A DNA stretch of 58,347 nucleotides from Alistipes sp. GTDB lineage: Bacteria > Bacteroidota > Bacteroidia > Bacteroidales > Rikenellaceae. How positions within the stretch are numbered: the stretch's first letter is position 1; every line of letters starts with the position of its first letter. Both the position numbers and the translations under genes were made by a program. Positions 1-58,347 of the stretch are shown piece by piece. Where the stretch lies: the NCBI GenBank assembly GCA_017520545.1, contig JAFXFM010000019.1, positions 1 through 58,347 of the forward strand. The letters are read 5' to 3'. The notes beneath the pieces were generated by a model, which did not search any database, was not told the DNA's origin, and was given only the letters and a program-made list of their open reading frames with translations.

Positions 1-260
1 CCTCCTTCTTGCAAGGCATAGTCTGCAAGCAGCCTCTGCTCTTGCTTCGTGCGTCGGTTGCCCTTCGGGCTTCACCGCTCCGTCTTGGCATAGCCTGCAA
101 GCAGTCTCTGCTCTCGACTTAATCGCGGCGGTCCGTTTTCCGTTTTAATCCTGCTTCGCAGGCTTTTCCTCCTTCGCGTCAAGGCATAGTCTGCAAGCAG
201 CCTCTGCGCTAGACTTGGCGTCGGTTCCGTTTTCCGCTTTCCGTTTTCCGTTCTCCGCTC
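1..260. repeat. Interspersed repeat cluster at the left end
   Basis: No gene is visible here. The stretch holds several imperfect copies of a repeat whose core reads TCTGCAAGCAGCCTCTGC (near 21-39, 91-111 and 190-208), separated by pieces rich in TTTTCCG. Bases 162-209 are matched almost perfectly, in reverse complement, by the last 48 bases of the window (58300-58347). Bases near 47-130 are similarly matched by the complement of roughly 58139-58230. Such multi-copy intergenic repeats often terminate assembly contigs. Confidence 0.7.
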
Positions 261-310
261 GGTGTGGCACTAACGTTGCATCATAGTGATAAGGTTAAAA
301 TCTTGTCGCT

Positions 311-1522
311 ATGAAAATTTATACGGGTAAGGGGCAAATATCCCTTCTTGCGCTTATCGCTATTTGGTCGGTGTCGGCGGTAACTTCGTTGCCGGGGTTG
401 GCTATATCGCCTATTTTGGAGGATTTAAGCAAAATTTTTCCCTCCGCTTCGCAACTCGAAATTCAAATGCTCACATCGTTGCCGTCGCTGCTGATTATTC
501 CATTTGTGCTACTTGCAGGTTGGCTGTCGGAGCGAGGTGGCGAGTCGCTGAAACTGCTTGCCGTAGGTCTGTTTATCTTCTTCGCAAGTGGCGTGGTCTG
601 CATCTTTGCCAAAGATATCCGACTACTTATCGTGGCGAGTTGTGTGATGGGCGTGGGTGCAGGTATTGCTGTGCCCTACTCTACGGGCTTGGTCGTGCGC
701 TACTTTACGGGCGACAGACGAGTGCGCCAACTCGGTATTTCGTCGGCTATAAACAACCTTTCGCTGGTGGTGGCTACGGCGGCGGTGGGCTGGATCGCCA
801 CGCGCGATTGGCACCTTGCGTTTATGGTCTATCTCTTGCCGGCTGTGGCGTTGGTTATGTTGCTTGCTTTGCGTGGTGTAAAGTCGGCTCCCGAGCCAAA
901 AGAGAGCGACCAGCTGCGACAATCGAAAATCGGTCGGGCACGCCTTACGGGGCTTTCGGTGCTCTATTTTATCGTTACATTCACTACGCTTGTGATAACA
1001 TTCTATTTGTCTTTCCTGCTCGAAAAATATCGCTTTCCGCAGGAGTTCTCGAGCGTTATGATATCGCTCTTTTTCCTCGCTATTATGCTTCCGGGCTTTG
1101 TGCTGAACGGCATTATTCGTCGCTTGCGCTCGATGACGATATTTATCTCGCTCTGCCTTATCGTCGTAGGTTTGCTCTTGGTGGGCACAGTGCCCGATAT
1201 TCCGTTGATGACTATCGGCGTGATTTTGACGGGCGTAGGCTATGGCGTGTTGCAGCCGATAATCTACGATAAAACCGCTATTATTGCACCTCCCGATGCA
1301 GCAACAAAGGCTCTTTCGGTGGTTATGGCAGTGAACTATATTGCGGTGCTGGTCTGTCCGTTTGTGGTCGATTTTGTGGCGAAAATTATGGGGCAAAATA
1401 GAAGCACCTTCCCGTTTGTGGCGAGCGCGATATTGGTCGCTATGGTGGCGTTCCTGTCGTTGTTGATGCGAAAAAGTTTCGTCTTAGGACTCGATGACTC
1501 CTATTATGGTGCGAAAAAATAG
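311..1522 (+). CDS. Major facilitator superfamily transporter
   Basis: 403-residue inner-membrane protein with about twelve hydrophobic segments in two halves. The second half begins near residue 210 after a charged cytoplasmic loop (around ESDQLRQSKIGRARL). An Arg/Glu-bearing turn near residue 74 (LSERGGE) sits where MFS proteins carry their loop 2-3 motif, and a glycine-rich segment near 115 (GVGAGIAVPYSTG) resembles the MFS helix-4/5 region. The length is normal for a 12-TM MFS drug or metabolite exporter. The substrate cannot be read from the sequence. The ATG is the first in frame after the upstream repeat block. The next gene follows after 23 bases but has its own promoter-like box. Confidence 0.85.
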   Translation: MKIYTGKGQISLLALIAIWSVSAVTSLPGLAISPILEDLSKIFPSASQLEIQMLTSLPSLLIIPFVLLAGWLSERGGESLKLLAVGLFIFFASGVVCIFAKDIRLLIVASCVMGVGAGIAVPYSTGLVVRYFTGDRRVRQLGISSAINNLSLVVATAAVGWIATRDWHLAFMVYLLPAVALVMLLALRGVKSAPEPKESDQLRQSKIGRARLTGLSVLYFIVTFTTLVITFYLSFLLEKYRFPQEFSSVMISLFFLAIMLPGFVLNGIIRRLRSMTIFISLCLIVVGLLLVGTVPDIPLMTIGVILTGVGYGVLQPIIYDKTAIIAPPDAATKALSVVMAVNYIAVLVCPFVVDFVAKIMGQNRSTFPFVASAILVAMVAFLSLLMRKSFVLGLDDSYYGAKK

Positions 1523-1532
1523 AAAATTTTTC

Positions 1533-1540
1533 TACCTTTG
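1533..1540 (+). promoter_or_regulatory. Bacteroidetes -7 box (TACCTTTG)
   Basis: TACCTTTG matches the Bacteroidetes sigma-ABfr -7 consensus TAnnTTTG. It ends only 5 bases before the GTG of the acyl-CoA reductase gene, so the transcript would be leaderless or nearly so. The -33 element is weak. Confidence 0.5.
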
Positions 1541-1545
1541 TACTC

Positions 1546-2541
1546 GTGAAGAGTACAGTAGAGATATTTTCGGAACTTGGCGTGCGCCTTGCAGAGTTCG
1601 GCAACGATGAGGAGTCGCGCTCGGTCGTGGAACGTGCAGTGGTGGAGAATGAGTGGTTCTCGGTCGGCGATATATGCTATGCTGTCGAGGCGGTGCGAAG
1701 CGAAATGCTTGATGCCGAGAAAATAGCAGCGTGGCTGTCGCACTACCCTTCTGTCTGTGCGCGAAGCGAAGCGAAGCGTGTGGCGATAATTATGGCGGGA
1801 AATATCCCTCTGGTGGGATTTTTTGATCTTATGTGCGTGATAGCGAGTGGCAATATACCATACGTGAAGCCGTCGAGCAAAGATCGTGTTTTGGAGGAGT
1901 TTGTCGAGAAATTGTTGCTCGATATCGAACCGGAATTACGCATAGAAAAATATGTAGAGGGAGCCGATTACGATGCTGTCATTGCTACGGGTGGAGATAG
2001 TGCAAACCTCTATTTTAGTACAACATTTGACTCAACTCCGTCGCTTTTGCGAGGTAGTCGCCACTCGGTTGCAGTGCTTACGGGCGAGGAGTCGAAGGGG
2101 GATATCGAGTTGCTCGCAGACGACATTTTTACCTATTCGGGCTTGGGTTGTCGCAATGTGTCGCTGGTTTTTGTGCCACAAGGCTATAAACTCTCGTTGC
2201 CTACCCGCAAGATGTGCCACGCATATCACAACAACTACTTGCAGTGCAGGGCGTTGCTCTCTATGAGCGGCGAGGTGTTCGAGGATTCGGGTGAGGCGGT
2301 TTTCCTCTCTTCGAAGGCGGAATTTCCGCGTTTTTTAAGTCGGATAAATGTGGTTGCATACTCCAATCTTGCCGAGGTACGGCAGTGGCTTGCGGAGAAT
2401 GACGAAAGGTTGCAGTGCGTGGTAAGTGCTATTGATGGTTTGCATTCGCGTTGCGTGCCGCTCGGTCGTGCTCAGTATCCTACACTATTCGATTATGCGG
2501 ACGAGCGAGATACTATGCAATTTTTGGCTACAATTGTTTAA
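1546..2541 (+). CDS. Acyl-CoA reductase, LuxC-like
   Basis: 331 residues resembling the Bacteroidales acyl-CoA reductase (LuxC, PF05893) family, which belongs to the aldehyde dehydrogenase superfamily and reduces acyl-CoA or acyl-enzyme to aldehyde with NADPH. Visible landmarks are an AGNIPLVGFFD segment near residue 84, a GNIPYVKPSSKD segment near 105 (nucleotide-binding region), a glycine-rich ATGGDSANLYF near 147, and a Cys in GLGCRNVS near residue 200 at the place of the catalytic thiol. The start is GTG, because no in-frame ATG occurs before residue 54 and the preceding residues look coding. The physiological aldehyde is unknown, and no lux- or polyene-type partner gene is adjacent. Confidence 0.75.
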   Translation: MKSTVEIFSELGVRLAEFGNDEESRSVVERAVVENEWFSVGDICYAVEAVRSEMLDAEKIAAWLSHYPSVCARSEAKRVAIIMAGNIPLVGFFDLMCVIASGNIPYVKPSSKDRVLEEFVEKLLLDIEPELRIEKYVEGADYDAVIATGGDSANLYFSTTFDSTPSLLRGSRHSVAVLTGEESKGDIELLADDIFTYSGLGCRNVSLVFVPQGYKLSLPTRKMCHAYHNNYLQCRALLSMSGEVFEDSGEAVFLSSKAEFPRFLSRINVVAYSNLAEVRQWLAENDERLQCVVSAIDGLHSRCVPLGRAQYPTLFDYADERDTMQFLATIV

Positions 2542-2567
2542 TATGTTGAAAATTTATGCTATATTTG
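2534..2567 (+). promoter_or_regulatory. Promoter of the Spy-like gene
   Basis: TATATTTG at 2560-2567 fits the -7 consensus. A TTG at 2534-2536 lies about 23 bases upstream, slightly long for a -33 element. The ATG of the next gene follows 28 bases later. Confidence 0.5.
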
Positions 2568-2595
2568 CATATCTAAAACTTTAAAATATAGTGTT

Positions 2596-3054
2596 ATGAA
2601 GAAGTTCCTTTTGATGATTATTGCCGTATTGGCATTTGTAACCGTTTCGGCGCAACCTCCACAGGGCGGACAGCGAGGAGGTGATCGCAATGCTCGTATG
2701 TTGGAGATGTTGCAGAAGCACCTCAATATGAGCCCTGAGCAAGCGAAGAAGTTCTTGCCTGTGTATCAGGGTTATCAGCGCGAGATTCGTGCTGTGCGCA
2801 AGGATACAAAGACCTATGTCGATTCGTTCAAGGGCGAGGAGATGACCATTAAGGTTGCCAAGAAAATTATGATGGCGCAACTTAATGGCGATAAGGAGAT
2901 TATCAAGGTTAAGAAGGAGTATATCAAGGTGTTTGTAAACTATCTTACTCCCGAGCAGTTGTCGAAGGTATTTACCATTGGTCAGGGTCCGCGCCGTCCT
3001 CGTGGCGGACAGGGCGGGCAGAGTCCACGCCCACAAGGAGCACCGCAACAATAG
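2596..3054 (+). CDS. Small secreted Spy/CpxP-like helical protein
   Basis: 152 residues. A signal peptide (MKKFLLMIIAVLAFVTVSAQ) is followed by a Gln/Gly/Arg-rich linker. A helical body from about residue 35 to 125 contains two 'L(T/S)PEQ' segments (NMSPEQAKKFLPVY and YLTPEQLSKVF), reminiscent of the LTxxQ motif of Spy/CpxP periplasmic chaperones. The tail is Pro/Gly/Arg-rich and probably disordered. The family likeness is by pattern only. It appears to be a single-gene unit with its own promoter and a clear terminator directly after the stop. Confidence 0.65.
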   Translation: MKKFLLMIIAVLAFVTVSAQPPQGGQRGGDRNARMLEMLQKHLNMSPEQAKKFLPVYQGYQREIRAVRKDTKTYVDSFKGEEMTIKVAKKIMMAQLNGDKEIIKVKKEYIKVFVNYLTPEQLSKVFTIGQGPRRPRGGQGGQSPRPQGAPQQ

Positions 3055-3060
3055 TTTGAA

Positions 3061-3084
3061 AGCAACCTTCGGGTTGCTTTTTTT
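3061..3084 (+). terminator. Rho-independent terminator
   Basis: Seven-base stem AGCAACC/GGTTGCT with a TTCG tetraloop, followed by a T run, directly after the Spy-like gene. Confidence 0.9.
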
Positions 3085-3117
3085 AGTGAGTAATTAGTAG
3101 AGAGTAGTGAGTAGTTT

Positions 3118-3147
3118 GCCAATGGCACCAGCCATTGGCTTTTTTTG
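3118..3147 (+). terminator. Second hairpin with T run
   Basis: GCCAATGG/CCATTGGC stem, six-base loop and a run of seven T, 34 bases after the first terminator. The AATGGC-type stem sequence recurs elsewhere in the window (near 23770 and 54390), so it may be a mobile terminator-like repeat. Confidence 0.6.
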
Positions 3148-3221
3148 TTAGGGTTATTAAGGGCATTAAGGGCGTTAAGGGTTTTATCCTATTAAATCCT
3201 ATTCATTCCTATCCAATCCTA

Positions 3222-3412
3222 TCAAGCGTCCTCCCCTGGATTCGAACGGTCGTCGCAGGTTTGCGCAGAGCAAAAGATGAGAGATAGACATTAAAACCAG
3301 AGGTTTTAGAGAGTAAATTAAATAGCAGCAGCCAAATTTATTTGAGATGATGATATTTAATTTGCTATCGTCGTTGCGTTGCAACAATGGCTATCTCTCA
3401 CTTGCAGACGAC
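3222..3412 (-). other. Unexplained nested inverted-repeat segment with a tRNA-3'-end-like block
   Basis: Read on the minus strand, GTCGTC pairs with GACGAC, TGAGAGATAG with CTATCTCTCA, and AAATTAAATA with TATTTAATTT, giving one long nested hairpin of about 190 bases. Its 3' side carries GTTCGAATCCAGG, like a tRNA T-loop and 3' acceptor half. The 5' half of a tRNA does not pair with it, and the T-stem itself does not close. It lies just downstream of the minus-strand tRNA pair. It could be a structured RNA or a tRNA fragment left by an integrated element. Confidence 0.4.
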
Positions 3413-3455
3413 TCTGCCACACCGCCACCGACTGACCGAATTCGTCAACGGACAC

Positions 3456-3484
3456 AAAAAAAGACGACTTAAAAAGTCGTCTTG
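3456..3484 (-). terminator. Terminator of the tRNA-Asn/tRNA-Val transcript
   Basis: On the minus strand, AAGACGACT/AGTCGTCTT followed by TTTTTTT, placed 8 bases beyond the tRNA-Val 3' end. Confidence 0.85.
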
Positions 3485-3491
3485 ATTTTGT

Positions 3492-3565
3492 GGGAGTTGA
3501 CGGATTCGAACCGCCGACCCTCTGCTTGTAAGGCAGATGCTCTAAACCAGCTGAGCTAAACTCCC
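3492..3565 (-). tRNA. tRNA-Val (anticodon UAC)
   Basis: The 74-base cloverleaf read on the minus strand has acceptor GGGAGTT/AACTCCC, D-arm GCTC...GAGC, anticodon stem TCTGC/GCAGA with loop CTTACAA (UAC), and T-loop TTCGAAT. CCA is not encoded. It follows tRNA-Asn on the same strand. Confidence 0.95.
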
Positions 3566-3718
3566 TTTTTAAAAATGGCTTGGGACTGCTGATTCTCTGT
3601 CTTCAACAAAGCTGCTATCCACACTCACTCTGTTTACTCGCTACTCGAAAACTCAATACCTTATTATTAAGCCCTCTCGCTTCGTCGAAAATCGTTTTTG
3701 CAACCCTCGCGCAATAGC

Positions 3719-3791
3719 GCCTGAACAAGGACTTGAACCTAGGACCCCATGATTAACAGTCATGTGCTCTAACCAACTGAGCTATTCAGGC
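3719..3791 (-). tRNA. tRNA-Asn (anticodon GUU)
   Basis: The 73-base cloverleaf on the minus strand has acceptor GCCTGAA/TTCAGGC, D-arm GCTC...GAGC, anticodon stem CATGA/TCATG with loop CTGTTAA (GUU), and T-loop TTCAAGT. It is probably co-transcribed with the tRNA-Val that follows. Confidence 0.95.
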
Positions 3792-3835
3792 GTTTTTTAG
3801 AACCTTGCAATGCGGTTATTTCCGTTTTGCGAGTG

Positions 3836-3843
3836 CAAATATA
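3836..3843 (-). promoter_or_regulatory. -7 box for the tRNA pair
   Basis: The minus strand reads TATATTTG, with a TTTTGC (-33-like) sequence about 20 bases further upstream near 3864-3869. It lies 45 bases before the 5' end of tRNA-Asn. Confidence 0.6.
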
Positions 3844-3870
3844 TGGCAAATTTTTTATTCCTGCAAAACT

Positions 3871-3902
3871 TTTGCATAAAAAAATTAAAAAAATTATCTT
3901 TG
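3871..3902 (+). promoter_or_regulatory. -33/-7 promoter of the DUF1573 gene
   Basis: TTTG at 3871-3874 and TATCTTTG at 3895-3902 with a 20-base spacer. The ATG starts at 3908, 5 bases beyond the -7 box, which implies a leaderless transcript and argues against the upstream in-frame start at 3827. Confidence 0.7.
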
Positions 3903-3907
3903 TGCCA

Positions 3908-4981
3908 ATGAATAGCGTTAGAAACATTGTCGTTATAGCCTTATTTACACTCGTTTATGGTGTTTTGGGCGCACAAGTGAGATTTGACGAACTTTCTCAC
4001 GACTTTGGTGAAATTGCCGAAGATGGGGGTGCTGTTGCCCACAATTTCACCTTTTGTAATACCTCGTCGAAGCCGATAGTTGTTGTTGCGGCTCACTCCT
4101 CTTGTGGTTGTACGAAGGCGGAGTTTTCGCGCAAACCCGTTATGCCGGGGGCAAAGTCGGTGGTGAAGGTTGTGTTTAGCCCGATGAACTACCCGGGACC
4201 TTTCGCCCGAAAAGTTGTTATTGTAACTTCGCAAGGCGAGTTAAAGGAGCAGCTGCTTATTACGGGAAAGGTACGACCTCGCAAGTTGTCTATCGACGAA
4301 CGATTTCCGCTTACGCTTGGCGAGGGCGTGCGAGTGGGTGTGAACTCACATTCGTTCGGCTATATTGAACACGGTAAGATGAAGCAATCGACATTCGAGA
4401 TATACAACGGCTCAAAACGTGCGGTAACTCTTGCAATATCAAATCCTTATCCCGAGTTGAAGTTTTATGTTCCATCAAGGGTTGCACCAGGCAGCGAGGC
4501 GATTATAAATTTCGACTGTCTGCTACCCGAAAACAGTACTACTTATGGTACACTGGCATACTCGGTTTGGCTTGTAATAGATGGCAAAAAGGCGGAGTAT
4601 CCGTTTATCATAAACGGACTTGCGATAGATTCTCGCGAAGAAAATGCAAATAATCGCTCGCAAATGATTGCTATATCCGAAAATTTTATTAAATTTGGGG
4701 CTGTAAAGTGCAGTGTTGCGAAGTTGTCGCGTACGATTGAGGTGCGAAATAGTGGCAATAAAGCCATAACGATACGAAAAATCGAGCTTGCCGGTGAAGG
4801 TCTATCTGCTGATATTGAGGGAAGTCCAACTATTGCGGCAGGCGGTAAAAGAAAAATTAGAGTAACGATTAATCCTTCGCAGTTGCCGTATGGTGCGGTG
4901 GTCAAGAGGTTGCGAATTATAAGCAATGACCCGAAGACGCCTGTTATAACCATCAGAATTTCGGCAATTGTCGAGGAGTAA
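3908..4981 (+). CDS. Secreted DUF1573-family protein
   Basis: 357 residues from the ATG at 3908. A signal peptide of about 22 residues ends in VLGAQ. Three Ig-like/ASPM-SPD-2-Hydin-type beta-sandwich units follow. The first holds the DUF1573 signature (FDELSHDFGEIAEDGG, then CGCTKAEFS with paired cysteines near residue 70). The later units repeat 'I.F G.V...S...I.N.GN..I.I..I'. In Bacteroidetes such proteins are exported and of unknown function. The upstream in-frame extension to 3827 is rejected because a good promoter lies inside it. The next gene begins 11 bases after its stop, so nfnA and nfnB may be co-transcribed with it. Confidence 0.75.
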   Translation: MNSVRNIVVIALFTLVYGVLGAQVRFDELSHDFGEIAEDGGAVAHNFTFCNTSSKPIVVVAAHSSCGCTKAEFSRKPVMPGAKSVVKVVFSPMNYPGPFARKVVIVTSQGELKEQLLITGKVRPRKLSIDERFPLTLGEGVRVGVNSHSFGYIEHGKMKQSTFEIYNGSKRAVTLAISNPYPELKFYVPSRVAPGSEAIINFDCLLPENSTTYGTLAYSVWLVIDGKKAEYPFIINGLAIDSREENANNRSQMIAISENFIKFGAVKCSVAKLSRTIEVRNSGNKAITIRKIELAGEGLSADIEGSPTIAAGGKRKIRVTINPSQLPYGAVVKRLRIISNDPKTPVITIRISAIVEE

Positions 4982-4992
4982 CGATAAAAGGA

Positions 4993-5874
4993 ATGTTTGA
5001 GATAGTTGAAAGGAGAGAACTTGCGGAGAATATCTATTTGACCCGCGTTAAAGCACCGCGTATTGCCCGCTCGGCAAAGCCGGGGCAGTTCGTTATTGTT
5101 CGTGCCGACGAGAAGGGCGAGCGCACACCTCTCACTATCGCAGATTACGACGTAGCGGAGGAGACCATAACTCTCGTAACACAAGCGTTGGGTATATCTA
5201 CACGCAAGATTGTGGCGAAGGGTGAGGGCGAATACCTCGCTGATGTGGCGGGCCCTCTCGGTCGTCCTTCGGATTTTGTTGCTGAGGATATCGAGGAGTT
5301 GCGCAAGCGCAAGTTTATTTTCGTTGGTGGTGGCGTGGGTGCTGCACCCGTCTATCCGCAAGTTAAGTGGCTTACCGAGCGAGGTGTGGAGGTAGATGTT
5401 ATCGTGGGTGCAAAGAGTAAAGACTTGCTCATTTACGCCGAGGAGATGGCGAAGGTTGCCACAAATCTTTACATCGCTACGGACGATGGCTCGGAGGGTT
5501 TTCACGGTTTGGTAACTACCCTACTCGAAAAACTCGTGAACGAAGGCAAACAGTATGATTGCTGTGTGGCTATCGGTCCGATGATTATGATGAAATTTGT
5601 AACGCTGACGGCAAAGAAGTTCGACTTGCCGTGCATTGTGTCGCTGAATGCCTTGATGGTTGATGGTACGGGAATGTGCGGTGCGTGTCGAGTAACCATA
5701 GCGGGGAAGACCAAGTTTACTTGTGTCGATGGTCCCGAGTTTAACGCCTACGATGTCGATTTCGACGAGGCTATGCGCCGTCAGGGTATGTACCGCACAC
5801 AAGAGCAACGTGCGTTGGCTATCCAGCGTGAGCGTGAGGCGGGACACAAGTGCAATATAGGTTTAGACAAGTAG
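4993..5874 (+). CDS. nfnA: NfnA-like FAD/2Fe-2S subunit of NADH-dependent ferredoxin:NADPH oxidoreductase
   Basis: 293 residues, normal for NfnA/SudB. The N-terminal FAD-binding ferredoxin-reductase-like domain has PGQFVIVRA near residue 34. The NAD-binding domain is marked by FVGGGVGAAPVYPQ near 110. The C-terminal 2Fe-2S segment is DGTGMCGACRV followed by FTCVDG near 230-250. It pairs with the next gene, which starts 3 bases after the stop. Family knowledge: NfnAB couples NADH and reduced ferredoxin to NADP reduction by flavin-based bifurcation in the cytoplasm. The related dihydroorotate dehydrogenase electron-transfer subunit (PyrK) is less likely given the NfnB partner. Confidence 0.8.
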   Translation: MFEIVERRELAENIYLTRVKAPRIARSAKPGQFVIVRADEKGERTPLTIADYDVAEETITLVTQALGISTRKIVAKGEGEYLADVAGPLGRPSDFVAEDIEELRKRKFIFVGGGVGAAPVYPQVKWLTERGVEVDVIVGAKSKDLLIYAEEMAKVATNLYIATDDGSEGFHGLVTTLLEKLVNEGKQYDCCVAIGPMIMMKFVTLTAKKFDLPCIVSLNALMVDGTGMCGACRVTIAGKTKFTCVDGPEFNAYDVDFDEAMRRQGMYRTQEQRALAIQREREAGHKCNIGLDK

Positions 5875-5877
5875 TTT

Positions 5878-7260
5878 ATGGCAAATAAGATACCTCGCGT
5901 TCCTGTACGCGAACAAGACCCACAAGTGCGAGCCACCAACTTCGAGGAGGTGTGCTATGGCTACAATCGTGAGGAGGCGATGTTGGAGGCTACGAGGTGT
6001 CTCGACTGCAAGAATCCGCGTTGCGTGGGTGCTTGTCCCGTAGGTATTCAGATACCTCGATTTATTGAGCATTTGCGCGAGGGAAATACTGCTGCGGCTG
6101 CCGAGGTTATCTCGCACGATTCGTCGTTGCCAAGCATCTGCGGTCGTGTTTGTCCGCAGGAGTCGCAGTGTGAGGGTGCTTGTATTCTTGGTATTAAGGG
6201 TGAGCCGGTTGCCATAGGTAAATTGGAGCGCTTCGTGGGCGATTGGCAGTTGGAGAATGGTCGTCCTGCGGTCGAGATAGAGAAAAATGGTCATAAAGTA
6301 GCCATCGTAGGTAGCGGACCTGCGGGTTTGGCTTGCGCAAGCGACCTTGCAAAAATGGGCTACGAGGTTACGATATTCGAGGCCCTGCACGAAGCAGGAG
6401 GCGTTCTTGTATATGGTATTCCGGAGTTCCGTTTGCCAAAGGAACGCATCGTAAAGGCCGAAATAGAGAGTGTGAAGGCGTTGGGTGTAAAGATTGAAAC
6501 CGATGTGGTTGTAGGTCGCACCATAACAATAGATTCTCTGCTCAATGAGGAGGGCTTCGATGCGGTGTTTATCGGTTCGGGTGCCGGACTACCACGTTTT
6601 ATGGGTATCGAGGGCGAAAATCTGAACGGTGTATTGTCAGCAAACGAGTTCCTCACACGTGCAAACCTTATGCACGCCTACGACGATATGTACGACACCC
6701 CTATATATGTAGGTCGTAAGGTTGTGGTTGTAGGAGGCGGAAATGTTGCGATGGATGCAGTGCGTACCGCCAAGCGATTAGGTGCTGAGGCTGTGATAGT
6801 ATATCGTCGTAGCGAGAAAGAGCTGCCTGCTCGTGTGGAGGAGGTGCACCACGCCAAGGAGGAGGGCATCGAGTTTAAGATGCTTACTAACCCTACCGCC
6901 ATTATAGGCGACGAGAAGGGTTGGGTGAAGGCTATAAATTGCGTGCAGATGGAGTTGGGCGAGCCTGATGAGAGTGGTCGTCGTTCGCCTGTTGTGGTTG
7001 AAGGCTCGGACTTCGAGATAGAGTGCGACGTTGTTGTAATGGCACTCGGAACATCTCCAAATCCGCTTATTGCTTCGACTACCGAGGCTCTCGAAACTAC
7101 ACGTCGTGGTGTGATTGTGGCTGACGAGTGGGGGCAGACAACCCGTAAGGGCGTATTCGCAGGTGGCGACGCTGTAACGGGTGCTGCAACGGTTATTTTG
7201 GCTATGGGTGCGGGTCGTAAGGCTGCTGCCGCCATAGACCGCTATATAAAGGAGAAATAA
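5878..7260 (+). CDS. nfnB: NfnB-like large subunit (glutamate synthase small-chain family)
   Basis: 460 residues, matching NfnB/GltA-homotetrameric length. N-terminal cysteine clusters for two 4Fe-4S centres are CLDCKNPRCVGACP near residue 42 and CGRVCPQESQCEGAC near 88. A Rossmann FAD motif VGSGPAGLACASDLAKMG lies near 142, and an NADPH-binding VVVGGGNVAMDAVRTAKRLG near 282. The C-terminal FAD segment contains GDAVTGAATVILAMGAGR. The product may be annotated as 'NADPH-dependent glutamate synthase', but the adjoining nfnA-type gene favours Nfn. It is the second gene of a tight pair. Confidence 0.82.
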   Translation: MANKIPRVPVREQDPQVRATNFEEVCYGYNREEAMLEATRCLDCKNPRCVGACPVGIQIPRFIEHLREGNTAAAAEVISHDSSLPSICGRVCPQESQCEGACILGIKGEPVAIGKLERFVGDWQLENGRPAVEIEKNGHKVAIVGSGPAGLACASDLAKMGYEVTIFEALHEAGGVLVYGIPEFRLPKERIVKAEIESVKALGVKIETDVVVGRTITIDSLLNEEGFDAVFIGSGAGLPRFMGIEGENLNGVLSANEFLTRANLMHAYDDMYDTPIYVGRKVVVVGGGNVAMDAVRTAKRLGAEAVIVYRRSEKELPARVEEVHHAKEEGIEFKMLTNPTAIIGDEKGWVKAINCVQMELGEPDESGRRSPVVVEGSDFEIECDVVVMALGTSPNPLIASTTEALETTRRGVIVADEWGQTTRKGVFAGGDAVTGAATVILAMGAGRKAAAAIDRYIKEK

Positions 7261-7291
7261 ATTTTTACTAACTAAATAAAACAAAAACAGT

Positions 7292-7807
7292 ATGAAAAAA
7301 ATTACAACTATTTTGAGCCTCGTTGCTATCGTAGCATCGACTCTCTTCGTAACATCGTGTGCGCAGAAGAAGGAGCCTACATTGGTGCCTGCATTCCCGT
7401 ACAACAAGACGGCTAACTATGTTCAGGACGAGGATTCCGGCGAGTACAGTTGGACTTGGGATAAGGCTGACGGCTTCTCAAATGCAAAGGGCGGAGGTTT
7501 CCAACTTAGTACTAAGCTTGGTAATCACATCTTGGAGTACCGTATTACTCCTAATGCAGAGTGGACTGCGGAGATTCTCGGTCAGGGCAAGGAGTATATA
7601 GAGGTTGGTCAGGGCTATGATTTCCACGAGGAAAATTACACTTGGGGTGCGACTGCAAAGGGCGATAAGGGTCAAAATGTGCTCAACTTCCGTGTCCTCA
7701 AAACTCCGGAGTCGTACGAGGAGGCGTTCACTTGCGAGGTAGCTCTCTCGATGTGTGGCGAGAAGATGACTATCGCAACTTTGATTATCGAGCCAAACCT
7801 TTACTAA
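7292..7807 (+). CDS. Small lipoprotein of unknown function
   Basis: 171 residues. A signal peptide ends with the lipobox FVTSC (Cys near residue 23), so the protein should be lipid-anchored. The remainder is a beta-rich domain with many Trp/Tyr/Gly (YSWTWDKADGF, NAEWTAEILGQG) that recalls BACON-like domains, without a firm match. It sits 31 bases after nfnB. It ends before a strong inverted repeat that closes the transcription unit at the edge of the island. Confidence 0.65.
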   Translation: MKKITTILSLVAIVASTLFVTSCAQKKEPTLVPAFPYNKTANYVQDEDSGEYSWTWDKADGFSNAKGGGFQLSTKLGNHILEYRITPNAEWTAEILGQGKEYIEVGQGYDFHEENYTWGATAKGDKGQNVLNFRVLKTPESYEEAFTCEVALSMCGEKMTIATLIIEPNLY

Positions 7808-7820
7808 TAGTTGCTCGAAG

Positions 7821-7870
7821 ATGTAAAACAGAATTGGGTGTCCTGATGGACACCCAATTCTGTTTTACAT
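7821..7870. terminator. Perfect 23-bp inverted repeat, probable bidirectional terminator
   Basis: Arms 7821-7843 and 7848-7870 are exact reverse complements around the loop TGAT. The stem core is CAGAATTGGGTGTCC and the flanks are TGTTTTAC on either strand. It lies 13 bases after the lipoprotein stop and 12 bases before the island's left repeat. Confidence 0.7.
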
Positions 7871-7881
7871 AGGTATTGCAA

Positions 7882-7893
7882 TTACTCCCACTC
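7882..7893. repeat. Putative att core, left copy
   Basis: TTACTCCCACTC, identical to 19283-19294. The neighbouring bases on both sides differ between the copies. Confidence 0.65.
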
Positions 7894-8255
7894 CGTAGCA
7901 ATAAATAATTAAATATCAGATAAATACAAGCACATACTATTTACAGGGCGCATTTATAGGGTGTATTTATTTTTGATTAGTACTTATTGATTATTAGTTA
8001 ATTATCTCATTTTTAGAGAGTTAAAAATTAATCTATTTTTAGTTGTGTTTTATTCTGCCTATTGATATGTGAAAGTTATCTATATAATATATGTAGGTAT
8101 ATAAGAGACTCTGAATACCCCAAAAAACTATTTCAAAAACATTGATATTCATATAAAAAAGAACATTGTCCGTATCTTGCTTATGTAAAGTGTTGATATA
8201 GACAATGTTATTATTTTGTGAAATGTTCATTTTTGTATATAAGTGAATGTTTCAC
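7894..8255. other. Gene-free left end of the island
   Basis: AT-rich, with no convincing coding potential. At 7945-7970 it has AGGGCGCATTTAT followed directly by AGGGTGTATTTAT. The same pair in the opposite order (AGGGTGTATTTTT, AGGGTGCATTTTT) stands at 19125-19151 near the other end. These could be recombinase arm-binding sites. I see nothing else in it. Confidence 0.5.
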
Positions 8256-8846
8256 CTAAAAGTCTAACAAGTCATAGGTTTCTAACAGTTCCTCTTGTCT
8301 GATTCCTAAATATATTTTGGTGATTGCGATGTTGGAGTGGTTGAAGAGTTCAGACAGTCGCACTAATGCCAAGTTCGCATTCTCTCCTGCTGACTCAAAA
8401 ACTTTTCTACCGAAAGTCTTTCGCATTGAGTGTGTGCTAAAATTTTGAATTTTCACATTGTAGTTCTTTTTGATGTCTTTTAAGATTGCATTGATTCTCT
8501 GAATAGAATAGACACTACCCTTCTGAGATAAAAAACATTTTTCACTATCGTCTTTAATTCCTAATGCTCGGTAACAGTTGTTGATATGTCGTTGAAATTC
8601 GTGGTTTATTTTCACCACCCTACGCTTTCCTGTCTTTTTCTCTCGTATGGTAAACTGCTCCTCATAAAGTAGCATATCCCAACTCAATGTGAGCAAGTCG
8701 GAAATTCGCAATCCGAAGAAACTGCCACAACCCAACAATAAACTCATTCGGTAGTTGCCATCTCTATACAATCTACGGATAAGGTTCATCATCGAATCCC
8801 AATCAAGATAATCCGATGTACGATATGTGCTTTTAATCTTTGTCAT
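8256..8846 (-). CDS. Short tyrosine recombinase (catalytic domain only)
   Basis: 196 residues, far shorter than typical phage integrases: the core-binding SAM-like domain is missing and only the catalytic domain is present. The catalytic residues look complete: Arg in GLRISDLL near residue 45, Lys in EKKTGKRR near 72, His-x-x-Arg in THSMRKTFG near 138, His in LFNHSNIA near 167 and the nucleophile Tyr in IYLGI near 178. It lies near the left end and points outward. It could be a directionality or inversion recombinase, or a minimal integrase. The minus strand reads TATTTTTG (complement of 8873-8880) upstream as a possible -7 box. Confidence 0.75.
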   Translation of the reverse strand: MTKIKSTYRTSDYLDWDSMMNLIRRLYRDGNYRMSLLLGCGSFFGLRISDLLTLSWDMLLYEEQFTIREKKTGKRRVVKINHEFQRHINNCYRALGIKDDSEKCFLSQKGSVYSIQRINAILKDIKKNYNVKIQNFSTHSMRKTFGRKVFESAGENANLALVRLSELFNHSNIAITKIYLGIRQEELLETYDLLDF

Positions 8847-8985
8847 ATTGGTTATAGTTTAATTTTGTATGACAAAAATAATAATATATTATTAAATAAA
8901 CAAATTTTATTAGTATAATAATATGAATTAATTTGAATTTATTATGTATATGGTATTAAATAGGTAATTGATTTTTGCACACCAA

Positions 8986-9009
8986 CAAAAAAGGAGGCGT
9001 GTGCCTCCC
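8986..9009 (-). terminator. Terminator downstream of the 100-residue gene
   Basis: On the minus strand, GGAGGC-ACAC-GCCTCC followed by TTTTTTTG. It would end transcripts of the small gene at 9109-9411 and possibly of the large lipoprotein gene upstream. Confidence 0.75.
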
Positions 9010-9108
9010 TTTATGAATTGCTATACAACAAACTCATCTATCTTTAATTTCGATAATATACTTTTCCGATATAATAAGTTTTGCCGCATCATTATATAAT
9101 CGTAAAAT

Positions 9109-9411
9109 TTAATCATTAGTAATTTCTTCACTATATTGTATATCAATAATCTCGACATCAACCTCGTTGCCATTCTCATCTTTTACCTCTAAATTGCCTT
9201 CGTACATATTGACATACACATAGCAAGTGTATTCTTTACCGCAGTCAAGACAGTAAATCGGATGCTCATCTGTGTCTTCACTATCAGCAACATTATCTGC
9301 ATACATATTAGCAATAGGCAAATCACTTAAAGTTTCGACAACCTCTGTTTCGCAGGAGCAATCAAATTTAATAGTTATTGTCTCTACTGCAATTGGATTA
9401 AAGTTTTTCAT
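9109..9411 (-). CDS. Small acidic protein with a possible zinc ribbon
   Basis: 100 residues, unrecognised. Cysteines occur as FDCSC near residue 18 and YCLDCGKEYTC near 53-63, a spacing that could bind one metal ion in a ribbon-like fold. The rest is strongly acidic (Glu/Asp-rich), ending in a beta-like tail. It lies downstream of the giant lipoprotein gene on the same strand with an 81-base gap, and a terminator follows. Probably a cytoplasmic accessory protein of the island. Confidence 0.55.
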   Translation of the reverse strand: MKNFNPIAVETITIKFDCSCETEVVETLSDLPIANMYADNVADSEDTDEHPIYCLDCGKEYTCYVYVNMYEGNLEVKDENGNEVDVEIIDIQYSEEITND

Positions 9412-9492
9412 AGTTGTAAATTTTAATTGTTAGCAAATTGTTTTTTAAGGTTGGTGGCGGTTAAACCACCAACCGAAATGTTAAATCGTTAA

Positions 9493-12400
9493 TTAAAAAG
9501 CGAGGACAGCACGTACATTGTATTTGCCACTCTTAGAGTTGCTACCCGAATAAATATCACCACTTGAATTGCTATGGATATTGTTAGCACCGATGCTACT
9601 GTCCTCAGTAGACGACCAATAAGAAGATGTTCCGAGTGTGGTGAAACCATTAGCGGAGAGTGTTGAGTTGATTGTGGATTTATTGTTATGAATAACCTCC
9701 AACTCATTTAATGCAGGCAAATACCAAGCATCTTTACCATAGTCAGCGCACCACTTAAATGCGGGATATTTGCTTAAATCAGGATTGAGAGACTTAATAG
9801 TATTCATATTTGCCATACCATTATTGTTATTACTTGCATTTGTTGTGATGTACATCTCGCCCCAACTTGTTGAAGTTGTTTCGGTAACAGACATCATCTT
9901 TCCGTTTGTACCTCCATTTGCAATCTCACATACAACACCTCCATTACACCAAGGAATATATTGACCAACCTTATATGGATAACCGTAACTATTGCCTGCA
10001 TTATCATAAACTTCTACACCTCCCATATCAAAGTGAAGGTAATCATTTCGAGTCTTGCACTTATCCCAAATAATAATTGTTTTGAGACTTGAATTGTTTT
10101 TTATATTTACATCGGTAAGAGCGGTGTTCTTATATAGATTAATATCCCCTATTGATAACCCCTCCGCAAATAGAGTTCTTAATTTCGTATTATACTGCAC
10201 ATCAACCATTGAAATCTCCGCATTATTGCTTACATTGAGATAGGTAAGTGCCGTATTACTGCGGATATTGAGAGCAGAGAGTTTGTTGTTTGAGATATCG
10301 AACTCCTGCAATGCCGTATTAGCAACAACATTGATTTTTGGCAGTTTATTATTGTTGCAGTAGAACTTCACAAGTGCAGTATTATTCGACACATCGAGGG
10401 TTGTGAGTTCGTTGTTATTACATACAAGCGAAGTCAAAGCGACATTTTTGGTAACATCAAGCGACTGCAACTTACATTTCTGCACATCGAGTGTTTCGAG
10501 TTGCAAGAGCGAAGATACATCAACCACCTCCAATACGCTATTGCCCGACAATGTAGCATTGACAACAGGGGCATAGAATACAAGCGATGTCAGTGCTGTA
10601 TTGTTGGTTATGGTAACATCGGAAAACTCACCATAAAGTTCCAAAGTAGTCAAAGCGGTAGCATTCTTAAATGTAAATGATTTGAACGCTGTATTCTTGG
10701 CAGTAAAGTAGAGCGAAGATGCCTGTGTGTAGTTATCAATACTGATTGCGGTGTCGCTGATAGCATTGGTGGTTACACCCTGCAAATTGAGATACTCCAA
10801 CGCCGTGCAGTTATCAAGGTTAAGATGCTCGATAGGGTTACTATTGCAAGTCAGTGTTTTGAGTGCTTTCAGATTTGGTAGTTTAATTGTCTTGATGCTA
10901 TTATTTGAGCAGTTGAGGGTTACGAGGTTGGTACAAGACTCCAAACCTGTCAAATCGGTAACACCCTTGCCCGAACAGTTTACCATAGTGATATTGTCCG
11001 ACTCGGCAATAGAGATTTCGCCATCGCCATTATCATCGTAGTTATTCAAAAGGTACGCCTTCAAGTTCGCATCAGGGATAACGATACCGCCATTGTTGTA
11101 GTATATGGTTGTTGCATCGTCTTTGCTGATGGCAACTGCGCCCTGCTGCGCATCATCTTTAACCCACAACTTAACGAGCGAAGAGTTGTTCGAGCAGTCG
11201 AGGGTTTTGAGCGAAGGGCGTGCGCTAATATCCAATGCGGTGAGGGCATTGTAAGAGCAATTCAGCGTTTCGAGAGCAGCACACTTTGTAATATCCAACT
11301 GCGTGAGTACATTGTGCGAGCAATCAAGGATTGTCATCTTGGTAAGCATACCGAGATTGATGCTCTCCAAAGCATTGTTAGCACAATCGAGAGTAGTTAT
11401 CTTCTCACCACTGAGATAGATAGTCTTCAATGCGTTCTCGCCACAATCAAGAGTTGTAAGAGCGGTATTCTTGGTAATGTCAAGCGATGTCAAGTTATTC
11501 TCAAAACATTCGAGCGTGGTGAGTGCTGTGTTTTTGGTTAAATTGAGCAAAGAGATATTATTCTTACCGCAGTACAACTCCGTAAGTCCGAGAATTGTGG
11601 TAGTGTCGAGCGATGTAATCTCATTGCCTGTGCAGTTGAGCGAAACAAGTTGCTTGTTCTGCGATACATTGAGTGCGCCAAGTTTGTTGGTAGCAACATT
11701 CAGCGTGGTAAGTCCCTTTGCTGCGCTCAAATCGAACTCGGTGAGTTTATTGTTTGAAGCATCAAACGATACAATAGCAGTGCAACCACCAACATCGAGG
11801 GCAGTGAGGCGGTTGTTGCTTACATTAACCTCGGTGAGTTTCTTATTATTCGAAAGATCAAGCGCAGTGAGGCGGTTGAACGAGCAGTTCAACTTTTCGA
11901 GGTTGGTGAAATACTCGATACCTGCAAGCGAAGTTGCTTGTGGCATAAGTCCCGTAATATCAATTTCGGTAATGTTCTCTGCCTCTGCTAACGAAATTTC
12001 GCTATCTGAATCGGTGTCAAACTTCTCGACAAGATACGCCTTAAAATTTACATCAGGAACATAAACTGTGTTGGTTGTCCAAGGCACCATATTTACATAG
12101 TCGGAAGTCAAACAGTTGTAACCATTCGACACCTCCAAACGCACATTTGCAGAGATTTCGTTGCGGAAGAATCCCTCTTCGAGGTTTGCGCCCTTGGCAA
12201 CAACTGTCAAAATACCATCTTTTGCCGATGCGCTCTCAACGGTGAGGTTTACAAATTCGCCAACCGTGGCACGAGTTTGAGCATAGACTGCCTTCACGCT
12301 CAACGCCTCCTCCCAAACTGCAACCAACTCCTCAGCAACAGCAGCAGGGCGCACCTCATATTTAAGGGTTGCACTGCCTGCGGTGATTGTGCCATTGCTC

Positions 12401-14100
12401 TCGGTGTAGTACATTGTTGCCTTGCAATCCGAAAACTCAGGAACGAAACTCAACGACTGAATACGCTCGATAAGGGCAGCAATCTGCTCCTGCATCTCGG
12501 CAATATCTGCCTGCATATTGTAAATGGTGAGTTTGATAGTCTTAACCTCTTGTTCCAAAACTGTAACACGAGCATCGAGAGCATCTATTGCAGCGTTAAT
12601 AGTTGCCACCTCATTGTCGATACGGGTGTTGATGGTTGAAACCTCCGTAGCAATAGCATCACGGAGTTGTCCATTCAAGGTGTTGATGGCGGTTTTGATT
12701 GCCTCCTTGTATGCCTCGGTAATCTCAGCAGCTGTGTTGTTGAGTTCACTTCTCAATTGTGCGATAGAGGCGGTGTTTTCGGAAATCGCCTGTGCGTTAT
12801 TGCCAATAGCAGTTGCATTGGCGGAGATAAGAGCAGCATTCTTGGCAATCTCCTCTGCGTTCTTGGCAATAGTGCGAGTGTTAGTATCTACATTTGATTG
12901 CAAAGAGGTAATTGCACTCTTATTGTTATTGATAAGAGTCTCGTTTGCCTCGATAAGGGATTTATTCTCGTCAATCTTTTGGCTGTTGCCCTCTATGTCT
13001 TCGCTATTCTCTGCAATTGCCTGCGCATTGGCAGTTATCTTGGTGGCATTGTTTGAAATCTGCTCTGCATTATCCGCAATGGCGAGTTTATTGGTTGCAA
13101 TTTCGCCCTGTGCCGATGATAAATCTTCACGCAAAGCATCTATCAACTCCTTGTTGTCTGAGATGTTCTTGGTGAGTTGCTCCGAGAGTTCGCTGATAAG
13201 ATTTTCAAGATATGCCTTCTGTGCTTCGAGTTTGCTGTTGAACTCCTGCATAATATCGGCAAGCATCTGATTAACCTCCTGCATAGTGTAGTAACCTGCG
13301 AGTTGGTTATTAACCCACTGTTGCATCTTTGTCTCCGAAGCGGAAATAGCATCTTTGATTGCTTGTGTATATGCTGCCTCAACCTCCTCCTTTGCTGCCG
13401 ATATAGCATCTGTATATGCTTTGGTAATCTCTGTTACCTTCTGTTGGATATCCTTGTTCAAGGTTGATACTGCCGCCTCGACATCCTCCTTAATTTTGGT
13501 GTTAAGGCGAGTTTCAAGGGCGGTAAGACTCTTGTTGATTGACTCTATCTGCGTCTTGATGCTTGCGACTTCTGCTGCCAATTCATTATGCTTTTCGAGA
13601 GTTGCAAAGGTTTGAGATACCCAATCCTTTGTGCTCTGAATTTCGCCATTGACATAACTCTCCAAATCGTTGATTTTATCCTCTAATGCCTTGTCCTTAT
13701 TCTGCAAAGAGGTGATAGCATTGTTGATTTGCGCTAACTCGCCCTCTAATTCCGACTTTACAGATGCAAGTTGTGCCAACACATCAGATTTTGCTAATGA
13801 AATGCTGTTCTTCAACTCCCTCTCAACACTCTCAATCTCTTTGTTTGTAGCATCAATTGATTTTTGAAGATTGCTTGCAGTGGACTGCAAACTCTCGATG
13901 TACCCTTTCAGCTCCTTGTCCATCTTTTTCAGTTCGGGCAGAGTTGCATTGATAGCTTTCACCTGCTCTTGGAGTGATGCAATTTGGGTGTTTTCAATCT
14001 CATCAAGACGCCCATTGATATTCTCAATCGCCTCTTCAAACTTTTTGCAACTTGGCAATATCATTGCCACTACTGCAACTAATAAAAATAGTCTCTTCAT
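9493..14100 (-). CDS. Giant surface lipoprotein: coiled coil, LRR blocks, DUF1566/FISUMP-like C-terminus
   Basis: 1535 residues. The lipobox is ILPSC (Cys near 18). Residues about 22-550 are a continuous coiled coil with heptad-like 'I..N...I..N' spacing (for example ANAQAIAENSEDIEGNSQ). A beta domain spans about 553-680. Two units then each start with an EF-hand/dockerin-like acidic loop (DTDSDSEIS near 690, DDNGDGEIS near 1018) followed by 21-22-residue leucine-rich repeats of the form 'L..L.(V/C)..N.L..LD(V/I)'. The last 165 residues resemble the FISUMP/DUF1566 lectin-like fold (WYLPALNELEVI, YWSSTED, VRAVLAF). It is predicted to be a long stalk with a distal binding head on the cell surface. 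It is the main cargo of the island; the ligand is unknown. Confidence 0.8.
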   Translation of the reverse strand: MKRLFLLVAVVAMILPSCKKFEEAIENINGRLDEIENTQIASLQEQVKAINATLPELKKMDKELKGYIESLQSTASNLQKSIDATNKEIESVERELKNSISLAKSDVLAQLASVKSELEGELAQINNAITSLQNKDKALEDKINDLESYVNGEIQSTKDWVSQTFATLEKHNELAAEVASIKTQIESINKSLTALETRLNTKIKEDVEAAVSTLNKDIQQKVTEITKAYTDAISAAKEEVEAAYTQAIKDAISASETKMQQWVNNQLAGYYTMQEVNQMLADIMQEFNSKLEAQKAYLENLISELSEQLTKNISDNKELIDALREDLSSAQGEIATNKLAIADNAEQISNNATKITANAQAIAENSEDIEGNSQKIDENKSLIEANETLINNNKSAITSLQSNVDTNTRTIAKNAEEIAKNAALISANATAIGNNAQAISENTASIAQLRSELNNTAAEITEAYKEAIKTAINTLNGQLRDAIATEVSTINTRIDNEVATINAAIDALDARVTVLEQEVKTIKLTIYNMQADIAEMQEQIAALIERIQSLSFVPEFSDCKATMYYTESNGTITAGSATLKYEVRPAAVAEELVAVWEEALSVKAVYAQTRATVGEFVNLTVESASAKDGILTVVAKGANLEEGFFRNEISANVRLEVSNGYNCLTSDYVNMVPWTTNTVYVPDVNFKAYLVEKFDTDSDSEISLAEAENITEIDITGLMPQATSLAGIEYFTNLEKLNCSFNRLTALDLSNNKKLTEVNVSNNRLTALDVGGCTAIVSFDASNNKLTEFDLSAAKGLTTLNVATNKLGALNVSQNKQLVSLNCTGNEITSLDTTTILGLTELYCGKNNISLLNLTKNTALTTLECFENNLTSLDITKNTALTTLDCGENALKTIYLSGEKITTLDCANNALESINLGMLTKMTILDCSHNVLTQLDITKCAALETLNCSYNALTALDISARPSLKTLDCSNNSSLVKLWVKDDAQQGAVAISKDDATTIYYNNGGIVIPDANLKAYLLNNYDDNGDGEISIAESDNITMVNCSGKGVTDLTGLESCTNLVTLNCSNNSIKTIKLPNLKALKTLTCNSNPIEHLNLDNCTALEYLNLQGVTTNAISDTAISIDNYTQASSLYFTAKNTAFKSFTFKNATALTTLELYGEFSDVTITNNTALTSLVFYAPVVNATLSGNSVLEVVDVSSLLQLETLDVQKCKLQSLDVTKNVALTSLVCNNNELTTLDVSNNTALVKFYCNNNKLPKINVVANTALQEFDISNNKLSALNIRSNTALTYLNVSNNAEISMVDVQYNTKLRTLFAEGLSIGDINLYKNTALTDVNIKNNSSLKTIIIWDKCKTRNDYLHFDMGGVEVYDNAGNSYGYPYKVGQYIPWCNGGVVCEIANGGTNGKMMSVTETTSTSWGEMYITTNASNNNNGMANMNTIKSLNPDLSKYPAFKWCADYGKDAWYLPALNELEVIHNNKSTINSTLSANGFTTLGTSSYWSSTEDSSIGANNIHSNSSGDIYSGSNSKSGKYNVRAVLAF

Positions 14101-14411
14101 AACAGTAAAGTATTAAAAATTAAACAATTGTTAAAATGTTCATTCTGTTATGACAATAAAGAAAGTGTGGAGAAACACTGTTCGTCTATCAATCTGACGG
14201 TTCTGACAAAACCTTGACAACAATAAACGATGCGATACCCCACACCCGTAATATGCAGAATGGGGTTGCAGAATGCTCCCAACCATACATATACAAGAAA
14301 TGAGTGCTATTCGTTGCCCCGTTGTCGTAAAAACTGTCAGATTTTCAGATTAGGACTGCAAAAAACACTTTCAATATGTCCGTCAATCTATTGATTGACA
14401 AGGCAAATATA
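14101..14411 (-). promoter_or_regulatory. Long leader and -7 box of the giant lipoprotein gene
   Basis: No gene is seen. The minus strand reads TATATTTG at the complement of 14404-14411, which would give a leader of about 300 bases. A hairpin GTCAATC/GATTGAC lies near 14382-14399, almost on the promoter, and could act as an operator or an early RNA hairpin. Confidence 0.45.
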
Positions 14412-14500
14412 AGCATTTTTTGTTTCAATGTTCTCTAAAAGAGAAACTTTTTGAATAGCACCCTGTGAAGTATCGCTTTAAATGATACAAAAAGTGAAGG

Positions 14501-14827
14501 TTAAAACACCTTCACAATACTTTCCCATCGGAAACTACGCCATTCGCCAAGTTCACAATCAAATACTGCTGTGGTGGCATACAACTCTCTGCTCACGCCC
14601 CTACCGTTGATGTGGCGTTTTACCAATGATGGATTAGTAGTGGCGAACATCTCCCTCAACTCTCCATTCTTCTTTTGGAAGATAAAATGCGCCACGCCTG
14701 TACGGAGTTTATGTTTGAGGGACTCAATCATCATCGCCTTTGCACCCGCCATCAACTCGCTTCCTGTTCGTGCTGCGATTACCGCCATTCTTGTTGCTGT
14801 TCCGTTTGTAATTACCAATGCGTTCAT
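14501..14827 (-). CDS. Small SH3-like barrel protein (DUF2693-type)
   Basis: 108 residues from the ATG at 14827. The longer frame to 14878 adds residues without family likeness. The pattern 'ITNGTATRMAVIAARTG...MMIESLKHKLRTGVAHFIFQKKNGELREMFATTNP' resembles short SH3-barrel proteins common on Bacteroidetes plasmids and islands, whose function is unknown. It lies 41 bases downstream of the 54-residue gene and probably shares its promoter at 15067-15074. Confidence 0.6.
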   Translation of the reverse strand: MNALVITNGTATRMAVIAARTGSELMAGAKAMMIESLKHKLRTGVAHFIFQKKNGELREMFATTNPSLVKRHINGRGVSRELYATTAVFDCELGEWRSFRWESIVKVF

Positions 14828-14868
14828 AGTGTAAGATTTTTTATTACAGTTAGTTAAAATTTTAATTC

Positions 14869-15033
14869 CTAATACCAAGTTGAAGGTTTAGTCCAACCCT
14901 CCAATTCATACCAAGCATCGAGCGCTGCATATCTGCTGCGACCAAAACTTGCAACCTTATTGCCCGTTGCAATCTCCCATACGCCCCAACCACTGCCTGA
15001 GCAACCAATCTGATATTTTCTCTCTCGTGCCAT
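14869..15033 (-). CDS. 54-residue hypothetical protein
   Basis: A short frame from ATG 15033 (MARERKYQIGCSGSGWGVWE...) to TAG 14869. It is rich in Trp, Tyr and Gly, with a beta-hairpin-like first half and a likely helix (SRYAALDAWYELEG). A consensus TATCTTTG box stands 34 bases upstream on the same strand, and the next gene follows at once. These support real coding despite the small size. Function unknown. Confidence 0.55.
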   Translation of the reverse strand: MARERKYQIGCSGSGWGVWEIATGNKVASFGRSRYAALDAWYELEGWTKPSTWY

Positions 15034-15066
15034 ATTTTATTAATATCATATCCATTATTTCTACTA

Positions 15067-15074
15067 CAAAGATA
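15067..15074 (-). promoter_or_regulatory. -7 box for the small-gene pair
   Basis: The minus strand reads TATCTTTG. It is divergent from the XRE gene promoter at 15159-15166, so both share one control region that the XRE protein might regulate. Confidence 0.6.
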
Positions 15075-15158
15075 AAACTTTATTATTAATAATCCAAATT
15101 ATTTTAACATTTTATTTTAATTTTATCTAAATAATTTAACATTCTGATATTTATTTTC

Positions 15159-15166
15159 TATCTTTG
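15159..15166 (+). promoter_or_regulatory. -7 box of the XRE regulator gene
   Basis: TATCTTTG, 19 bases before the ATG at 15186. Confidence 0.65.
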
Positions 15167-15185
15167 TCTAAAATTTTGGGATAGT

Positions 15186-15479
15186 ATGGCAAAACTACGA
15201 GTAAAGCAGATTGTAAAGGAGAAGGGTTTAACATTGGCAAAAGTGGCTGAGATGTTGGAAATCCACCCTGTAAATTTAAGTACCACCCTCAACGGTAATC
15301 CAACCATCGCAACATTGGAGAAGATTGCAAATGTATTGGGAGTAGATGTTACCGACTTAATTGAAACCGAGAACAAACCTATTGTAAGTGGTTTTGTAAA
15401 GGTTGATGGAGAGGTTATTGAACTCTCTTCTATTGCCGATTTGGAACAGGCATTAGCGAAGGCGAAGGAGTTGAAGTAA
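15186..15479 (+). CDS. XRE-family helix-turn-helix regulator
   Basis: 97 residues. An N-terminal HTH of Cro/CI type covers about residues 4-60: KGLTLAKVAEMLEIHPVNLSTTLNGNPTIATLEKIANVLGV shows the usual helix 2-turn-helix 3 and the following scaffold helix. The C-terminal tail (FVKVDGEVIELSSIADLEQAL) is a short beta-hairpin plus helix, perhaps for dimerisation. It lies between the divergent small genes and the putative polymerase gene, so it is the likely regulator of island maintenance. Confidence 0.8.
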   Translation: MAKLRVKQIVKEKGLTLAKVAEMLEIHPVNLSTTLNGNPTIATLEKIANVLGVDVTDLIETENKPIVSGFVKVDGEVIELSSIADLEQALAKAKELK

Positions 15480-15484
15480 TGCCC

Positions 15485-15541
15485 TTCAATTTTTGATACT
15501 TTTTAGGTATCAATTTTTGAGGTGTTTGTATCAATTTGGGA
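15485..15541. repeat. Three iteron-like direct repeats
   Basis: TCAATTT occurs three times in the same orientation, starting at 15486, 15510 and 15531, each embedded in a longer shared pattern (TCAATTTTTGA twice, TCAATTTGGGA once), spaced 24 and 21 bases. They lie about 100 bases before the putative polymerase gene, a usual place for initiator-binding or operator sites. Confidence 0.4.
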
Positions 15542-15639
15542 TAAAATAAAAGTAACCATTTTCAACACATTTGGTTTTAACTTTTCTTGACTTTTAAGAG
15601 CAAATAACCATATTTAGTATAGTTAAAAATCTTGAAAGT

Positions 15640-17172
15640 ATGGTTACTAAAACATTCAAAATATATACTATTGAAGGCATTGACTATAACGCTGTTATAG
15701 CGAAATACCGTGTATTGTGCGAACAGGGTGAATGGGATATAGACGAGAATAGCATCAGTGTCTATGATGGCAATGCTGAGTTTATCCAAACTCGCAAATC
15801 CCGTAAACCTCTAATGGATTACACCCGTATCCTCAACAAAGCAATATACCTTGTTCATACGATTGCATACCGACACGCAACCAATAGAGAAGAGGGCGTT
15901 GATGGAGCAAGTATTCAGTATTCCGTATTACAGAAGGTTATCGGGGAAGATTCCTATGAATTATTGAGGGCATTGCAGAAGTTGGGTTACATCGAGATAG
16001 ACAGCAAGTACATCATTGGAAATTCGTCAAAGCATTATAAGGTTATTGGCAACATAACCACTGCACAGTGTTCCAATTACACCATCTTGAAGTACATCAA
16101 CAAAACTAAGCAATTATTAAAAGATGCTATCATTAAGCGTTTGGCAACCACTGAATTCAAAACTCTATACGGAGAATCATTTGCTGAAACCTATGTCAGG
16201 AACCTCAACAAGTTTAAGATTAAAGACAAAGTAGGTTTTGATTCATACATCAAGGAACAAATATCATCAGACTCAAACAAAGAACCTTATTATAACTTTA
16301 TTACAGACTCTTTTGAAAGTGATTTGAAGATATATTCTATTGATAATAATAACAGAATTTACCACATATTAACTTCGTTGGAAAGAGAACTAAAAGAGTT
16401 TATAAACATTAGATTCTCAATAGATTGTAAGAATTCACACCCTGTTTTATTTAACTATTTTATTTTTAATAGTAAAGGTATTTCTATTCAATTATCTTAT
16501 TTTATTTCTTCTGTTTTAATTAATATAGATAAGGACAGTATATATCCAACCCCTAACAACTATTATGACACAGAAAAACTCCGTAATATATTGATAAGTA
16601 ACAATATAGAAAAATCAATTATTGCAAAGTTTGCTGATGATGAGTTGTTATATGTATGGAAAACTACCACAGGAAGATTTTGGGACGATATACTTGCCAA
16701 GCATCAAGGAGAGGGGTATAGCAGAGCAGAGATAAAAGAGCAGATGTTTAGAGAGGTGTTCTACTCAAAGTCGCCAAAGATTGCTTGGAAAGAATTTGCT
16801 AAGGAATTCAAGAGACAATATCCGAATGTCTATAACTTGATAATGCGATGGAAAGAACCTCTCAAATACCCTGACTTGCAAGAACATTTAATTGCCCGTA
16901 AGAAGGCGGTTCGTTCGCAAGGTTCAACCATAATGTGTAGTCAAGAGACTGCCCTGCCAAATCTGATGATGGATTTGGAGAGTGAGATATTCAGAGAGGT
17001 GTTAAAGTCTCTGTTTAGAAAGAGAGTCCCCGCTGTTCATATTCACGATGCCATTGTGATACCTGATACCCGTGCAAAGGTTGATATTAACCAAGTCGAA
17101 GCGGTGATGAGAGAAGCGTATAAGAAGATAATAGGTATGCGCCCAACTTTCTCGGTAGATATTTACAAATAA
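15640..17172 (+). CDS. Putative divergent family-A-like polymerase / replication protein
   Basis: 510 residues, with no family recognised outright. Residues about 60-140 look like a winged helix (ASIQYSVLQKVIGEDSYELLRALQKLGYIEI). From residue 235 the order of landmarks resembles the palm/fingers of family A polymerases: NNNRIYHILTSLERELK, then motif-A-like SIDCKNSHPVLF near 260-271, motif-B-like IKEQMFREVFYSK...FKRQYPNVY near 365-398, and motif-C-like HIHDAIVIPD near 467-476 (compare the 'VHDE' of Pol A). It has no 3'-5' exonuclease domain. The function is inferred only; it may replicate the island after excision, and iteron-like repeats precede it. Confidence 0.5.
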   Translation: MVTKTFKIYTIEGIDYNAVIAKYRVLCEQGEWDIDENSISVYDGNAEFIQTRKSRKPLMDYTRILNKAIYLVHTIAYRHATNREEGVDGASIQYSVLQKVIGEDSYELLRALQKLGYIEIDSKYIIGNSSKHYKVIGNITTAQCSNYTILKYINKTKQLLKDAIIKRLATTEFKTLYGESFAETYVRNLNKFKIKDKVGFDSYIKEQISSDSNKEPYYNFITDSFESDLKIYSIDNNNRIYHILTSLERELKEFINIRFSIDCKNSHPVLFNYFIFNSKGISIQLSYFISSVLINIDKDSIYPTPNNYYDTEKLRNILISNNIEKSIIAKFADDELLYVWKTTTGRFWDDILAKHQGEGYSRAEIKEQMFREVFYSKSPKIAWKEFAKEFKRQYPNVYNLIMRWKEPLKYPDLQEHLIARKKAVRSQGSTIMCSQETALPNLMMDLESEIFREVLKSLFRKRVPAVHIHDAIVIPDTRAKVDINQVEAVMREAYKKIIGMRPTFSVDIYK

Positions 17173-17340
17173 AAATCTTTCAGCAGATAACACTATCTGC
17201 CAAAAACAAACATTTTTAACACCTATTTTTTACTTGAATACCTTTTAATAACTATTTGTTATTAAATGTTTTATAACATTTTTTGTCTATCTATTTTTAA
17301 GAATAGACTTTGCAGTTTGAAGTGGGTATATTCATTCTAT

Positions 17341-17523
17341 CTACTCATTTACTTCATTCTTTTTACTTTTGATACCACTCCAATAATGTAGCATACTTGC
17401 TGATTGCTTCTCAGAGGTAGCACGCTTAGAATCTATTGTTCGTTTGGAATGAAAATCCTTCATACTATCTGAAATTTTCTTTCTAACATCATCACTGAGT
17501 TCCCTATAATATCTTTTTGCCAT
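17341..17523 (-). CDS. 60-residue basic hypothetical protein
   Basis: A short Lys/Arg/Ser-rich protein (MAKRYYRELSDDVRKKISDSMKDFHSKRT...). The segment VRKKISDSMKDFHS resembles the small DNA-binding repeat found beside homing-type and integrase genes (NUMOD3-like), but this is a guess. An 8-bp inverted repeat, ATAGTAAA/TTTACTAT, at 17522-17545 overlaps the start codon and could be an operator. It lies between the putative polymerase gene and the integrase, on the integrase strand. Confidence 0.5.
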   Translation of the reverse strand: MAKRYYRELSDDVRKKISDSMKDFHSKRTIDSKRATSEKQSASMLHYWSGIKSKKNEVNE

Positions 17524-17735
17524 AGTAAATTCGTCTGTTTACTATAAATAGTTTCAACTTTGAAAAAAGACTAAAAAATACGATTTTTAGTAAAAAAAAA
17601 TTTCACGGCATATAGGGCAAACTAATCATACCCACCTCTTTGAGAAAATATCAAGAGGAGGGAAACGAGAAAACGGAGTAAATAGGAAGGGGTACCCATT
17701 GCTGACTACCCCACTCCAAATATACAAATACTTAG

Positions 17736-19082
17736 TTATACGAATTTTCTTGCTCGTTCAGCGTATTCTTCTTTGCTGATGCAGATGTATCTCAAAAAGT
17801 TTTCTTCGGTGGTATGCCCTGTTATTGCCATAACCGTAAATGGATCGTGGCACTTCAAATACATATTGGTTGCAAAACTTCTACGAGCAGTATGACTTGT
17901 TACCAACTGCCACTTCTTGTAAGCAATTTGTTTTAAGACTCCACCTTTCTTGTCTATTTTGTAAATATCCTCATCTATTCCTGCTATCATTGCACATTTC
18001 TGAATGTGCTTGTTGTAATGACTTTTATCTCGTGGAATAGGAAGTTCGCCTTGATATTTATTGTATATCTCCACCACCATATCTGAGAGCGGTATTACTA
18101 CTCTCTTCTGTGTTTTATGGGTGTTAATATATAAATTCCGTTTTTCTAAATCCCAAGTTGAGTGATTGAGTATTGACAAATCGCCAAAGCGCAATCCCGT
18201 CTTGCTCGCTATGATGAACAAATCCCTCGATGCCTCTATTCCGTTTCTGCTTCGTTCTAATTTATGCTTTCTGTATAACTCCTCAGTGAATTGAATGTCA
18301 TAAATCCTTTGTAACTCTTCATCGCTGAGGTATATGTGTTCTACGGCAGGTGCTTTGCTTTTCATATTCTTATAACTTGTGTCTTGAAGCAAACCTTCTC
18401 TCTCTGCCTCTTTCAACCAAACTTTGAGAACCGAATTTGTAGCACAAATGGTATGAGGAGCGTAGTTGAACTCCTTTAATAAGAATGATTCAAGTTTTTC
18501 TTCAAAGCGTTTATCGAAAATAGCAAAACTATCACTATAATTAGTGTGAGCAAGAAAAGCATTAAAGCGTTTAAGTACTATTTTGTGATTGGTGATAGAA
18601 TCTTTGCTAATTAGTGTACCTGTGCGTTGATTAACCTTGTGCTCCAAACTATCAATATACTCTTGGAAGAATTGAGTTGGTGTTTTAGTTTTCTTTACAA
18701 TCTCCTCCTTCTCCTTGTTATGATATTTGTCTATTTTTTCTTTGACAAGAGATACCATTTTGCTTTGTATTGGAGGAAGGCATATAGGGGGGTGTATTTT
18801 TCTCCAATTCTTGAAGCATTCGAAAAAATCTATCAAGTCTTTCTCAAGACTATCTAAGAACTTATTTACTCTCTTGTTGTTTCTTGTATCTGCTTGTTTC
18901 TGTTCTCCACTTTCAATGACTATCGCTCGGTGCAGTTTGTTATTCCACCATTGAGGTTTGACAGATTCTCCAAGAGATAGTTTATACCTTCTGTCTAATG
19001 CAAATTCAACATACAAGATAGCATCTTTCTCTTTGTCTGTTTGAGATTTGATGGTGAAACGGAATTTAGGTGCTTTTGCCAT
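17736..19082 (-). CDS. int: Tyrosine-type integrase of the island
   Basis: 448 residues, full length for Bacteroidetes integrases. The N-terminal arm-type domain (residues about 1-90) begins MAKAPKFRFTIKSQ. A SAM-like core-binding domain spans about 140-245 (TPTQFFQEYIDSLE, NHKIVLKRFNAFL). The catalytic domain has Arg in TGLRFGDL near 297, Lys in THKTQKRVVIPL, His-x-x-Arg in HTARRSF near 396, His in TGHTTEE and Tyr in FLRYI near 431. It lies 201 bases from the guaA 3' end, where the integrase of a guaA-targeting island is expected. It is probably the enzyme that made the 12-bp junction repeats. Confidence 0.88.
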   Translation of the reverse strand: MAKAPKFRFTIKSQTDKEKDAILYVEFALDRRYKLSLGESVKPQWWNNKLHRAIVIESGEQKQADTRNNKRVNKFLDSLEKDLIDFFECFKNWRKIHPPICLPPIQSKMVSLVKEKIDKYHNKEKEEIVKKTKTPTQFFQEYIDSLEHKVNQRTGTLISKDSITNHKIVLKRFNAFLAHTNYSDSFAIFDKRFEEKLESFLLKEFNYAPHTICATNSVLKVWLKEAEREGLLQDTSYKNMKSKAPAVEHIYLSDEELQRIYDIQFTEELYRKHKLERSRNGIEASRDLFIIASKTGLRFGDLSILNHSTWDLEKRNLYINTHKTQKRVVIPLSDMVVEIYNKYQGELPIPRDKSHYNKHIQKCAMIAGIDEDIYKIDKKGGVLKQIAYKKWQLVTSHTARRSFATNMYLKCHDPFTVMAITGHTTEENFLRYICISKEEYAERARKFV

Positions 19083-19102
19083 AGTAGTAATAGTTGTTTA
19101 GA

Positions 19103-19110
19103 CAAAGGTA
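19103..19110 (-). promoter_or_regulatory. -7 box of the integrase gene
   Basis: The minus strand reads TACCTTTG, 20 bases before the integrase ATG. The AGGGTGTATTTTT repeats at 19125-19151 lie directly upstream, where recombinase binding could autoregulate the gene. Confidence 0.6.
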
Positions 19111-19124
19111 GTAATAATTATTGA

Positions 19125-19151
19125 AAGGGTGTATTTTTAGGGTGCATTTTT
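19125..19151. repeat. Paired 13-bp repeats, right end of the island
   Basis: AGGGTGTATTTTT followed by AGGGTGCATTTTT. Near-identical units occur in the opposite order at 7945-7970. Possible recombinase arm sites. Confidence 0.45.
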
Positions 19152-19180
19152 TATATTTTGGTTGAAATTTGCATATATGT

Positions 19181-19225
19181 AAAAATCAGCGACTTAAAGG
19201 TTCGAGTCCTCTAAATCGCTGATTT
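19181..19225 (-). terminator. Probable guaA terminator inside the island
   Basis: On the minus strand, AAATCAGCGA pairs with TCGCTGATTT around a 23-base loop and is followed by five T. The loop contains a tRNA-T-arm-like GGTTCGAGTCC on the plus strand. It would terminate guaA transcripts and is supplied by the island. Confidence 0.6.
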
Positions 19226-19282
19226 ATAAATTAATTAAGATTTAATATCGCTGATAGACGATACTGTCTTTTACTCCGTTAT

Positions 19283-19294
19283 TTACTCCCACTC
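19283..19294. repeat. Putative att core, right copy (guaA 3' end)
   Basis: TTACTCCCACTC, encoding on the minus strand the end of guaA (Glu-Trp-Glu-stop). Confidence 0.65.
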
Positions 19295-20590
19295 AATGGT
19301 TGCATTCGGTTTTGGCGAGAGGTCGTAGCATACACGATTTACATTCTTAACCTCCTTCAAAATGCGGTCGGTGATTTTTGCCAAGACAGCCCAATCGATA
19401 TGCTCGATGGTTGCCGTCATCGCATCAACGGTATTTACCGCACGAAGAATTACAGGCCAATCGTACGAACGAGCATTGTCGCGTACACCTACCGACTTAA
19501 AGTCAGGCACAACGGTGAAATACTGCCATACGGTCTTGTCTAAGCCCGCCTTTGCAAACTCCTCACGCAAGATAGCATCCGACTCACGCACTGCCTCCAA
19601 GCGATCGCGAGTGATTGCGCCAAGGCAGCGAACACCCAAGCCCGGACCAGGGAATGGCTGACGATATACCATCTCGTATGGCAAGCCCAACTCCAAACCG
19701 CAAGCACGAACTTCGTCCTTGAAGAGTTGCTTCAACGGCTCTACCAACTCGAACTGCAAATCCTCGGGCAGACCACCCACGTTGTGATGCGACTTAACCA
19801 TCTTTGCAGTTTTTGTACCACTCTCAACGATATCCGGGTAGATTGTACCTTGTCCGAGGAAGTCGATACCCTCCAACTTGCGTGCCTCCTCCTCGAATAC
19901 GCGAATGAACTCGCCGCCGATAATCTTACGCTTCTTCTCCGGATCCTCTACGCCCTCCAACTTTGTGAGGAAACGCTCCGTAGCATCAACATAAACAAGA
20001 TTTGCGCAGAGCTGATTGCGGAACACCTCCACAACGTCCTCCGACTCGCCTTTACGCATCAGACCGTGATTTACGTGAACGCAAACGAGGTTATCGCCGA
20101 TAGCCTTCAACAGCAACGCCGCAACAACCGAACTATCTACTCCACCCGACAATGCGAGCAATACCTTCTTGTTGCCCACCTGCTGGCGAATCAACTCCAC
20201 CTGATCGGCAACAAAGTTTGTCATATTCCAATTCGCCTCCGCCTTACAAGTGTCGAAAACGAACTCTTTTAGCGCCTCTTTGATAGCATCGAGGCTATCT
20301 GTGAATTGTGGCAACTTCTTGTCGCACAATGCTTTATCCCAACCTGCTGCCATTACAGGGTAGCCGGCCTCGTAAATCTCGGGCAGAACGTCAATCTCTA
20401 CCCCATCAATTACGCAGTTAGGTCCTCCGTTGATGATAACACCCTTTACATTTGGCAACGCCTGCAACTCCTTTGCGGTGATGTCGTGTGGGTATATCTC
20501 GCTATATACGCCCAATGCACGAATTGCTCGGGCAACCACAGTGTTCTCGTGACTACCAAGGTCGAGAATCACAATCATATCTTGTTTCAT
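19283..20590 (-). CDS. guaA: GMP synthase with deleted glutaminase active site
   Basis: 435 residues against about 510 usual. The ATP-pyrophosphatase domain is intact (P-loop LALSGGVDSSV near 145), and the C-terminal dimerisation domain is complete to the family end ATIEWE. The N-terminal class I amidotransferase domain keeps its first strands (ILDLGSHENTVVARAIRALGVY and INGGP). Where relatives have GVCYGMQ it reads PVMAAGWDKAL, and after about 25 residues it resumes at LKEFVFDTCKAEANW. Some 85 residues are missing, including the Cys nucleophile and the His and Glu. It should convert XMP to GMP with ammonia, or with a separate glutaminase. It follows guaB after 46 bases. Confidence 0.9.
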   Translation of the reverse strand: MKQDMIVILDLGSHENTVVARAIRALGVYSEIYPHDITAKELQALPNVKGVIINGGPNCVIDGVEIDVLPEIYEAGYPVMAAGWDKALCDKKLPQFTDSLDAIKEALKEFVFDTCKAEANWNMTNFVADQVELIRQQVGNKKVLLALSGGVDSSVVAALLLKAIGDNLVCVHVNHGLMRKGESEDVVEVFRNQLCANLVYVDATERFLTKLEGVEDPEKKRKIIGGEFIRVFEEEARKLEGIDFLGQGTIYPDIVESGTKTAKMVKSHHNVGGLPEDLQFELVEPLKQLFKDEVRACGLELGLPYEMVYRQPFPGPGLGVRCLGAITRDRLEAVRESDAILREEFAKAGLDKTVWQYFTVVPDFKSVGVRDNARSYDWPVILRAVNTVDAMTATIEHIDWAVLAKITDRILKEVKNVNRVCYDLSPKPNATIEWE

Positions 20591-20636
20591 AATGATTTTT
20601 AATTTTTAATTCTTAATTCTTAATTTTTAATTCAAT

Positions 20637-22106
20637 TTACTCTCCACGCGAATAGTTAGGGGTCTCGCGTGTGATGGTGATGTCGTGTGGGTGGTTCTCA
20701 ACTACCGCAGCCGAGGTAATGCGAACAAAACGAGCCTGCTGCAACGCCTCTATATTGCGTGCGCCACAGTAACCCATACCTGCACGAATACCGCCAACCA
20801 ACTGATATACAGTCTCTGCCAACGAGCCCTTGAATGGAACGCGACCTACGATACCCTCCGGAACGAGCTTCATAGCATTCGCCTCGCCGTCTTGGAAGTA
20901 GCGGTCCTTCGAGCCCGCCTTCATCGCATCGATTGAGCCCATACCGCGATAGGTCTTGAACTTACGACCATTGTAGATGATTGTTTCGCCCGGCGACTCC
21001 TCGGTGCCGGCAAACATCGAACCGCACATTACACAAGTGCCACCTGCCGACAACGCCTTAACGATATCGCCCGAGTAGCGCAGACCACCATCGGCAATAA
21101 CGCCAACCTCGCTACCCTTCGCTGCTTTGGCGCAGTCGAAAATAGCAGTCAATTGCGGTACACCTACGCCCGCTATGATGCGTGTGGTGCAGATTGAGCC
21201 CGGACCGATACCAACCTTAATGCCGTCGGCACCAGCCTCGATAAGATATTTTGCAGCCTCGGCTGTGGCGATGTTTCCAACCACGACGTCGAGTTTAGGA
21301 TAAACCTCCTTAATCTTCTTCAACAGCGTTACAACGCCCTTTGAGTGGCCGTGTGCCGAGTCGAGAACTACGGCATCAACACTCTCTGCCACGAGTGCGG
21401 CAACACGCTCCATTGCATCGGGCGTAATGCCGATACCTGCTGCTACACGAAGACGTCCCTTCGAATCCTTGCAAGCGTTCGGGTGGTCTTGTGCCTTTGT
21501 CAAGTCCTTGTATGTAATAAGTCCTACGAGGTGTCCCTCCTTATCAACTACCGGCAACTTCTCGATTTTGTTCGAGAGCAAAACCTCCGCAACATCGGTG
21601 TTCTCGCCCTCGGTTATGGTTACAAGGTTTTCGGAGGTCATAACCTCGTCAATTTTGCGTGTCATATCCTTCTGGAAGCGAAGGTCGCGGTTTGTTACGA
21701 TGCCCACGAGCATACGATTCTCGTCCACTACCGGAATACCTCCAATTTTATTCTCGCGCATCATATCGAGCGCATCGCCTACGGTGTTCTCGCGTGCGAT
21801 GGTTACAGGGTCGTCAATCATACCATTCTCGGCACGCTTCACACGGCGTACCTGTGCAGCCTGCTCGGCGATGCTCATATTCTTGTGGATAACACCGATA
21901 CCACCCTCACGAGCGATTGCAATGGCCATCGGAGCCTCGGTTACGGTATCCATCGCAGCCGAAACAATCGGGATGTTGAGTGTGATGTTGCGCGAAAAGC
22001 GACTCTTGGTGCTAACCTCGCGTGGCAAAACCTCCGAGTATGCCGGAATAAGCAATACATCGTCGAAGGTTAAACCCTCCTGATAAACTCTTTCGTCAAG
22101 GAACAT
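20637..22106 (-). CDS. guaB: Inosine-5'-monophosphate dehydrogenase
   Basis: 489 residues, standard length. A TIM-barrel N-terminus ([19 protein letters not shown]) is followed by two CBS domains at about 95-205, probably sensing adenine/guanine nucleotides. The catalytic loop [11 protein letters not shown] has its Cys near residue 305. The mobile flap region includes [10 protein letters not shown], and the active-site Arg/Tyr segment [11 protein letters not shown] follows. It oxidises IMP to XMP with NAD in the cytoplasm, feeding GuaA encoded directly downstream. A long untranslated leader with a terminator-like hairpin precedes it. Confidence 0.97.
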
Positions 22107-22487
22107 AATGTTGTTAATTTTATTTTGTATTGTTATTACTTTTCGTTTTAAGTTCTTGGCTACTTGGGCAGTTATACCGACATTATGTTTCGGTATTTAC
22201 ATTACCCCCTAAATCCCCCATTAGAAAATGTGGGACTTGGTCCTGCTCCGCAGGATAGTCGTATGCAAAAGAACGGTTGTGAGTTTTGTTACCTATATTT
22301 ATATTATTATTAATTTGTTTTCTGAAAACAAGAAGCGGAGTGCATACGCACTCCGCCCCGTAACTCTTTATCCTTCAGCACCGCACACTGCGCACGCTCC
22401 CACTCTTTGGAACTCCAGAATTTGCGGAGTCTTGCGCTTGCCTATGTTGTGCAGAATATACATTTGCTCAAACTTTTGGCAAAGGTA
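22107..22487 (-). promoter_or_regulatory. guaB promoter and long structured leader
   Basis: The minus strand reads TACCTTTG (complement of 22480-22487), about 370 bases before the guaB ATG. Within the leader, GCGGAGTGC-GTAT-GCACTCCGC (complement of 22335-22356) is followed by TTCTTGTTTTC, resembling a weak intrinsic terminator. Upstream of it lie smaller pairings such as CTCC...GGAG. This layout fits an attenuator or riboswitch-like element, or a small RNA ending at the hairpin. I do not recognise a known riboswitch class. Confidence 0.5.
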
Positions 22488-22530
22488 CAACAAAAAATGC
22501 AAAATGCAAAATGTGAAATACAAAAAAATG

Positions 22531-22558
22531 CAAAAAAAGGCGACCCGAAAGTCGCCTT
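22531..22558 (-). terminator. Terminator of the 222-residue lipoprotein gene
   Basis: On the minus strand, GGCGAC/GTCGCC with loop TTTCGG, then seven T, 23 bases beyond the stop. Confidence 0.9.
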
Positions 22559-22580
22559 AAAAATTGTAAGTGTGAATTTA

Positions 22581-23249
22581 TTACTTCTTCAAGAACTTCG
22601 AAACCGACGAGAACGACTTGCCGATGCGAATAACCTTCTTTGTGCTCAATGTAGCAAGAGAACTCTCTGCTGTATAATCGCTGAACTCGAGTGCGCCGGT
22701 GTAATCAACCTTCATGACCTTGTTGCTTGTGGTCTTTAATGTACCCTTAACAACATAGTTGTCGCCGCTCATCGAAATAGTCAATGTACCATCAACAATA
22801 CCCTCTGCTGCGGTAAGAGACTCTGTTGCAATATCCATCTCCATATATGCGCTACCATAGAGTTCTCCCTCCATCTCAACGGCAGGGAAATAGGTGTTTG
22901 GTTGGAGATTCTCTCCTGTAACCCAATCTGGACCAGCCGAAGTGAAAGAGCCCAAGCCGGTGGTGTTGTCGAGAGCGCACAAATACTCAACAAAGAGAAT
23001 GCCCATACTTACCGGATTTCCCTCTGCGTCGAGGTTAACGGCATCAAGTTCAAGAACGTAATCATTCAAGCCAATTTCGTAGTCATCGCCATAATAATCG
23101 AGGTAACCACCCATAACATTGGTAGATAATGTGTAGTCAGCCTTAACTTCTGGTTCTGGTTCATCACCCCCCCCCTTGTTGTCGTCAGGGTTACAAGCCA
23201 TCATCATTGTTGCGCCAAGCGCCAAAACTGCAAGTAAATACTTTTTCAT
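22581..23249 (-). CDS. Lipoprotein with homopolymeric Gly tract
   Basis: 222 residues. The signal peptide ends at the lipobox MMMAC (Cys near 19), followed by an acidic linker NPDDNKGGGDEPEPE. A beta-rich domain follows (YTLSTNVMGGYLDYYGDDYEIGLNDYVLELDAVN..., later GTLTISMSGDNYVVKGTLKT) resembling lipid-anchored beta-sandwich proteins of gut Bacteroidales with no known function. The C-terminus is basic. The three Gly codons form part of a run of nine G, at a position where a slip would destroy the protein. A monocistronic unit with its own -7 box (complement of 23348-23355) and terminator. Confidence 0.7.
   Translation of the reverse strand: MKKYLLAVLALGATMMMACNPDDNKGGGDEPEPEVKADYTLSTNVMGGYLDYYGDDYEIGLNDYVLELDAVNLDAEGNPVSMGILFVEYLCALDNTTGLGSFTSAGPDWVTGENLQPNTYFPAVEMEGELYGSAYMEMDIATESLTAAEGIVDGTLTISMSGDNYVVKGTLKTTSNKVMKVDYTGALEFSDYTAESSLATLSTKKVIRIGKSFSSVSKFLKK
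23167..23175. repeat. Run of nine C (G on the coding strand)
   Basis: A nine-base homopolymer just after the lipobox codons of the 222-residue lipoprotein gene. Such runs can slip during replication and switch a gene on and off; they are also a common place for sequencing errors. Confidence 0.55.
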
Positions 23250-23347
23250 AATTGTTTGGTTTTAAATTGTTATTAAAATGTAACTGTTTGCTTTCGATTT
23301 GAAATAAAACCGCATTTCGCGTTGTTTTGCGTGTGTTTTATTGTAAT

Positions 23348-23355
23348 GCAAATTT
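23348..23355 (-). promoter_or_regulatory. -7 box of the 222-residue lipoprotein gene
   Basis: The minus strand reads TAAATTTG, with a TTTGC element about 20 bases upstream near 23376. It lies roughly 100 bases before the ATG. Confidence 0.5.
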
Positions 23356-23581
23356 AAGTACAAAAATATGATTATGCAAATTTTTTAATAACTTTTTTGC
23401 ATTTTATTTTACTATTTTGCATTTTTACTGCCACTACCCTATGGGTAGATTACGGATTGTAAGTTAATAGGTAGTAGTGAGTAGGTGGTAGATAACAGTT
23501 GGGAGTTTTCCCTTTTCCCAACTCTACAATAAAATGTTAATAACTCCGCTTGGTGTACTTTTTTATGATATAAAAAAAGCG

Positions 23582-23720
23582 TATCTTTGCACTATGTTTT
23601 TGCAGTGCGTACATATAGTCTCCTTTGTTCAGCTGTGTCGAGAGTCGCAGCAGATGTCGGGGGCAAGCGTGTGCAGATAAAGAGGGTCATTACACAGGTG
23701 TGTAGCGACCTTTTTTATTT
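23582..23720 (+). ncRNA. Structured RNA or attenuated leader upstream of purE
   Basis: A consensus TATCTTTG at 23582-23589 is followed by about 125 bases that fold well. GCTGTGTC-GAGA-GTCGCAGC forms a GNRA-capped hairpin near 23631-23650. CTCCTTT pairs with AAAGAGGG around it. GGTC...GACC with TTTTTTATTT (about 23685-23717) forms a terminator. The ATG of purE lies another 100 bases on. It is either a free small RNA or a transcription attenuator for the pur operon. The conserved GGAAGCAG of SRP RNA and the purine-riboswitch core are absent. Confidence 0.5.
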
Positions 23721-23814
23721 AGGCTACTAGCCTAATGAGTTGAAATATACGATTAAATATTATAAACAAAAAGCCAATGGCCAATGGCTAATGGCTAAAA
23801 GCAAAAAAAGAATT

Positions 23815-24291
23815 ATGAAGGTAGCAGTGGTTATGGGATCGACAAGCGACTGGGACGTTATGAAGGCGGCTTGCGAAACCCTCGAAGAGTTGGGCATCGA
23901 GTACGAGAAGCGTGTTATCAGCGCACACCGTACTCCCGATTTGATGTATGAGTTTGCCAAGTCGGCACGCGAGCGTGGTATTGGTGCGATTATCGCAGGC
24001 GCTGGCGGTGCTGCGCACGTTGCAGGTGTTACCGCAGCGATGACAACGGTGCCGGTTATCGGTGTGCCAATCAAGACCTCGGCACTCGGTGGTTTGGATT
24101 CGTTGTTGTCTATCGTGCAGATGCCGGGTGGTATTCCGGTGGCAACAACCGCAATCAATGGTGCAAAGAATGCGGCTTTGATTGCTGCGCAGATTTTTGC
24201 CCTCACCGACAAGGCTGTCGAGGAGAAGTTGCTCGCTTTCCGTGCAAAGCAAACAGCAACAGTTCTTGCAGCTACGCTTCCAGAACTCTAA
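23815..24291 (+). CDS. purE: N5-carboxyaminoimidazole ribonucleotide mutase PurE
   Basis: 158 residues from the ATG at 23815; the in-frame extension to 23740 runs through repeat-like sequence and has no family likeness. The class I PurE pattern is complete: [12 protein letters not shown] near residue 5, ISAHRTPD near 42, [14 protein letters not shown] near 66 and [22 protein letters not shown] near 112-133. It interconverts N5-CAIR and CAIR in the cytoplasm. It is the first gene of the plus-strand purine operon; purK is not adjacent in the window. Confidence 0.95.
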
Positions 24292-24389
24292 TTCAAAATT
24301 CAGAATTCAGAATTCAAAATTATTTATAAATATCAAATTTTTGCATTTTGCAATTTGCATTTTGCATTTTGCATTTGAATAACGAAGTT

Positions 24390-27300
24390 ATGAAAAATCA
24401 CAGAATATATGTAGAGAAGTACGCTCGATTTCAGGTAGAGGCTGAATCGCTCCGCAAGGAGTTGAACGAGAATCTCTCGCTCGCTATCGAGTCGTTGCGA
24501 GTACTCAATGTATACGATTTGTTCGGTTTCAGCGACGACCTCGTGGAACGTTGCCGCTACTCCGTATTTGGCGAAATTGTTACCGATTGCGTGTCAGACG
24601 AGTGCGACTACGAGGGTAAGAGGTATCTTGCTATCGAGTATCTGCCGGGTCAGTTCGACCAGCGTGCATCGTCGGCAGTTGATTGTGTGCATCTGTTGGA
24701 GCCGGCTGCCGAAGTTAAAATTCGCTCGTCGCGCCTCTATATTTTCGACGATGGCGTGAGTGAGGAACAGATGACAAAGATTAAGCGTTACCTTATCAAC
24801 GCGGTGGAGTCGCGCGAGAAGAATTTACAAATTCTGACCGACGCAGAACAAGCCGACATTAAACCGGTGCCTGTGTTGGAGGGCTTTACCGATATGAAGG
24901 AGGAGGATTTGGAGCCATACTGCAAGGCGAATGGCTTGGCTATGAATGCCGACGATTTGCGTTGCGTTGTGGAGTACTTCCGAAGCGAGCATCGCAACCC
25001 TACACAGACAGAGTTGCGAATTTTGGATACCTATTGGAGCGACCACTGCCGCCACACCACCTTCACAACCGAGATTGAGGAGATAAAGATTGACGACTCG
25101 TTTATGAAGAGCGAGTACGAAACTGCATTGGCGGAGTTCGGCGTTATGCGTAAGGAACTCGGTCGTGAGCAGAAGTCGCTGTGTTTGATGGAGCTGGCTA
25201 CTATTGGCGGTCGCTACTTGCGTAAAATTGGCAAATTAGACGATATGGAGGTCAGCGAGGAGAACAACGCTTGCTCCATCTTCGTAGATGTGGATATCGA
25301 GGGGCAGACCGAGAAGTGGCTCTTGCAGTTTAAGAACGAAACCCACAACCACCCTACCGAGATTGAGCCATTTGGCGGTGCTTCGACCTGCTTGGGTGGT
25401 GCAATCCGCGACCCACTGTCGGGACGTGCATACGTTTATCAGGCTATGCGCGTAACGGGTGCGGGCGATATATATAAAGGTATAGACGAAACTATCGAGG
25501 GTAAGTTGCCACAGCGCATCATTTCTCGTAAGGCGGCAGCCGGCTATTCGAGTTATGGTAACCAGATTGGTCTGGCTACAACCCACGTGCGCGAAATTTA
25601 CCACGACGACTATGTGGCAAAACGTTTGGAGGTGGGTGCCGTAGTTGGCGCTGTTAAGGCGGCAGATGTGCGTCGCGAGAGCCCTGTTGCGGGCGATGTA
25701 GTGTTGCTCTTGGGTGGTCGCACCGGTCGTGATGGTATCGGCGGAGCAACCGGCTCGTCGAAGCAACATACCACTGCTTCGTTGGAGGAGTGTGGCTCGG
25801 AGGTGCAGAAGGGAAATGCTCCGGAGGAGCGCAAAATTCAGCACTTGTTCCGTCGTGGTGATGTTACACGTTTGATTAAGAAGTCGAACGACTTTGGTGC
25901 AGGCGGTGTTTCGGTGGCTATTGGCGAATTGACCGACGGCTTGGATATCTATCTCGACCGTGTTCCTGTGAAATATAACGGATTGAACGCTACCGAGTTG
26001 GCTATTTCGGAGTCGCAGGAGCGTATGTCCGTAGTTGTGGAGAAGAAGGACGTGGAGGCGATGATAGCCCTCTGTCGAGAGGAGAATGTCGAGGTTACGC
26101 ACGTGGCGGATGTTACCGATACGCAGCGTATGCGTATGTTCTACAAGGGCGAGAAGGTTGCCGACTTGAAGCGTGAATTTATCGACTCGGCAGGTGCAAA
26201 GCATTACACCAAAATTGCCCTTGGTGCGGTTGTCGAGCGCAATCCGTTCCATCGCGAGGTTGCGGGCGAGAATCTCCGCGAGAAGATGATAAACAATCTG
26301 AAAGACAATAACGTGGTGTCGCAGCGAGGCTTGTGCGAGATGTTCGACTCGACTATCGGTCGTTCGACGGTGCTTATGCCGTTTGGCGGTAAGACGCAGC
26401 GCACCGAAACACAGGTTTCGATGCAGACTCTGCCTGTGCGCCACGGCAAGACTTCGACGGCGAGCGTTATGGCGTTTGGATTTAACCCGTATATCTCGGC
26501 GTGGTCGCCATATCACGGAGCGGAATACGCTGTAGTAGAGGCTATTGCGAAGGTTGTGGCTTCGGGTGCTTCGTACGAGAAGATGCGCTTCTCGTATCAG
26601 GAGTATTTCGAGCGTATGGGTGATGCACGCTCGTGGGGCAAGCCAATGTCGGCTTTGCTTGGAACTATTCGTATGCAGAAGGAGTTTGGTCTGCCGTCAA
26701 TTGGCGGTAAGGACTCAATGAGTGGTACATTCCAAAATATCAATGTGCCACCAACTTTGATTGCATTCGGCATCACAACGCTTGATGCACGCAAGGCTAT
26801 CAGCCCTGAGTTTAAGACATTGGGTAATTTCCTCTATCTCGTTAAGCATACTCCAAATGCGAACTATACACCAAATACCGAGGCGTTGAAGGCTAACTTC
26901 GCCTTTGTTACAGATGAGATTCACAAAGGCAACATCGTTTCAGCTTACGCTATCGGCTTCGGTGGCGTTGCGGAGGCTGTTGCCAAGATGTCGTTCGGTA
27001 ACGAGATTGGCGCGAAGCTCACTTGCGACGAAGCTACCCTATTTGACTGCTCGTATGGCTCAATTCTCGTTCAGTCTGTTAAGCCGCTTGCATTCGAGAA
27101 CGCTGTTTTGGTGGGACATACCACCGAAGAGAGGTGCATTGAGGTCTTGGGTGAGCAGTTCTCGTTGGCAGAGTTGTACGATGCAAATACCGCGAAGTTC
27201 GAGAAGATCTACCCTGCCAAGGGTAAGTCGGGCGAGAAGTGCCGTGAGAGCAACTATGCAGCGGCTGCTCCAACATATCAGGGCGAGAAGGTTGAGAAGG

Positions 27301-28094
27301 TGCAGGTATATCTCCCTGTATTCCCGGGTACAAACTGCGACTACGATACGGCGCGTGCTTTCGAGCGCGAGGGTGCTGAGACTCATATCGGAGTATTCCG
27401 CAACCTTACTGCGGAGGACGTACTCCATTCGATTGATGCGATGGCTGCGGCTATCGACAAGTGCCATATTCTCGTTTTGAGCGGTGGATTCTCGCTCGGA
27501 GATGAGCCGGACGGTAGCGGTAAGTTTATCGCCAGCGTACTGAACAATGCAACTGTAACGAAGGCTGTTCACTCGTTGATTGAGCGTGGTGGTCTGATTC
27601 TCGGTATTTGCAATGGTTTTCAGGCGTTGGTTAAGTCGGGATTGTTGCCTTATGGTCGCTTGGGTATGATGACCAAGGAGTCGCCTACCCTATTCCACAA
27701 TGATATTCACCGACACATCTCGCAGATTGTCTCTACGCGTGTGGGAACTACCGCTTCGCCTTGGTTGTCGTCGTTCGAGGTTGGTGATTTGCACTCTATT
27801 GCAGTGAGCCACGGCGAAGGTAAGTTTGTGGTGAGCGAGGAGATGGCTGAGGAGTTGTTTGCAAATGGCCAGGTGGCATTCCAGTATGCCGATATGGAGG
27901 GCAATGCTACAACCGATGCACCGCACAACCCTAACGGCTCGTCGTACGGTATCGAGGGTATTATCAGTCGTAACGGACAGATTCTCGGTAAGATGGGACA
28001 TACGGAGCGTTACGATGACTGCCTATTCAAGAATATCGCCGGCGAGAAGCGCCAGAATATCTTTGCAAACGCAGTGAAGTACTTTACAAAGTAA
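24390..28094 (+). CDS. purL: Phosphoribosylformylglycinamidine synthase, large single-chain type
   Basis: 1234 residues from the ATG at 24390 (the in-frame ATG at 24348 lies in GCATTTT repeats). This is the proteobacterial/eukaryote-like PurL with linker, two AIR-synthase-like halves (for example KNETHNHPTEIEPFGGAST near 330) and a C-terminal class I glutaminase. The glutaminase looks intact: FPGTNCDYDTARAF, the nucleophile Cys in GICNGFQ near residue 1073 and the HGEGKF His near 1139. It makes FGAM from FGAR, glutamine and ATP. Gaps are 98 bases to purE and 100 to purF, both filled with AT-rich repeats. Confidence 0.96.
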   Translation: MKNHRIYVEKYARFQVEAESLRKELNENLSLAIESLRVLNVYDLFGFSDDLVERCRYSVFGEIVTDCVSDECDYEGKRYLAIEYLPGQFDQRASSAVDCVHLLEPAAEVKIRSSRLYIFDDGVSEEQMTKIKRYLINAVESREKNLQILTDAEQADIKPVPVLEGFTDMKEEDLEPYCKANGLAMNADDLRCVVEYFRSEHRNPTQTELRILDTYWSDHCRHTTFTTEIEEIKIDDSFMKSEYETALAEFGVMRKELGREQKSLCLMELATIGGRYLRKIGKLDDMEVSEENNACSIFVDVDIEGQTEKWLLQFKNETHNHPTEIEPFGGASTCLGGAIRDPLSGRAYVYQAMRVTGAGDIYKGIDETIEGKLPQRIISRKAAAGYSSYGNQIGLATTHVREIYHDDYVAKRLEVGAVVGAVKAADVRRESPVAGDVVLLLGGRTGRDGIGGATGSSKQHTTASLEECGSEVQKGNAPEERKIQHLFRRGDVTRLIKKSNDFGAGGVSVAIGELTDGLDIYLDRVPVKYNGLNATELAISESQERMSVVVEKKDVEAMIALCREENVEVTHVADVTDTQRMRMFYKGEKVADLKREFIDSAGAKHYTKIALGAVVERNPFHREVAGENLREKMINNLKDNNVVSQRGLCEMFDSTIGRSTVLMPFGGKTQRTETQVSMQTLPVRHGKTSTASVMAFGFNPYISAWSPYHGAEYAVVEAIAKVVASGASYEKMRFSYQEYFERMGDARSWGKPMSALLGTIRMQKEFGLPSIGGKDSMSGTFQNINVPPTLIAFGITTLDARKAISPEFKTLGNFLYLVKHTPNANYTPNTEALKANFAFVTDEIHKGNIVSAYAIGFGGVAEAVAKMSFGNEIGAKLTCDEATLFDCSYGSILVQSVKPLAFENAVLVGHTTEERCIEVLGEQFSLAELYDANTAKFEKIYPAKGKSGEKCRESNYAAAAPTYQGEKVEKVQVYLPVFPGTNCDYDTARAFEREGAETHIGVFRNLTAEDVLHSIDAMAAAIDKCHILVLSGGFSLGDEPDGSGKFIASVLNNATVTKAVHSLIERGGLILGICNGFQALVKSGLLPYGRLGMMTKESPTLFHNDIHRHISQIVSTRVGTTASPWLSSFEVGDLHSIAVSHGEGKFVVSEEMAEELFANGQVAFQYADMEGNATTDAPHNPNGSSYGIEGIISRNGQILGKMGHTERYDDCLFKNIAGEKRQNIFANAVKYFTK

Positions 28095-28194
28095 AGTAAA
28101 AATTAAAAATTAAGAATTAAAATTCATAGTCGGAAATAGAAAAATCAATTTTTAATTTTTCATTTTTAATTATGAATTTATAAACACAGTTTAT

Positions 28195-29565
28195 ATGAGT
28201 GTTTTAGCAGTATATAACGTTGAGCACGCCTCGTCGCTGGTCTATTATGGATTGCACTCGATGCAACACCGTGGTCAGGAGGGCTGCGGTATGGTGAGCG
28301 TGGCAGAAGATGGTCATATGTATCGTCATCGTGGCCACGGACTTGTACAAGAGGTTTTTAATGAGGGAAGCCTTTCGAAGTTGGAGGGTAAGATGTGTCT
28401 TGGACACGTGCTCTACACTACGGCGAATGGTCGTAGCATAGACAATATCGAGCCGTTGTCGTTCCTTCACAATACAGGCTCATTCGCTGTTGCCCACAAT
28501 GGCAACATCGTAAATGCGGAGCAGATTCGCGATTATTTGGAGAGTAAAGGCAGCCTTTTCCAGTCGAATACAAATGCCGAGTTGTTGGCACACCTTATAA
28601 AGAAGGAGGCTGACGAACCGCGTATCTTCACTATTATGGAGGCGCTGGATCTGTTGGAAGGTTCGTTTGCCTTTGTAATTATGACTCAAAATCGCCTCTA
28701 CGCTTGTCGTGATAAGTATGGTATCCGTCCGTTGGCTATTGGTAAGTTGGGTGACGGATATGTCGTTTCGAGTGAGACTTGCGCCTTCGATGTTATGGGT
28801 GCAACCTTCTTGCGAGATGTAGAGCCGGGAGAGATTGTAACAATCGACCACAACGGTTTGCGTAGTCGTAAGTATTCGCTTACGAGTGAGTATAATATGT
28901 GTGCTATGGAGTATATCTACTTCTCGCGTCCCGATAGTGATATCGATGGTTGCAATGTCCACGCCTTCCGAAAGGAGTCGGGACGTCGTTTGTGGCACGA
29001 AGCACCAGCCGAGGCAGATATAGTAGTTGGAGTACCCGACTCATCGTTATCGGCTGCAATGGGCTATGCCGAGGAGAGTGGTATACCATACGAAATGGGA
29101 CTTATCAAAAATAAGTATATCGGTCGTACCTTCATTCAGCCTTCGCAGGCGTTGCGTGAGAAGGGTGTGAAGATGAAGCTGTCGGCAATACGCTCAATTG
29201 TGGAGGGCAAACGCATCGCACTCATTGACGACTCGATAGTTCGCGGAACAACCTCGAAACGCATTGTCGCGATGTTGCGTGAGGCGGGAGCGAAAGAGGT
29301 CCACGTGCGTATTGTGAGTCCTACAATGACGCACCCTTGTTGCTATGGAGTGGATACGACGTCGCTCGACGAACTTATATGCGCAAAGCACTCGGTTGAG
29401 GAGACCTGCGAAATTATTGGTGCCGATACGTTGGCGTTTATGTCCGTCAAGGAGTGTTTGGCTTCGTCGAATGGCAAGTGTCAGAAGATGTGCTTTGCCT
29501 GCTTCGATGGTAAGTACCCTACCCCTATGACACACGATATTTCGGAAATTAACAAGAAAAAATAG
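28195..29565 (+). CDS. purF: Amidophosphoribosyltransferase PurF lacking the catalytic N-terminal Cys
   Basis: 456 residues. The phosphoribosyltransferase half is intact (PRPP loop [15 protein letters not shown] near 343), and the Cys ligands of the Bacillus-type 4Fe-4S cluster are present ([32 protein letters not shown]). The N-terminal Ntn-hydrolase domain is altered. The protein starts [10 protein letters not shown] where relatives read MCG..., so no Cys can be exposed at position 1. GHVRYST is GHVLYTT and SDTE-like is NTNAE, removing Arg and Asp that bind glutamine. No in-frame upstream start supplies a Cys (stop at 28153). It may form phosphoribosylamine from PRPP and free ammonia. Eight bases before purM. 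Confidence 0.9.
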
Positions 29566-29573
29566 ATACGATT

Positions 29574-30599
29574 ATGGCAGTAAATTACGAGAAGGCCGGC
29601 GTTAATCTCGAAGCGGGATATGAGGTTGTCCGCCGAATTAAACAACACGTTGCATCGACCAACCGCTTGGGTACGATGGGCAACATTGGAGCCTTTGGCG
29701 GAATGTTCGACCTCGCAGCGCTCAACGTCAAAGAGCCTGTGTTGGTAAGCGGTACCGACGGCGTAGGAACAAAGCTGAAGTTGGCTTTTGCTATGGATAA
29801 GCACGATACTATCGGTATCGACGCTGTGGCGATGTGTGTGAATGATGTCTTGGCACAGGGCGCCGAGCCGTTGTTTTTCCTCGATTACGTAGCGCTTGGA
29901 CACAATATCCCAGCCAAGGTTGAGGCTATTGTTGCGGGTGTTGCCGAGGGCTGCCGTCAGGCAGGCTGTGCATTGATTGGTGGAGAGACTGCCGAGATGC
30001 CGGGAATGTACGAGGACGGCGAGTACGACATTGCGGGCTTTACTTGTGGTGTTGTCGAGAAGTCGCAACTTATTGACGGCTCGAAGGTTAAGGTTGGTGA
30101 TGTGCTTATTGGAATTGCATCAAGCGGTGTTCACTCGAACGGTTTTTCACTCGTACGCAAGGTACTTGCAGATAACAATCTCGATTTGAATGCAAAGTAC
30201 GAAGAGTTGGGCGACCGCACTCTTGGCGAGGCTCTACTCTGCCCTACCCGCATCTACGTAAAGCAGGTGTTGGAGGTGGTTCGTAATTGCGATGTTCACG
30301 GCATCTGCCACATCACGGGTGGCGGTTTCGACGAGAATATACCACGTATCTTGCACGATGGACAGGGCTTGCATATCAACGAGGGCTCGTGGGAGATTTT
30401 GGGTGTGTTTAAATTGCTCGAAAAGTATGGTAAAATTCCACATCGCGAGATGTTCAACATCTTCAATATGGGCGTGGGAATGGTTATAGCACTCGATGAG
30501 AGCGAGGCGCAGAAGGCACTCGACATTTTGGCTGCTGCGGGAGAAAAGGCCTCGATTATAGGTTGCGTAACCGATACCGAAGGCGTAGTGATTGAGTAA
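29574..30599 (+). CDS. purM: Phosphoribosylformylglycinamidine cyclo-ligase (AIR synthase)
   Basis: 341 residues, normal PurM length. Family segments are GAFGGMFDL near 38, [15 protein letters not shown] near 58, [23 protein letters not shown] near 84, [13 protein letters not shown] near 137, [18 protein letters not shown] near 180, and [10 protein letters not shown] near 248. It closes the imidazole ring (FGAM to AIR, ATP-dependent). Tightly spaced between purF and purH in the same operon. Confidence 0.95.
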
Positions 30600-30624
30600 T
30601 AAAATAAAAAAATAGGTATATAAG

Positions 30625-32154
30625 ATGAGAGCATTGGTTAGTGTAAGCGACAAGACCGGTTTGGTTGAGTTTGTCAGCGGTTTGCAGTCGCTCGGCTGGG
30701 AGATTATCGCTACGGGCGGTACACAGCGTTTGTTGGAGGATAACGGAGTTAAGACTATCGGCATCAGCGAGGTTACCGGATTTCCTGAAATCTGCGATGG
30801 TCGAGTAAAGACCCTGCATCCCAAAGTACACGGCGGACTGTTGGCTCGTCGCGATTTGGAGAGCCACTTGGAGGCGTTGCGCGAGAATGGTATCGAGTTT
30901 ATCGATATGGTTTGCGTAAACCTCTACCCTTTCCGCCAAACTATCGCCAAAGAGGGTGTAGAGATGGCGGAGGCTATCGAAAATATAGATATCGGCGGTC
31001 CTTCGATGTTGCGTTCGGCTGCAAAGAACTACAAAGATGTAACCGTAGTCTGCGACCCTGCTGATTACGCGCAGATTCTCGACGAGATTAAGGCAGAGGG
31101 TAATACAAAGGTAGAAACCCGCTTGCAACTCTCGGCAAAGGCTTATACCCACACCGCGCAGTACGACGCTTGTATCGCAACCTATATGCGTAAGCAGGCG
31201 GGTTTGTCGGAGAAGTTGTTCTTGGAGTTTGACGAGCAGCAGTCGTTGCGTTATGGTGAAAATCCTCACCAATCGGCGAAGTTCTATCGTGATAACTCGA
31301 CTACGCACTTTTCGTTGGCGTATGCCGAGCAGTTGAATGGTAAGGAGCTCTCGTACAATAACATTCAGGATGCAAACGCAGCATTGAATATCGTACGCGA
31401 GTTTGAGGAGCCTTTCTGCGTGGCTTTGAAGCATATGAATCCTTGCGGTGCTGCTATCGGAAAGGACGCTTTGGAGGCGTGGACTCGTGCTTACGAGGCC
31501 GATACAAAGAGTATCTTCGGTGGTATCGTAGCTCTCAATCGTGAGGTTACCGCAGAGGTGGCACTTGGAATGAAGCCTATCTTCTTGGAGATAGTTATGG
31601 CTCCATCGTTCACCGACGAGGCTCTCGAAATTCTCTGCTCAAAGAAGAACTTGCGCGTATTGAAGGTGGATATGACTCGCACCAACGATGTGCAGAATCA
31701 GTATATCAGCGTAAATGGCGGTTTGCTTGTTCAGCACCTCGATACTACGACCAAAGAGGTCGTGGCGGATATGTGCGTAACAGAGGCAAAGCCTACTGCT
31801 GAGCAACTGACAGATATGAACTTCGGCTGGCGTGTGGTTAAGCACGTTAAGTCGAATGCAATTGCCGTAGTGAAGAATGGCGCAACTTTGGGTGTTGGTG
31901 CAGGTCAGATGAATCGTGTGGGCTCTGCCGAAATAGCCCTCAAACAGGCACAGGCAGCAGGCCATACCGAGGGCTTGGTACTAGCCTCGGACGGTTTCCT
32001 CCCATTTGACGATACTGTTGCTTTTGCAGCAGAGTATGGTGTTACTGCTATTGTTCAGCCGGGTGGTTCTGTTCGTGATGAAGATTCGATTAAGAAGGCT
32101 AACGAATTGGGTATCACGATGTTGTTTACCGGTATGAGGCATTTTAAACATTAG
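30625..32154 (+). CDS. purH: Bifunctional AICAR formyltransferase / IMP cyclohydrolase
   Basis: 509 residues, typical PurH. The MGS-like cyclohydrolase domain is N-terminal (ALVSVSDKTGLVEF, ATGGTQRLLEDNGV, GRVKTLHPKVHGGLL). The formyltransferase domain follows from about residue 200 (RYGENPHQSAKFY, LKHMNPCGAAIG near 270, the C-terminal GAGQMNRVGSAEIA near 427 and SDGFLPFDDTV). It performs the last two steps to IMP using 10-formyl-THF, for which FolD is encoded two genes downstream. Confidence 0.96.
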   Translation: MRALVSVSDKTGLVEFVSGLQSLGWEIIATGGTQRLLEDNGVKTIGISEVTGFPEICDGRVKTLHPKVHGGLLARRDLESHLEALRENGIEFIDMVCVNLYPFRQTIAKEGVEMAEAIENIDIGGPSMLRSAAKNYKDVTVVCDPADYAQILDEIKAEGNTKVETRLQLSAKAYTHTAQYDACIATYMRKQAGLSEKLFLEFDEQQSLRYGENPHQSAKFYRDNSTTHFSLAYAEQLNGKELSYNNIQDANAALNIVREFEEPFCVALKHMNPCGAAIGKDALEAWTRAYEADTKSIFGGIVALNREVTAEVALGMKPIFLEIVMAPSFTDEALEILCSKKNLRVLKVDMTRTNDVQNQYISVNGGLLVQHLDTTTKEVVADMCVTEAKPTAEQLTDMNFGWRVVKHVKSNAIAVVKNGATLGVGAGQMNRVGSAEIALKQAQAAGHTEGLVLASDGFLPFDDTVAFAAEYGVTAIVQPGGSVRDEDSIKKANELGITMLFTGMRHFKH

Positions 32155-32170
32155 TTAATAGCCAAATTGT

Positions 32171-33418
32171 ATGAAAGTTTTAGTCGTTGGTTCGGGAGGT
32201 CGTGAACACGCTATTGTCGATGCGTTGTTCCGTTCGCCGAGCGTGGATAAGATATTTTGCGCACCCGGAAATGCCGGTATTGCTCGTCAGGCGGAGTGTG
32301 TAGCGATAAAGGATACCGAGGTCGAGAAGTTGAAGGCATTTGTCAAAGAGAATAGCATCGACTTGACCGTTGTAGGCCCCGAGGCGGCTTTGGCTGTGGG
32401 TATTGCCGATGAGTTCCGTAAAGAGGGCTTAAAAATTTTCGGTCATACCAAATCGGCTGCGCGTATCGAGACATCGAAGGAGTTTGCCAAGGAGTTGATG
32501 GCGAAGTACGATATTCCGACTGCGGGATATAAGGCGTTCGACAACTACGACGAGGCGGTTGCTTATGTCGAGGCTCGACCACTGCCTGCAGTGCTGAAAT
32601 ACGATGGTTTGGCGGCAGGTAAGGGTGTTGTTATTGCCGAAACGATGGAGGAAGCACGCGAGGCTCTGCGCGATATGTTGCTCGATGACCGTTTCGGCAA
32701 GGGACGCGTTGTTGTTGAGGATTACCTCGAAGGTCCCGAGTTTTCGTTGATGTGCTTTGTCGATGGCGAGAATGTCTACCCTATGCCTGTGGCGCAAGAC
32801 CATAAACGCGCCTACGATGGCGATAAGGGTCCTAATACGGGCGGTATGGGAGCTTATACATCGTTGCCATTTATCACCGACGATGACCTCGAATTTGCTA
32901 TGGAGCGTGTGATGCGCCCTACGGCAAAAGCAATGGTTGCAGAGGGTTGCCCGCTTACGGGCGTACTCTATGGCGGATTGATGAAAACGGCTGACGGCGT
33001 GAAGGTTATCGAGTTTAATGCTCGCTTTGGCGACCCCGAAACAGAGGTTGTGCTTCCGTTGATAGATAGCGATATCGCCAATGTCTTCGAGGCGGTCGCT
33101 ATGGGCGAAAAACCAGCCAAAATCGTTTGGAATAAGGCGGTTACTCTCGGCATTGTGCTTGCATCGAAGGGCTATCCGGGCGACTATGCCAAGGGCTTTA
33201 CTATTCGCGGCATTGAGAGTGTAGATGGCACCGTGTTCCATATGGGTACTGCCGTCAAAGATGGCGAGCTGGTAACAAATGGCGGTCGTGTGCTGTTTGT
33301 TGTGGCAAAGGGAGAAACCCTCGCTGACGCACACTGCAAGGCAAACGAGGAGGTTGCAAAAATTGAGTGCGAAAACCTCTTCCACCGTACCGATATTGGT
33401 CATAAGGCTTTTAAGTAG
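32171..33418 (+). CDS. purD: Phosphoribosylamine-glycine ligase
   Basis: 415 residues, normal PurD (GARS) length. It begins with [17 protein letters not shown]. The ATP-grasp core has [15 protein letters not shown] near 143 and [19 protein letters not shown] near 180, followed by [21 protein letters not shown] near 210 and [17 protein letters not shown] near 283. It joins phosphoribosylamine to glycine, consuming the product of PurF. Sixteen bases after purH and eight before folD. Confidence 0.96.
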
Positions 33419-33426
33419 TTGGAAAT

Positions 33427-34284
33427 ATGGGACAAATTATAGATGGAAAACAACTCTCTATGCGCTTGAAGAGCGAAATGGCAGAGGAGGTAAAGGCGTT
33501 GGAGGCAAAGTATGGACGAGTGCCGTCGTTGGCGGTAATTCTCGTTGGCGAGAACCCTGCAAGTCAGTCGTATGTTCGTGGTAAAATAAAGGCTGCGGGA
33601 GAGGTAGGTATCAGAAGTGAGCTTATTACAATGCCTGCCGATACCACCGAGGCTGCTCTCTTGGCGGAGATTGACCGCCTAAATGCCGATGCACTGATTG
33701 ATGGTGTATTGGTGCAGTTGCCATTGCCTAAACATATAGACGAGGAGCGCGTGATTGACGCTATTGCTCTCGAAAAAGATGTTGATGGCTTCCACCCTGC
33801 CAATGTTGCGAATTTGTGGCTTGGAAAGCCTTGTATTGTGCCTTGCACGCCAAAGGGCGTGATGCAGATGATTGCCGAGTGCGGTTTTGATGTTGCCGGT
33901 AAAAAAGCTGTCGTAGTTGGTCGTAGCAATATCGTCGGTAAGCCGATGGTTAAGTTGCTACTCGATGCCAACGCAACCGTTACTATTGCGCACTCTCGCA
34001 CACAAAATCTTGCAGAGGTGTGTCGTGAGGCGGATATATTGGTGGCAGCCGTAGGTCGTAAGCACCTTATTACAGCCGATATGATTAAACCTGGTGCTAT
34101 TGTTATTGACGTGGGTGTAAATCGAGATACTGAAACGGGCAAATTGTGTGGCGATGTCGATACTATCGCATCGCAAGAGGTTGCATCGTTCATCACTCCT
34201 GTTCCGGGTGGTGTTGGTCCGATGACTATCACAATGTTGATGAAAAATACCATCGAATGTTACCTAAACCGCATTGTTAAGTAA
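33427..34284 (+). CDS. folD: Methylene-THF dehydrogenase / methenyl-THF cyclohydrolase
   Basis: 285 residues. FolD landmarks are [21 protein letters not shown] near 35 (including the catalytic Tyr and following Lys), [14 protein letters not shown] near 97, DVDGFHP near 120, PCTPKGVM, and the dinucleotide-binding [17 protein letters not shown] near 163. The C-terminus carries the family motif [19 protein letters not shown]. It supplies 10-formyl-THF for purine ring closure, which fits its place in the operon. Confidence 0.95.
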
Positions 34285-34458
34285 AATCGTTCTGATTGGC
34301 TCTTTTTGCACGAATCTGCTGTCGCTGAAATGCTCACATACGTCAAAGTATGCTCCGCTTCCATCGCATTGTTTCGCACAAAAATAGCACAATCATTTAC
34401 GATTTCGGTGAACGGGATTATCTAAACCGAGTTATTAAATAACTAAACATAAATTACT

Positions 34459-35757
34459 ATGATTGAAAGATATAGCCGTAAGGTAATGCGTGATGTTTGG
34501 ACCGAGCAGAACAAGTTCAACGCATACCTTAAAGTTGAGATTCTCGCTTCGGAGGCTTGGAGCGAGTTGGGAGTTGTGCCAAAGGAGGATGTCCAGAAGT
34601 TGTGGGATAAGGCGTCGTTCTCTATCGACCGTATCAAGGAGATTGAGGAGCAGACCCGCCACGACATCGTAGCCTTCACTCGTGCCGTAAGCGAAACCCT
34701 CGGCGAGGAGCGCAAGTGGGTGCACTATGGTTTGACCTCTACCGACGTTGTAGATACTGCAAATGGCTATTTGCTACGTCAGGCGAACGAGATTTTGGAG
34801 AAGGACTTGGAGAACTTCTTGGCTGTTTTGAAGCGTCGTGCTTTGGAGTTTCGTAATACTCCTTGTATCGGTCGTACGCACGGTATTCACGCCGATATCA
34901 CCTGCTTTGGTTTGAAATGGGCGTTGTGGTACGAGGAGATGAAGCGCAATATCGAGCGCTTTCGTACTGCTGCACGTGGTGTAGAGGTCGGAAAAATTAG
35001 CGGTGCGGTGGGTAATTTCGCCAACATTCCGCCTTCGATACAAGACTATGTTTGCGAGAAGTTGGGTATTGATAGCGCGAACGTTTCGACACAGGTTATT
35101 CAGCGCGACCGCCACGCCTATTACATTGCTACATTGGCAGTTATCGCATCGTCGTTGGAGCAGATGGCGCTCGAGGTTCGCAACTTGCAGCGTACCGAGG
35201 TTCACGAGGTCGAGGAGGCTTTCGGCAAGGGTCAGAAGGGCTCGAGCGCAATGCCTCACAAGCGCAATCCAATTTCGTCGGAGAATATATGTGGTTGTGC
35301 GCGTGTGATGCGTGGTTATATGGCAACTGCTTGCGAGAATGTGGCTTTGTGGCACGAGCGAGATATTTCGCACTCGGCAACCGAGCGCATCATCTTGCCT
35401 GATGCTACCGAGTTGCTCGATTATATGCTCAACCGCTTTATGGGTATCTTGGATAACCTCGTAGTGTTCGAGGATGTGATGATGGAGAATATCTATCGCA
35501 CTCGCAAGGTTATCTTTGCGCAGCGCGTTATGAACGCCCTTATCGACAAGGGCTTCTCGCGTGAGGAGGCTTACGATACCGTTCAGCCGGTGGCTATGCG
35601 TGCTATGGCGGAGCGAGCTGACTATCAGGAGCTTTTGGCAGAGAATGAGAAGGTGATGTCGAAGCTCTCGCGCGAGGAGTTGGACGCTTGCTTCACGTTG
35701 GAGTACTACCTCAAAAACGTGGACTACATTTTCCGTCGCGCAGGCATTATCGAGTAA
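34459..35757 (+). CDS. purB: Adenylosuccinate lyase
   Basis: 432 residues, normal PurB. Family segments are [14 protein letters not shown] near 67, [15 protein letters not shown] near 88, [13 protein letters not shown] near 136 (general acid His), and the lyase signature [18 protein letters not shown] near 260. It cleaves SAICAR and adenylosuccinate, serving both IMP and AMP synthesis. A 174-base gap follows folD with only a small hairpin (CATAC/GTATG) in it. A clear terminator after the stop closes the purine operon. Confidence 0.96.
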
Positions 35758-35780
35758 TAATCGAAACTGATTTTTTGGGA

Positions 35781-35808
35781 GAGCGAAGATTTTTCTTCGC
35801 TCTTTTTT
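35781..35808 (+). terminator. Terminator of the purine operon
   Basis: GAGCGAAGA/TCTTCGCTC stem with a TTTT loop and a T run, 23 bases beyond the purB stop. Confidence 0.92.
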
Positions 35809-35815
35809 GCGTTAT

Positions 35816-35846
35816 TTTGTAAAAACAAAATAAATCGTTAAATTTG
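35816..35846 (+). promoter_or_regulatory. -33/-7 promoter of the SUMF-protein gene
   Basis: TTTG at 35816-35819 and TAAATTTG at 35839-35846, spacer 19. The ATG at 35870 follows 23 bases later, which rejects the in-frame start at 35846. Confidence 0.7.
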
Positions 35847-35869
35847 TGGGAATTATCTACACAAACGAG

Positions 35870-38800
35870 ATGAAGAGATTTTTTACCTACATATTTGCTC
35901 TGATTTTGCCGCTTATGGCAATGGCGCAAACCGAAGGCCCGAAGAACTATCGCAGCATCGAAATTGACCCTCAAAGTTTAGCACCGGTGCAGACCGATGC
36001 GCTTTCGGGTGTGCCAATCGACAAAATCGGGCTCGACCGCTCGATGCGACCTTGCGCACGTATCAAGATGCACATCAACCGTATGACTCGCGAGGATATT
36101 GCGCAACTATCGGTGGAGCCTGTCGGTGGCGTTGTCGAGGTTATGAGGCAGATTGTAGCCTACGAGGGCAATGGACTGATTATCGAACTTACGGCAAAAC
36201 CCGAGACCCGTTTCTACCTTCGCCACCCTAAATTTGGCGACTCGAACGAGGTTTCGTTTGCTTTGGAAGGCGACAAGGAGTATCGCCTGAACGCCCAACT
36301 CTGCCAGATGCAATCTATTGTGGTGAGTACGAATGTCGTGGGTGCAGATGTCTATGTCGATAACCAATATAGGGGCAAGAGCAATTCGGGCTATACCCTC
36401 ACTGTTAATGATATAATGGTGGGTCAGCACAAAATTCGTGTCGAGTACGGCACGTTGAAGCGCGAGGTGGAGGTGCTTGTAACCGATGCCGATATCTACT
36501 TCAAGGTGGAGGTCGATACCCAACTTACACGTCCGCAGTATGTTGTATTCCAAATTGTTCCTGTGAGCGCATCTATTGCCGTGGGCGATAAGAGTTACCC
36601 GCTCGACAGCGAGGGTATTGCGCAGATGGTGCTCTACAACGGCTCCTACAACTACATCGTTTCGGCAAAGGACTACCACGACGAGAAGGGCACTTTCGTT
36701 GTGAGTGGCGCAAAGGTCGAGAAGAGCGTTAAACTTCGCCCTGCTCACGGCTTTTTGAGCGTTTCGGGCGAGGGTGCGCTAAATGGTGCGAGTGTCTATG
36801 TCGATGGTGAACTCCTCGGCACTGCACCTGTCAAGAGCGATAAACTTGCGAGTGGTAACCACAGCGTACGCATCGTCAAGTCGCTCTACAAAACCTTCGA
36901 CGGCAAGGTTGTTATCGAAGATGGCAAGACCCTCGACTACGCCCCAACGCTTGTTGCCGACTTCGCCACCGTTTCGCTCTCTGCGGGTAGCGACTGCGAT
37001 ATCTATATCAACAACGAGCGCGTCGGCAAGGGCTCTTGGCGTGGCGATTTGGCTACGGGAGCCTATATCTTCGAGGCTCGCAAGGTGGGACACCGTTCTA
37101 CGTCGGTGTCGAAGAATATCACCGCCACCCCTTCGGAGCAGAACTACACTATACCTACTCCTTCGCCAATTTTGGGTACGCTGAATGTAACGAGCGACCC
37201 CGCTTTGGCAGATGTCTATGTCGATGGCAAGAGTGCGGGTCGCACACCGCTTATGGTCGATCTGATTATCGGCTCGCACGAGGTAGAGCTGCGCAAGGGC
37301 GACCTCGCCACCAAGAAGCAGAGCGTAAATATCGAGGAGGGCAAAACCGCAGATTTGAATTTAACGCTGACTAAATTGAGCAAAGATTACGTCGAAACAG
37401 CGGCAGGCATAAATATGAAGATGGTCTATGTTGAAGGCGGCACATTCCAGATGGGCTCGAATGCTGGCGATAGCGACGAGACGCCTGTTCATAGTGTAAC
37501 ACTCGACTCTTACTATATTGCTGAGTGTGAGGTAACTCAGGCGCAGTGGCAGACGATAATGGGCGATAACCCGTCAAAGTTCACAGGCGATACCAATCGA
37601 CCTGTCGAAAGTGTTAGTTGGGAAGAAGCCAAAGCCTTCTGCGCAAAGTTAAGCGAACTCACAGGCAAGAGATACACCTTGCCAACGGAGGCGCAGTGGG
37701 AGTATGCGGCTCGTGGAGGCAATAAGAGCCAAGGCTACACGTATAGCGGTAGCAATACAATCGACGATGTTGCTTGGTACAGAAGTGATAGTAGTAGTAC
37801 AACCCACGCAGTCAAGCAGAAGAGTGCTAACGAACTTGGTTTGTACGATATGAGTGGCAATGTCTGGGAGTGGTGTAACGATTGGTATGGCAGTAGTTAC
37901 TACTCTTCGAGCCCGCAAACAAATCCTACCGGACCATCATCCGGTAGCTACCGCGTTATTCGCGGGGGTGGCTGGGGCGATACTGCATCGGGCTGCCGTG
38001 TTGCTAATCGTTACTGCAACGCCCCGTCGGGCCGTTACGGCGGTGTTGGCTTCCGTGTTGTTTGCCTCGATGGCGAAGCAGTTGATGGCAACGAGGAATC
38101 TAACGACACTATCTACCACACGCTTGTATCGGGCGACAATTTATACAAGTTGGCTCAGACCTATGGTATAACAATAAACAAAATCTGTGAACTCAATCCA
38201 GACTTGGACCCCAGCACATTGCGAATCGGTCAGAGAATTCGCGTAAGGTATGGAACAAAACCAAAACATCAGACCTTTATCGAAACTGCGGCAGGCATAA
38301 ATATGAAGATGGTCTATGTTGAAGGCGGCACATTCCAGATGGGCTCGAATGCTGGCGAGAGCGACGAGAAACCTGTTCATAGTGTAACGCTTGACTCGTA
38401 TTATATTGCTGAGTGTGAGGTAACTCAGGCGCAGTGGCAGAAGATAATGGGCAATAACCCGTCAAACTTCACAGGCGATACCAATCGCCCTGTTGAATGT
38501 GTTAGTTGGGAAGACGCCACATCGTTCTGCGCAAAGTTGAGTGAACTCACTGGCAAGAGATACACATTGCCAACGGAAGCACAGTGGGAGTATGCCGCTC
38601 GTGGAGGCAATAAGAGCCAAGGTTACAAGTATAGCGGTAGCAATACAATAAGCGATGTTGCGTGGTACGAAGATAATAGTAGCAGAACAACCCACGCAGT
38701 CAAGCAGAAGAGTGCTAACGAGCTTGGTTTGTACGATATGAGTGGCAATGTCAGGGAGTGGTGTAACGATTGGTATAACGCAAGTTACTACTCTTCGAGC

Positions 38801-38962
38801 CCGCAAACAAATCCTACCGGACCATCATCCGGTAGCTACCGCGTTATTCGCGGGGGTAGCTGGTACAATGCTGCATCGATCTGCCGTGTTGCTTATCGTG
38901 GCAACAACGCCCCGTCGAACCGTTTCAGCATTGTCGGCTTCCGTGTTGTTTGCCTCCCATAG
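35870..38962 (+). CDS. Exported PEGA-SUMF-LysM-SUMF protein with two DGR-type variable tails
   Basis: 1030 residues from the ATG at 35870. A signal peptide (LPLMAMAQ, cleavage near 20) is followed by an N-terminal beta region and four PEGA-like carbohydrate-binding repeats at about 146-214, 293-360, 365-430 and 435-500 ('V.VDG...G..P'). The first SUMF1/FGE-sulfatase domain (C-type-lectin fold) covers about 508-733, a LysM motif about 747-793 (HTLVSGDNLYKLAQTYGI), and a second SUMF domain about 803-1029. Both SUMF copies have FQMGSNAG, SWE.A..FCAKL, LPTEAQWEYAARGG and end in VGFRVVCL. They are nearly identical except for the last 118 bases, where residues vary only at NNC/NNT codons. Likely a peptidoglycan-associated, surface-exposed ligand binder, not a sulfatase activator. 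Confidence 0.85.
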   Translation: MKRFFTYIFALILPLMAMAQTEGPKNYRSIEIDPQSLAPVQTDALSGVPIDKIGLDRSMRPCARIKMHINRMTREDIAQLSVEPVGGVVEVMRQIVAYEGNGLIIELTAKPETRFYLRHPKFGDSNEVSFALEGDKEYRLNAQLCQMQSIVVSTNVVGADVYVDNQYRGKSNSGYTLTVNDIMVGQHKIRVEYGTLKREVEVLVTDADIYFKVEVDTQLTRPQYVVFQIVPVSASIAVGDKSYPLDSEGIAQMVLYNGSYNYIVSAKDYHDEKGTFVVSGAKVEKSVKLRPAHGFLSVSGEGALNGASVYVDGELLGTAPVKSDKLASGNHSVRIVKSLYKTFDGKVVIEDGKTLDYAPTLVADFATVSLSAGSDCDIYINNERVGKGSWRGDLATGAYIFEARKVGHRSTSVSKNITATPSEQNYTIPTPSPILGTLNVTSDPALADVYVDGKSAGRTPLMVDLIIGSHEVELRKGDLATKKQSVNIEEGKTADLNLTLTKLSKDYVETAAGINMKMVYVEGGTFQMGSNAGDSDETPVHSVTLDSYYIAECEVTQAQWQTIMGDNPSKFTGDTNRPVESVSWEEAKAFCAKLSELTGKRYTLPTEAQWEYAARGGNKSQGYTYSGSNTIDDVAWYRSDSSSTTHAVKQKSANELGLYDMSGNVWEWCNDWYGSSYYSSSPQTNPTGPSSGSYRVIRGGGWGDTASGCRVANRYCNAPSGRYGGVGFRVVCLDGEAVDGNEESNDTIYHTLVSGDNLYKLAQTYGITINKICELNPDLDPSTLRIGQRIRVRYGTKPKHQTFIETAAGINMKMVYVEGGTFQMGSNAGESDEKPVHSVTLDSYYIAECEVTQAQWQKIMGNNPSNFTGDTNRPVECVSWEDATSFCAKLSELTGKRYTLPTEAQWEYAARGGNKSQGYKYSGSNTISDVAWYEDNSSRTTHAVKQKSANELGLYDMSGNVREWCNDWYNASYYSSSPQTNPTGPSSGSYRVIRGGSWYNAASICRVAYRGNNAPSNRFSIVGFRVVCLP
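37381..38068 (+). repeat. SUMF-domain duplication, copy 1
   Basis: About 688 bases repeated at 38269-38956, offset 888. Outside the terminal variable segment the differences are scattered, many at third codon positions, as in ordinary paralogous divergence. About 75 bases just before the variable segment (from AGTTACTACTC onward) are identical. Confidence 0.85.
37951..38068 (+). other. Putative DGR variable region 1 (internal)
   Basis: 118 bases ending in GGCTTCCGTGTTGTTTGCC, which is also the end of variable region 2. It differs from region 2 at 19 bases and 12 residues: G/S, G/Y, D/N, T/A, G/I, N/Y, Y/G, C/N, G/N, Y/F, G/S and G/I. All replaced codons are of NNC or NNT form. The region is internal to the protein and followed by a LysM motif, whereas known target proteins carry it at the C-terminus. 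Confidence 0.65.
38269..38956 (+). repeat. SUMF-domain duplication, copy 2
   Basis: Partner of 37381-38068; it encodes the C-terminal lectin-fold domain. Confidence 0.85.
38839..38956 (+). other. Putative DGR variable region 2 (C-terminal)
   Basis: Same length as region 1, ending two codons before the stop of the gene, the usual place for a DGR variable region. The codons AGC, TAC, AAT, GCT, ATC, TAT, GGC, AAC, AAC, TTC, AGC and ATT all follow from AAC- or AAT/ACT-type template codons by changes at A. Confidence 0.7.
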
Positions 38963-39195
38963 CTTAAAAAAAGTGCCATTTGCAATGGCAAGCAGGTCAA
39001 ATGGAATAAGACCTGCGGCAAATTGCAATGACGTAGCAAAATGGCAAGGAATGATATAGAATGACAAATAAATGGCAAATGCCCCTGTTATTAAGCACTC
39101 CTAATAGTGCGCAACCATTCAATGCCATTGAAATAGATGCAAAAAAACTATAGTTAAGCAGATAAAAATAACAACCAAACCAAAAACAAATAGTT
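38963..39195 (+). other. Intergenic region after variable region 2, with hairpin
   Basis: No gene, no Avd, template repeat or reverse transcriptase fits here. GCAGGTC (38992-38998) pairs with GACCTGC (39010-39016), a GC-rich stem with an 11-base loop located 36 bases after the variable region. DGRs often have such a hairpin close behind the initiation site, though usually nearer. The rest is made of AATGGCAA-like repeats. Confidence 0.4.
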
Positions 39196-40809
39196 ATGAG
39201 AAAATTACTTTTATTGTTCGTTGCGCTCGCAACATCGTTGTCGGTTATGGCGGCAGAGTGTGTTATTGTACCACGCCCCGTGTCGTTTGAGCCGCAAAAA
39301 GGCAAAATGACTCTTAACTCGAAGAGCGTTGTATATGTGGCAGATAAGTCGCTGGTGCGCCCTGCTACCCTATTTTGTTCGTATGTTGCAGCCGAGAAGG
39401 GCTTGCAGTTGTCGGTGGTTGAGAACCTGCCAAAGGGCAAAGGTGTAATCTCGCTCTCGATTGATAAGTCGCTTGCGCAAGAGGAGTATCAGCTCGATGT
39501 AACAAAGAAGGGAATCGTAATAAAAGGCGGTAGCGAGCAGGGTGTATTCTACGGCTTGCAGAGCCTTCGTCAGGTAGTCTTCCACTCGAAAGGCAATGCC
39601 AAGAAGGTGTCGGTTGAGTGTGTAACCGTAAAGGATAAACCACACTTCGGCTATCGTGGCGGTATGCTCGACGTTTGTCGCTACTTTTTTGGTGTTGATG
39701 AGGTGAAGAAGTTTATCGATATCCTCGCCCTGCACAAGGTAAATCGTTTCCATTGGCACTTGACCGAGGATCAGGGTTGGCGTATAGAGATTAAGAAGTA
39801 CCCAAACCTCACTAAAATCGGCTCTGTGCGTAATGCGACGCAGGTTGGTCGATACAGCAAGCGCACACAGCCCGTGTATGATGGCAAGCCCTATGGAGGT
39901 TTCTTTACACAGGACGAGGTGCGAGATATTGTACGCTATGCTACTGAACGATATATCGATGTTATTCCGGAGATAGATATGCCGGGCCATATGGTTGCTG
40001 CATTGGCATCTTATCCAGAACTCGGTTGCACAAAGGGTCCGTACGAGGTGCGCAAGATGTGGGGTATCTCGCAAGATATTTTGTGTGCAGGTCGTGAATC
40101 AACATTCGAATTTATTGAAGGCGTATTGTCCGAGATTCTTGAATTGTTCCCTTCGAAATATATCCATATCGGAGGCGATGAGGCTCCGAAGCATCGTTGG
40201 AAGGTCTGCCCGGATTGCCAAAAGCGCATCCAAGAGGAGGGATTGAAAGATGAGCACGAGTTGCAGAGTTACTTTATGAAGCGTGTAGAGAAGTTTTTGG
40301 CAAAGTACGGTCGCAGCATTATAGGTTGGGACGAAATTTTAGATGGAGGTGTTTCGAAGACCGCTACTGTGATGGCTTGGCGTGGACCTAATCGTGGTAT
40401 TATGGCTGCGAAGTTGGGCAATAAGGTTATTATGACACCAACTCGTTACTGCTACTTGGATTATTGCCAAACCTCTGACCCTGATGCAAACAAAGAGCCT
40501 ATGGCTATGAGTTTGAAGGCGAAGTTACCTATTCGCAAAGTCTATTTGCTCGATCCATACGATAAGTTGAACGAGGAGGAACGTAAGGCTATTATCGGCG
40601 TGCAGGGCAACCTCTGGACAGAGTATATCCCTAATTTCAAACACGCACAACATATGCTGTTGCCTCGCTTGGCGGCTATTGCCGAGGTGGGCTGGTCGTA
40701 CGAGAACAAAGATTTTGACGACTTTACTCGTCGTATGCATTTGTTCCGTAAGTTGTACGATAAGTGTGGATATAACTATGCCCCATACTTCTTCAATGGA
40801 ATAGAGTAA
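39196..40809 (+). CDS. Beta-N-acetylhexosaminidase (GH20), first of a tandem pair
   Basis: 537 residues. A signal peptide (ending SVMAAE) is followed by an N-terminal GH20b domain (residues about 25-145) and the GH20 catalytic barrel. HWHLTEDQGWRIEIKKYP near 185 and the catalytic Asp-Glu pair in YIHIGGDEAPKHRW near 320 are present; WDEILDGG, AWRG and a Trp in NLWTEY line the active site. Predicted to be exported and to release terminal GlcNAc/GalNAc from host or microbial glycans. The next gene is a close paralogue 41 bases downstream. Confidence 0.93.
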   Translation: MRKLLLLFVALATSLSVMAAECVIVPRPVSFEPQKGKMTLNSKSVVYVADKSLVRPATLFCSYVAAEKGLQLSVVENLPKGKGVISLSIDKSLAQEEYQLDVTKKGIVIKGGSEQGVFYGLQSLRQVVFHSKGNAKKVSVECVTVKDKPHFGYRGGMLDVCRYFFGVDEVKKFIDILALHKVNRFHWHLTEDQGWRIEIKKYPNLTKIGSVRNATQVGRYSKRTQPVYDGKPYGGFFTQDEVRDIVRYATERYIDVIPEIDMPGHMVAALASYPELGCTKGPYEVRKMWGISQDILCAGRESTFEFIEGVLSEILELFPSKYIHIGGDEAPKHRWKVCPDCQKRIQEEGLKDEHELQSYFMKRVEKFLAKYGRSIIGWDEILDGGVSKTATVMAWRGPNRGIMAAKLGNKVIMTPTRYCYLDYCQTSDPDANKEPMAMSLKAKLPIRKVYLLDPYDKLNEEERKAIIGVQGNLWTEYIPNFKHAQHMLLPRLAAIAEVGWSYENKDFDDFTRRMHLFRKLYDKCGYNYAPYFFNGIE

Positions 40810-40850
40810 CCGAATAATAAATTAACCAAATCAACCAAAAACTTACATTT

Positions 40851-42470
40851 ATGAGAAAATTACTTTTATTAGTTGTTGCGCTTGTCGCATCATTGTCGGT
40901 GGTGGCTGCCGAGTGTATGATTATCCCGAAACCGGTGTCGTATGAGCCACAAAAGGGAAAGTGCGTGTTGTCGCCAAAAACTGCAATCTATGTAGCTGAA
41001 AAGTCGCTTGTGCGTCCTGCTACAATCTTCTGCTCGCAAGTGGAGGCGGAGAAGGGCTTGCAACTCGCAGTTGTGGAGGGTGCTGCACCTGCTAAGGGTG
41101 CCGTAGCGCTCTCGATTGATAAATCGCTCGGTAAGGAGGAGTATTCGCTCCAAATCGCAAAGTCGGGCGTAGTAGTTAAGGGCGGTAGCGAGCAGGGCGT
41201 ATTCTACGGCTTGCAGAGCCTTCGTCAGGTGGTTTTCAATGCCAAGGGAAAGGGCGGAAAGGCTACCCTACCTTGTATGGTGGTGAAGGATAAACCACAT
41301 TTTGCTTATCGTGGCGGTATGCTCGACGTTTGTCGCTACTTTTTCAGTGTCGATGAAGTTAAGAAATTTATCGATATTCTCGCTATGCATAAGATGAACC
41401 GTTTTCACTGGCACTTGACCGAGGATCAGGGTTGGCGTATCGAGATTAAGAAGTATCCTAACCTTACAAAGGTTGGCTCGATGCGTAAGGAGACGCTTGT
41501 GGGCTTGCAGACAAAGAATAACAGAAAATTTGATGGTAAACCTTATGGCGGATTCTACACTCAGGACGAGGTACGCGAGATTGTGCGCTATGCATCTGAA
41601 CGATATATCGACGTTATTCCGGAGATAGATATGCCGGGCCATATGGTTGCTGCATTGGCATCTTATCCAGAACTTGGTTGCACAAAGGGTCCGTACGAGG
41701 TGCGTACCAAATGGGGAATCTCGCGCGATATATTGTGTGCAGGTCGTGAATCGACATTCGAGTTTGTAGAGGGTGTCCTCGCAGAGGTTTTGGAGTTGTT
41801 CCCATCGAAGTATATCCACATTGGTGGCGACGAGGCTCCAAAGCATCGTTGGAAGGCTTGCCCTGAGTGCCAAAAGCGTATTCAGGAGGAGGGTTTGAAG
41901 GACGAGCACGAGTTGCAGAGTTACTTCACTCATCGTGTAGAGAAGTTCTTGGCAAAGCACGGTCGTCGCCTTATTGGTTGGGACGAGATTCTCGAAGGTG
42001 GCGTTTCGAAGACCGCGACTGTTATGGCTTGGCGTGGAGCGCAGCGTGGTGTCAAGGCTGCACAGCTGGGTAACGAGGTTATTATGACCCCTCGCCACTA
42101 CTGCTATCTCGACTACTGCCAGACTTCGGACCACGATGCCAACAACGAGCCTATTTGTGCGGCCGGTAATGGCAAGAGATTCCAGTTGCCTATCCGCAAG
42201 GTCTATTCGTTCGACCCATACGACCAATTGACTCCTGAGCAGCGTAAGTCTATTATTGGTGTTCAGGGTAATATGTGGACCGAATATGTGCCAAACTTCG
42301 ACCACGTTCAGTATATGGTTATGCCTCGTATTGCTGCCCTTGCAGAGGTAGGTTGGACCTATGAGAATCGCAACTACGACGATTTCGCACGTCGTTTGCA
42401 CCTGTTGCGTAAGTTGTACGACAAGTGTGGATACAAGTACGCTCCATACTTCTTTAACGGAATAGAATAG
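40851..42470 (+). CDS. Beta-N-acetylhexosaminidase (GH20), second of a tandem pair
   Basis: 539 residues with the same architecture as the preceding gene: signal peptide ending VVAAE, GH20b domain, and catalytic barrel with HWHLTEDQGWRIE and HIGGDEAPKHRW. The two share long identical stretches (for example IDVIPEIDMPGHMVAALASY and the following 20 residues), so they arose by tandem duplication. They differ most near residues 200-215 and 425-440, loops that may alter specificity. Its stop overlaps the GTG start of the transporter gene by one base. Confidence 0.93.
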   Translation: MRKLLLLVVALVASLSVVAAECMIIPKPVSYEPQKGKCVLSPKTAIYVAEKSLVRPATIFCSQVEAEKGLQLAVVEGAAPAKGAVALSIDKSLGKEEYSLQIAKSGVVVKGGSEQGVFYGLQSLRQVVFNAKGKGGKATLPCMVVKDKPHFAYRGGMLDVCRYFFSVDEVKKFIDILAMHKMNRFHWHLTEDQGWRIEIKKYPNLTKVGSMRKETLVGLQTKNNRKFDGKPYGGFYTQDEVREIVRYASERYIDVIPEIDMPGHMVAALASYPELGCTKGPYEVRTKWGISRDILCAGRESTFEFVEGVLAEVLELFPSKYIHIGGDEAPKHRWKACPECQKRIQEEGLKDEHELQSYFTHRVEKFLAKHGRRLIGWDEILEGGVSKTATVMAWRGAQRGVKAAQLGNEVIMTPRHYCYLDYCQTSDHDANNEPICAAGNGKRFQLPIRKVYSFDPYDQLTPEQRKSIIGVQGNMWTEYVPNFDHVQYMVMPRIAALAEVGWTYENRNYDDFARRLHLLRKLYDKCGYKYAPYFFNGIE

Positions 42471-43360
42471 TGCATATTTCATCACATACAATGCGCTCTA
42501 TCGCTATGCCTATAAGTATGGTGATAGGCGCATTGTTGTGTTATCCCATAACTGCTTTCGACGAGTGGAGCGGGGAGGTGTCTACCCCATTCTTCATCTT
42601 CTCGATGCTCTTCTGCACCTTCTGTCGTGTGGATATTCGCGAAATGAAGCCGACGATGTTGCATTTTTGGCTGATGATAGCGCAGTTGGCAATGACTTTT
42701 TTGGTCTATTATGCGTTGCGACCATTGGGCGATACGCTGGCGCAGGGAGGAATGATTTGCGCATTGACGCCTATGGCAATGGGTGCTATGGTGTTGGCGG
42801 GAATGCTTGGTGCAAAGGTTGAAACGATGGCGACGCACAGCCTTATTTGCAATATAGCCATTGCATTTATTGCTCCGCCGTTGCTCTCGGCGTGGGGAGA
42901 TGGCACTTGTACGGTAACAGAGATTTTGATGCGGGTAACTCCGCTGTTGATATTTCCGTTTGTAGTGGCGCAGTTGTGTCGCTGGATTACTCCGAAAATA
43001 GCGCATAGAATTGGCGCAAATTCGATGCTTTCGTTCTATTTATGGTTGGGGTCGCTGGTGGTGATAATGGGCAAAACAACCCACTTTATCATCGAGAGCG
43101 GCGCCAAGCATATACGAGCAGAGATTTTGTTGGCTATGGTGGCGCTGGCGATTTGTTTGGTACAATTCGGCGTCGGACATCTGCTCGGACGTAAATATGG
43201 CGATAAGGTTGCTGGCGCACAAGCCCTTGGACAGAAGAATACGGTCTTTGCGATATGGCTCTCGCAGTCTTTCCTGAATCCGTTGGCGTGTGTGGCACCT
43301 ACGGCATATATAGTGTGGCAAAATATAGTTAATTCATACCAAATTTATAAGCACCGATGA
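42470..43360 (+). CDS. Bile acid:sodium symporter (BASS)-like transporter
   Basis: 296 residues from GTG 42470, or 289 from ATG 42491 (MRSIAMPISM). The GTG overlaps the previous stop by one base, so either start is possible. Nine to ten hydrophobic segments are seen. The Asn/Gln-rich helix AGAQALGQKNTVFAIWLSQSFLNPLA near 245 resembles the sodium-binding crossover helices of BASS proteins (also VLAGMLGAKVETMATHS near 105). The substrate is unknown; the family moves bile acids, pantoate or other organic anions. It overlaps dusB by four bases. Confidence 0.7.
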   Translation: MHISSHTMRSIAMPISMVIGALLCYPITAFDEWSGEVSTPFFIFSMLFCTFCRVDIREMKPTMLHFWLMIAQLAMTFLVYYALRPLGDTLAQGGMICALTPMAMGAMVLAGMLGAKVETMATHSLICNIAIAFIAPPLLSAWGDGTCTVTEILMRVTPLLIFPFVVAQLCRWITPKIAHRIGANSMLSFYLWLGSLVVIMGKTTHFIIESGAKHIRAEILLAMVALAICLVQFGVGHLLGRKYGDKVAGAQALGQKNTVFAIWLSQSFLNPLACVAPTAYIVWQNIVNSYQIYKHR

Positions 43361-44379
43361 AGATTGGCGATATAGAGTTTCGCAAGGAGGCGTTGTTTTT
43401 AGCCCCGATGGAGGACGTTACCGACCCCTCGTTCCGCTACATTTGTAAACGTTTCGGAGCGGATATGGTAACGACCGAGTTTATCTCGTCGGACGGGCTT
43501 ATCCGCGATGCTTGGAAGTCGCGTGCAAAGTTGAATATCAACGATTTTGAGCGCCCTGTGGCTATTCAGATATATGGCAACCAGATTGAACCGATGGTCG
43601 AGGCTGCGCGTATTGCCGAGTCGGCAAATCCCGATATTGTAGATATCAATTTCGGTTGCCCGATGAAGAAAATTGCGGGGCGTGGAGCAGGCTCGGGAAT
43701 GATGCGTGATGTGCCGTTGATGGTCGAAATGACGCGACAGATTGTCGAGGCTGTCAAAAAGCCTGTTACGGTGAAGACTCGTCTCGGCTGGGACGATGAG
43801 TCGAAAAATATAGAGGAGATTGCGCTGCGACTGCAAGATGTAGGTATTGCTGCTCTGACAATCCACGGACGTACCCGTTGCCAGCTCTATAAAGGAGAGG
43901 CGGATTGGACCTTGATTGGCAAGGTCAAAAACAACCCACTCATAAAAATTCCGATTATCGGCAATGGCGATGTCGATTCGGGCGAAAAGGCGCGTGAGAT
44001 GTTCGACCGCTACGGCGTTGATGCGGTGATGATTGGTCGTGCTACCTATGGTCGCCCGTGGATATTCCGCGAGGTGCGCCACTATCTCGATACTGGTGAG
44101 GTGATGCCGCAGCCGAGTGTTGTAGAGCGTGTGGCGATAGCGAAGGAGCACTTGGCAAAGTCTATCGAAGTGAAGGGTGAGCGTGTTGGCGTGTTGGAGA
44201 TGCGTCGCCACCTATCGAACTATTTTAAGGGTTTGCCAAACTTTAAGGATACGAGAATGAAATTGGTTACGTTGAACGACCCTGCGGAGTTGTTTGCGAC
44301 GATTGACTCGATAACGGAGCGTTGGGGCAATTTTGATACAGCGGAGTGTGTGCCACCACCACTCTCGCACGATATTTAG
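43357..44379 (+). CDS. dus: tRNA-dihydrouridine synthase (DusB-like)
   Basis: 340 residues. The FMN-binding TIM barrel begins LFLAPMEDVTDPSFRYICKRFGAD. The catalytic Cys is in DINFGCPMKKIAGRGAG near residue 100. FMN/tRNA residues appear in VKTRLGWDD, TIHGRTRCQLYKG near 170 and GNGDV...DAVMIGRATYGRPW near 205-232. The C-terminal helical tRNA-binding domain is present. It reduces uridine in tRNA D-loops. The ATG overlaps the previous stop (ATGA). Confidence 0.92.
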   Translation: MKIGDIEFRKEALFLAPMEDVTDPSFRYICKRFGADMVTTEFISSDGLIRDAWKSRAKLNINDFERPVAIQIYGNQIEPMVEAARIAESANPDIVDINFGCPMKKIAGRGAGSGMMRDVPLMVEMTRQIVEAVKKPVTVKTRLGWDDESKNIEEIALRLQDVGIAALTIHGRTRCQLYKGEADWTLIGKVKNNPLIKIPIIGNGDVDSGEKAREMFDRYGVDAVMIGRATYGRPWIFREVRHYLDTGEVMPQPSVVERVAIAKEHLAKSIEVKGERVGVLEMRRHLSNYFKGLPNFKDTRMKLVTLNDPAELFATIDSITERWGNFDTAECVPPPLSHDI

Positions 44380-44406
44380 CAAATTGTAAAGACAAAAATA
44401 TAGACT

Positions 44407-44919
44407 ATGATTCTAAAATTCAGAATGTTGAGCGACGAGAACGACAATTTCGTTCGCGATTTCGAGGTTGATCCGATGATGAAACTATCGGAGTTTCACG
44501 ACTTTATTATTCGCTCGATTGGTTACGACGATTGTATGGCATCGTTCTTTACGGCGGACGAGGAGTGGCAGCGTTGCCGCGAATTTACGCTTATGGATAT
44601 GGGTGATACGGGATATGAGGGCGAAGATGCTCCATTGCCAATGGCGAAGACGTCGTTGGCGGAGATTATCGTGGCAGACTATACCCGACTAATCTACCTC
44701 TTCGATATGTTTGCCGAGCGTGCGTTCTATATCGAGTTGGTGGGCTCGTCGGAGCCAAATCCTACGCTCGAATACCCTCGTGTAGCGTTCGAGAATGCTC
44801 CGGTGCCAGACCAGTACGATCCCGATGCAGTGGATTCGAATGCAGGCTCTATCTTCGACGAGATGATGGACGACTTTGGCGACTTTGATGGCGATAGCGA
44901 TGGCGATGACGAGTGGTAG
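44407..44919 (+). CDS. pRiA4b ORF-3-like / IS1096 passenger-like protein
   Basis: 170 residues. The 'FRMLSDENDNFVRDFEVDPMMKLSEFHDFIIRSIGYDDCMASFFT' start, followed by 'L.D....Y.YDF.D....I.LVG', matches the PF07929 alpha/beta fold, widespread in bacteria and of unknown function. The C-terminal 35 residues are an acidic tail (DDFGDFDGDSDGDDEW). No transposase is nearby, so this is probably a chromosomal family member. It overlaps miaA. Confidence 0.7.
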   Translation: MILKFRMLSDENDNFVRDFEVDPMMKLSEFHDFIIRSIGYDDCMASFFTADEEWQRCREFTLMDMGDTGYEGEDAPLPMAKTSLAEIIVADYTRLIYLFDMFAERAFYIELVGSSEPNPTLEYPRVAFENAPVPDQYDPDAVDSNAGSIFDEMMDDFGDFDGDSDGDDEW

Positions 44920-45811
44920 AAAACGACTTATCGTAATCGTAGGCGCGACAGGTTCGGGTAAGACCGATTTGAGTATCGCCGTAGCCGAGCATTTCGCTGC
45001 ACCGATAATCTCGACCGATTCACGCCAATTTTATCGCGGAATGGCGATAGGTACGGCGCAACCTTCGCGCGAGCAGAGGGCTCGCGTGGAGCACCACCTC
45101 GTAGATTGTCTGGATGTCAGCGAGGAGTTTAATTGCGGTGCATACGAGCGTGTGGCTTTGGAACGGCTCTTGGAGTTGTTCCAGAAGCACGATACGGTAG
45201 TTGCTGTGGGTGGCTCGGGCTTGTATATTAAGGCGTTGTGCGAAGGTATGGACGATCTGCCCGATGCAGAGCCTGCACTGCGTGAGAAGTTGCTCGAAAG
45301 GCTCAAAACCGAGGGATTATCGTCGCTTGTCGAACAGTTGCGAGAGTTGGACGAGGTCTATTATAATGAGGTCGATAGGTGCAATCCACAGCGAGTGCTT
45401 CGCGCATTGGAGGTTTGCCTGACAACGGGGCGCCCATACTCGTCGTTACGTAGCGGAGGCACGAAAAAGCGCGATTTCGAGATTGTGAAGGTTGGTATCG
45501 ACTATCCGCGTGAGGAGTTATATGACCGCATAAATCGTCGTGTGGAGATGATGATGGCGGAAGGTTTGGAGGCAGAGGCACGAGCGATGCTACCCCACCG
45601 ACACTTGAACGCTTTGCAGACGGTCGGTTTTAGCGAGATGTTCGACTACTTCGACGGCACGATTTCGCGTGATGAGGCGGTTGAACTTATAAAGCGCAAT
45701 TCACGCCGTTACGCCAAGCGACAGATGACGTGGTTTAGACGAGATAAGGAGATAGCGTGGTTTGAAAAACCAACTCCCGAAGCAGTAATTAAATACTTGG
45801 AACAGAAATAG
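44906..45811 (+). CDS. miaA: tRNA dimethylallyltransferase MiaA
   Basis: 301 residues from ATG 44906; ATGs at 44876 and 44900 are also in frame but lie deeper in the previous gene. P-loop IVGATGSGKTDLS lies at residues 8-20, DSRQFYRGMAIGTAQP near 38, HHLVDCLDVSEEFNCGAYE near 62, VGGSGLYIKALCEG near 100 and the FQTVGF-like LQTVGFSEM near 234. It adds dimethylallyl to A37 of tRNAs reading UNN codons. Last gene of the plus-strand set, followed by a bidirectional terminator. Confidence 0.95.
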   Translation: MTSGRKRLIVIVGATGSGKTDLSIAVAEHFAAPIISTDSRQFYRGMAIGTAQPSREQRARVEHHLVDCLDVSEEFNCGAYERVALERLLELFQKHDTVVAVGGSGLYIKALCEGMDDLPDAEPALREKLLERLKTEGLSSLVEQLRELDEVYYNEVDRCNPQRVLRALEVCLTTGRPYSSLRSGGTKKRDFEIVKVGIDYPREELYDRINRRVEMMMAEGLEAEARAMLPHRHLNALQTVGFSEMFDYFDGTISRDEAVELIKRNSRRYAKRQMTWFRRDKEIAWFEKPTPEAVIKYLEQK

Positions 45812-45812
45812 A

Positions 45813-45840
45813 AAAAGCCCGACTAAACAAGTCGGGCTTT
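45813..45840. terminator. Bidirectional terminator between convergent genes
   Basis: AAAGCCCGACT/AGTCGGGCTTT stem around TAAACA, T-rich on both sides, with five T on the minus-strand exit. Confidence 0.88.
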
Positions 45841-45858
45841 GATTTTGTCGCAAGTGGA

Positions 45859-47613
45859 TTAGAACAAGAAACCAAGGTTTGCAGTGAGTCCGTGAACCCA
45901 ATACTTTACGGGGTAAACCTTCGCATCGCCACTGAATAGACGAGCTCCGTAGCGATTGTCGATGCGATAACCAACACCTAAATAGATTGCCGACTTGTCG
46001 CCAATGCGGAAATTTACACCCAACGAAGCCTTACCAAATATACTCATTTGGTTGTACGACAATGTGTGGTTTGGTGTAGGGTGATACTGCTCTCTGATTG
46101 GCGAGAACTCTGCACCTGCGGTGAGTGCAAAGTATGGAGCAACCTTCGTGTCGCGCGACATATTGACCTTGAAGTGAATATACGCAGGAATAGAGAATGT
46201 TGCCAATGGCAGTGCGCCAATCTCCATCTCCGGATAGTAACTACTTGAGCTTCCACCAGGATATCCGTCCCCCGCTGGTCCCATTTCTTGTACTCCTCCG
46301 TCGATATTCCAGATAATACCCGTACCTACGCCGAGGAATACCATATTGTTGAAGTTGCAACCCAACGCATAGTTGAGCGAAGCGGCCATATCGAGAGCCT
46401 GGATATTCTGCAAATTCTGCGCGGTTGCCATAAATCCGAATTCGAGCATCTGACCAAAGCGGTTCTTCTTCAACGGCTTCTTTGGCTTCTTTTCCAATGG
46501 AACCTGGTCCTCATCACGATTAGATGCAGTTTCGTACGCCTGACTTGTCTGCTGAGGGACAGTGGTAACAACGCTCTGCTGCGCTGGTTGTGCGACTACA
46601 ACGCTCTGCTTCTCCTCCGCTACGGTCTTGGTAGGTGGGATTTGCACAACAGCCACCTCGCTCGGTGCGGCAGCTTGCTTTTCGGCAGTGGCGCGGGCTT
46701 CCTGTTCAGCCTTTGCCTTAGCTTCAGCTATGATGCGAGCCCTCTCCTCTTCCGCCTGAGCTTTTGCCTCGGCAATAATGCGTGCTTTCTCCTTCTCGGC
46801 TGCAATGCGGGCCTCCTCCTCGGCTTGCTTCTTTGCTTCGGCGATGATGCGAGCCTTCTCCTGCTCTACGGCGATGCGTGCCTCCTCTTCGGCTTTCGCA
46901 TTTGCCTCTGCCAAAAGACGTTGCTTCTCCTGCTCGGCGGCGATGCGAGCAGCCTCCTCTGCCTTTGCTTTCTCGGCAGCAACACGAGCCTCTTCGGCAG
47001 CCTTCGCCTTCGCTTCGGCTATAAGACGCTGCTTCTCTTGCTCGGCGGCGATGCGAGCAGCCTCCTCTGCCTTTGCTTTCTCGGCGGCAACACGAGCCTC
47101 CTCGGCAGCCTTCGCCTTTGCTTCGGCTATAAGACGTTGCTTCTCCTGCTCGGCAGCCAAACGTGCAGCCTCCTCTGCCGCAGCCTTCTCCGCAGCAATG
47201 CGTGCAGCTTCTTTTTCTGCGGCAAGTCGGATAGCCTCCCTCTCGGCAGCCAAACGTGCCGCCTCTTGTTCTGCGGCTATACGTGCTGCCTTCTCGGCTT
47301 TGGCCTTATTGGCAGCGTACTTCTTATCGACCTTCAACTTGAAGACGATGATGGAGCCGTCGATTTCAGCCTGCGCCGCAATGTAGCCATCTAACGACGC
47401 CTCTACAAATTTGCTTTGCAGCGAAACTTGCATCTCGAAGGTACCCTTAGCCGTAGATGTTGTGGTAGCGCTGTCGGAAACAGCCTTGATAGTGGCACCT
47501 TGTAGTGGCTCACCTTCGGCATCTCGCACATAACCTTTCACTGTGCGAGTTCCTTGTGCCAAGGCAGAGAGTGATAAAAGCCCTAAGAAGGCAATTATTA
47601 ATAATCTCTTCAT
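45859..47613 (-). CDS. Outer-membrane beta-barrel protein with TolA-like helical stalk
   Basis: 584 residues. After the signal peptide (LSLSALAQ) comes a carboxypeptidase-regulatory-like domain, residues 21-95 (GYVRDAEGEPLQGATIKAVS). A very long Ala/Glu/Lys/Arg helix follows, about 98-325, in repeats of 36 residues (AARIAAEQEKQRLIAEAKAK and variants). Then a linker (VVVAQPAQQSVVTTVPQQ) and a C-terminal eight-stranded-type barrel, about 385-584, ending in LTANLGFLF with terminal Phe. The helix probably spans periplasm and peptidoglycan, with the barrel in the outer membrane. The gene starts 6 bases after the stop of the lipoprotein gene, so both form one operon. Confidence 0.75.
   Translation of the reverse strand: MKRLLIIAFLGLLSLSALAQGTRTVKGYVRDAEGEPLQGATIKAVSDSATTTSTAKGTFEMQVSLQSKFVEASLDGYIAAQAEIDGSIIVFKLKVDKKYAANKAKAEKAARIAAEQEAARLAAEREAIRLAAEKEAARIAAEKAAAEEAARLAAEQEKQRLIAEAKAKAAEEARVAAEKAKAEEAARIAAEQEKQRLIAEAKAKAAEEARVAAEKAKAEEAARIAAEQEKQRLLAEANAKAEEEARIAVEQEKARIIAEAKKQAEEEARIAAEKEKARIIAEAKAQAEEERARIIAEAKAKAEQEARATAEKQAAAPSEVAVVQIPPTKTVAEEKQSVVVAQPAQQSVVTTVPQQTSQAYETASNRDEDQVPLEKKPKKPLKKNRFGQMLEFGFMATAQNLQNIQALDMAASLNYALGCNFNNMVFLGVGTGIIWNIDGGVQEMGPAGDGYPGGSSSSYYPEMEIGALPLATFSIPAYIHFKVNMSRDTKVAPYFALTAGAEFSPIREQYHPTPNHTLSYNQMSIFGKASLGVNFRIGDKSAIYLGVGYRIDNRYGARLFSGDAKVYPVKYWVHGLTANLGFLF
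46915..47190 (-). repeat. 108-bp tandem DNA repeats inside the helical stalk
   Basis: About two and a half units of 108 bases encoding AARxAAEQEKQRLxAEAKAK followed by AAEEARVAAEKAKAEE. They are almost identical at DNA level, so the unit number may vary between strains. Confidence 0.7.
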
Positions 47614-47619
47614 AAAATA

Positions 47620-48093
47620 CTATTTGCCCATTAACTTTTCGAGGAAAGTAACGCCACCTGCACCGGCAGGCATAGCCGACTTCTTCTTGCCCAAGTTGGT
47701 CTTCGAAACCTCGCGGAGGTACTCATCACCAGGCGAGCGGAAATTAACATACTTTGCAGGATAGCCAGTGATAGTAACCGACTCGATAGTGCCATCAGAA
47801 GCGTACTTGATTTGATTTTCGAGAGCAACCATTACGTCCGAATTGCCATTTGCGAGAAGAGCCTCGCGAATAGCGGTATTTACGATGTTCTCTGCACCTC
47901 CGTTTGCAACGGTCTTGGTAGGAACGTAAGAGTACTCGATTTTTGTCGGCGAAACTTTAAGATCCGCAAATACGGCAACAACAGGGTCCAAGACGCTGAT
48001 TCTGTTGTGAGTTGCGGTGTTTACGAGTCTGCTCGAACAACTGGAAAACATCATAGCCGATGCTAAAACCGCCAAAGTGAAAAACTTCTTCAT
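47620..48093 (-). CDS. Small lipoprotein of unknown function
   Basis: 157 residues from ATG 48093; the longer frame to 48210 has no signal. Signal peptide with lipobox MFSSC (Cys near 19). A domain of about 110 residues follows (VVAVFADLKVSPTKIEYSYVPTKTVANGGAENIVNTAIREALLANGNSDVMVAL...), with an alternating strand/helix pattern and a Gly-rich C-terminus (KKSAMPAGAGGVTF). First gene of a two-gene operon with the barrel protein, which it may assist or anchor. Possible -7 box TAAATTTG (complement of 48237-48244). Confidence 0.7.
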   Translation of the reverse strand: MKKFFTLAVLASAMMFSSCSSRLVNTATHNRISVLDPVVAVFADLKVSPTKIEYSYVPTKTVANGGAENIVNTAIREALLANGNSDVMVALENQIKYASDGTIESVTITGYPAKYVNFRSPGDEYLREVSKTNLGKKKSAMPAGAGGVTFLEKLMGK

Positions 48094-48236
48094 AGTAATT
48101 AAGTTTTTTTGTGCGCACCAACCTCTAATACGCTTGTAAATAAACGGAGAGTGTGAGGTTGTATCATCTCCCACTGCACTATCATTTGCTCGTGGGGCAG
48201 ATATGAACACTCTCGTAATTAAATGGATTTATATCA

Positions 48237-48244
48237 CAAATTTA
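48237..48244 (-). promoter_or_regulatory. -7 box of the lipoprotein/barrel operon
   Basis: The minus strand reads TAAATTTG, about 145 bases before the ATG at 48093. Confidence 0.45.
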
Positions 48245-48572
48245 TAAAATAAATTTTATATATCGCACTATTTTGCTGAAAAAATATCTTTCGAGCAAAA
48301 ATAGTTGTACGTGTGGAGGGAGTTGCTGGCGTGCGTAGAGATGTTTGGTTTTGATGCCTTAATGGCTCTCCTCTCCGTTCTGGGTACGATTTTTCGTACC
48401 CGTGGTTGTGAGAAGGGCTTTTTCCTTTTGGTGTCCCCCTTGATTGTTGGGTATCGTTTTCGATGCCTATGGCATAGAATGACAATGAATGGCATTCGTT
48501 CGCCGAGACTCACTTAATGGCAATAAATGGCAACTCTCTTGTTTGCCACGACTGATTTCTTCGAACGAGAAC
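48245..48572. other. Gene-free spacer
   Basis: No credible coding sequence. It holds a hairpin GGGTACGA/TCGTACCC at 48382-48401 and several AATGGCA-like short repeats (about 48490-48535) similar to those after the SUMF-protein gene. Otherwise I see nothing in it. Confidence 0.5.
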
Positions 48573-48573
48573 G

Positions 48574-48616
48574 AAAAAAAACAGAGTCCGCTATCGATAA
48601 ATAGCGAACTCTGTTT
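48574..48616 (-). terminator. Terminator of tRNA-Leu
   Basis: On the minus strand, AACAGAGT-x-CGCTAT pairs with ATAGCG-x-ACTCTGTT (one mismatch) and is followed by eight T. Confidence 0.85.
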
Positions 48617-48620
48617 TAAG

Positions 48621-48706
48621 TACTCGGAGCGGGAATCGAACCCGCACGGCCATTACTGGCCACAGGATTTTAAGTCCGGCGTGTCTACCTATTCCACCAT
48701 CCGAGC
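48621..48706 (-). tRNA. tRNA-Leu (anticodon UAA)
   Basis: 86-base class II tRNA on the minus strand with acceptor GCTCGGA/TCCGAGT, anticodon loop CTTAAAA (UAA), a long variable arm (TGGCCAGTAATGGCCG), and T-loop TTCGATT. CCA is not encoded. Confidence 0.95.
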
Positions 48707-48719
48707 CCTATTTGCGGTG

Positions 48720-48727
48720 CAAATGTA
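48720..48727 (-). promoter_or_regulatory. -7 box of tRNA-Leu
   Basis: The minus strand reads TACATTTG, 13 bases before the tRNA 5' end. Confidence 0.55.
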
Positions 48728-48782
48728 CAATTAAAAATGCAAAATGCAAAATACAGCGTGCAAAATTGCCTAAAATTTGATT

Positions 48783-50099
48783 CTATTTGCGTTTGCGCTT
48801 GCGTTGTGCGCGGTGGCTCTTTTTGCGGGATTTGTTGATTTTGCGGCGAATACCCAAAACGAGCAACACACCAAACGATATCACGATTATCATTAAGTTC
48901 CACAATGGCACATCCTCGCCCTTTACTCGTGCCCACATCTCCAACATCTTTGGTGTGCGATCGCCCGAATCGTGCATCATAGCGCAACGCTCAATAACCG
49001 ACTTGTCCGGATATAATACAGGATTTAATTTGACATTCTCGGCTCCATCGCCAAAGAAATAGGAGGCATCAATGGTCTCTTCGAGTTCGTCGTCGCTCTG
49101 TGCTTCGAGTACTTCGGGTGAAGCGATAACGCTCACATAGCCAATCTCTTCCATATTGCGAATGGCAATATCGGGACGGCACAAAAAGTTTATGAAGTAG
49201 CGTGCAGCCTTGGTATTTACGGCATATTTTGGAATTACCCAGCCGTCGAACCATACGTTACTACCCTCCTTCGGCACGACGTAGTCGAGTGGAACACCTA
49301 CCTCGGCAGCCTCCTCGATAGCCCAAACAGCATCGCCACTCCACGTGAGGTTGAGATATGCCTTCTCCTTGGTCATCATCTCTTTGCCGAAGTCTGCCTC
49401 CCAACCGGCAACCAATTTTTTCGCTTTTTTGAGGAACTTTTCAACATCGGCAATCGAGGCGTCCGTAGAGTCGTACATCAACTCGTCGAGTGTGGTCTTA
49501 CCCTCGGCTAACTCCTTCTGACGCAGATAGATAAGAATTGTGCTATATACATCACGGAAGGCATCTTTGATAAATATCTTCTTCTCGAACTTCTCGTTGT
49601 GCAGTGCGCCCCAAGTCGAAGCCTCATCGCGCGTAACATAGCGCGTATTATAGAGGAGTCCCGTAGTACCCCACATATAACCCACGGCGTAGTCGTTGGC
49701 ATTCTTACCCGAGCCGTCAATCTTGTTGAAGCAGTCGATGATATAAGGCGAGATATTTTGCAGATAGTTAGGCGTTTTACCGAAATCTTTATCTATCGGC
49801 AAAAGCATATCGTTGCGCAACATACGCTCGATAATGTACTCCGAAGGACAGACCACATCGAAATCCTCCTTACCGCGCTCAATCTTTGCCAACATAATCT
49901 CGTTGATGTCGAAGAGTTGGTAGATAATCTCGACCTCCTCGCCCGTCTGCTCCTTGTACCACACCTTGAAGTCGTCCAAGACGCTCTCGTCAATATAGTC
50001 CGCCCAGTTGTAGATTTTGAGCGTGTGGGCACGGTCTGCCGCACCAACCGAAAAGGCGGTGCAGATAGCACAAAGTATTGTAATTAAGACTCTTTTCAT
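48783..50099 (-). CDS. potD: Spermidine/putrescine-binding protein PotD with C-terminal membrane anchor
   Basis: 438 residues. The signal peptide (ending SVGAADR) and substrate-binding domain match PotD: LKIYNWADYIDESVLDDFK near 28, DVVCPSEYIIERML near 82, YAVGYMWGTTGLLYN near 138, LNLTWSGDAVWAIEEA near 247 and WFDGWVIPKYAVN near 280. Unlike ordinary PotD (about 350 residues), it continues with a hydrophobic helix (LWNLMIIVISFGVLLVLGI near 400-418) and a strongly basic tail, so it should be tethered to the inner membrane with the tail in the cytoplasm. Last gene of the pot operon, 6 bases after potC. Confidence 0.9.
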   Translation of the reverse strand: MKRVLITILCAICTAFSVGAADRAHTLKIYNWADYIDESVLDDFKVWYKEQTGEEVEIIYQLFDINEIMLAKIERGKEDFDVVCPSEYIIERMLRNDMLLPIDKDFGKTPNYLQNISPYIIDCFNKIDGSGKNANDYAVGYMWGTTGLLYNTRYVTRDEASTWGALHNEKFEKKIFIKDAFRDVYSTILIYLRQKELAEGKTTLDELMYDSTDASIADVEKFLKKAKKLVAGWEADFGKEMMTKEKAYLNLTWSGDAVWAIEEAAEVGVPLDYVVPKEGSNVWFDGWVIPKYAVNTKAARYFINFLCRPDIAIRNMEEIGYVSVIASPEVLEAQSDDELEETIDASYFFGDGAENVKLNPVLYPDKSVIERCAMMHDSGDRTPKMLEMWARVKGEDVPLWNLMIIVISFGVLLVLGIRRKINKSRKKSHRAQRKRKRK

Positions 50100-50105
50100 C
50101 GTAGG

Positions 50106-50906
50106 TTACATTGCTTGCTTGCGCTTGGCAGCACGCTTTGCGCGAACATTTATGATTATGAGCAGTAGCAGTACCACTGCAAAAATAATTGTCGATAGTG
50201 GTCGCAATTCGGGTGTCAGACCACCCTTTCGAGCATCGGCATAGATGTAGGTCGAGAGGGTTTCTAAGCCCTCATTACCCTTGGTAAAGAGCGTTACTGC
50301 GAAGTCGTCAATCGAGAGCGTAAACGCAAGTATAAAGCCCGAAATCATTCCCGGGCGAATCTCCGGAATGATGATTTTTCGCAGTGCCTGAAATGGTGTT
50401 GCTCCCAAGTCGAGGGCTGCTTCGTAGATATTGGGATTCATCTGCTGCAAACGCGGCATAACATTCAACACAACATACGGAGTGCAGAATGCTATGTGTG
50501 CCAGAACGACGGTTGTGTAGCCCTGCGAAATGCCCAAACTCACAAAGAGCAGGAATAGTGAAATACCCGTAATAATATCGGGATTGAGCATAGGTATGTC
50601 GTTCAAGAAGTTGATAACCTGCTTCTTGCGACCGCGCATATTGAATATGCCGATAGCGGCAACTGTGCCCAGAAGTGTCGAAGCGATAGCGGCAATCAGT
50701 GCTATGCTCAAAGTGTTCTGTATTGCTGAGAGCAAAGAGTGGTGGGTTCCCCCACTGAAAAGCGAGGTGTAGAGTTTGGTCGAAAAACCTGTCCAATTGC
50801 CCAAAACTTTCGACTCGGTGAACGAGAAGATGCCGATGATGATAATCGGAGCGTATAGCAACGCCAATAGCGTCCACAAATAGAGCTGTGCGAAAAATTT
50901 CTTCAT
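50106..50906 (-). CDS. potC: Polyamine ABC transporter permease PotC
   Basis: 266 residues with six hydrophobic segments and the binding-protein-dependent permease signature EAALDLGATPFQALRKIIIPEIRPG near 165 (EAA loop). The family pattern of PotC is seen in LYLWTLLALLYAPIIIIGIFSF at the start and FTLSIDDFAVTLFTKG near 205. It forms the inner-membrane channel with PotB and is driven by PotA. It starts 13 bases after potB. Confidence 0.93.
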   Translation of the reverse strand: MKKFFAQLYLWTLLALLYAPIIIIGIFSFTESKVLGNWTGFSTKLYTSLFSGGTHHSLLSAIQNTLSIALIAAIASTLLGTVAAIGIFNMRGRKKQVINFLNDIPMLNPDIITGISLFLLFVSLGISQGYTTVVLAHIAFCTPYVVLNVMPRLQQMNPNIYEAALDLGATPFQALRKIIIPEIRPGMISGFILAFTLSIDDFAVTLFTKGNEGLETLSTYIYADARKGGLTPELRPLSTIIFAVVLLLLIIINVRAKRAAKRKQAM

Positions 50907-50919
50907 ACCTTCTCCTCCT

Positions 50920-51720
50920 CTAAATTAGGCTGTCGCTGTCCGTCTGCTCATCTCCATCGGAGAATAGCGATGTTATGCCGATGATTATGAGCATAATCAG
51001 CGACAACGCTGCACCATAGTTCCACATTCCGTTATTTATATTCTCCTGAATGGTTGTACCGAACAGTTTTACGTTGTTCATCGTGAGCAACTCGGCGATG
51101 GCGAAGGTCGATATTGTTGGCATAAACACCATCATAATGCCCGACATTACACCCGGCATTGAGAGTGGTATGGTAACCTTGCGAAATACCTCAATAGGTG
51201 TAGCACCCAAATCCTCGGCAGCCTCAATAAGCGAGTGGTCCATCTTTTTGAGGGTGTTGTAGATGGGGTAAATCATAAACGGCAGGAAGTTATAGACCAT
51301 ACCGAAAATCAGCGCTCCCTCGCCAAGTGGAAACTTCAAGAAGTCGAAGAGAGCCACCGTAGCGAGTGTGCGCACCAAGATATTTATCCACATAGGCAGG
51401 ATAAACAGCACAACCATAACCTCAGAACTGTTGAGCTTGCGATTGCTCAAAATCCAAGCGGCTGGATAACCTAATAATATGCATAAAATGGTGGTTATGA
51501 GTGCGATACCTATCGAATATATGAAAGTGTTTACCGCTTCGGGTTGCGTTACGAACTTTGTGAAGTTTTCGAGCGAGAATGCCCCATTGCTATCTTGAAA
51601 GGCATAGACAACAATCAGCACGAGAGGCAGTGCCACAAACATAGCAAGGAATATGGCGTATGGTATCGCCCAATTCGCTCGTTTGTTGAATAGTTTAGAT
51701 ACGAAATTCATCTTTGCCAA
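50920..51720 (-). CDS. potB: Polyamine ABC transporter permease PotB
   Basis: 266 residues with six hydrophobic helices. The EAA loop EAAEDLGATPIEVFRKVTIPLSMPG lies near 170, and the PotB-like second half has MVFMPTISTFAIAELLTMNN. Partner of PotC in the inner membrane. Starts 5 bases after potA. Confidence 0.93.
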   Translation of the reverse strand: MAKMNFVSKLFNKRANWAIPYAIFLAMFVALPLVLIVVYAFQDSNGAFSLENFTKFVTQPEAVNTFIYSIGIALITTILCILLGYPAAWILSNRKLNSSEVMVVLFILPMWINILVRTLATVALFDFLKFPLGEGALIFGMVYNFLPFMIYPIYNTLKKMDHSLIEAAEDLGATPIEVFRKVTIPLSMPGVMSGIMMVFMPTISTFAIAELLTMNNVKLFGTTIQENINNGMWNYGAALSLIMLIIIGITSLFSDGDEQTDSDSLI

Positions 51721-51725
51721 AGGGG

Positions 51726-53114
51726 TTAAACACGTTTTGATACATAAATATCGCGCTTGCCAATGGATATGCCCACAATATCGAAATTATCCCATATATC
51801 GTTGGTATCCACATAGATAAAATCGCCATCTTCGGTCTTCACGGTGAGGTGGTAGTGGTCGCCCTTGTAGAGAATGAAGTGCACCGAGCCAATCAACTTT
51901 CCATCCTCCTTGTAGTCGTGCAACTCTACCCTATTGAACGCTACACGGACCGTAACTACATCACCCTCTTTTACGCCCTGCTCCGCGCACTCAAACTCGG
52001 TGTCGAGGAACTTGACTGTTGTAGGCGATGTCATCACGCCTTGGAAGGTGTTGCAGGTGCGCTCCTTGCGCATTACGTGGATATCCGACGGCTTGATGAA
52101 CATTCCGACAGTCGCACCCTCTTCGAAAGCGTTGTAGTCCTGAATCATCATCTCGAAGCCTTTGTCAGTCTCGACAAACATCTCGTAGTGAACACCCTTA
52201 AAGGTGCAGGATTTAACCGTGCCGGTAAAGTCGGCATTATCCACATTTCCTACGATGTAGATATCTTCCGGACGTACCACAACATCAACTGCGGTGTTCT
52301 CGCCAAAACCGGTATCAACGCACTCGAATTTGTGTCCAATAAACTCCACCTCCTTGTCGCGTATCATCGTGCCGTTGAGAATGTTACTCTCGCCAATGAA
52401 GTCGGCAACAAACGAGTTTACGGGCTCGTTGTATATGTCGGTCGGAGTGCCTATTTGCTGAATTTTACCCTCGCTCATCACTACGATTGTATCGCTCAAC
52501 GTAAGCGCCTCCTCTTGGTCGTGGGTTACGTAGATAAATGTGATGCCGAGAGCCTCGTGCATCTCCTTTAACTCCATCTGCATATCCTTACGCATCTTCA
52601 AATCGAGTGCAGCCAATGGCTCGTCAAGCAGAAGAACCTGCGGCTGATTGACGATAGCTCGGGCGATGGCTACACGCTGCTGCTGTCCGCCCGACAACGA
52701 GTTTACATCACGATCCTCGTAGTCGGTCATCGACACCATCTTCAACGCCTTGCGTACACGCTTGTCAATATCCTTCGATGCAACTTTTTTGAGCTTCAGT
52801 CCGAAGGCGATATTCTCATAGACGTTCAGGTGCGGAAAGAGCGCATATCGCTGGAAAACCGTATTGAGAGGTCGTTCGTGCGGAGGCATACTCAGAATGT
52901 CGTTACCTTCCATTGTAATAATACCTCCTGCATCGGGTTGAGTAAAGCCTGCCAACATTCGCAATAATGTGGTCTTACCACAGCCCGAAGGACCCAATAA
53001 TGTTACGAACTCGCCACGCTTGATGTCGAGGTTGATGTTGTCGAGTACAACCTTGTCGCCAAATGATTTCGACAAGTTCTCGATTTTGATTATAGTTTCA
53101 CTCTTTTTTGCCAT
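51726..53114 (-). CDS. potA: Polyamine ABC transporter ATPase PotA, C-terminally extended
   Basis: 462 residues; relatives usually have 360-380. Walker [15 protein letters not shown] is near 39, signature [15 protein letters not shown] near 139, Walker [13 protein letters not shown] near 160 and switch His in [10 protein letters not shown] near 195. After the TOBE-type regulatory region (residues about 245-350) there is an additional segment of roughly 90 residues ([19 protein letters not shown] ... [24 protein letters not shown]), possibly a second TOBE-like fold. It powers polyamine import. It starts 2 bases after the stop of the porin-like gene. Confidence 0.93.
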
Positions 53115-53116
53115 CT

Positions 53117-54190
53117 CTATTTTTTACGGTTTTTCAGAATGGTTTGTGTTAAGTTAAAGTGATATGTTGCGCCGACCGATATCGATAGGCTGTTTGCAAA
53201 GTTGTTGTAAGCTGCTACGGCGTGAAGACGCAAATCGCGACTCTCTCGCAAGGGGAAGTAGTGCACACCACCGCCCACATACCAGTATTTAGGACAGAGA
53301 GTGTTGTCGGTTGGGATAAACCACATATCGTCCTCATAGCCAAAGAGGTCGCTGCCGTAATTCTCGTAACCGCCCTTTACGAATGCCTCTACTTTGTCCT
53401 TGTGGTTGTAAAGCACTTGTCCGCTGATGCTCCACTCTTGATTGAAGAAGCGTTTTACGGACGATGCACGATTCATATAATCGACCTCGATAGTGAAATC
53501 TCCTGCCGAGAACGAGTTTCCGAGTGCTATGATATTGAGGAACTTTCCCCGTTCGTACTCCACAAAGTTGGTGGACCATATTGGTGCGAAACAGCCATAT
53601 TCGCCACTCCAATAGAGCGAATAGACAAATAGTTTCGATGCGAAAGGTCGCTCGCCAAATGGTGAGGTGCCGAATTGAAAGCGGAGTGTTGTACTTTCGT
53701 CTTTGGTTGTGTAATTGACCTCACCACCCCACTGATAGATTGCCGTCTTGTGCCAGAATGGCGATACGAGCGAGGTGTGAACGTCTACATCGTAGTAGTC
53801 CAGCTCCCAAGTACCTATTGCCAACATATCTTTACCTAAGGTAAAGCCAAATTGCCCGACCTGATAAGAGAGGGTGAGCCAATCGATAAAATCGACATCG
53901 TCCGAACGGAAAGCATTCTCGTAGAGCGATTTTGTAGAGTCCCAATCGCTCGAAAACCAATGGTTCGACATCGAATAGGAGAAGTCGCCTATCGAGCCGT
54001 CGAGGAATGTGTAGAGTGATGAATTTCCAAAATCGAAACCTTTGTAGCCGCCCTTTATAGGCGCGTAAGGATTAGCATCGAAACGTGGAGTTACGATAAA
54101 ATCGGGGGTACGGCTATCTTCATTAACCTCTTGGGCGTAGGTACAGAAGTAGCCAAGTGTTGCTACCAACAATACTAAAAGCCTCTTCAT
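53117..54190 (-). CDS. Putative outer-membrane porin-like protein of the pot operon
   Basis: 357 residues from ATG 54190, preferred to the in-frame ATG at 54226 because a signal peptide ([20 protein letters not shown]) begins there and the promoter box overlaps the longer start. The body alternates short aromatic-rich strands ([59 protein letters not shown]) typical of 14-18-stranded barrels, with a C-terminal strand of the form [10 protein letters not shown]. First gene of a five-gene operon, so it may let polyamines cross the outer membrane; this role is inferred from position. Confidence 0.7.
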
Positions 54191-54223
54191 TTCCCATACA
54201 AAAAAATCAAATGGTTCAGGGTG

Positions 54224-54231
54224 CAAATATA
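54224..54231 (-). promoter_or_regulatory. -7 box of the porin-potABCD operon
   Basis: The minus strand reads TATATTTG, 33 bases before the ATG at 54190. Confidence 0.6.
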
Positions 54232-54381
54232 TAAATAAATTCAGAATTCAAAATGCAAAATGCAAAATTATGGGTTAAAAATTAGAAATTTTTACGGAAA
54301 CAATAAGAGATTTAGGGAGTTTAATGGGGCTCAAATCAACATTTGCTAACCTCCCTAAACTCCCTAAATTCTTTAATTTTA

Positions 54382-54431
54382 CTAAAAAGCTAATAGCCAA
54401 TGGCTAACGGCTAATGGCTATTAGCTTTTTT
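54382..54431 (-). terminator. uvrA terminator overlapping the end of the gene
   Basis: A 16-base stem AAAAAGCTAATAGCCA/TGGCTATTAGCTTTTT with T-rich ends. The uvrA stop (54404) lies within the hairpin, so the last codons of the gene form one arm. Confidence 0.75.
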
Positions 54432-57229
54432 AGATACTTTGCCGTATGGCTGTTTTTGCATTTAGAAACCTCGCTTGGAGTGCCTGCGGCGATGATTTCG
54501 CCACCAGCTTCGCCGCCCTCAGGACCGAGGTCGATGATGTGGTCGGCAACCTTTATGACATCGAGGTTGTGCTCAATTACGATAACCGTATTCCCCCTAT
54601 CCACCAACTTGTTCAAAACGCCAATAAGGCAGCGAATATCCTCGAAATGCAGACCCGTAGTCGGCTCGTCGAGGATATAGAGCGTACGTCCGGTGTCGCG
54701 CTTTGACAACTCTGCCGAGAGTTTTATGCGCTGACTCTCGCCACCCGACAAGGTGGTGCAAGGTTGTCCGAGCGTGAGATAACCTAAGCCGACGTCCTGT
54801 ATCGCCTTCAACTTCTGATGAATGGTTGGAATGTGCTCGAAGAAATCGACCGCGATATTTACGGTCATATTTAGCACGTCGTTGATACTCTTGCCTTTGT
54901 AGCGTACCTCCAACGTCTCCTTGTTGTAACGATTTCCGCCACACGCCTTGCACTGCACATATACGTCGGGCAAGAAGTTCATTTCGATAGTCTGCACGCC
55001 TGCACCACGACACTCCTCGCAGCGACCACCCTTAACGTTGAAAGAGAATCTACCCGCCTTAAAACCACGCACTTGCGCATCGGGCGTTGCCTCGAACAGC
55101 TTGCGGATATCGGCAAAGACGTTCGAGTATGTCGCGGGATTTGAGCGCGGAGTACGACCAATAGGCGACTGATCGACAACTACGAGTTTGTCAATGTGTT
55201 CCAACCCCTCAATTGTATCGTATTCAAGAGGTTGCGCATACGAGCGGTAGAGCTTATGCGAGAGAATAGGTACGAGCGTGCCATTTACAAGCGACGACTT
55301 GCCCAAGCCACTGACGCCCGTTATGCAGATGAGTTTTCCGAGTGGAAACTCCACATCTACGCCTTTGAGGTTGTTGCCTCGTGCGCCGATGATTTTTATT
55401 GATTCGCCACTACCCTTTCGCAACTCCTGTGGTATCTCTATGGTGCGACGACCTGCCAGATAATCAGCAGTATAACCCTGCGCACCTAAAATTTCACTAT
55501 AAGTGCCTTGCGCGACGATATGACCACCTCTTCTGCCTGCCTTTGGACCGATATCCACAATGTAGTCCGCTTCGCGCATCATCTCCTCGTCGTGTTCTAC
55601 CACGATAACCGAGTTTCCTGCATCGCGCAACGTCTTTAAGGTGTTGATTAGTCGCTCGTTGTCGCGTTGGTGAAGTCCAATGCTCGGCTCGTCGAGTATG
55701 TAGAGCACATTTACCAACTTCGAGCCAATTTGCGTGGCAAGGCGAATACGCTGGCTCTCGCCACCCGACAGGGTGCGAGATGCTCGGCCGAGCGAGAGAT
55801 AACCCAAACCTACGTCGGTCAAAAAGCGCAACCTTTCGCGTATCTCTTTGACTATTTCGTGGGCGATTTTCAACTCCTTGGCGGTGAACTGCTCCTCTAC
55901 TCCGTCGAACCAATCTCGCAGTGCGGAGATAGACATAGAGGATAATTCTGCGATATTTTTACCGGCAATACGGAAGTGTAATGCGTTCTCTTTCAGGCGA
56001 CTGCCGTGGCATAAAGAACATTTGTGATACGCCACAAATTGCTCTCGCCACTTCTCGCCCTTGCGGGCGTTGTCATCGTCGCTTTTGGAGTTTATATACT
56101 CGGCAACACCCTCCCACGAGCGCATCTGGCGACCTCGGTTCGAATACTCCGAAACCTCGACCAACATAGGCTCGTCATCGCCATAGAGAATGGCGTTCAG
56201 CCCCTCCTCCGAGATTGTGCCGATTGGATCGTCGAGTGTAAAGTCGTATCGCTTGCCGAGTGCTTCGAGCGTTGCAAACAAGGTGTTTTCGCGTCCTTTG
56301 CCAAGTGGCGCGACTCCACCCTCTCGCAGCGAAAGCGTGTTGTCGGGAATAACTTTTTTAATATCGAAAACAGCCTCCTCTCCAAGTCCGTTGCAGCGAG
56401 GGCAGGCTCCCTTAGGGGAATTGAAAGAGAAGGTGAATGGTTCGGGGTCTTCGAAGGCGATGCCTGTGGTCGGGCACATCAAGTGGCGCGAATAGTGGCG
56501 TATCTCGCCTGTGTCGTAGTCGTGGATTGCCATCTGCCCTTTGCCCTGTCGCATCGCTTCTCGCAGCGAGGTCATAATGCGATCGCGAGCCTCCTCGCGT
56601 GCGGTCATTCTATCAACTACCAACTCTATCGAGTGTGTCTTGTAACGGTCGAGCTGTTCGCCACCGGTGAAGTCGCGAATTACACCGTCTATGCGGGCGT
56701 AGATGTATCCTTTGCGAAGAAATGTGTCGAATAGTTCGCGGTAGTGGCCTTTACGCTCTCGCACTATGGGTGCAAGAAAGGCGACCTTCTTGCCATTGTA
56801 GTCGCGAAGAATCAAATCGGCAATCTGCTCGTCCGAGTAGTGCGCCATCTCCTCGCCTGTGGCCGGGGAGAAAGCACGAGATGCTCTTGCGAAGAGAAGT
56901 CGCAGAAAATCAGCTATTTCGGTTACTGTGCCGACGGTAGAGCGCGGATTGCGATTGGTGGTCTTTTGCTCGATGGCAACAACGGGCGAAAGTCCCGATA
57001 TTTTATCGACATCGGGGCGCTCCATCGTGCCAATATATTGTCGAGCGTACATCGATAGCGTCTCCATATAGCGACGCTGCCCTTCGGCATAGATAGTGTC
57101 GAAGGCGAGCGACGATTTGCCCGAGCCCGACAAGCCGGTGATGACAACCAGTGCGTTGCGGGGAATTTCGAGATTGATATTTTTGAGGTTGTGGACTCGC
57201 GCACCCTCTATCCTGATCTTCTCCTCCAT
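54404..57229 (-). CDS. uvrA: Excinuclease ABC subunit UvrA
   Basis: 941 residues, standard. Two ABC ATPase modules are seen: Walker [15 protein letters not shown] near 34 and [14 protein letters not shown] near 640, ABC signatures [12 protein letters not shown] near 485 and [12 protein letters not shown] near 825. Zinc-finger Cys pairs are [11 protein letters not shown] near 277, CSLCHGSRL near 402, and [10 protein letters not shown] ... CKACGGNRY near 735-765. It recognises DNA damage with UvrB. It starts 4 bases after the stop of the permease gene. The final residues (KKLIAISR) are encoded in a repeat-derived hairpin, so the tail is probably lineage-specific. Confidence 0.97.
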
Positions 57230-57233
57230 CGCA

Positions 57234-58022
57234 CTACTCTTTAATAGACATTATTGAATAGAAAAAGTCGTGGAGTGAGAGCCACCCCATCAAATCGGCG
57301 AAGCAGATAGCGACGATGACTGCCATAAATACCTTAATGAAATTCTTGCCCCAATTTGCCATATAGTGCGAGGCAATAAACGAGCCAATCATATTGCCAA
57401 CGCCGTGCACAATTCCGAAGGTGTAATCGACATCACCCATAATCATAAAGACCGCCAACGAGAATGGCGTGGCGAGCAGAATGACGAAGCCTTTTATGGC
57501 ATTTGCAGTTACCAAATCCATTCGCATTATCCAGAGCGTAACGGCGAGGATAAGGTATCCGATGCCTATATAAATAAAACCGCCGTAGAAGCCGATAAGG
57601 AAGAACCAAAGGTAGTGTAGTGGCTTTATCTCGATATTTTGTCCCTCCCTGATCTTGATTTTATTGTCAAATAGAAGGTAAACCATTATAATCAATAGGA
57701 TTACGCCAAAACATATCTTGAAGACCATATCGGTCATATGGTGCGATACGAGAGCGCCTACTATGTTACCCAAGATTACGGGAATGGAGAGTAGCAACCC
57801 GTGATTTATGTTGAATGACTTTTTACGGATAAAAGTTATCGAGGCTGCAAGATTCTGCATTAGTACAACGATGCGGTTTGTGCCATTTGCTATATTAATA
57901 GGCAGACCAAATGCCATAAACATAGTCATCGTAATAATCGAACCACCTCCTGCAAGGGTGTTGATTATACCGACAAGCGTTCCCGAAACAAGCAACGCAA
58001 CCGCTATGTGCCAATCCATCAT
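57234..58022 (-). CDS. TauE/SafE (TSUP) family permease
   Basis: 262 residues from ATG 58022; the in-frame ATG at 58052 overlaps the promoter box and is rejected. Eight or so hydrophobic helices carry the TSUP hallmarks [20 protein letters not shown] near the start and, after the central loop, [16 protein letters not shown] near 145. The family exports sulfite, sulfoacetate or related organosulfur anions; the substrate here is unknown. Probably first gene of a unit with uvrA. Confidence 0.82.
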
Positions 58023-58049
58023 TTTCCTAACTTTTTGCTCCCAAAGCGA

Positions 58050-58057
58050 CAAAGATA
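58050..58057 (-). promoter_or_regulatory. -7 box of the permease-uvrA unit
   Basis: The minus strand reads TATCTTTG, 27 bases before the ATG at 58022. Confidence 0.65.
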
Positions 58058-58067
58058 GGAAAATAAA

Positions 58068-58347
58068 TGGAAAACGGAAAGCGGAAAGCGGAAAACTTTT
58101 GTTTTTCTGTTTTCGCTTGAAGTGTGAAAACGGAACGCCGCAATTAAGTCGAGAGCAGAGACTGCTTGCAGACTATGCCGAGACGGAGCGGTGAAGCCCG
58201 AAGGGCAACCGACGCCAACTGACGCACGAAGTAAGGGCAGAAGCAAAGTTTACTTTGATTATGCCTTGCAAGAAGGAAGAAAATGGAACATTAAGCCTAG
58301 CGCAGAGGCTGCTTGCAGACTTTGCCTTGGCGCGAAGGAGGAAAAGC
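58068..58347. repeat. Interspersed repeat cluster at the right end
   Basis: Inverted copies of the repeats at 1-260: CGGAAAGCGGAAA tracts, GCAGAGACTGCTTGCAGACT near 58155, and GCAGAGGCTGCTTGCAGACT near 58302. No gene is seen. Confidence 0.7.

Follow-up and report, generated by a model that had tools for sequence, protein, structure and literature searches.

Imprint of a DGR in a double FGE-domain protein from an Alistipes assembly without a visible cassette

Does a predicted surface protein with two closely similar FGE-sulfatase domains carry regions diversified by a DGR, and if so, where is the machinery that wrote them? The question is raised by an open reading frame in the window analyzed here, a stretch of 58,347 nt that makes up the whole of contig C18 of its Alistipes sp. 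source assembly (1.93 Mb, 24 contigs, 92% complete). Below, C18, C19, C20, and C24 denote contigs of this assembly and G numbers denote congeneric genomes (n = 180). The relevant features, in window positions unless a contig is named, are:

35846..38962, + strand, target ORF of 1038 aa, with three PEGA domains, FGE-sulfatase, LysM, and FGE-sulfatase in that order
37418..38062, + strand, FGE-sulfatase domain 1 (domain match)
37901..37969, + strand, 69-nt tract directly 5' of the first variable site, the same in all three copies of this genome
37951..38068, + strand, VR1, internal variable region at the 3' end of FGE domain 1
38117..38245, + strand, LysM domain (residues 758-800)
38306..38950, + strand, FGE-sulfatase domain 2 (domain match)
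38839..38956, + strand, VR2, terminal variable region at the 3' end of FGE domain 2
38971..39041, + strand, two-stage stem-loop that fits the one behind the targets of cassette-bearing congeners; 38992-38998 and 39010-39016 form its inner stem
C24:7133-7250, VR3, third copy with 85% identity across 118 nt, ending a 433-aa protein

The target ORF, for which an ATG eight codons in is the likelier start, begins with a stretch that by eye resembles a signal peptide; its product is probably secreted and may well lie at the cell surface and bind a ligand. The two FGE domains are duplicates (92% identity over an ungapped 300-nt stretch, 86% as protein domains), and the closest solved relative of the second by sequence is Treponema denticola variable protein 1 (2y3c, E 1.5e-47), in an alignment that spans the VR. 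Judged from the sequence, the VRs stand at the end of a C-type lectin/FGE fold, the position expected in a DGR target. FGE matches number 38, spread over 27 of the 180 congeneric genomes, and by their listed coordinates and frames no other double-FGE ORF was found in these genomes at E ≤ 1e-60.

The preliminary description of this DNA took the two stretches, one of which lies inside the gene, for DGR variable regions of FGE-type domains. It counted 19 differences in their 118 bases, 18 of them in the first or second position of NNC or NNT codons and one (GTT/GTC) that does not fit a changed template A. Our recount agrees (11 differences at position 1, 7 at position 2, and 1 silent difference at position 3, all in codons that are NNC or NNT in both copies), while the tally of A needed correction: 14 rather than 15 of the 19 differences have A in one copy, and four rather than three have A in neither copy and are compatible with an A of the template that was altered in each. 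We rejected this A content as proof of a DGR, because the domain body shows an equal A content (14/19 vs. 30/44 in an ungapped comparison of the body; Fisher p = 0.45) and the count alone therefore proves nothing. That equality is also what one could cite for ordinary paralogue divergence in which positive selection acted on a loop that binds a ligand, with no DGR involved. Codon position does separate the two parts of the gene, with third-position differences making up 1/19 in the VR vs. 25/44 in the body (p = 8e-5).

VR3 brings in a second gene, whose 433-aa product has a signal-like start and a single FGE domain. Among the three copies 23 sites vary, 21 of which are first or second codon positions. 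The 23 sites span 15 codon columns, of which 14 alter the residue and one is silent. Silent divergence in the bodies is 0.25 (pair 1-2), 0.59 (pair 1-3), and 0.66 (pair 2-3), and in the VRs it is 0.03, 0.07, and 0.04, respectively; counted as differences, VR vs. body gives 1/30 vs. 20/95 (p = 0.016), 2/31 vs. 38/93 (p = 1.6e-4), and 1/29 vs. 41/93 (p = 1.3e-5), indicating a common source of the VRs that is younger than the gene copies in which they lie. A non-silent excess in the VR is significant for VR1 vs. VR2 only (p = 1e-5), and not for the two pairs with VR3 (p = 0.17 and 0.62). At two or three sites per copy, A is found in that copy alone; no copy therefore derives from the present state of another, and each traces to an A-bearing source. 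The 69-nt tract has its counterpart in copy 2 at 38789-38857, and between copies 1 and 2 the identity reaches 75 nt; the tract seems longer than the template homology in relatives, for which the finder did not extend 5', and given its length ordinary gene conversion may also have acted around the VRs.

The key test comes from congeneric templates, as these played no role in defining the variable sites. A template was predicted blind, by writing A at the variable sites of this genome's own copies, and was used as a query in its assembly and in the 180 genomes. At E ≤ 1e-6 it matched six of the 180 with nine matches, comprising six VRs and three template repeats, and each of the three repeats (in G030, G041, and G144) lies directly behind a DGR-type reverse transcriptase (RT). 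At the 23 variable sites these templates have A in 19 (G030), 21 (G041), and 21 (G144) cases, as opposed to 8/92, 12/94, and 8/95 invariant sites (Fisher 6e-12, 9e-13, and 1e-14, respectively). All 21 first- or second-position variable sites are A in the templates of G041 and G144, and the exceptions among the 23 include the two third-position sites. Six further, more distant templates (loci L116-L121) have A at 20 or 21 of the 23 sites; template/VR pairs were retained only if at least 70% of their mismatches fell at A, so that pair tallies are selected, and the same finder gave no pair at L093, L094, L053, L113, L122, L123, or L175-L180. By these alignments, the substitutions appear confined to template A as in a DGR target, with the templates of congeners standing in for one of its own, and the claim that both regions are DGR variable regions is borne out by them.

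The systems so reached form a cassette family. G030 has it in full: a 158-aa gene, a 465-aa FGE target, a 150-aa HRDC protein, a 335-aa RT, and the template. Its target is 53% identical to the 433-aa protein on C24, which is likewise preceded by a related 158-aa gene. RTs with 59-67% identity are found in G107, G041, and G144, and the HRDC accessory gene overlaps the RT in the congeneric cassettes. The template looks intact in three of the four cassette genomes and degraded in G107. HRDC matches at E ≤ 0.001 occur in 168/180 genomes, but only these four reach E 5e-59 or better (next is G146, at 1e-11), and the weak matches elsewhere lie mostly within long frames, as expected of RecQ. One scan gave 13 relatives, nine of them outside the four cassette genomes, with names such as Paraprevotella, Dysgonamonadaceae, and Verrucomicrobia. 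An RT beside an FGE gene in G087 was rejected as a DGR enzyme, being UG26-like and having no template pair by the finder.

Codon usage at the template's AAY columns provides a second mark. Thirteen columns read AAY in two or all three of the templates; all 13 vary in this genome's copies, where 39/39 codons are NNY vs. a fraction of 0.606 among the codons of the ORF. The count covers 25 copies, namely 24 of the 38 FGE matches and the genome's own copy on C19, the other 14 matches having no stretch from R..RGG.W to GFR at 39 codons or no sequence included. Eleven of the 25 are fully NNY: the three own copies, those of the cassette-bearing G144 and G041, and one each from G093, G025, G080, G031, G087, and G149, which have no cassette. 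The four cassette genomes score 13 (G144), 13 (G041), 12 (G030), and 12 (G107) of 13, and the lowest copies score 8/13; the C19 copy is at that level and was rejected as a fourth VR. The NNY mark shows DGR origin but does not reveal which genomes still have the cassette, because six cassette-less congeners score 13/13.

A third mark lies downstream of the gene. In cassette-bearing loci, an A-rich loop closed by a 7-bp stem (GCAGGWC/GWCCTGC; in G041, GCAGCCC/GGGCTGC) follows the VR at a distance of about 45-60 nt and is set within an outer stem; a stem-loop of this kind is found 35 nt behind VR2. In a six-sequence alignment that includes the window, 11/18 pairs change on both sides yet stay paired, and the covariation score was reached by 0/500 shuffles, with the structure itself derived from the same sequences. 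A model built from five loci with the window left out nonetheless finds the window at 38971-39041. Scanned over the 180 genomes and this one, with 28 candidates scored per genome under strict filters, the window-free model hits this genome once, behind VR2 (46.2 bits, E 1.7e-6); its other four matches (G030, G107, G041, and G144) are its training loci. An orthologue in G077 keeps the left part and the inner stem behind its VR and has lost the outer right arm, scoring only 17.7 bits (E 0.3). We also considered whether the element belongs to a repeat dispersed through the genome. A 37-nt part of its right flank recurs on C24 at 89% identity, yet a 13-mer of the left arm and a 10-mer of the right arm are each unique in 138 kb of the genome's own sequence, and the left part is the one shared with the G077 orthologue. 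We read the element as the target stem-loop of VR2, and a cassette would once have stood at this locus, as it does in four congeners.

Divergence and selection without a DGR are, in light of these marks, very improbable. Besides the A content, the absence of machinery from the assembly speaks for such an origin; set against it are variable sites that fall on A in templates of independent origin (p as low as 1e-14), a predicted template that finds real ones, the restriction to NNY, less silent divergence in the VRs than copies of this age should show, and the stem-loop behind VR2. We put the probability that VR1, VR2, and VR3 are variable regions written by a DGR of the HRDC/FGE kind at roughly 0.85, as their variable sites match template A in congeners, silent differences are few, the codons are NNY, and the stem-loop is in place.

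How VR1 was written is a separate matter. No stem-loop of the clade's kind was found behind VR1; VR3 is followed by a terminator-like hairpin that the model does not recognize. Efficient retrohoming in BPP-1 depends on a stem-loop in this position (PMC3240598), and this, together with the identity reaching 69-75 nt upstream of the variable sites, lends some weight to the idea that VR1 is not itself a target but stores old versions of VR2 (or VR3), received by gene conversion within the gene family. At 37982 and 38006 A is present in VR1 alone of the three copies, so VR1 does not come from the present states of the other two, and deletion of the inverted repeat in BPP-1 is reported to impair retrohoming severely but not completely (PMC12875486); storage in VR1 is a serious possibility that we hold slightly below even odds.

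Where, then, is the cassette? The preliminary description proposed that a remote RT serves the protein and that the genome be searched for a template repeat and a DGR RT. As far as the incomplete assembly allows, neither was found. The sole RVT_1 match is a partial RT on C20 of UG5-nitrilase type, rejected as the DGR enzyme on both counts. With matches listed to E = 10, the predicted template gave 11 in the assembly, of which three are the VR copies and eight are 14-22 nt long at E 0.03 or worse, the next after the VRs being 20 nt (E 0.03); a 20-nt template-like match at C24:25215-25234 was discarded, lying inside an open reading stretch before a PEGA ORF and showing by eye no more template likeness. 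A DGR-type HRDC gene was not found either, the only match (E 5e-5) sitting within a RecQ-like open frame of 745 aa. Of a complete HRDC/FGE-type DGR, the RT, template, and HRDC gene are thus all missing from this assembly. What stands of the earlier picture is the pair of diversified regions flanking LysM; service by a remote RT is not supported.

Two explanations for this absence were weighed. The cassette may be in the cell but missing from the assembly, on an unassembled contig or an unbinned element, and may still diversify VR1-VR3 in trans. The assembly is only 92% complete, the VRs look fresh (39/39 NNY codons and two third-position differences in 118 sites), the same combination of all-NNY copies and no assembled cassette recurs in six other congeners, and action in trans on incomplete loci has been described (PMC10907252). 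Against this, the assembly has neither RT, template, nor DGR-type HRDC gene, and no RT relative at least 60% identical was found on plasmids and phages (33 and 81 records) and none above 41% among the 80 of 352 viral-contig matches listed, distances that speak mildly against a mobile carrier; the framework pattern had 0 matches in viral contigs. We judge recent loss of the cassette somewhat likelier, as a reading that is favored without being secure, and consider a cassette acting in trans from unassembled sequence a real contender that falls a little short of even. With the cassette lost, diversification would at present be inactive.

Under the preferred reading of DGR-written regions followed by cassette loss, an RT would have copied a template rich in Asn codons with errors at A, and the cDNA would have overwritten the ends of FGE (C-type-lectin-fold) domains. 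VR2 would be the canonical acceptor, a gene end followed by the clade's stem-loop, whereas VR1 would have arisen by duplication of the FGE domain and would later have been rewritten, either with template cDNA as the direct donor or through conversion by an older VR2 sequence. The cassette, made up of HRDC gene, RT, and template, would then have gone from the locus and, as far as the assembly tells, from the genome. LysM, PEGA, or both could anchor the secreted protein in the envelope, where it would present two FGE faces. That it served as a bivalent receptor, combining a VR2 face diversified via the stem-loop with a VR1 face diversified without one, by stem-loop-independent or VR2-relayed retrohoming, is a speculative and rather unlikely extension.

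Even where a genome shows no cassette, a DGR imprint can be recognized and assigned to a cassette family by independent marks: template-A sites, NNY codons, and a target stem-loop. Surveys that start from the RT miss such targets, and the authors of one approach state that remote targets escape it (PMC8144416). The presence of VR1 without and VR2 with a stem-loop in one gene provides a natural comparison, and stem-loop-independent retrohoming is testable in population data. Remote and orphan DGR targets have been published (PMC10907252; PMC4891356). What we take to be new is the FGE-LysM-FGE double target, whose internal VR has no stem-loop behind it, and, more tentatively, the covarying stem-loop that marks this cassette family; looking for DGR and LysM together in the literature brought up only a prophage survey.

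Among related systems, the cassettes of G030, G107, G041, and G144 share with this locus an FGE target followed by a stem-loop and also have the HRDC gene and RT, where our genome shows target and stem-loop only. The BPP-1 target hairpin/cruciform (PMC3240598) is likewise a GC-rich inverted repeat a short way downstream of the VR, with a 4-nt GRNA loop in place of the 7-bp inner stem, 8-12-nt A-rich loop, and outer stem of changing sequence seen here. Multiple VRs overlap one ORF in 31 of 271 multi-VR DGRs (PMC6642488); the pair described here differs in consisting of duplicated whole FGE domains, with no template in the assembly. The DGRs of Thiohalocapsa PB-PSB1 (PMC10907252) resemble our case in their multi-VR targets, incomplete loci diversified in trans, and FGE domains in some targets, and VRs within one target there show unequal activity; diversification is documented in them by population data, whereas here it is read as an imprint from sequence, with the RT absent from the assembly. 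Also similar is the system of T. denticola (PMC4891356), whose DGRs have FGE targets (TvpA; structure 2y3c) with the VR at the domain end, hypervariation chiefly at Asn codons, an HRDC gene overlapping the RT, and remote targets, as seen here or in the congeners, and some of whose isolates have targets but no RT or template. Unlike T. denticola, our Bacteroidales-type MAG combines two FGE/VR units in one protein around LysM with PEGA domains and a covarying stem-loop behind VR2.

On the 3' side of the template repeat, a similar tail (GGATGGATTTCC...TTAAACAGACC-like) is found in five of the extracted loci (L051, L091, L092, L116, and L093) and is absent from the 138 kb of the window genome's own sequence that was searched; this tail may belong to the DGR RNA. 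The DGR target in congener G041 is an FGE domain fused to a protein kinase (L091:2143-3996). In congener G107 (L093), the reverse transcriptase (RT) and HRDC genes both have open frames, yet the cassette may be dead, as the presumed template behind the RT (L093:9995-10125) appears degraded or overwritten.

RTs of other types also occur. The sole RVT_1 match in the window's own assembly (G000) is the following:

G000:C20:11475-11729 (loci L004 and L006), partial RT of the UG5-nitrilase type, with a single TGA within the match

In another congener (G087, contig C1), an FGE gene immediately follows a UG26-type RT gene (L175:7154-9287). The VR-like end of this FGE gene carries the DGR-type codon mark, NNY, at 13/13 columns, and a search of this locus for a template pair found none.

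Three more proteins match the window protein along its N-terminal half, at 53-54% identity:

L054:7480-10011 (C24, the contig bearing VR3), PEGA repeats, with an end lacking FGE
G000:C8:145807-147339, within this identity range
G000:C17:53185-54567, within this identity range

The window also holds a tandem gene pair at 39196-42470 (537 and 539 aa, 74-85% blockwise identity), whose products we take to resemble beta-hexosaminidases, a putative family assignment.

Finally, the genus harbors another DGR type, with a different framework, in five congeners (G014, G158, G052, G163, and G074; L095-L099). Here template and VR both fall within about 0.6 kb, and in G158 template A underlies 22/22 mismatches, with pairs having been kept only if at least 70% of mismatches fell at A.
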